From contig JAGWXK010000018.1 of the NCBI GenBank assembly GCA_018969905.1, positions 1 through 35,226 of the forward strand: DNA of 35,226 nt, in the 5' to 3' direction. Shown here piece after piece: positions 1 to 35,226 of the stretch (position 1 is the stretch's first letter; each line of letters opens with the position of its first letter). The position numbers and the translations under genes were made by a program. The notes below the pieces were generated by a model. It saw only the letters and a program-made list of their open reading frames with translations, was not told the DNA's origin and made no database searches. The DNA is from Bdellovibrionales bacterium (GTDB lineage: Bacteria; Bdellovibrionota; UBA1018; CAIMNF01).

Positions 1-186
1 CCAAATGCCAAAAACATGAATGATGCGCTTTCTCAAATGCAGGGCATGATGAGTGGAAAGGGTGGTATGCCGCCTAATCTTGGAGCGCTCATGGGTCAAA
101 TGAATCAACCGCAGATGCAGGCCCAAATGAAGGCGGCAATGGAGATGCTCTCCAAGATGCAGCAAAACGGTCCTCGCCGCCGTTAG
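1..186 (+). CDS. ffh: C-terminal end of a probable signal recognition particle protein Ffh (5' truncated by window)
   Basis: Frame 1 is open from base 1 to TAG at 184-186. The translation PNAKNMNDALSQMQGMMSGKGGMPPNLGALMGQMNQPQMQAQMKAAMEMLSKMQQNGPRRR is Met/Gln-rich like the tail of an SRP54 M domain. Confidence 0.55.
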   Translation, partial: PNAKNMNDALSQMQGMMSGKGGMPPNLGALMGQMNQPQMQAQMKAAMEMLSKMQQNGPRRR

Positions 187-797
187 GGTTTTCCTGCGGA
201 TCGTGCAGGCGTCTTGCGGAAGGCTTTCAGGCGACGGCCGAACTCGTCCTTTAGGCTTGTTTCAATTGCCGGATCCAAGCCAAGGAAGCCGAGGGTTTCT
301 GCTGCGGCCTCCAAGGTGGAGACACATTCGGGTCTTGGTTCCTTTCGAATGTTTCCATATAGCGATCGGGCTTTGGGGACGATGAAGATTCGTTGTATCC
401 TTGTGAGCCACGCGTTTCTCCACCAAAGGGTTTTTGCCTGGGCCCAGGTACCGTCCAGCAGAATCAAGCCTCCGATCCTTGGACTCTGAGGAGCTTCGAT
501 TGGTCCTCCTTTTTTATCCAAGTAATAGATCCCCGGGAGCGCTCCGGGATCCACCTCTGCGTTCGTTCTTGTGCCAAGGTAAAGTGTGCACCATGCTTTT
601 GTGCTTTGGAGATCCTTGATTGCTTCCACCTCATTCCAGCCCTTTAAGGCGTGCGAAAGATTCCTCCAGGAAAGGCCCACTTTGACAAAAGAAGGTTGAA
701 TCAGATCCGTAAGGATCCGCGCGGATGAAACCTCCTGGTCTTTTCGGGACGGCTCCTGGGGATGTTGAAGAATCAAAATGGGAACCGGAATTTTCAT
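183..797 (-). CDS. DTW domain-containing protein (tRNA-uridine aminocarboxypropyltransferase, TapT-like)
   Basis: 204 aa with ILILQHPQE near the N terminus and LLDGTWAQAKTL (DTW-type motif), then RKEPRPECVSTLEA, as in the DTW/TapT family. Confidence 0.85.
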   Translation of the reverse strand: MKIPVPILILQHPQEPSRKDQEVSSARILTDLIQPSFVKVGLSWRNLSHALKGWNEVEAIKDLQSTKAWCTLYLGTRTNAEVDPGALPGIYYLDKKGGPIEAPQSPRIGGLILLDGTWAQAKTLWWRNAWLTRIQRIFIVPKARSLYGNIRKEPRPECVSTLEAAAETLGFLGLDPAIETSLKDEFGRRLKAFRKTPARSAGKP

Positions 798-860
798 GGC
801 TCTTCTAGGAATACCGAAATCGTGCTTCTCAGTCCACTGCTGATCCGATAGGCTCGGGTC

Positions 861-1787
861 ATGAGCGCGGATCAGATTTTGGAGAGGTTCAACCTTGCAG
901 CCCCGTGGACCCGGTTTGACGAGTGGACGGGGATCTGGATTGAAACCACCACCCAGAGCACATGTGTGCTATTCGGGGAGGATCAGGATTCGGATTTCAA
1001 AATGCTTGTGCTTCGGGGGAATGATCCTTCTTTCCGGTTTCTTCAATACCGAAGCGGCGAGTGGATTCCGGAATTCGGTCTTGACTTCGCAACCACTGAT
1101 GGACTTCGGGTCAGCATCATCGAGGACGAGGTTGATTCTTATTTGAGTTGCAGACCGGGTCTACCTCCTGATGCACTGAGACTCGATGAAAAACAATTTC
1201 TATTCGAGGTTTTTGACGCCATCACGTACCTTGTGGGGCGTTTGGATGCCGATGAAGTGCCTGTGCTCGGGGAAACAGAGGATGACTGCTACCATCTCTG
1301 GAAAGTTGCAGGCACTTGGCGAGCGGAAGTGCGTGAGTTTCCAGAGGAACAGTTTCAGAAATTCCAGCCCATCGAGGTCCAGGAAGCGCGAATGAAGCGC
1401 ATCAGGGCCGCAGATCTTCCTCAGGAGGGAGTCTGGGAGGCGGCACCTTTTTTTCTTCCGGCGACCCGATTTCAAGGGAATCAGGAGGTTTTTGTCCAAT
1501 GCGCAGCCGTTGCGGAGCGCAATTCAGGTCTTTTGGGCCTGGTCACCCTCGAAGCCCACGCAAGTCCGGAGCAGGAAGTGGCTGAGGCTCTTCTTGGTTC
1601 CATCGAGCAGCAAAAGCGACTTCCGCAGTTTCTGGTCGTGAAAGATGAACGATTGGCGGAAAGGATTCTTCCGGTGGTTCAAAGTCTCGGAATTCAGCTC
1701 CGGATTCGAAGGCGTCTCCGTGAACTTGAGCTCATTCGGGAAGAAATGATCGAGGAATTTCCCGATGATGATGCAGACGAGGAGTGA
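861..1787 (+). CDS. Uncharacterised protein, possibly with a C-terminal DUF6930-like region
   Basis: 308-aa ORF with ATG start. Acidic, no signal peptide. Family resemblance is weak and from memory only. Confidence 0.55.
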   Translation: MSADQILERFNLAAPWTRFDEWTGIWIETTTQSTCVLFGEDQDSDFKMLVLRGNDPSFRFLQYRSGEWIPEFGLDFATTDGLRVSIIEDEVDSYLSCRPGLPPDALRLDEKQFLFEVFDAITYLVGRLDADEVPVLGETEDDCYHLWKVAGTWRAEVREFPEEQFQKFQPIEVQEARMKRIRAADLPQEGVWEAAPFFLPATRFQGNQEVFVQCAAVAERNSGLLGLVTLEAHASPEQEVAEALLGSIEQQKRLPQFLVVKDERLAERILPVVQSLGIQLRIRRRLRELELIREEMIEEFPDDDADEE

Positions 1788-2832
1788 GTGCATCGTTTTT
1801 CCTGCATAAACCGTACCCGTCCTGGGAACGGTAAAGAACACAACTCAGGTCCGTTCCCAGATGCGAGCAGAGGATTTCGAATGCGCGTTTTCGCGCACCC
1901 CCGAGTATGCCGGTACTGTTGATGCGGGGTTCATGCACAAAGCAGTTGTAGGAAAGCACTTCTCCAGAGGAATTGAACACCGTGATGCCATCCATCGACA
2001 TCATCTTTCGAATCAGTAGGCCGTAGGAGCTGAGCGAGAGGGTTGCGGCTTCGTCCCTGTATTTGACATAACGATGAATTGCGCAAACCAAACCAAAGTC
2101 TTTTTGCAATACCACTCCATCGCGAAGGAATTCGGGATATTTGCGTCCCAAGGGCACGACCGCGGAAAGGGTTCCATGTGTGATGGAAAGAAGATCGATG
2201 GCGATCCTATGATAGAACGATTCCATTTTGCGGCGAAGACTGTCAGGCGCATTCTCGGTCACCGAGGCAACCCACTGGGAGATGGTCAATGCAGGATTCT
2301 GGGTCATTTCAAGAATTCCGGATGAGTCAATGTAATGGTACCTTCCGCTGGAGTCGCGGATTTCAATCAGATTTTCGCCGATTTTTTGGGCTCCGAAAAT
2401 TCCCGCCTGGGCATTGGGCTCTGTCAGTGTTCGAAGTCTTTGAAAGCTCGACTCATGAAGAGGAAATCGGTCAGTCCGAAACACTCCGTACTCGAGTGTT
2501 TCGGAATCTTCCTGCACGACAATGAAGATTCCCCATTCATGTCCACTTCCGATTGGACCGCAAACCTTTAACAAGGTCTTGATCGTGCTTGCAAAGATGG
2601 GTCCTTTTCCGATGGGAATTGCATCGTTCCCCTTGATCGATACCAGGAGCGTTGGCAGATCGTGGCTCACAAAAACCAGGGGCGCATTCTTCACGCCCTC
2701 TTCCTGATAGCCGCTCAAGCCGGCGATGACTTCGGCAAGAATGTTCGCAATCCTTTCGGGAGAGCGAAAAGATTTGCTGTATTCCCGGGTCAGGATTTCA
2801 AGCGTTGGCCGGAAAGATAAAACTCGATTCAT
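1732..2832 (-). CDS. DisA_N/diadenylate cyclase-like domain protein with a novel N-terminal region
   Basis: 366 aa. The C-terminal part reads SMDGITVFNSSGEVLSYNCFV...GILGGARKRAFEILCSHLGTDLSCVLYRSQDGYG, resembling the DAC pattern DGA-...-G(T)RHRAA-...-SQE. The N-terminal region is unassigned. Confidence 0.6.
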   Translation of the reverse strand: MNRVLSFRPTLEILTREYSKSFRSPERIANILAEVIAGLSGYQEEGVKNAPLVFVSHDLPTLLVSIKGNDAIPIGKGPIFASTIKTLLKVCGPIGSGHEWGIFIVVQEDSETLEYGVFRTDRFPLHESSFQRLRTLTEPNAQAGIFGAQKIGENLIEIRDSSGRYHYIDSSGILEMTQNPALTISQWVASVTENAPDSLRRKMESFYHRIAIDLLSITHGTLSAVVPLGRKYPEFLRDGVVLQKDFGLVCAIHRYVKYRDEAATLSLSSYGLLIRKMMSMDGITVFNSSGEVLSYNCFVHEPRINSTGILGGARKRAFEILCSHLGTDLSCVLYRSQDGYGLCRKNDALTPRLHHHREIPRSFLPE

Positions 2833-3021
2833 GCGGGTACATGAATAAGGGCTTCCAGTCTTTAGGAAAAGTCCCGGTGCAACAGAAAGGGGGGCTGGCG
2901 GGGCCTGGGGAGTTGGATTTGCTTTTGATTCTATGAGTTTTTCTTCTGCCGGCTGTTTTGAATGCGCTGCGCCGGAATGGATCTACGACGTGCGGGGTTC
3001 GGGAAGAGATGAGGTGAATTT

Positions 3022-3097
3022 TGGTGGAGATGCACGGATTCGAACCGAGGACCTTTTCCATGCCATGGAAACGCTCTACCAACTGAGCTACATCCCC
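3022..3097 (-). tRNA. tRNA-Ala (anticodon GGC)
   Basis: Reverse complement GGGGATGTAGCTCAGTTGGTAGAGCGTTTCCATGGCATGGAAAAGGTCCTCGGTTCGAATCCGTGCATCTCCACCA folds as a cloverleaf. Anticodon loop is AT-GGC-AT, the G3:U70 alanine identity pair is present, and CCA is encoded. Confidence 0.97.
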
Positions 3098-3263
3098 ACT
3101 GTTGAAAGAGGCACACAAGATAAACCCAGATCAGGTCATTTGGCCAGAGTTTTCTTTGGTAAAGGCGGATGACATGGCCGAAAAAAGATGAGTTCAACAT
3201 TTTTTAACCCCTTGAATCACTTCAGTTTTACTTTCTACATGCCCTTTGCTTAGGATAGGGCAC

Positions 3264-4283
3264 ATGAAGTCCTCTCCTCTGATCTTGGGTTTATCCATTC
3301 TGTTGAGTTCTTGTGCTTCCGCTCCATCTGGAAGTGCGGAGGACTCAACTCCTGAATGGGTCCGTCATCCGGAACGCCGGTTTTCTTCGGAACGGTATTT
3401 GAGTGCGGTTGGGGTGGGCGTGGATCGTGAATCCGCAATTCGTGATGCAAAAAAGAACATGGCGGAGAGTTTTCTTGTAAAGGTGAAGAGCGCAACTTCA
3501 AGCGAGAGCGAATCCAAGATGTCCAGAGATACCGGCGGAGGGCTTCAGGGGCGCTCTGATGAGAGTCTGAAAAAAGAGGTGAGTTTTGAATCCGTAGCTC
3601 GTCTTCGTGGTGCGGAGGTGAAGGAGGTAGTCACGGTGGGACGAGAGTCATTCGCACTGATTGCCCTGGATCGATTGGCCGCAAGATCCGGTCTACTTCT
3701 GGATGCAAACCGGATCAAGGCGAAGCTTGAGGCGGAACTTGGCTCTCTTGATGAAGCCTATTCTGCAGCAGGATTCCAGGAGGCTAAAAAAGACCTCGAA
3801 TTGCTTCGTGAACTTGGGTCCGAGGCTGCTGTGCTTGGAATGGGGGCCATCTTGCAAATCGATCCGCTTGAGAATCGATTTGCAAGGATGGAGTCTTCCT
3901 TACGTGTGCGGAATCGTAAACTTCGCTTCCATGTGAGTACTCTGAAGGGAGATGAGCGGTTTGCAAGAAATCTTGAAATCTGCATCCAGGAGCAGGGAGG
4001 GACGATCTTGAGCCCGGATGCTCCATCGGATGGTGCAGGACGGATTGCGGTCTCTGTATTTGAACAGCCGCAGCATCTGGAAGTCGCAGGATGGGTGAAA
4101 ATCAGGTTCGAGGTTTCCGCAAGTTTGGTCCGTGCAGATGGGAAAAGCATTCGCATCAGCGAGAGCCGCACCGAGACTGCACGAAGCAAGGAAGCTGTTA
4201 TGGAAGCGGTTTCCGATGTGATCTCCAAGAGTATTTGTGAACAAGCCTGGAGTCGTCTGGGCGAGTTGAAAGAGGAAAGGTGA
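3264..4283 (+). CDS. LPP20-family-like lipoprotein
   Basis: Signal peptide with lipobox ILLSSC, then PEWVRHPER...YLSAVGVGVDRESAIRDAKKNMAESF typical of LPP20. Internal ATG at 3264 chosen over 3246. Confidence 0.7.
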   Translation: MKSSPLILGLSILLSSCASAPSGSAEDSTPEWVRHPERRFSSERYLSAVGVGVDRESAIRDAKKNMAESFLVKVKSATSSESESKMSRDTGGGLQGRSDESLKKEVSFESVARLRGAEVKEVVTVGRESFALIALDRLAARSGLLLDANRIKAKLEAELGSLDEAYSAAGFQEAKKDLELLRELGSEAAVLGMGAILQIDPLENRFARMESSLRVRNRKLRFHVSTLKGDERFARNLEICIQEQGGTILSPDAPSDGAGRIAVSVFEQPQHLEVAGWVKIRFEVSASLVRADGKSIRISESRTETARSKEAVMEAVSDVISKSICEQAWSRLGELKEER

Positions 4284-4287
4284 AAAA

Positions 4288-4941
4288 ATGAAAAAAACAC
4301 TGATGATGATGGCAGGAGGAATTCTTTTGAATGCGTGCGGGGGAGCGCCGGTGCGGGAGGTTACCATCGAAGCCCCTCGCTTCAAGGTGACAGATGCGGC
4401 ACCCGGCGGGCGCGAGGCCTGGCTCGATAGTCCGAATTTTTATGCCAAAAAAGAGGGACTCGATGTGGAGAGTTATTTTTTTTACACAGGTGACTCCCAA
4501 AGTGCCGACAAGCGGATGGCCTGCGACAAGGCCTCTGCCGATGCGCTGGATGATATCGCAAAACAGGTGAGTACTTTTGTTGACAGCGCAATCGCGCGAG
4601 CGACAACGGATTCAACCGGCTCCGATTCAAACGGGTCTTCGGTGGTTTCTGCAAGTCAAACCGAGTCCTCCAAACTTTCGTCTCAGCTTTCCAAAACTCT
4701 TGTGAGTGGAGTGGAGAAAAGCAAGCAGTATTGGGAACAACGTGATTACTCCGAAACAGGCGGAGCAAAGTCGGTCTTCTATTGCTGGGTGCTTGCCAAG
4801 GTTTCAAAAAAGCAGGTAGATGATTTGATTTTGAAAGCCCAGAACTTTCGTTTCAAGAATGATCCATCGCTTCGAGCAAAGTCAGAGGGAAAACTGCAGG
4901 ATATTGAGAAACAGTTTGATCGTTACATGGAGTCCCGCTAA
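4288..4941 (+). CDS. LPP20-like lipoprotein
   Basis: Lipobox ILLNAC; WLDSPNFY...YFFYTGDSQSADKRMACDKASADALDDIAKQV. Confidence 0.6.
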   Translation: MKKTLMMMAGGILLNACGGAPVREVTIEAPRFKVTDAAPGGREAWLDSPNFYAKKEGLDVESYFFYTGDSQSADKRMACDKASADALDDIAKQVSTFVDSAIARATTDSTGSDSNGSSVVSASQTESSKLSSQLSKTLVSGVEKSKQYWEQRDYSETGGAKSVFYCWVLAKVSKKQVDDLILKAQNFRFKNDPSLRAKSEGKLQDIEKQFDRYMESR

Positions 4942-4956
4942 GGAAGGAGATATTGG

Positions 4957-5571
4957 ATGAATACCATTAAAGTATTGGCAGTATTGGCCGGTTTGGTTGC
5001 GTTTTCCGGATGCTCCTCTTTCAAGGCGCAGAGGGTGGATGAGGCGAAAGCTGACGAGAAAGCGATGGAAATCACTGACAACTGGGTTGATGGAGATACG
5101 ATCCGGGTCATCTCGGGTTCCATGAAGCAGGTGTATGCTCACAAAAGATTTCAGGAATTCAAGGCGCGTTTTTCCGCGAAACGAATCAAGGTCTTTGTGG
5201 GTGAAATCCGAAACAACACCTCCGAATCGTATTTTCCCGTAAAGGATCTAGAGGATGCGCTCCTTGAACAGATGTCCAATTCAGATGAGTTTACCTTGAT
5301 TGATGCATCCAGGAGGGATTCCCTTTTGAAGGAAATCACCTACCAAAATGACGGGATGGTCGATTCTGCCCAGGCCAAGAAGGTGGGGCGGCAGTCGGGG
5401 GCTGATGTGATGATTTTCGGGGACATCAACATGAAGCCTGAGACCCGCGACGGGAAAACCATCAAGACCTACACGGTGAATCTCCGGTTGACCGAGATTC
5501 AATCCTCAGAGGAGATTTGCAGGACGAGGGAGAAGATCAACAAATACAGTGAGGGTGGAGCGAAGTGGTAG
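4957..5571 (+). CDS. LpoB-like lipoprotein (penicillin-binding protein activator family)
   Basis: Lipobox AFSGC; KVFVGEIRNNTSESYFPVKDLEDALLEQMSNSDEFTLIDASRRDSLLKEITYQNDGMVDSAQAKKVGRQSGADVMIFGDI matches the LpoB family pattern. Confidence 0.8.
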   Translation: MNTIKVLAVLAGLVAFSGCSSFKAQRVDEAKADEKAMEITDNWVDGDTIRVISGSMKQVYAHKRFQEFKARFSAKRIKVFVGEIRNNTSESYFPVKDLEDALLEQMSNSDEFTLIDASRRDSLLKEITYQNDGMVDSAQAKKVGRQSGADVMIFGDINMKPETRDGKTIKTYTVNLRLTEIQSSEEICRTREKINKYSEGGAKW

Positions 5572-7205
5572 GAAGCCCTGGAGAAAAACCCAGGGCCCTG
5601 TCTCTCCTTTTGTTCGGATTCAGGTCCACCATTTTCATTCTCGGAGCAAGCGGGCTCGGGGCGTGTGCCACGGGAGATCATGCCAAACTCAAATCGGGTA
5701 GAGAACATTTTTCCCGAGGGGAGTTTCAGCGGGCAGAGGCCGAACTATACGCTCCAGCGGTTCTAGATCAAAAAAAGAGTCGACTTCAGCATTATTTGTG
5801 GCTTTCCTCGTGTGCGATCAGTGAGGGAGTCTATGAAAAGGCATTGTTTTATCTCGGGCGCTCCCGGGAGCTCGCAATCGAGCTTAGGTCCGATCGGGGC
5901 GGCTTTGAGTGGCTCTCATCAGAATACAAAAGCAACCCAGTGGAGTATTCCTATCTCCATTTTTTTCTGGTGGTGTCCAATCTCATGCTTGCCGAGGAGG
6001 GCTCGACTCCTGCCTGGTCGATTCCGGAATTGATGATGAGTGACGGGACGCTCTTGACCCCGGCCCAGAGTTTTCCCTCCAGGAAGTTCACCCCAAAAGA
6101 GGTTGCGGATTTCAGAGTCAAGGCGCGGGCGGAGTTGAAGGCTTGGGATCAGTTTCTTGTGCTTTTGAAAAAGACTTATCCGGATCATCCATTTTACAAG
6201 GAAGATCTGCTTGCGAGAATTCTCGGGAGTTTTGTTCTCGGAGGTTCCGGCGGACGGGAAGAGCGTCGCACCGCTGAGCTCCTCGGATCGCAGGCGTTGG
6301 AAATACTAAATTCAGGCACGAGTCCTTTATCTCTCGAAAAAAGAGCTGAGGCGCTGCGGGATTTGGCAAGGCACTTGATGAGGCGGGCGGCTGATCCTCC
6401 TTCCCGGAATCCTGAGGGGTTTGTCGTGGTGGAGTCCGGGATCATCCCCGAATTGAAGACGAAAAAGGTGGTGGTCGGTCTCAGTACGATCTTCGAGAAG
6501 ATCGAGGACCCGGTATTGCGCTTTCAATTGGAGAGGATTGGACTCGAGGTGCTGTTCCAATTTGCGCCCGAGTTCGGGTTGGTGGCCTTTTCCGGCGCCC
6601 TAGCCGGAGCTGTGGTAGGAGGTTCTGATGATCCTCCGAAATCCATCACTGGTGCCATTGATCGGAGTTTCGGTTTCGAGATTTCTTTTCCGAATCTAGG
6701 CCCCCCGGTCCCGGACTTGCCTGAGCCAAGACTGGTGCTCCAATCCTCCGAAGGAAATGTCACGGAATTTTCCTTGAAAACGGTGAGTCCACTGCGCGAG
6801 ATTTATTCCAGGGAGCTTGAATTGAGACAGGAGCGCGAGTGGATTTCAAAATCGGTCAGCATCGGACTCCAGTATCTTTCGATTCTTCTGCCTGCGGTTT
6901 CGGCCTATCGGGATGCCGTAAGAGAGGGGAATCTTTTTAAGAAGCTTGGGATACTTGCCGGATTTTTTCTTGCGAAAAAAGCGATTGATCGAGCAAATGC
7001 CCCCGATCTTCGGTCCTGGAGCCTTCTGCCGGAAATCATTTATGGAGGAATGGTGCAGGTGTCTCCGGGAACGTATTCGGCTACGTTGGTGTTTTCGGAG
7101 GGCACCGCTGAAAAACGCCACTCTTTGGGGGCGGTTACGATTCACCCGAAGGCTCCGTTTTTCCTGCATCGAAGAGTTTTTGATTCGTCACCCCGGGGCT
7201 TGTAA
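5565..7205 (+). CDS. Large lipoprotein, COG3014-like
   Basis: 546 aa, GTG start overlapping the preceding gene by 7 bp, lipobox GLGAC, followed by TPR-like helices ([17 protein letters not shown]...[17 protein letters not shown]). Confidence 0.65.
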
Positions 7206-7254
7206 AAACACCATCGGTCTGACACAATCCACCGGTCATCAAGGAGAGGCATTC

Positions 7255-8589
7255 ATGGTTAAGATTGAAAAAGTGGTTGCGCGTGAGGTTCTGGATTCCC
7301 GGGGATTTCCCACAGTCGAAGTAGAACTTTTTTCAGGTGACATGAGGGCCTCCGCCATTGTTCCCTCTGGTGCTTCCACCGGCGAGGGAGAAGCATTGGA
7401 ACTGCGTGACGGAGATCCATCGCGTTTTGCGGGAAAAGGGGTCTTGAAGGCGGTACAAAATGTCGAGCGAGAAATTGCCCCGGCAATCAACGGTAAAGAG
7501 TTTTTGCGACAGTCCGTGTTTGATGATCTTTTGAGAAATCTCGACGGAACCCCCAACAAGGCAAAACTTGGGGCGAATGCGATTTTGCCGGTGAGCATGG
7601 CGTTCGCAAGACTGCAGTCCATGATCCACTCAAAACAGGGTTTCTCCGCGCTTGCGCTCACGGAGAATATTTCCGGGGTTTTTGGAAGCCAAGGCATGAC
7701 TCTTCCAGTCCCCCTCATGAATGTCTTCAACGGAGGTAAACACGCTGACAACGGGATTGCGATTCAGGAATTCATGATCGTACCCACAGGGTTCAATCGT
7801 TTTTCCGATTCTCTTCGTGCGGGAGTTGAGATTTTCCACTCCTTGAAAAAGATTCTAACAAAAAAAGGTTTGACCACTGCAGTGGGTGACGAGGGCGGAT
7901 TTGCTCCCCGTATTTCTTCAGAAGATGAGGCGGGTCCCGGTTCTCATGAAAAGGTACTGACCCTCCTTTTGGATGCCATTGAGACTGCCGGCTACCGGGC
8001 TGGCGAAGATGTATTTCTTGCCCTGGATTGCGCTTCCAGTGAGTTTTCAAAAAAGACCGGAGCAGGGGTCAGCTATCAGTTCGAGGGCTCTTCTCGAAGC
8101 TCGGCGGAAATGACACAGATTTATGAAAAGTGGATTTCCCAGTACCCGATTCTTTCCATTGAGGATGGACTCGCAGAGCATGATTGGGAGGGTTGGAGGA
8201 TCCTTACCCAAAGAATTGGAAAACAGGTGCAGCTTGTGGGGGATGATCTGTTTGTGACGAATCCAGAGTTTCTTAAAAAAGGCATTGAAAGAGGAGTGGC
8301 AAACTCCATTCTGGTCAAGCTCAATCAGATCGGAACCCTGACAGAGACTCTTGAGGCGATGAAAATGGCTCATCTTTCAGGATACACCACCATCATCTCT
8401 CATAGAAGCGGTGAGAGTGAGGATTGTTTCATTGCGGATCTCGCGGTCGCGACGGATGCGGGGCAAATCAAAACCGGATCGGCATCCCGTTCGGACCGCC
8501 TCGCAAAATACAATCAGCTTTTAAGGCTTGAACAAGCCCTGGGGTCCCGTGCTAGATTCAAAGGGAAGGGGTCATTTCCGGCACGGTGA
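7255..8589 (+). CDS. eno: Enolase
   Basis: [97 protein letters not shown]. The 6946 ORF start is an upstream open frame, not the gene start. Confidence 0.98.
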
Positions 8590-8888
8590 ATCTGAAGAAA
8601 AGTCTCGATCGGAATCGAATTTGGGGAGGTTTTTTCCTGGTCTGGGTAGTTTTGCTCAGTGGCATTCTGGACTTTTGGGTGAAAAGTCCAGGGCTGAAGC
8701 AATGGATCAAGGTGAACTCTCTTTTGAACGAGAAGCGTCTTGAAATTGGCGAAACGGAGTCCCGTACCACACTCCTTTTGCAGATCTCACGTGAGCTCCA
8801 AACCAACTCTGCCGCCCAAGAACGGGAAATTCGAAAAGTGCTCGGATACCTGAATGAACAGGAGGCTGTTTTCGAGTTTTCTCCTTGA
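8586..8888 (+). CDS. FtsB/DivIC-like septum formation initiator protein
   Basis: 100 aa, GTG start overlapping eno by 4 bp. One N-terminal TM segment then a coiled coil. The position after eno is a common ftsB context. Confidence 0.65.
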
Positions 8889-8959
8889 TCCCTGTTGATC
8901 TGGATTTGACATCGCCTTTGTTTGCGTCACAATCATATCAGGGGAGGCATCAAGGAGCG

Positions 8960-9163
8960 ATGCATATAGGACAAGTGATCTGGTTCAACGATTCCAAGGG
9001 ATTTGGCCTGATAGAAATTGAAGACGGGAATACGGTTTTTGTTCACTATTCCTCCATCCAAGGGGATGGGTTTAAAAGTTTGAAGCAGGGGCAAAAAGTC
9101 AGCTTCGATCTTTATGAGGATGAAGCAAAAGGGTATCTTGCAAAGAACGTAACGACTTGTTGA
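8960..9163 (+). CDS. Cold-shock domain protein
   Basis: [51 protein letters not shown] contains RNP1/RNP2-like CSD motifs. Confidence 0.9.
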
Positions 9164-9182
9164 GTTTTCATGAAAAGTAAAA

Positions 9183-9210
9183 CCCCTGCCTTCCGTTGGG
9201 AAAGCAGGGG
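9183..9210 (-). terminator. Intrinsic terminator hairpin for the minus-strand lipoprotein gene
   Basis: CCCCTGC...GCAGGGG inverted repeat (9183-9189/9204-9210). On the minus strand it is followed by TTTTACTTTT. Confidence 0.65.
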
Positions 9211-9252
9211 CCCTTGTGAGAGTTCACGTTGTCGTGAGGAATGAAATGAGGA

Positions 9253-9918
9253 TCAGAAGAAGGAAATCGGTCCTATCGGCATTTGTGAGTTGTTCAGATA
9301 AAGATAGATTTGAGCGCTGAAAATCTGGCCCATACCCGAGAATCCAGTCATGAGTGCCTGATGCACGATATGAACTGCGAGTGAAGATACACAGACATTC
9401 GGGTTGAAGTTATTGAATCCCTGATTTGGCAGGGGTGGTTGGGGATTTTGATAAGCGCCAAGGTTCGCAGCAAGTCCGAGAACCTGATAGAGCGTGGTTT
9501 GGCTGAGATTGATCATCCCGCTCACCAAGCCTCCCTGGGTGCCGCCCTGAGAAGCTGTGATCTGAATGGTCCCTGCACTGGACTGAAAGGGGGCGTATTG
9601 GATCATGCCCTGTCCTCCGGTCATCCCACCGTTTCCGATCATTGCCTGACCATAAGTTCCAGGTCGTAAACTGTTCATTGGCATCATTCCACCAAGGATG
9701 ACGGCTCCGTTGATGGCTGCGCCCTGTACGGTAAAGGGGATGGTTCCGTTTTGAAGAGGGACACAACCTCCTGGGCCAGCCGGATTGGGTCCGGTCTGGG
9801 GTCCCCATGGATTGTTGTTAAATCCATTCTGATTGAAGGCAGGAACGGCACTTGTGCCGCATGCGCCGATACTCAGCGCCAAAAAGGTTAATCCAAGAAT
9901 ACTGGACAGGGTTTTCAT
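9253..9918 (-). CDS. Gly/Asn/Pro/Gln-rich lipoprotein of unknown function
   Basis: MKTLSSILGLTFLALSIGAC lipobox, then low-complexity NQNGFNNNPWGPQTGPNPAGPGG. Confidence 0.7.
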   Translation of the reverse strand: MKTLSSILGLTFLALSIGACGTSAVPAFNQNGFNNNPWGPQTGPNPAGPGGCVPLQNGTIPFTVQGAAINGAVILGGMMPMNSLRPGTYGQAMIGNGGMTGGQGMIQYAPFQSSAGTIQITASQGGTQGGLVSGMINLSQTTLYQVLGLAANLGAYQNPQPPLPNQGFNNFNPNVCVSSLAVHIVHQALMTGFSGMGQIFSAQIYLYLNNSQMPIGPISFF

Positions 9919-10115
9919 AAAATATCTTCCTTTCACAAAAATGGAACTCTCGAGAAAGAAAGGAGCAAGGAGGATGCCAAAGTTGATAAAAGTGGTCTAT
10001 TTTTTTAAGGCCATGAAATCATGAATAAAAAAAAATAATGATTCCTAAGTGGCGATCGTGGTGATCCTCTTGGTGCAGGCGGGCTGTCAAATCATTAGAC
10101 GATGAGGAAAAACCC

Positions 10116-11129
10116 CTACACCCTGGCGTCCAAAATAGGGAAAACAGAGGATTCATCACCTGTTATTGTTAAATTACGGCTACTTAAGAATTCTGAATTG
10201 TAGATCTTTGATACATATTTTTGACCCGAATCGCAAAGAATGGTGACGATTTGATTTCCGGGGCCCATTTTTTTTGCGAGTAGGTAGGCAGCGCAAAGGT
10301 TTGCCCCCGAGGAGGATCCGAGAAATATGCCTTCCTGCTTCACAATATAGTGAACCATGTTCACGATGACTTCATCTCCAAGCTGGTGGCACTGATCTAC
10401 CCGGCAGGGGCGCACGTTGGCTGTCACTGCTCCTTGGCCAATCCCTTCCGTGATGGAGTCGCCTGGGCTAACCTCGGCAACTCCTCGATTAAAATAGTTG
10501 TTCATCGCCGATCCTGCCGGATCCACGCAACCAATTTGGATCTCGGAGTTCTTCTCCTTTAGAAACAAGGACACTCCGGCAAGTGTTCCACCGGATCCAA
10601 TTGCACAGGCAAAACCGGTAACTTGATGATCGGTCTGCTCCCAGATTTCGGGGCCAGTGGTCCGGTAATGGGAAAGGTAGTTCGATTCATTTTCAAATTG
10701 ATTAATGAAGAAAGCGCCCTCCCTTTTTGCCACCTCACCTGCGATGATCCGGTAATTTTCCGGAGATGGATAAGGCGCGGGGGGAATCAGGATCACTTCT
10801 GCACCCATGCCACGGAGAGTATCGACTTTTTCCTTGCTTTGGTTCGAGGGCACAAAAAGCTTCACTTTGTAGCCCTTGATGTTTCCAATCAAGGCAAGTC
10901 CAATTCCCGTGTTCCCAGCGGTTGCTTCAATGATTGTTCCGCCTTTCTTCAACAATCCCCTCGCCTCCGCATCCTCAATCATTCCGAGTGCGGCACGGTC
11001 TTTCACCGAGCCCCCCGGATTCATGAACTCCGCTTTCCCATAAATTTCACAGCCTGTTTTTCGAGACAAGGAGTCGAGGTAAATCAGGGGAGTGTTTCCA
11101 ACGGACTGGATGAAGTTTCTTTTCAGCAT
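10116..11129 (-). CDS. cysK: Cysteine synthase A / PLP-dependent cysteine synthase family
   Basis: SVGNTPLIYLDSLS, NPGGSVKDRAALGMI (PLP lysine), EATAGNTGIGLAL, GSGGTLAGVS, SSGANLCAA. Confidence 0.92.
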   Translation of the reverse strand: MLKRNFIQSVGNTPLIYLDSLSRKTGCEIYGKAEFMNPGGSVKDRAALGMIEDAEARGLLKKGGTIIEATAGNTGIGLALIGNIKGYKVKLFVPSNQSKEKVDTLRGMGAEVILIPPAPYPSPENYRIIAGEVAKREGAFFINQFENESNYLSHYRTTGPEIWEQTDHQVTGFACAIGSGGTLAGVSLFLKEKNSEIQIGCVDPAGSAMNNYFNRGVAEVSPGDSITEGIGQGAVTANVRPCRVDQCHQLGDEVIVNMVHYIVKQEGIFLGSSSGANLCAAYLLAKKMGPGNQIVTILCDSGQKYVSKIYNSEFLSSRNLTITGDESSVFPILDARV

Positions 11130-11131
11130 GT

Positions 11132-11977
11132 CTACTCCGGCAAAAATCCCGCAAAATAAAGAATGAACAGCACGGTTCCAGAGACTATGCTCAACCATTG
11201 GAAGTTCTTGAAGCTCGTTTCTGAAAGAGATTTTTGCAAATGCTCAAGACAGATCCAGACCACGGTGAATCCGATCACCACCACGGCAGTAGAATTCAGA
11301 TACCCGACCCGCTCAAAAGCCTCGCGGAGGGAAAGCGATTGGAGAAGGGAGATGGTTTTGGAGAAAACCCCAAGACCGACAAGAAGACCTGAATATTTGC
11401 CAATTGCTTCGTAGTGGTAGTTGCAAAAAGCGAACCCGATCCAAAGAAGGCCGACCAGCGGGAAGCCGGGCATCATCGAAAATCCGCCCGCCAGGGCGAT
11501 GGCAAAAGCATGGGAAAGTCTCAGGTGATTGAGTCCGTGAATGCGTTTGTTCCATCGGGAAGAGGCAAGGAATCCAAAACCGGTCAGCAAGAGTCCTCCT
11601 CCTGCAAGAAGAGATGGTGAAACTACGCTGGAATCAATCAACGGCTGCTCCAGAAACAAATGGAGCAGAGCTACAGGAAGAAAAGAGATCAAAAGAAACA
11701 TCAGGGAGTGTTGATCAAGATTCCGGCTCTCTGAGCGAATGCTCATGGGACGAAAAAGCGTGGTGATTCCGGCGGAGAGCAATCCGAGCCAGTCGTATCG
11801 GAAGAAAAGAAGGAGTGCAAAAGAGGCAGTTGCAAAAATGATCAGTTCAATCTCGGAAAAGGGCAGGGTCCAGTTCAGGAGATGCACCGTGAGAGTCCTG
11901 ATCTGGCTTTCCGAAATCGGAAGAATCAGGGTCAACGCTTTAAGAAAAGACTCAAGTAGAACCTGGAACGTGGTCAT
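11132..11977 (-). CDS. UppP/BacA-like membrane protein lacking the canonical catalytic motifs
   Basis: 281 aa polytopic. LKALTLILPISESQI aligns with the UppP QGxTEFLPISSSGH region and MMPGFPLVGLL with PGxSRSGxT. Confidence 0.6.
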   Translation of the reverse strand: MTTFQVLLESFLKALTLILPISESQIRTLTVHLLNWTLPFSEIELIIFATASFALLLFFRYDWLGLLSAGITTLFRPMSIRSESRNLDQHSLMFLLISFLPVALLHLFLEQPLIDSSVVSPSLLAGGGLLLTGFGFLASSRWNKRIHGLNHLRLSHAFAIALAGGFSMMPGFPLVGLLWIGFAFCNYHYEAIGKYSGLLVGLGVFSKTISLLQSLSLREAFERVGYLNSTAVVVIGFTVVWICLEHLQKSLSETSFKNFQWLSIVSGTVLFILYFAGFLPE

Positions 11978-12084
11978 GGTGGGTGTACGCTAGCACGGAC
12001 AAGGGATTTCATTAAAGAAAAGACTTACAGAGAACTTACCCTTCACTCCTTCTGATTTCCCTCCGCCCATGGTCCAATGTCAGT

Positions 12085-14306
<2,222 letters not shown>

Positions 14307-14318
14307 AAGGGCAAGCTC

Positions 14319-15461
14319 ATGGCATTCGAATTGGACAAACGTCAGGTAAAACTTGGAGTTTCAGGGAGCCTCATCGTATTTGGCCTGGTTTTGCTCTCTC
14401 TGAAGCCGCATCTTCCGGCTGCGATCCTTTATAACTTTGCATCCATTGATGATCATCAGATCTTTTTCAACCGGATTGTGAAGCGTGCTCCGGTTTCTGA
14501 TCCTTTTTTGGTTTCCGAGATCAAAAAAAAGCCGCCAAATCATGAGACCCGGGCCCTGTTGCAGGATCTGGATACGACGGCCCTATTGATGCTTCAGGAG
14601 GGGAAAATCGCTTTTGAGGAGTATGGCGGCGGTGGAGGGAGGGACGTACTTTCTGGCTCTTTTTCAATGGCGAAAAGCGTGGTTGCGATGCTGGTTGGAA
14701 TTGCATTGCAGGAGGGCAGGATCAAGTCGATTGAAGAACCCATCGCTCACTATTTGCCCGAGTGGGCTGAGCGTGACGAGGGTAGAATCCGGATTCGTGA
14801 TCTTTTGACCATGACTGCGGGATTGGATTGGAATGAAAGTTATATTAATCCATTCTCCATCACGACCGAGGCATATTACGGGTCGAATCTTCTTGCCACT
14901 GTTTTTAAACAACGACGAATTCAGGAACCCGGCGCGGTCTTTTCCTATCAAAGTGGAACCACTCAGCTGCTTGGAACGGTGTTGAGTAGGGTCACGAATC
15001 AGACCCTCTCGGAGTTTGCTTCGCAGAAGCTGTGGAGTCGGATCGGCACGGAACGGGATGCGATCTGGTCTTTGGACCACGATGACGGAATGGAGAAGGC
15101 TTACTGCTGCTTCAACGCAACGGCACGGGATTTTGCGCGAATCGGAGAGTTGGTGTTGAACCAAGGGCGCTGGAGGGGAGCAAATGTTCTGGATCCGGGA
15201 TATGTTTCGGAGATGGTGAAGCCTCATCGTATCTTGAACCACGATGGGGTGGGTGTGGACTACTATGGGTATCAATGGTGGATTCTTCAAACGCCGAAAG
15301 GCGAGGTTCCCTATGCGCGGGGAATTCTCGGTCAGTATGTGGTGGTACTTCCTCAAACCCGGCGTGTGATCGTACGTCTTGGGCGAAAGACGGGAGAGCG
15401 GGTCGACCATCATCCGGTGGAGCTCAGGGCCTTGGTTGAATGGGGTCTTTCGGAATCATGA
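14319..15461 (+). CDS. Beta-lactamase-family serine hydrolase
   Basis: SMAK (SxxK) in GSFSMAKSVVAMLVGIAL, YQSG (YxSG/YxN-type), N-terminal hydrophobic anchor. Confidence 0.85.
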   Translation: MAFELDKRQVKLGVSGSLIVFGLVLLSLKPHLPAAILYNFASIDDHQIFFNRIVKRAPVSDPFLVSEIKKKPPNHETRALLQDLDTTALLMLQEGKIAFEEYGGGGGRDVLSGSFSMAKSVVAMLVGIALQEGRIKSIEEPIAHYLPEWAERDEGRIRIRDLLTMTAGLDWNESYINPFSITTEAYYGSNLLATVFKQRRIQEPGAVFSYQSGTTQLLGTVLSRVTNQTLSEFASQKLWSRIGTERDAIWSLDHDDGMEKAYCCFNATARDFARIGELVLNQGRWRGANVLDPGYVSEMVKPHRILNHDGVGVDYYGYQWWILQTPKGEVPYARGILGQYVVVLPQTRRVIVRLGRKTGERVDHHPVELRALVEWGLSES

Positions 15462-15462
15462 A

Positions 15463-15810
15463 ATGAATCGAAAACTGATTTTTCAGTACGCCCTTCGTTC
15501 GTTGATTCCTGCATGGCGTTTTTTTGATGAAGTCGAGACGCACCTTGTTCTCGAGATCAAGCCAAAATGTGCTCCGGATTCGGAATGGAGAAGGCTTGAC
15601 CCGAGTTCCCGGGTGGGCCTGGCTCAGCTTTTTTTCAATCCTTCTGGCCTCCTGGTTCACGGGTTTCAGAACTTCCTTTTGCTCGTACAAAGGGATTCCA
15701 ACGATCCCCGGATTCAATCGGTTTTCCGGAGTTTCTGCGAGCGTCAGGGAAAGATGCTTTTTCCGGAATCGAAGGAGTTCGAATTCAGGATTTTGGGAGA
15801 AAGCAAATGA
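15463..15810 (+). CDS. Small protein associated with an HTTM-domain partner
   Basis: 115 aa from internal ATG at 15463. Contains RSLIPAWRFFDEVETHLVLEI. Overlaps the next gene by 4 bp (ATGA). Confidence 0.6.
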   Translation: MNRKLIFQYALRSLIPAWRFFDEVETHLVLEIKPKCAPDSEWRRLDPSSRVGLAQLFFNPSGLLVHGFQNFLLLVQRDSNDPRIQSVFRSFCERQGKMLFPESKEFEFRILGESK

Positions 15811-16577
15811 TTGCGCCCCATTTGAACGAGGAGTTTTTGTTTTCACTGGTGCGATTCTTTTTTTTATTCGCAGTCCTGCTTCAGGCAATTGAGGAGATGT
15901 TCCTTGAAAGAATTACTGGAGCCGAACTTTTGCCAAATCAGCGCGAAATGGATTCATTCTACGGCCTGCGACAGCCCATCACGGTTTCGATGATCGGGGT
16001 TATTCGGTTTGCTTCGGTGATCTGGTGTATCCTGGATTCGACCAACCTTGCGCCGGTGCTTGTTTTGCTTTTCGCAACGCTCATGAGGTCGCTTCGTTTT
16101 TTCGGGTCCTTGAACGGAGGAAGTGACTCCATGACCCAGGTGATCCTGATTCCGCTCGTATTGGCACGTGTGTTTCATGAAAACATGATCGTGGTACGCG
16201 CTGTGCTTTATTGGATCGGGATTCAGGCGGTTTTGTCTTACTTTCTTTCCGGGCTCAGAAAAGCGCGAAATCACGAGTGGTGGAGCGGCTCGGCCCTTGT
16301 GTCTTTTGTCTCGGAATCAAGGGTTGCCCATTCCGGAGTTCGAAGAATCTTTTTGTCTCAAATGAAGACATCAAGATTTTTTGCAATCCTTGTGGTTTTG
16401 TTTGAACTCGGGTTTCCCCTGTCCCTTGCATCAAGGGAAGTTTGTTTCTTTTTTCTTTCAGCGGGTGCGATTTTTCATTTGGGGGTGTTTTTTTTGCTCG
16501 GATTGAATCGATTTTTCTGGATATGGCTTGCAGGCTATCCGGCGATCTATTTCATCGCGTCTTTCGGCAGGTCTTGA
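15807..16577 (+). CDS. Polytopic HTTM-like membrane protein
   Basis: 256 aa with several TM helices. YWIGIQAVLSYFLSGLRKARNHEWWSGSALVSFVSESRVA resembles the HTTM family core. Confidence 0.55.
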   Translation: MIAPHLNEEFLFSLVRFFFLFAVLLQAIEEMFLERITGAELLPNQREMDSFYGLRQPITVSMIGVIRFASVIWCILDSTNLAPVLVLLFATLMRSLRFFGSLNGGSDSMTQVILIPLVLARVFHENMIVVRAVLYWIGIQAVLSYFLSGLRKARNHEWWSGSALVSFVSESRVAHSGVRRIFLSQMKTSRFFAILVVLFELGFPLSLASREVCFFFLSAGAIFHLGVFFLLGLNRFFWIWLAGYPAIYFIASFGRS

Positions 16578-16692
16578 GTTTTCGGCTCTTCTCGCTTTAC
16601 CCAGGAAAACCTTAACAAAGATGTATGGGTAATCCTTCGAGTGGGTGAGCCCGATGCGATATAGAATAACATCGGAAAGAAGTGAGGCGAAA

Positions 16693-16842
16693 TGGTGGCT
16701 CGGGGCAGACTTGGCGTTTCGGCTCCTCGCTCCTGCTCGGAACCTCCGCATGGACAATTTCCTAAGTCGCACATCGTGTGCGACTTGCCGCGAACCGAGC
16801 AGTGCTCGTTCGCAGCCGAAAATTCTCGTTCAAGTCTGCCCC
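16693..16842. repeat. Imperfect large palindrome built from copies of the tRNA-Met 3' end
   Basis: GGGGCAGACTTG (left) is the reverse complement of CAAGTCTGCCCC (right). Nested arms TTTCGGCT/AGCCGAAA and GCTCGG/CCGAGC, plus the central hairpin AAGTCGCACA-TCG-TGTGCGACTT at 16764-16786. Confidence 0.8.
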
Positions 16843-16975
16843 TCGATCTACAAAAAACTTCCCAAATTCCTTTTTTAGGAAATCGAGCAAATCGAATCGA
16901 CTAAGGTGTACGCGAAAGTACTCCGCAGGAGATGAGATGTAGTGAGATGATCAAAAAAAGGAATTTCGGAAGTTT

Positions 16976-17052
16976 TGGTGGCTCGGGGCAGACTTGAACT
17001 GCCGACCCCCGCGTTATGAATGCGGTGCTCTAACCAACTGAGCTACCGAGCC
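16976..17052 (-). tRNA. tRNA with CAT anticodon (Met; elongator, or possibly Ile2)
   Basis: Reverse complement GGCTCGGTAGCTCAGTTGGTTAGAGCACCGCATTCATAACGCGGGGGTCGGCAGTTCAAGTCTGCCCCGAGCCACCA folds as a cloverleaf. Loop is TT-CAT-AA; CCA is encoded. Confidence 0.96.
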
Positions 17053-17109
17053 GGATTTAAAATGAGTTTTTAATTTTAGCCGGTTTCAGTCATTTCGGCA
17101 AGCTTGAAT

Positions 17110-18081
17110 TTATTGCCCTTTTTTCCATGAGAAACCATCTGTCGCCGCAACCAATGCCCTTGAAATGCCAGGCTCCCGCGATGAATGTCCCGCATCTGGG
17201 ATCATGAAAAATTTGGCCTCCGGCCAAGCAAGGTGCAAATCCCACGCAGTCGTTGCGGGGCAGACCACATCGTAGCGTCCCTGCACGATGACGGCCGGTA
17301 TCTTTCGGATCTTGTCCAAGTTATCGAGAATCCAGTTCTCGTGCTCGAAAAATCCCCGGTTGATAAAGTAATGACATTCAATACGGGCAAACTTGATTGC
17401 AAATTCAGGGTTCACAAGGGAATTCAGTGTTTCAGGTGACGTATACAGTCGGGCTGTGGCCATTTCCCAAGTCGTCCATGGAATCGCCGCCGCCAGGCGG
17501 ACAGCTTCGTTGGGATCGGTGAGGCGCTTGTAATAGGCTCTTACGAAATCATGGCGTTCAGTTTCGGGGATGTGATCCCGATACTGTGCCCACACATCCG
17601 GAAAAATGGAACTGGCGCCCTCCTGGTAAAACCAGTCGATCTCTTTTTTTCGGATCATGAAGATTCCCCGAAGCACGAGTTCCGTAACCCTTGGCGGGTG
17701 CAAAATCGCATAGGCCAAGGAAAGCGTACTGCCCCAGGACCCGCCGAAGACTTGCCAGGTGTGAAGCCCAAGATGCTCCCTCAGTTTTTCCATGTCCTCC
17801 ACTAATTTCCAGGTCGTATTTTCGTGAAGAGATGCGGCCGGAGTTGAATTGCCGGCACCTCGTTGATGGAAGAGAATGATGCGGTACAGGTCTGGATCAA
17901 AAAAACGCCGATCATCGGCCGAAGTCCCGCCTCCGGGGCCCCCGTGGACAAACACTACGGGTTTGCCCCCGGGGTTTCCACATTCCTCAAAATACAGGGA
18001 GTGGCCGTCACCGACCTCAAGACGAGCGGAGTGATAGGGTTCGATGGGGGGATAAAGCCAGGTTTGGGGATCTTGAATCAT
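17110..18081 (-). CDS. pip: Proline iminopeptidase (alpha/beta hydrolase)
   Basis: VFVHGGPGGGTSADDRRFFDP, ILFHQRGAGNSTP, FGGSWGSTLSLAYA, DAGHSSREPGI. Confidence 0.92.
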   Translation of the reverse strand: MIQDPQTWLYPPIEPYHSARLEVGDGHSLYFEECGNPGGKPVVFVHGGPGGGTSADDRRFFDPDLYRIILFHQRGAGNSTPAASLHENTTWKLVEDMEKLREHLGLHTWQVFGGSWGSTLSLAYAILHPPRVTELVLRGIFMIRKKEIDWFYQEGASSIFPDVWAQYRDHIPETERHDFVRAYYKRLTDPNEAVRLAAAIPWTTWEMATARLYTSPETLNSLVNPEFAIKFARIECHYFINRGFFEHENWILDNLDKIRKIPAVIVQGRYDVVCPATTAWDLHLAWPEAKFFMIPDAGHSSREPGISRALVAATDGFSWKKGQ

Positions 18082-18773
18082 TTCTTTTTCACCTTTTGGA
18101 AAAAATCATGGAGGGCTTCCATGAGAAACTGTTTGATCTCGATGTGCAGGGCTTCATTTAGGCCATGGAAACGGCAGCCGGCGGATTCTTTGAGACGTGT
18201 GGTGATCCGCACCCCGAAGTCGGGGGATTGAATTTTTTTTCCAGAAAGAATCAGGGAGCATCCATCCAAGACATGGATCGAGCGGGAGAGAGACTCCGGA
18301 ATTGCCACTCTTGCGCCACTGGTGCTGAGGTCCAGTACTGGAAAAGTCCCGTGGTGAGTTTTGAGTTTTCCTGCGCCTGGCTCAAGAGGAACGCGGAGCG
18401 CTGCCCTTCTTTGATTTTTGAAAAACTGTACGGGAGTTCGATACTGGAAGGTTTCATCAGGAAGTCTTCGAACCAGCTCGCATTTGAAAAGAACCGGGAA
18501 GGAAACCAAATTCACCTTGAAGAATGCCCTGATTCCGGTTTTTTCACCGGATTTCAGAAAAAACTCGCGGGTCAGTTCGGACCATTCCACGGTGAACAAT
18601 TTCTTGGCTTCATTCCATTCGATGATTTTTCCTTTGGCGACGGAAGGATGATTCTCAAGTGTCACCTCCGCAGGATGGGTGAGGCGCTGCAATTCCAGAA
18701 TGATCCTCTTGATCTCCTGGCCCTCATCAACCCGTACGAAAGTCGGTGCCTGGTGGACCTTGCGCGAAGTCAT
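18078..18773 (-). CDS. PilZ-domain protein (putative c-di-GMP effector)
   Basis: NQRRAALRVPLEPG (RxxxR) followed by DLSTSGARVAIP ([D/N]xSxxG), the PilZ c-di-GMP-binding signature. Start taken at MTSRK. Confidence 0.8.
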   Translation of the reverse strand: MTSRKVHQAPTFVRVDEGQEIKRIILELQRLTHPAEVTLENHPSVAKGKIIEWNEAKKLFTVEWSELTREFFLKSGEKTGIRAFFKVNLVSFPVLFKCELVRRLPDETFQYRTPVQFFKNQRRAALRVPLEPGAGKLKTHHGTFPVLDLSTSGARVAIPESLSRSIHVLDGCSLILSGKKIQSPDFGVRITTRLKESAGCRFHGLNEALHIEIKQFLMEALHDFFQKVKKK

Positions 18774-19771
18774 GGTGCACTCCCGGGGTCTCGGGAGGAT
18801 TGAAAGGCAAGAAAGGCTGCACCCAAGGCCCCGGCGGCATCCCCAAGCGAGTTCTTTAGAATTGCCGGCGGATCGGAGGTCAGAAAACAACCCTCACTCA
18901 AACGAGTTTCCAGTCCCTCGTAGATCTGGTCCTCAAGGCTGATCCCCCCTCCGAGAACCATCAGGTGGGGATCCAGAACGTTCGAGAGGTTTGATAAGAG
19001 GTGCAAGAGGTCCTGTTTGTATCCCTCCACAGCGGAACGAGCATAGGGGTCGTTGTTTTCGGAGCGGGCGAAAATCTGTTTTCCTGGGACGGGAGTTTCA
19101 GGATGAGCCCTGATCCGGTAGGAGTGCTCGAGTCCGGGGCCGGATAGAAACTGTTCGGCACATCCTGATTTGCCACAATAACAGGAGCGATCCGCAGGTC
19201 TCAATCCCATGTGACCGATTTCTCCTGCTCCCCCGCGTCTACCGCGGATCAATTTCCCGTTCATGATGATTCCACCACCCACACCTGTGCCCAATGTGAT
19301 TCCTACCATGCAGAGGTCGGAAACCGAGACCTTATTCTTCAGCGACCATTGCCTTCCTGCCCCGAAATTTGCCTCAGCAAGGGCAAAGCAGTTTGCATCG
19401 TTTTCAAAAACCATCGGTCCATCAAATGGGATTGCGCGCCTGAACTCGGAACGCAAATCAAGGTCCTTCAGAAATGGAATGCTTCCTTGGGCCATGACCT
19501 GAAGACCGGGATGAATCGATCCTGGAAGTCCGATCCCGATGCCCTTCAAGGCTTCAAGTGAAATCTTTGAATGACCAAGGGTCTCCTCCACGACACTTTT
19601 CAATCCGGTGAGGAAGGATTCAAGTCCATGATTCCTCTCCGTGGGAACCCGTTTGCTAAACAGAACTTTGAAGTCCTCAAACGAATTCGGAGCCTTCAAG
19701 GTAAGAACGCTTGCCTCGGTTTTGGTTCCGCCAATGTCAATTCCAAGGTAATGGTGAAGCATAGGGAGCAT
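18770..19771 (-). CDS. ROK-family sugar kinase
   Basis: LGIDIGGTKTEASV, GIGLPGSIHPGL, GITLGTGVGGGIIMNGKL, GEIGHMGL, CYCGKSGCAEQFLSGPGL zinc motif. Confidence 0.93.
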   Translation of the reverse strand: MLPMLHHYLGIDIGGTKTEASVLTLKAPNSFEDFKVLFSKRVPTERNHGLESFLTGLKSVVEETLGHSKISLEALKGIGIGLPGSIHPGLQVMAQGSIPFLKDLDLRSEFRRAIPFDGPMVFENDANCFALAEANFGAGRQWSLKNKVSVSDLCMVGITLGTGVGGGIIMNGKLIRGRRGGAGEIGHMGLRPADRSCYCGKSGCAEQFLSGPGLEHSYRIRAHPETPVPGKQIFARSENNDPYARSAVEGYKQDLLHLLSNLSNVLDPHLMVLGGGISLEDQIYEGLETRLSEGCFLTSDPPAILKNSLGDAAGALGAAFLAFQSSRDPGSAP

Positions 19772-19971
19772 GATAGACGATCTTGCATTTCTTCGAACAA
19801 AAAACCAAAAGGAATTCGAGGTTTTGCCCTCCTGTGAGGATCCTGAGGGCAAGCAAAGAGTCCAGATTGTTGAATCTAAAGGAATTTTTATTGGAAGGGT
19901 TCGGGCCTGAAGGAGTCTCTGGACAGAATCCTTACATTTTTCTAGCATTTCTCACTTCACGGGAGTGTGGT

Positions 19972-21120
19972 GTGAAATTTCGAATTCTGGCGTTTCGTTT
20001 GTTTTTGCTGTTCATGTTTTTTGAAGTCCGGCAGGCATTCTCTGCGGAGTTTGCATTGCGGAGACTTTCGGATCAGGAGATTCCCCAATTTCAAATTGAT
20101 GATTCCGCTTTAGGATCAGATGAGGCCGGATCCCGTGAATTGTTCGAATTGGCGTTGCGCAGGCAGGTTCCACTTTGCGGTCGGCTGAGTGAATCCTGGG
20201 ATTTTGCAGGCGTAAAGGTTTCCCAATCCCGCTGGTGTCGCGACACGATTCGTTGGTTTCTTGCACAGTTGGAGAGCGGGTTCATGCTAAATGATGTTTT
20301 TCAAAAAGCACGTGCCGAGCTCCAATGGTTTGAGTCAACCGGGAAGCCGGGTACTCGCGAAGTTCAGTTTACCGGATATTATTTTCCGGTTTATCGCGCA
20401 AAGCTTTTGCCTGACGATGTTTACAAATTTCCGGTTTATCGGGCTCCTTCGGATCTGGTTCGCCCTTATTTTTCGCGCGCTCAAATCGACGAAGGAGGTG
20501 CCATTCGCGGACGTGGTCTTGAGATCGCGTATCTCGACAATCCCGTGGATCCCTACATCCTTCAGGTTCAGGGGTCTGGTGCGCTCTTGTTGGATTCAGT
20601 GAACGGGGGCACTTTCCGTTGGATCTTGAATTATGCCGCGGATAACGGTCGTCCGTACTCTTCGCTGGGCCGGGCAATGCGACTTGCGGGTATCGCAGAA
20701 GAATTCATCAATCTTCAAGGGATCAAGCGGTATTTTACCGAGCTTCACCCGGAGAAGTGGTCACGGTTTGCAAATCAAAATGAAAGTTATGTTTTTTTCA
20801 AAAGGGATGAGGAAGGGCCATACGGATTTTCGGGAGTGGTTCTCACACCAAAACATTCCATTGCCGTGGATAGAAACGTGTTTCCGATGGGGGCCGTTGG
20901 ATTGATTGAGACCGAGCGACCGGATCAAGTCGAGGGGGATCAGGCGATCAGTTGGAAGCGATTTGCCCAATTTGTGGTAGCCCAGGACACAGGGGGAGCA
21001 ATCAAGACTCCCGGCCGGGTGGATGTGTTTTGGGGAGAGGGGCCCTATGCCGAGGTGGCTGCAGGCCGGACAGACCGGTTGGGTCGTCTGTTCTTTATGC
21101 TGGTTCCCCCGAAGCAGTAA
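19972..21120 (+). CDS. mltA: Membrane-bound lytic murein transglycosylase A (MltA)
   Basis: Probable GTG start at 19972 with signal peptide. FTGYYFPVYRAKL, LQVQGSGALLL, FVVAQDTGGAIKTPGRVDVFWGEGPYAE. Confidence 0.9.
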   Translation: MKFRILAFRLFLLFMFFEVRQAFSAEFALRRLSDQEIPQFQIDDSALGSDEAGSRELFELALRRQVPLCGRLSESWDFAGVKVSQSRWCRDTIRWFLAQLESGFMLNDVFQKARAELQWFESTGKPGTREVQFTGYYFPVYRAKLLPDDVYKFPVYRAPSDLVRPYFSRAQIDEGGAIRGRGLEIAYLDNPVDPYILQVQGSGALLLDSVNGGTFRWILNYAADNGRPYSSLGRAMRLAGIAEEFINLQGIKRYFTELHPEKWSRFANQNESYVFFKRDEEGPYGFSGVVLTPKHSIAVDRNVFPMGAVGLIETERPDQVEGDQAISWKRFAQFVVAQDTGGAIKTPGRVDVFWGEGPYAEVAAGRTDRLGRLFFMLVPPKQ

Positions 21121-21199
21121 TTCTTTTCAGAGCCTTGTGCCTGGTGCATGGAGAATATGAGACGAACGGGCATTCTCGCCACAATCAGTTTGACTTTCG

Positions 21200-21796
21200 C
21201 TAGGGGATTCCATCCTCAAGGGAAAGAAGGCGCGGAGAAGCCAAAAATTCATCCTTTGGATCAGGTCGGATTTTGGTCTGTTTGTCCAGACCTGCGATCA
21301 GGCTTCGTACTCCGTAAAACTCACTTCCCCAGTTGATCAGCTTTGACCAGCAAAGGTCTTTCCAGAACTTACCCACCCGTTTTTCGTGTTTTTTTGCGCC
21401 CGTGATCATGATGGCGACCCTGCCCGCAAGCACCCGCAAAAAGTCAGCAAGATTTTTTCGATCCTGCGCCTTAATCAGGAGGTGAATCTTTCCTCCTTCC
21501 ACGTTTGCCCTGTATACACGGATTTTGTATCGCTCGGCATACACATAAATTCTGGAGGAGACTCGAGCGCGGTTGCTTCGATGCCCCAAGGACCATAGTC
21601 CCCGGGCGCGATCCGAACTCAGGCAAAGATGAATTGGGGCATGAGTCTCGAAGGGACGTTTGGTCTTTCGTTTTCCTCTTGATTCCGCACCCCCATGGGA
21701 GCGTCGGGGGTGAAACATGTCCTTGATTCTGCGTTGTTCCGGAGTTCCCGGTGGCAGAATGTCTGCAATATTTCTTTGAATTCCCGTCCCTGTCAT
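21200..21796 (-). CDS. Degenerate RAYT/Y1-type transposase-like protein
   Basis: PIHLCLSSDRARG...YKIRVYRANVEGGKIHLLIKAQDRKNLADFLRVLAGRVAIMITG...FWKDLCWSKLINWGSEFYGVRSLIAGL follows the REP-associated tyrosine transposase layout. Confidence 0.65.
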   Translation of the reverse strand: MTGTGIQRNIADILPPGTPEQRRIKDMFHPRRSHGGAESRGKRKTKRPFETHAPIHLCLSSDRARGLWSLGHRSNRARVSSRIYVYAERYKIRVYRANVEGGKIHLLIKAQDRKNLADFLRVLAGRVAIMITGAKKHEKRVGKFWKDLCWSKLINWGSEFYGVRSLIAGLDKQTKIRPDPKDEFLASPRLLSLEDGIP

Positions 21797-21885
21797 AAAG
21801 TTTAATTTATTCTAAAAATAACGCTGGGGCAATGTCATTTTACGAATTTTTTTTTGAACAATCAGAGGGCGGGACGGAGTTTTGA

Positions 21886-23124
<1,239 letters not shown>

Positions 23125-23128
23125 GATC

Positions 23129-23605
23129 ATGAAGAAAACTTTGATTTTGACATTGATGATTGCCTTCCTTTTTGTGCTTTCAGGTGCGACGTCCTTTTCG
23201 GCGGATCCGTCGAATCCTGTAGGCGCCCCCCCGGTTTTTGCTCCCGGACAGAGTGTGCCCGCCCACACGGCTGGGGCGGTGACGGCCGAAGCGACCGCCC
23301 CCTCGACAGCACAGCAGCCTAGCGTGTTCGGAATGCTTCCGTTCATGTTGGTGATGTTTGCTGCCATGTATTTCCTGATGATCCGTCCGCAACAAAAAAG
23401 AATGAAGGAACATCAGAGCCTGATCTCCGGATTGAAGAACGGGGATGAGGTGGTAACCTCGGCTGGAATCATCGGTACGATCGCAGGAATGAGCGAAAAA
23501 GTTGTGACTCTGGAGGTTTCCAAGAATGTCCAACTGAAGATCCTGAAGAGTCAGGTGAATCAAGTTGTGAAGGGCCAGATTCAGGACATTCAGAACAACG
23601 CTTGA
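23129..23605 (+). CDS. yajC: Preprotein translocase subunit YajC
   Basis: LPFMLVMFAAMYFLMIRPQQKRMKEHQSLISGLKNGDEVVTSAGIIGTIAGMSEKVVTLEVS. Confidence 0.95.
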   Translation: MKKTLILTLMIAFLFVLSGATSFSADPSNPVGAPPVFAPGQSVPAHTAGAVTAEATAPSTAQQPSVFGMLPFMLVMFAAMYFLMIRPQQKRMKEHQSLISGLKNGDEVVTSAGIIGTIAGMSEKVVTLEVSKNVQLKILKSQVNQVVKGQIQDIQNNA

Positions 23606-23637
23606 TTGCGTAATATCCGGCTTTTGAGGGAGAGAGC

Positions 23638-25338
23638 ATGAATAAAAAATGGTGGTTTAAGTTTTCCTTTTTGATCCTTGTAACCCTGATTTCCGGCTTG
23701 ATGGTGCTTCCCACCTTTACCCGGATGAATCCGGAGAAGCTTCCGTTTTCAAGAAAGATCAATTTGGGGCTTGATCTCCAGGGTGGCCTTTATCTGGTCA
23801 TGGGAGTGGACTTTAACAAGGTTTTCAAGGAAATCACTGATCGCCAAATGACTTCTCTTGTCGAGCGGTTCAAGGATAAAAACCTACTGGCACTCGAGTC
23901 GAAGTTGCGTCTTGAGGGCGTTCCCCAGGATGACCCCAGGATCCAAATCCGGATTGGCGTAAACCAGAAAAAAGACGCGATTGAACTCGTGAACAAGGAT
24001 TTCCCAAACCTTCGCCTTACGGACGATAAGGGTGAAAATCTTGAGTTCGGGCTGAGCAATGATTATCGGAATGACATTCGCGATAAGACAGTCAACCAGA
24101 GCATTGAAGTAATCCGGAACCGGATCGACGAATTTGGAGTTGCGGAACCACAGATCTCCTCACAGGGTTCTGATCGGGTCGTGGTGGAACTTCCAGGAAT
24201 CAAGGATGTGGATCGTGCAAAGGACCTGATCGGCCGGACAGCCAAACTCGAATTCAAAATGGTCGATGAGGAGGCGCTCAAGACGGTTGTGCTTCCCGAG
24301 TTGATTGCACAGATTGAGAAGGAGAAAAACATTTCTTTCAAGGAGGGTGAGGAAGGGAAGTTTTCGGATTATGTGAGACAGATCAATGAAGCCGCAAAAG
24401 GGAAAATTCCCGAAGGGTCGGAGATCGCGTTTGAGAAATCCGAGACCGCGAGAGTTCCCCTTCTACTGAAGTCCAAGGCGGAGGTGACTGGAAATGACCT
24501 TCAGGACGCACAGGTGAGCTTCAACCAGGAGTCCCAGCGGCCCGAGGTTGCTTTTGAACTGAACCCCAAAGGTGCAGTGACTTTTGAGAAACTCACCGAA
24601 GAAAATGTTGGGAAACGTCTTGCCATCGTTCTTGACGGAATTGTCCACTCCGCGCCGAACATCAATTCAAAAATCGGGGCTCGTGGCGTGATTACCACCG
24701 GTCGCGGTGGGTACGATGAAGCCCTGCGTGAGTCCAAGGATCTTGCGATCGTTCTTCGGGCGGGAGCACTTCCGGCCCAGCTTGAGCTCATGGAGCAGCG
24801 AGTGGTCGGACCCAGTCTTGGGGCAGACTCCGTGAGCAAGGGAGCCTTTGCCAGCATTCTCGGTATTCTTGCGGTGTTTTTGCTTACTGCGGTCTATTAC
24901 AGGATTTCAGGAATGATCGCAGTGGCGTCTCTTATGCTGAATGTCATGTTGGTCCTTGCGATCCTGGTCTGGCTTGAAGCGACTCTGACTCTTCCCGGGA
25001 TTGCGGGGATTGCCCTTACCGTGGGAATTGCGGTTGACTCGAACGTCGTGATTTACGAGCGGATCCGCGAGGAATTAGGCATCGGGAAGCCGATCGGTGC
25101 GGCGGTTGAGGCCGGATTTGACAAGGCGTTCAAGACGATCCTTGATGCGAACGTGGCGAATGGAATTGCTGCCATTATCCTCATGATGTACGGATCTGGT
25201 CCTGTGAAGGGCTTCGCAGTCACAATGATCATCGGAATCATCACAACTTTGTTTACCGCGGTATTCGTTTGTCGTGTGCTGTTTGATTTCTATCTGAGGC
25301 GCATGGAAGAGCAAAACGCGAAAACTTTGAGCATTTAA
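23638..25338 (+). CDS. secD: Protein translocase subunit SecD
   Basis: LGLDLQGGLYLVMGVD, VIRNRIDEFGVAEP, VVVELPGIKD, VGPSLGADSVSKG, GIAVDSNVVIYERIREEL. Confidence 0.98.
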   Translation: MNKKWWFKFSFLILVTLISGLMVLPTFTRMNPEKLPFSRKINLGLDLQGGLYLVMGVDFNKVFKEITDRQMTSLVERFKDKNLLALESKLRLEGVPQDDPRIQIRIGVNQKKDAIELVNKDFPNLRLTDDKGENLEFGLSNDYRNDIRDKTVNQSIEVIRNRIDEFGVAEPQISSQGSDRVVVELPGIKDVDRAKDLIGRTAKLEFKMVDEEALKTVVLPELIAQIEKEKNISFKEGEEGKFSDYVRQINEAAKGKIPEGSEIAFEKSETARVPLLLKSKAEVTGNDLQDAQVSFNQESQRPEVAFELNPKGAVTFEKLTEENVGKRLAIVLDGIVHSAPNINSKIGARGVITTGRGGYDEALRESKDLAIVLRAGALPAQLELMEQRVVGPSLGADSVSKGAFASILGILAVFLLTAVYYRISGMIAVASLMLNVMLVLAILVWLEATLTLPGIAGIALTVGIAVDSNVVIYERIREELGIGKPIGAAVEAGFDKAFKTILDANVANGIAAIILMMYGSGPVKGFAVTMIIGIITTLFTAVFVCRVLFDFYLRRMEEQNAKTLSI

Positions 25339-25362
25339 TCATCATTTGAAGGAAAGAACCCA

Positions 25363-26334
25363 ATGTTTCACTTGATCAGACCTGACTCAAAAATTGATTT
25401 TGTTGGCAAAAGATTTCTTTGGATTGGCCTTTCGGTAGTGACGATCATTGCGACGTTCGTGCTGTTTTTTACCAAGGGGCTGAACTACGGAATCGACTTT
25501 ACGGGTGGAGCCGAGGTGAAAGTGAAGGTGCCCGTTTCCTGGGATATCGGCAAGGTAAGGGCAACCCTGGAAAAAGGAAACCTTACGGGATTGAAAATTC
25601 TCTCTTTGGGCGACCCGAAAGACAGCGAGTTCATGATTCGCGCACAGGAGGAGGGCAAGGACTTGAGTCTTGTGGTGAAGAAGATTGGCGATTCTCTGGG
25701 GTCCGAATTGAAACCAGGGGAGTTTGAGATCAAGTCCGCCGATATCGTAGGACCATCAGCCGGGGGACTGCTCCGGAAGAACGGTTTCCTTGCGATGTTT
25801 TATGCACTTCTTGCAATTCTGCTCTATGTGGCAATCCGGTTTGATTTCAGATACGCGCCTGGGGCCATTCTCGCTCTTTTTCATGATGCCATCATCGTGA
25901 TAGGGATCTTTATCCTGACGGGAAAGGAGTTTGATCTCACCGTACTTGCGGCAGTTCTTGCCTTGATCGGGTACTCCAACAACGATACGATCATCGTCTT
26001 TGACCGGGTTCGTGAGACGTTGAAGCTGAATCCCTCCCTCCCGATTGAAGAAGTGGTGAACCAATCCATCAATCAGACTCTCGGGCGTACCATCATGACT
26101 TCGCTTGCAACCTTTGTTTCGGTTGCGATGCTCTGGGCTTTCGGGGGCCATGTTCTTGAGCCGTTCTCGTTTGCGTTGATGTGCGGGATCGTGGTTGGGA
26201 CTTATTCCTCGATTTTCATCGCCTCTTCAATGATGATCGTTCTCACTCACTATCGTGAGTCCAGGTCAAGACGAGGTTCAGGGAAAAAACCCCGAGAGGT
26301 TAAGCTTTCTCCTGAGGCCCATATCGGGATCTGA
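25363..26334 (+). CDS. secF: Protein translocase subunit SecF
   Basis: GLNYGIDFTGGAEVKVK, VGPSAGGLLRKNG, LIGYSNNDTIIVFDRVRE, NQSINQTLGRTIMTSL. Confidence 0.98.
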   Translation: MFHLIRPDSKIDFVGKRFLWIGLSVVTIIATFVLFFTKGLNYGIDFTGGAEVKVKVPVSWDIGKVRATLEKGNLTGLKILSLGDPKDSEFMIRAQEEGKDLSLVVKKIGDSLGSELKPGEFEIKSADIVGPSAGGLLRKNGFLAMFYALLAILLYVAIRFDFRYAPGAILALFHDAIIVIGIFILTGKEFDLTVLAAVLALIGYSNNDTIIVFDRVRETLKLNPSLPIEEVVNQSINQTLGRTIMTSLATFVSVAMLWAFGGHVLEPFSFALMCGIVVGTYSSIFIASSMMIVLTHYRESRSRRGSGKKPREVKLSPEAHIGI

Positions 26335-26340
26335 TCCAGA

Positions 26341-28107
26341 ATGAGATATGTAGTAAAGAATGAAGAAGAAGGGTCGCTGAAAGATGCGGCCCTTTTTTTA
26401 TCTGAAAAGACCGGCCTTAGTCTTCTAGCCTCTACGGTTTGTGTGAACCGCGGGATTTCAACGCCCGAGCAGGTGGATTTGTTTTTAAATCCGAAACTCG
26501 AAACGCTGACCCATCCCTTCCGAATTCAAAATCTTGAGAAGGCGGCTATCAGGATCTTTGAATCACAAAACAAGCAAAATCCGGAAAAACTTAGGGTTTT
26601 TACGGACTATGATGTCGATGGCACTACGGGAGCGGCGCTCCTGAGCTGGTTCTTTCGGGATCTTTCGTTTCAGTTCGATGTGGTCCAACCCGATCGGTTT
26701 CGGGATGGGTATGGTCTGAATGTCGGAGCAGTCGAGAAAGCCAAGGAAGACGGAGTCGGGATTCTGATCACGGTCGACTGTGGGGTGACGAACTTTGCAG
26801 CCGCCAAACGTGCCCGAGATCTGGGAATTGAGCTCATCATTGTGGATCATCATCAGATTGATCCGATTCACGGGGTTCCGGACGCCTTTGCGGTGATTGA
26901 TCCGCAGCAGGAGTCCGATCTCTCGGGTCTCAGGCAGCTTTGCGGGTGTGCTCTTGGATTCTACCTTTGCATGGGGATTCGCATCAAGGCTCGCGAGGCA
27001 GGCTTCTTTAAGGCGCGCTCCATTTCCGAGCCCAAAATGAGAAATTTACTGGACCTTGTAGTGATCGCGACCGCAGCTGACATGGTTCCCTTGATCGGGG
27101 ACAATCGAACTCTCGTGCGACATGGTCTTCAGGTTTTGCGGGATACTGATAAGCCAGGACTCAGAGAACTCATGAGGGTTGCGGGAATCGAAGTAAAATC
27201 TGTAAGCGCTTCAAATCTTGGGTTTGGCCTTGGGCCCCGGATCAATGCCTCCGGGAGAATGGGCTCGGCAGAAACAGCATATCGTGTATTGACCACCCGC
27301 GATCCGGATGAGGGCAGACGCCTTGCCGAACAGTTGGAGGCCATGAATCAAGAGAGGGCTGAAACGCAAAATCTAATTTGGGATCAGGTTCGGGAGCGAG
27401 TCAGTGCTGGAATCGAAAAGGGAGAGCATCCGTTTGGTGTGGTGGTGGCTTCCGGTGAATGGCATGAGGGAGTGGTCGGAATCGTTGCATCCCGGGTCAC
27501 GGAGTATTTCAAAAAGCCCGCCGTTGTTCTTTCGATTCGGGAGGACGGGATCGCCAAAGGCTCAGTTCGTTCTTATGGTGGCTACAATGTTCTGGAAGCC
27601 CTCCATCTGAGCAATTCGCGACTTCTTGGGTATGGCGGTCATAAGTTTGCAGCAGGCCTCTCCTTGAAAGAGGAAGATTTCGAAGAGTTTTCGAAAAGTT
27701 TCAATGAGAGTCTCTCAATGCTCATTCCCCGGGAATCAGATGATCGGCTAAAGCTGGAGTGCCGGGTGAAGCTCTCAGATCTTGATCTGAAGGGTCTTTC
27801 TGAACTTGAGAGTTTGGCGCCTTTTGGGCCTGGAAACCCCGAACCCTTGATCGGCGTTGAAGCCAGGATTGAGGAGCAAATGGTTCTTAAGGGCAGGCAT
27901 CTCAAGCTCAAGCTTCAAGCTGAATCGGTTAAGCGGTTTGAAGGGATTTGGTTCAATGCTGCGGAGAGACTAGAATTCACCGAGCTTGTGGAAGTTTCTG
28001 CCCAGTTGAAAAAGTCTTGTTTTTTCGCAGGCATACCCGAAATTAACCGATTCATGGGGCGCGTAACGCCGACACTTCGGATCAAAGAAGCGCGCCTCGT
28101 TACATAG
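26341..28107 (+). CDS. recJ: Single-stranded-DNA-specific exonuclease RecJ
   Basis: VFTDYDVDGTTGAALL, ITVDCGVTN, IIVDHHQI, FGLGPRINASGRMG, VGIVASRVTE, KGSVRSYGGYNV, GGHKFAAGLSL. Confidence 0.97.
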   Translation: MRYVVKNEEEGSLKDAALFLSEKTGLSLLASTVCVNRGISTPEQVDLFLNPKLETLTHPFRIQNLEKAAIRIFESQNKQNPEKLRVFTDYDVDGTTGAALLSWFFRDLSFQFDVVQPDRFRDGYGLNVGAVEKAKEDGVGILITVDCGVTNFAAAKRARDLGIELIIVDHHQIDPIHGVPDAFAVIDPQQESDLSGLRQLCGCALGFYLCMGIRIKAREAGFFKARSISEPKMRNLLDLVVIATAADMVPLIGDNRTLVRHGLQVLRDTDKPGLRELMRVAGIEVKSVSASNLGFGLGPRINASGRMGSAETAYRVLTTRDPDEGRRLAEQLEAMNQERAETQNLIWDQVRERVSAGIEKGEHPFGVVVASGEWHEGVVGIVASRVTEYFKKPAVVLSIREDGIAKGSVRSYGGYNVLEALHLSNSRLLGYGGHKFAAGLSLKEEDFEEFSKSFNESLSMLIPRESDDRLKLECRVKLSDLDLKGLSELESLAPFGPGNPEPLIGVEARIEEQMVLKGRHLKLKLQAESVKRFEGIWFNAAERLEFTELVEVSAQLKKSCFFAGIPEINRFMGRVTPTLRIKEARLVT

Positions 28108-28188
28108 GACTTGTGTAGGTGCCCCGATCGACTTCATCCTGATTCAAACGAAGTATATTTTTGATCCACGTTCATGGAGGAACGGGTT

Positions 28189-29799
28189 ATGCGAATCGGG
28201 TTCACCCTTTTTTGTTATTTGATCATCAGCGTTGCATTGTCATCTCCGGCGCTTTCTGCAAGTCAGGAATACCAGTCTCGACCAGGGGACTGGGTGGTAC
28301 GAACAAAAGCCTCAAAGATTGATGGCGCATTTGAGAGAATCGCAGCCCGCTTGGGTCGAAATCTGGGGCAGAAGCAATCGGTTCAGATCCGGAAGTTCAT
28401 GACCTCCTCCGAGTTTGCGACTTTGATCATTCGCGGCGGGAGTTTTTCCGATACCAAAGCCGCCCTTCGCCAGGATCCGGAAGTGGCGTATGCAGAGCCG
28501 AATTATCTTTTTCACGCGCTCGGTCGCATGGATCCCGTGCCGAATGATGCCCGGTTTGGTGCCCTCTGGGGATTGAAGAATACAGGTCAGGCCGATGCCG
28601 CAGGTCAGATTGGTTCGGAGGGATCTGATATTCATGTGTCTCCGGTTTGGGCCGAAGGTATTACTGGCAGTCGTTCCATCAAGGTTGCAGTGATTGATAC
28701 AGGAATTGACGGGGTTCATCCCGATCTTCAAGCCAATGTGGATGTGGCAAATGGCTATGATTTCGTAAGTCAAACCGTGGGCGGAGCAGATGACCACAAT
28801 CACGGGACGCACTGTGCGGGCACGATTGGCGCACTCGCAAACAATGGCGTGGGGGTTGCGGGAGTGAATTGGAACGTCACTCTGATCCCGATTAAGTTCC
28901 TGGATTCGCGCGGCAGCGGAACTTTGGAAAACGCAGTTCAGTCGATTCAGTACGCAACCAGGTTAAAGGTGGACATCATGAGCAACAGCTGGGGCGGCGG
29001 TCCATTCACCCAGGCACTTTATGATGCGATTGAAGACGCAAAAAAACAGGGAATCCTCTTTGTTGCCGCAGCCGGAAATGATTCCAACAATAACGATTCA
29101 CGGGCAACCTACCCGGCAGGATACGAGATCGATAACGTTCTTTCGGTAGCGGCAACCGACAACCGCGATCGACTTGCGGGCTTTTCAAACTATGGTGCTC
29201 GCACGGTTCATGTTGCCGCGCCTGGCGTGAAAATTCTTTCCACTCTGAAGGGTGGGGGATATGGCGCGATGAGCGGGACATCCATGGCAACTCCCCACGT
29301 GGCGGGGATGGCCGCACTCCTCTTGTCAGCGAACCCGTCACTCGGGTACGGTCAACTCAAGGATCTGATCATCCGATCCAGTGATCCGGTTCGTGGTTTG
29401 TCACGCAAGGTGATCTCAAAGGGTCGCGTAAACGTCTATAATGCAATTCATGGAATTTTCCCGGTAACTGAAGGGCCGGATTCAACCAAGTGGCGTGATG
29501 TATCTTACCCAGTTGAGTCCGCGCATCCTTATGAAAATGGAAAGGCCGTGAGTTTCGAGGTCAAAGTCCCCGGTGCGAAATATCTGAGAATCGTGTTTGA
29601 TCAGGTGGATACGGAATCCGGATATGACTTTGTTGAAGTCAAGCAACCGCGAGGGGAAGTGGTGGAGTCCCTCTCTGGCAGCCAAAAGGCCTATACCAGT
29701 GATTACGTTGAGGGAGATGCGGCTGAAATCTGGATTCGGGCTGATTCCAGTGTGAACAAGTGGGGATTTAAGGTTTCAAAAGTTCAGGCAATTTATTAA
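28189..29799 (+). CDS. Secreted S8 (subtilisin-like) serine protease with C-terminal beta domain
   Basis: Signal peptide; catalytic triad motifs VAVIDTGIDGVHPDL, HNHGTHCAGTIGALANN, GTSMATPHVAG; propeptide-like GDWVVRTKAS...AEPNYLFHA. Confidence 0.93.
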   Translation: MRIGFTLFCYLIISVALSSPALSASQEYQSRPGDWVVRTKASKIDGAFERIAARLGRNLGQKQSVQIRKFMTSSEFATLIIRGGSFSDTKAALRQDPEVAYAEPNYLFHALGRMDPVPNDARFGALWGLKNTGQADAAGQIGSEGSDIHVSPVWAEGITGSRSIKVAVIDTGIDGVHPDLQANVDVANGYDFVSQTVGGADDHNHGTHCAGTIGALANNGVGVAGVNWNVTLIPIKFLDSRGSGTLENAVQSIQYATRLKVDIMSNSWGGGPFTQALYDAIEDAKKQGILFVAAAGNDSNNNDSRATYPAGYEIDNVLSVAATDNRDRLAGFSNYGARTVHVAAPGVKILSTLKGGGYGAMSGTSMATPHVAGMAALLLSANPSLGYGQLKDLIIRSSDPVRGLSRKVISKGRVNVYNAIHGIFPVTEGPDSTKWRDVSYPVESAHPYENGKAVSFEVKVPGAKYLRIVFDQVDTESGYDFVEVKQPRGEVVESLSGSQKAYTSDYVEGDAAEIWIRADSSVNKWGFKVSKVQAIY

Positions 29800-29808
29800 G
29801 GTCCCTTC

Positions 29809-30306
29809 ATGCCGAGGAAGGTACTTTTGATTTTTTTGGTTGCCTCAATGGGGTGCCCCGGTTTTGCCGAGGAGTCGCAGCCGGCTGTGAGTCCCCTGCT
29901 TCAGCCAAGTCCCACCATGATCCCGATTTCAAGGGAAGAGAAGGCCAGGATTTATTCCCAATTCAAAAAGAAGCTCGCAGAAGAGGAGCGTGAATTTGAA
30001 AGGCAGGAAAAAACCAGGCGGCGCGAACTGGTGAAGTCGCAAAATGAGCGTCGCAAGGAGTGGCGCGAACGCGAAAAAAAGGCGAGAAGGGAGTTCTTTG
30101 AATCCCATACGAGCGGTCCGGAAAGGCGTCACTACGTGCAGGATTTCGTAAAAAGGAAAAAGGAATTTGATGCCACTGAAAAGCGGGAATGGGTGGAGTT
30201 CAAGCAGCGGCAAAGCGAGGAGCGCAAGGCGTTCCGCCTCTCCCGTCAGGAGCGCAATCGTAGGGTAAACGAGTCCCTTGATAAGAATATCAAGCCGGAA
30301 ATCTAG
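29809..30306 (+). CDS. Signal-peptide-bearing, highly charged (E/K/R) helical protein
   Basis: Hydrophobic N terminus, then KKKLAEEEREFERQEKTRRRELVKSQNERRKEWREREKKARREF. Confidence 0.65.
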   Translation: MPRKVLLIFLVASMGCPGFAEESQPAVSPLLQPSPTMIPISREEKARIYSQFKKKLAEEEREFERQEKTRRRELVKSQNERRKEWREREKKARREFFESHTSGPERRHYVQDFVKRKKEFDATEKREWVEFKQRQSEERKAFRLSRQERNRRVNESLDKNIKPEI

Positions 30307-30977
30307 ACGCCCTTCGTATCAGGCCCCCAAAGATATTTGTGAAGCTGGATCTGGAAACGAACTGCCAATTTATCCTGCAAAATCAGTTCGGCCAAGGATC
30401 GAGCCGGAAGTCCCTCAAAGGTGCCTGGCGATCCGAGCGCTTTAACTGCAGGAGAAAACAGGATTTCCCGGGTGGGCAGCCTTCCATTCCTGACCAGGTC
30501 CCGCGCCCATTCGTAATCGGATTTGGAGGTGATTACGAATTTGATCTCATCCTCCGGTTTTAGAAACTTCAGGTTCTGCTCGAAACCTCCGCGACTCATC
30601 CCCGAGCCCGGAGTTTTGATGTCCATGATGATTCTTGCAAAAGGGGAGGCTGCCTCGATCGAAACCTCGCCATGGGTTTCAATCGAGACCGCATAGCCTT
30701 CCTGCCTCAGAAGTTTCAAAAACGGAAGAGTCCCTCGCTGGAGCAGGGGTTCGCCCCCGGTCAAAAGGACATGTTTGGCACCGGTTTTTCTGATTTGTGC
30801 CAGGATGGATTCAAAATCCATCCGTTTTCCGCCTTTGAAACTATACGCCGAGTCGCAATAGGTGCACCGCAGATTGCAGCCTGTGAGTCTTACAAAGACG
30901 AAAGGAATTCCACTGAGTGAAGTTTCTCCCTGAAGGGAATGGAAGATCTCAGTGATGAGCAGTCCATCAAATGCCAT
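30303..30977 (-). CDS. queE: 7-carboxy-7-deazaguanine synthase (radical SAM)
   Basis: EIFHSLQGETSLSGIPFVFVRLTGCNLRCTYCDSAYSF (CxxxCxxC), LLTGGEPLLQ, VSIETHGE. Confidence 0.92.
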   Translation of the reverse strand: MAFDGLLITEIFHSLQGETSLSGIPFVFVRLTGCNLRCTYCDSAYSFKGGKRMDFESILAQIRKTGAKHVLLTGGEPLLQRGTLPFLKLLRQEGYAVSIETHGEVSIEAASPFARIIMDIKTPGSGMSRGGFEQNLKFLKPEDEIKFVITSKSDYEWARDLVRNGRLPTREILFSPAVKALGSPGTFEGLPARSLAELILQDKLAVRFQIQLHKYLWGPDTKGV

Positions 30978-31006
30978 AGATTTTGGAAATTTATCGCAGC
31001 GTGATC

Positions 31007-31046
31007 AAAAGAGAAAGGCGCGAATGGGGCTCAATCCATTCGCGCC
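31007..31046 (-). terminator. Intrinsic terminator downstream of the riboswitch RNA
   Basis: Minus strand GGCGCGAATGG-ATTGAGCC-CCATTCGCGCC region (arms 31017-31027/31036-31046) followed by TTTCTCTTTT. Confidence 0.85.
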
Positions 31047-31157
31047 TTGTTGGAATGAAGAGAGGGTCCTTTGCTCCTGTTGATCTATCGGGGTGAATAG
31101 ATGATCAGTTGCTGTGTTGGGACCCCCCTTGAAAGCTTTGAAGGCTTCCTCACCTTT

Positions 31158-31241
31158 GGCAGCCCAGCCGACGTGGGTCTTCGGGGTAAAAGACCTGTAG
31201 TCCCGTTGGTTTTGCGTCTCCGACGTTTCCGTCGGGTTGCC
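31158..31241 (-). promoter_or_regulatory. GEMM-I-type cyclic-di-GMP riboswitch aptamer
   Basis: Minus strand GGCAACCC-GACG-GAAA-CGTC-GGA-GACGCAAAACCAACGGGACTACAGGTCTTTTACCCCGAAGACCCACGTCGGCT-GGGCTGCC. P1 GGCAACCC/GGGCTGCC, GAAA tetraloop hairpin, conserved GACGCAAA joining segment, second hairpin GGTCTT...GAAGACC. Confidence 0.88.
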
Positions 31242-31317
31242 TTTTTCAAAGGGGGTTTGGATTTCCCGCCTCTTCACGAGCCCCATTCTTTAGGGCTCTA
31301 TAAATTTTGTTTGATTC

Positions 31318-31347
31318 TTAACCTCCGTTAACTCCCGTTAAAGGAAC
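31318..31347. repeat. Three phased 10-bp repeats (TTAACCTCCG TTAACTCCCG TTAAAGGAAC)
   Basis: Direct reading. The first two units differ at one position; the third shares only its first TTAA. Confidence 0.6.
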
Positions 31348-31447
31348 TTCATACTCTTATGATAGCTCATTGCGTTATTTGCGCAAGTGCGCTGACTGTT
31401 TTTTTTATGAAAGTTTCAGATTTCGCTGTAAGTTCAATGGGATTTCA

Positions 31448-32554
31448 ATGCGCCATCTACTACTTTCATTGACGGTTTTTTGGACACTTCTGGTTGCAGT
31501 TCCATGTCTTGCGATTCAATCCTTCACTCTTCAAGTCGAGCAGGATCTTGCGTTGAAACATGCTCTCCCGGTGTACATTCAACATCGGCTTGGAGACCTG
31601 AGCGTTCAGGGATGGGTTCAGGATCGAATCCGCGTAGAAATGAAGATGAAGGTTCTTGCAGAAACCAAGGAAGCCGCCGAGCAAGAGTTCAAAAAGCTTG
31701 ATCTGATCACCTTTGAGGGAAAGGACCGCTTTGAAATCAGGATGGGGCACTCTCAAGGGGTGGACTTGGTCTCCAAGATGCGTGATCGAGCCAAAAATCC
31801 GGTCCAAGTGGATCTCTTCATCAAGGCGCCCTATCAGAGCAATCTTTCAATAGTGATGGGCGAGGGCAAACGGATGAAGCTGGAGCAGTGGAGGGGTTCT
31901 GTTTCCCTGACGGGAAAAGGCGACTTCCTTTCTTTCGGAAATCTTGATCTTTCCGGTGAGATTTCCCTGAACTGCATTCAATGCGAAACCGAGATCCGAG
32001 ATTCCACGTTGAGTGGAAGAATTTCCGTGGGATCGAAGCCGGTAACCCTGTCTGGTGTGAACTCAAAAATACTGAACATTGATGGTGGAACCGAGGAGAT
32101 TCGGATTGATCAGTCCACCGGAAAGTTTACAGTCCATACACGATCCGGAAGACTTACGGTTTCGCGTTTCAAGGGTGATGTCCAATTTCAAAGCGAAGAG
32201 GGTGGGGCGTACCTGAGTCAATACAGCGGGGGTGCAGACATCCATACCGGAAGTGGGCAGGTGGTAATTGACATGGACGAGGTTCGAAACGGATTGAACG
32301 TCGATACGGAAAAGAGCGACATCCAAATCGGGCTTTTGCCCAGTTTTGTAGGAGGTCTTGATTTGAAGAGTCTGCGAGGGGACGTGATCGTGCAGTTTCC
32401 CTACGAAATCTCAGGAAATTCGAATCTGAATCGATATGGCCCTGCATCTTCCGGACAGGTGGATGGTGCGATTGGAAGAAAGACACGGCCCTTGATCCAT
32501 GCGTACAGCAAGCAGGGCGGAGTCCGAATCATTCGTAAGGTTCCGACCCGATGA
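31448..32554 (+). CDS. Secreted DUF4097-like beta-solenoid protein
   Basis: Signal peptide MRHLLLSLTVFWTLLVAVPCLA, then repeated beta-strand motifs (GDLSVQGW, GSVSLTGKGDFLSFGNLDLSGEISL, GRLTVSRFKGDVQFQSEEGGAYLSQYSGGADIHTGSGQVVID). Confidence 0.65.
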   Translation: MRHLLLSLTVFWTLLVAVPCLAIQSFTLQVEQDLALKHALPVYIQHRLGDLSVQGWVQDRIRVEMKMKVLAETKEAAEQEFKKLDLITFEGKDRFEIRMGHSQGVDLVSKMRDRAKNPVQVDLFIKAPYQSNLSIVMGEGKRMKLEQWRGSVSLTGKGDFLSFGNLDLSGEISLNCIQCETEIRDSTLSGRISVGSKPVTLSGVNSKILNIDGGTEEIRIDQSTGKFTVHTRSGRLTVSRFKGDVQFQSEEGGAYLSQYSGGADIHTGSGQVVIDMDEVRNGLNVDTEKSDIQIGLLPSFVGGLDLKSLRGDVIVQFPYEISGNSNLNRYGPASSGQVDGAIGRKTRPLIHAYSKQGGVRIIRKVPTR

Positions 32555-33585
32555 AACCGATCGTGTTCCGGTTGAGCAGTCTTGGAGATTTGATTCTGTC
32601 GACTAGTTTTTTGGAAAGCCTGCCAGACGGGATCTTGGTGGATTGGGTGGTCTCCTCCGAGTTTGAGTTCGTTCTCAGGGGACATCCGAGAATCGGAAAA
32701 TTATGGGTTTATGATAAAAAAACCGGCCTTCGCGGATGGTTGAGACTGATTTTGTTCCTGTCCAGGGAAGGGTATGACGTTCAAATTGATCTCCATAGAA
32801 CGCCGAGAACCAGAATTGGTAGCTTGATGCTTGGCATTTTGAATCAGTTCTACCGCCGTAAAGTTCGACGGTTTTCCATCTCTAAAGAGAGGATTCGAAC
32901 ATTGATGGTCCTTCTTCTGAAGAAAAGGATTCCCAAAAGGTGGATTCCATCTCCGTATTGGATGAGGTTTGGACTGCTTGCAGGTAGGATCGCACAAGGG
33001 GGGATTCTGCGAAAACCATCCTATATTCCGATTCTTTCGAAATCAGGACTCTCCGAAAATCACATCCTGGATTCTTTGGGCATTGCTCAGGGCTCCTATT
33101 TTTGTTTGATGCCCGCGTCCCGTTGGAAAACCAAGGAATGGAGTGCTCGGTCTTTCTGCAAACTTTCTTCGAGTCTTGAAAAAAAGGGACTCATTCCTGT
33201 GCTGTTGGGGCGGGAGGGGGACCCGGCCTGCGGTCAAGTGAAGCAACTGTTTGAGGCAGAGGGGGTCACCCATCGGAGCTTGCTCCAAGAAGCTGACTTT
33301 CGGGTTACGGCGATCGTTTTGAAGAGTGCTGCTTTTTTTGTCGGATGTGACACCGGACTCTCGCACCTTGCGGAGTCCGTAGGCTGCAAAACCCATGTTC
33401 TGTTTGGCCCCACCAGGCCCGAGATTGGGTTTGGCCCCTGCCAGGATGGCAGCAAATCAATTGGATCACGAATCGGGTGTGCACCCTGTTCAAAAAGCGG
33501 TAAGCGTTGCTATCGGGTCTGGAGTCCAAATGAGTGCATGAAAAAACTGCTCCCCGAGGTTGTGGAACGCGAGATCCTTTCATGA
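32551..33585 (+). CDS. Glycosyltransferase family 9 (heptosyltransferase-like)
   Basis: VFRLSSLGDLILSTSFLESLP, VDWVVSSEF, YDVQIDLHRTPRT, FVGCDTGLSHLAESVGCKTHVLFGPTRP. Confidence 0.9.
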   Translation: MKPIVFRLSSLGDLILSTSFLESLPDGILVDWVVSSEFEFVLRGHPRIGKLWVYDKKTGLRGWLRLILFLSREGYDVQIDLHRTPRTRIGSLMLGILNQFYRRKVRRFSISKERIRTLMVLLLKKRIPKRWIPSPYWMRFGLLAGRIAQGGILRKPSYIPILSKSGLSENHILDSLGIAQGSYFCLMPASRWKTKEWSARSFCKLSSSLEKKGLIPVLLGREGDPACGQVKQLFEAEGVTHRSLLQEADFRVTAIVLKSAAFFVGCDTGLSHLAESVGCKTHVLFGPTRPEIGFGPCQDGSKSIGSRIGCAPCSKSGKRCYRVWSPNECMKKLLPEVVEREILS

Positions 33586-34739
33586 TTCTACTTTTGATCG
33601 AAATCCTTGATTTTATCCAAGGGAGCCTTCCGCTGAAGTGGCTTGGTGTGAGGAAGCCGAGAGAAGAAGCGTTTAGGAAGTCCTCGTGGAAATCCTTGCC
33701 GAAACCCCAAAAGACCTCGAACTGGTTTCATGCCTCAAGCCTTGGGGAATTGGAAATGCTGCGCCCCCTGATTGATGACTTTATCGAGAGGGGAGAGCTG
33801 GTATGCGTGAGCGTGTTTTCGGATTCAGCACTCCCCGGACTGCGCGATCTTGAATCCCGGTGTCTGTATGTCGGTTTCTCACCCAGGGAAAAGGAATGGC
33901 TTCCGCTTTTTGAACATTTCCGGGTAAAAAAACTGATTTTGGCGAAATATGATTTCTGGCCTGGGATGATCCGGTCATCCGCATTCCGGAATGTGCCCGT
34001 TCTGGTGATCAATGCAAGATTGCGGAGGTCATTTCTGTGGATGCGTGCACTGTTCGCATTTCAGAAATTCCCCGTTTTTTACCTTTTCGGGAGTGATGAG
34101 AAGGAGAGAACCCTGAATGGACTCCGAATTCATTCTGGAGTTGACCCCCGTTGGGAAAGGGTTGCCCGGCGGGCGAATCAAGAGGCAAGCCATGCCGAAA
34201 AAAAAGAACGGATTCTCTATTGGAGAGAGCAGATCGCAAGGCTCCCCCGTCCCTTGGGTGTGATCGGTAGCGCATGGCCTGAGGATCTTGAGATGCTTTT
34301 GCCAGCTCTCGAAGGTTTCAAAGGAGCGATTGTGATCGTGCCCCACTCCTTGGCGAACGAAACGCTCGCTCGCATCCAAAGTCAGGTTGCTATTGCACGG
34401 AACTGCAAAATCGTTGTGATTTCTGAGGTCGGTATCCTGGTCGAGATTTATGCCGAGGCTGATTTTGCCTTTGTCGGAGGTGGCTTTGGAAAGGGGATTC
34501 ATTCAGTGATCGAACCCGCGGCATTCGGGATTCCTGTCGCCTCGGGCCCCGCCCGCGTTCGGGATTTCTCAGAAACATCCGAGCTGAGGGATGCCGGAAT
34601 CCTCACTGTCTTACGCAATCCGCTTGAAATTTCGCAGTGGCTCGGGAGTATTTCCCCCCATGATTCGGGTTCAGGCCTTCTGGACCGAAAACGGAATCGT
34701 TATCGGGCTCTTCTTGAAGAGTGCCTCAGGATTCGATAG
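33582..34739 (+). CDS. waaA: 3-deoxy-D-manno-octulosonic acid (Kdo) transferase-like
   Basis: WFHASSLGELEMLRPLI, VSVFSDSALPGL, LILAKYDFWPGMI, VLVINARL, AFVGGGFGKGIHSVIEPAAFGIPVASGP. Overlaps the preceding gene by 4 bp. Confidence 0.85.
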   Translation: MILLLIEILDFIQGSLPLKWLGVRKPREEAFRKSSWKSLPKPQKTSNWFHASSLGELEMLRPLIDDFIERGELVCVSVFSDSALPGLRDLESRCLYVGFSPREKEWLPLFEHFRVKKLILAKYDFWPGMIRSSAFRNVPVLVINARLRRSFLWMRALFAFQKFPVFYLFGSDEKERTLNGLRIHSGVDPRWERVARRANQEASHAEKKERILYWREQIARLPRPLGVIGSAWPEDLEMLLPALEGFKGAIVIVPHSLANETLARIQSQVAIARNCKIVVISEVGILVEIYAEADFAFVGGGFGKGIHSVIEPAAFGIPVASGPARVRDFSETSELRDAGILTVLRNPLEISQWLGSISPHDSGSGLLDRKRNRYRALLEECLRIR

Positions 34740-34751
34740 GGTTTTGATTCC

Positions 34752-35226
34752 ATGGAATTTTCGAGCCATTATGATTTTGTTTTTCTCGGAGAGAATCCTG
34801 CTGGTCTCTGGGTGGCCCACAGGCTTCTTGAGCTCGACAAAAAGGTTTTGATTCTCCCCTTGGGGCATGATTCCGGCATGAATGCGGCTCCCAGGATCGT
34901 ACTCCGGGATTTCGGCTGGGATGAGTTCACACAATCAGAACGAGAGTCCGGTCCGATTCAAATTCTTACCCCGGAGCGCAGGTTCCGCGTGGGTGCCACA
35001 TTTGAGGAAATCGAGACGGAGTTTGAGTTCCAATTCGGGACAAAACCATCTGGTCTCGTCGGACCCGACATTCTGAGAGGCCTTGCGTATCTTGCCCGTG
35101 GCGCTGAAACAGGCCCGGTTTTTTCAGAGGATTTCGTTTTGTGGGCCAAAAGAGCGGTTGATACCGTCTATCTGGAGAGGGAGGACGGGTACCTCACCAA
35201 AAGGATGCTTCATTCTCTTTCAGAGA
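34752..35226 (+). CDS. Oxidoreductase-like protein, N-terminal part (3' truncated by window)
   Basis: ATG at 34752, open to the window end. YDFVFLGENPAGLWVAHRLLELDKKVLILPLG resembles a Rossmann nucleotide-binding start. Not in the supplied ORF list because no stop is present. Confidence 0.5.
   Translation, partial: MEFSSHYDFVFLGENPAGLWVAHRLLELDKKVLILPLGHDSGMNAAPRIVLRDFGWDEFTQSERESGPIQILTPERRFRVGATFEEIETEFEFQFGTKPSGLVGPDILRGLAYLARGAETGPVFSEDFVLWAKRAVDTVYLEREDGYLTKRMLHSLSE

Follow-up and report, generated by a model that had tools for sequence, protein, structure and literature searches.

In a 35,226-nucleotide stretch of DNA from a Bdellovibrionales bacterium (hereafter the window), the minus strand upstream of queE most likely carries the gene for a structured RNA of ~340 nt, counted between its predicted transcript ends, which encloses a c-di-GMP-I aptamer. 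The aptamer is ordinary; the RNA around it is unusual, conserved and gene-independent. We think it likely that the locus produces a stand-alone c-di-GMP-sensing RNA with its own promoter and its own terminator, and with a two-state fold contained within an outer helix, P0. Sequence comparison and folding support the aptamer, the architecture, two mutually exclusive helices, a constitutive terminator and the independence from queE.

The aptamer and the RNA that surrounds it

The original prediction placed a GEMM-I aptamer on the minus strand at 31158-31241, and a covariance-model search bore this out. RF01051 (c-di-GMP-I, GEMM-I) matched the minus strand at 31155-31251 with 59.0 bits (E=3e-9), above the gathering threshold of 35 bits and over the full model length (1-87 of 87), which places the aptamer in this family; it is the sole RF01051 match in the 2.73-Mb genome. 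The base 5' of CAACCC is G, as had been noted, and is invariant in the 36 full-length relatives described below. The ligand-contact residues of c-di-GMP-I riboswitches are G20, A47 and C92 (PMC4744006). Equivalents of all three are present here, those of G20 and C92 being invariant in the 36 relatives and that of A47 being assigned, from its position in the Rfam alignment, to the A of a conserved CGCAAA segment. A preference for c-di-GMP would be consistent with the conserved G20 equivalent. With the riboswitches Vc2 and Vc1 (RF01051) the RNA shares P3, a GAAA tetraloop in P2, and the equivalents of G20 and C92. RF03167 (c-di-GMP-I-GGC), which models the aptamer only, is the best-scoring model for several sister-family relatives, whereas the window's RNA scores best with RF01051. 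The terminal loop of P3 (31180-31190, minus strand) is a conserved, exposed C-rich loop, with ACCCC in 33 of 36 relatives; CCCC is found there in none of 50 Bdellovibrionaceae aptamers.

The structured tail and the terminator had been recognized in the original prediction, but the RNA proved larger than described there, as a 5' hairpin, P0, the alternative strand of P1 and the promoter had been missed. It is bounded by a putative promoter at 31386-31359 and a strong terminator at 31048-31015, and the segment 31005-31305 folds at -120.1 kcal/mol compared to -86.6 kcal/mol for shuffled sequences (z=-6.3). Our confidence in this architecture is high. Along the minus strand, on which all the features below lie, the order is promoter, hairpin H0, P0 5' strand, hairpin H1, pyrimidine-rich strand, aptamer, near strand, far strand with hairpin T1, P0 3' strand, terminator and queE.

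The putative promoter, TTGCGC and TATCAT separated by 16 nt (31359-31386), was assigned, like that of queE, by inspection of the sequence, and transcription would be expected to start near 31352. A generic promoter scan at a stricter threshold returned no site at 31359-31386; a TTG...GCGNTA-type element recurs at the promoter position upstream of many of the 36 relatives. In many relatives the sequence TAACGC-N3-GCGYTA, nearly a palindrome, lies between the -35 and -10 boxes; it may serve as an operator or belong to an extended -10 specific to the lineage.

The 5' hairpin H0 (GAGCCCTAAAGAATGGGGCTC, 31278-31298) has a stem that is predicted in 36/36 relatives (mean z -2.5), with two-sided changes at all six counted pairs. 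It is followed by the 5' strand of P0 (GAAGAGG, 31269-31275), which pairs with TCTCTTC (31057-31063; CTCTTC is near-invariant) in 97.2% of cells over the 36 relatives, so that P0 connects the 5' side with the 3' end, with the aptamer enclosed between its strands. The small hairpin H1 separates the P0 5' strand from the pyrimidine-rich strand CCCCCTTTGAAA (31244-31255), which is common to two alternative helices, P1 and Palt. Beyond the aptamer come the near strand CAAAGGTGAGG (31148-31158), the 3' strand of P1 (CCUUUG/CAAAGG), and the far strand TTTCAAGGGGGGTCC (31120-31134; UUUCAAGGGGGGUCC as RNA), which forms either T1 or the 12-bp Palt. In most relatives outside the window's genus the near strand contains CAAAGGAGG; within the genus it reads GGUGAGG, not GGAGG.

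T1 (GGGTCC/GGACCC, 31062-31127) has z<-1 in 36/36 relatives (mean z -4.3) and two-sided changes at 5 of 7 pairs, which were counted helix by helix because a G-run shifts the register in the MAFFT alignment. It accounts for the nested helix of the original prediction, whose GGGTCC/GGACCC and TGATCATCTAT/ATAGATCA arms are as described: a hairpin (31082-31106) with ACCCC as its own loop is inserted in the loop of the conserved T1. The insert occurs in some members of the genus, and a second ACCCC hairpin inside T1 is seen in several same-genus relatives, the window included. The RNA would end at the intrinsic terminator (13 bp, 31015-31048) that had been predicted ahead of queE. We also agree that the tail holds no convincing reading frame: a small protein from the mechanical 93-aa ORF (31005-31286) was considered and rejected, this frame being open in no relatives other than the closest two and interrupted in six more genomes of the genus. 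The extra domains found no match in Rfam release 15 at gathering threshold, and a search of the open-access literature found no match on this order's RNA.

Conservation in the order and two competing helices

Of the 55 genomes of the order, 40 have the aptamer, each in a single copy, including 12/12 of the genus; these genomes are mostly MAGs. We aligned 36 full-length relatives, one per genome, from five families of the order. All have H0, P0, H1, P1/Palt, T1 and the terminator. Of these, H0, H1, T1 and the terminator have stable folds in almost every member, and two-sided changes are numerous in T1, H0 and the terminator. A whole-RNA covariance model (R1) recovered the 36 at full length as well as a held-out relative, G051 (164.5 bits). 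That each genome has one copy and that the competing strands are invariant suggests a single, strongly constrained function.

A sixth family, f3, has only the aptamer region in common. In three of its loci (L119, L122 and L031) the aptamer lies 250-310 nt before queE and is followed by a different tail, AACCCCCCUCA...GGGUGGU, which R1 left unmatched; the f3 RNA is possibly a third architecture. Many contigs of family f2 start a mere 350-540 nt ahead of the RNA, and several of the starts carry ...TTTTCAAAGANCA, which resembles the reverse complement of an rRNA-operon leader (L002, L003, L005, L011, L016 and L191, first ~170 nt). The f2 RNA gene may thus lie head-to-head with an rRNA operon, an arrangement that would also account for the assembly breaks; a scan of longer f2 flanks for rRNA found none.

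The pyrimidine-rich strand (CCCCCUUUGAAA as RNA) can pair with the near strand (P1) or with the far strand (Palt), and the two helices are mutually exclusive. In nearly all of the 36 relatives, the ligand-free minimum free energy fold uses the far strand, E(Palt)-E(P1) being -5.3 ± 3.1 kcal/mol (n=36, range -10.8 to +0.5), a difference that is only indicative since the energy model of the folding programs does not include the tertiary contacts of the aptamer. Tight ligand binding could plausibly reverse this 5.3 kcal/mol advantage of Palt. When P1 was forced, the far strand refolded into T1, and P0 was present in both states.

Both helices are well preserved across the alignment. The inner pairs of P1 are standard in 34-36 of the 36 relatives and the outer two show C-G to U-A changes; Palt is paired in 94.4% of cells. 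Counted together, P0, Palt and P2 are paired in 96.2% of cells, compared to 43-67% for slid controls, and none of 500 shuffles matched the observed score; most of the covariation in this count comes from the aptamer helix P2. P1 and Palt themselves are mostly invariant and show few compensatory changes, with 2 of 12 Palt pairs covarying. None of P1, Palt and T1 extends into the terminator, and the predicted switch lies inside P0.

We propose that, without ligand, CCCCCUUUGAAA would pair with the far strand, UUUCAA(A)GGGGGG, to form the 12-bp Palt, so that T1 would be dissolved and the near strand left free. With c-di-GMP bound, it would instead pair with the near strand as P1, leaving the far strand free to fold into T1. 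P0 would stand permanently around this strand exchange and termination would be unaffected; the output would therefore be carried by the RNA itself, through c-di-GMP being held and released, as proposed for merRNA, or through an altered exposure to a partner in trans.

Comparison with merRNA and possible outputs

In B. bacteriovorus HD100, merRNA is a 445-nt RNA (1,073,741-1,074,185, minus strand) that was measured as extremely abundant and was proposed to act as a c-di-GMP reservoir; its authors reported no conservation outside Bdellovibrio (PMC3627812). The HD100 aptamer that we located (1,073,868-1,073,951, minus strand) is inside the published merRNA, and the family to which HD100 and a probable B. 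exovorus genome (G062) belong has this locus, in single copy, in 59 of 66 genomes. The longest downstream ORF is convergent in 40/48 members of this merRNA family; in HD100 it is the convergent ilvE-like gene that lies downstream. The two RNAs thus have in common a single copy, the same phylum, a c-di-GMP-I aptamer, a terminator of their own and no need for a sense gene downstream. The merRNA family also has a P1 (CCUUUG/CAAAGG) between competing purine-rich strands, AGGAGG upstream (49/50) and GGAAG downstream (48/50).

The likeness does not extend to the flanks. Unlike the window's RNA, merRNA has a ~230-nt 5' domain, a conserved GGAUUGGUUUCAUUCCCCUU element and no CCCC loop in P3. R1 matched HD100 merRNA in the aptamer region only (37.6 bits, positions 57-192), its match to the JSS loci was likewise confined to that region, and the flanking domains could not be aligned; homology over the whole RNA was thus rejected. 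The idea that the locus is a merRNA homologue with an extra domain is supported for the aptamer and for the stand-alone logic, and not outside the aptamer, where we detected no sequence shared with HD100 merRNA. The divergence of the flanks would be compatible with descent from a common RNA whose flanks were replaced. As homology is detectable only in the aptamer, a reading in which the RNA works like merRNA is better supported than one in which it is merRNA, and our best call is an order-wide, merRNA-like stand-alone RNA that resembles merRNA as far as sequence can tell.

We infer the expression, the ligand and the output of this RNA, and our confidence in any given output is low. It could be a passive reservoir that binds and stores c-di-GMP and nothing else, its second conformation setting affinity or release. 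We regard this as rather doubtful: the merRNA precedent (PMC3627812), the self-contained switch and the single-copy conservation, as with merRNA, speak for it, but a store requires very high expression, and storage alone leaves the conserved ACCCC loop, H0 and T1 unexplained.

We give no more credence, and no less, to a trans-acting RNA under c-di-GMP control, in which the C-rich loops or the freed near strand would bind G-rich targets, targets resembling ribosome-binding sites, or else a protein, for example CsrA. The ACCCC loop is kept in the order and absent from the 50 Bdellovibrionaceae aptamers, several same-genus relatives repeat it in the tail hairpin, outside the genus most relatives have a Shine-Dalgarno-like near strand, and csrA is present in 12/12 genomes of the genus. 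Against this, no target was identified, the near strand of the window's own genus departs from GGAGG, and ACCCC could pair with GGGGU in the far strand, so that an internal contact is an alternative to binding in trans. A CsrA-type ANGGA site in the H0 loop was examined and set aside as a weak lead only: it is seen in many relatives, but others, G000 included, have AAAGAAU, ACGAG or AUGAC there, and a GGA that is not invariant weakens the site. The genome encodes three GGDEF domains.

Returning to the merRNA-like stand-alone RNA, we hold it conceivable, somewhat short of an even chance, that Bdellovibrionota harbor a phylum-wide class of gene-independent c-di-GMP "riboswitches", of which merRNA would be one branch and in which ligand-driven strand exchange within a closed RNA would control either storage or a trans activity (of a C-rich loop or a Shine-Dalgarno-like strand). 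What defines a riboswitch is the gene under its control; if such a class is real, the RNA itself would act as an effector. Until now merRNA has been a one-species oddity, and the RNA described here is a second, order-wide one with the same stand-alone logic. Its two-state core and C-rich loops offer mutants that would separate a ligand store from a ligand-controlled trans-acting RNA.

The RNA and the downstream gene queE

The gene downstream in the window, queE (7-carboxy-7-deazaguanine synthase; 30303-30977, minus strand), was identified by TIGR04349 with 248 bits (E=7e-74), below the equivalog cut-off of the model. Of the 37 genomes that carry the full RNA, 31 have queE in the same orientation 123-223 nt downstream of it. 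The RNA and its terminator are also intact in four others (G011, G017, G039 and G045), where a convergent gene follows, and in G012 the intact RNA is followed by a tRNA-Cys gene; in G015 the contig ends soon after the RNA, before the next gene could be read. No queE was detected in G012 or G017, which are draft genomes with possible assembly gaps. Conversely, G022 (L178) has queE and no c-di-GMP-I aptamer in the 1.3 kb upstream of it; this may reflect loss of the RNA from some lineages, single absences being weak evidence in draft genomes and MAGs. Since the RNA is kept where no gene follows it, it probably works as a free RNA.

The described RF01051 riboswitches lie in the 5' UTR of the gene they control, whereas the switch predicted here is closed within P0, apart from terminator and gene. 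The downstream sense gene is not constant, and the predicted folds show no ligand-dependent helix over the terminator or the translation start. Disrupting the terminator would cost 18.7 kcal/mol in the window and 13-29 kcal/mol across 36/36 relatives. Anti-termination, in which the 3' strand of P0 (CCUCUUC) would pair with the 5' arm of the terminator (GAGG/AAGAGG), was considered as well and rejected, given the same terminator cost and a pairing that is visible in some f2 members and not in f1. Between the terminator and queE, -10-like boxes lie close to the queE start codon, which suggests that queE may have its own promoter.

The convergent next genes, the assemblies in which queE was not detected and the separate terminator are better explained by a free RNA than by a queE leader, and queE is probably a neighbor outside the RNA system; our confidence in this independence is good. 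Of the two readings in the original prediction, a stand-alone, merRNA-like RNA is thus better supported than a riboswitch controlling read-through into queE. A classical cis-acting riboswitch, that is a long leader with c-di-GMP-dependent termination ahead of queE, appears improbable: it could draw on the prevailing gene order, with the terminator between RNA and queE, and on long c-di-GMP-I expression platforms with two terminators, as known from Bc1 (PMC11218506), but the full structure persists without a sense gene next to it or a detectable queE, the costly terminator stands outside both alternative helices, and queE may be transcribed from its own promoter.

Around the RNA and queE, the neighboring genes are those of a subtilisin-like secreted protease with a mycosin-type S8 match (28174-29799) and of a divergent protein with a probable signal peptide and a weak LiaG match (31448-32554).
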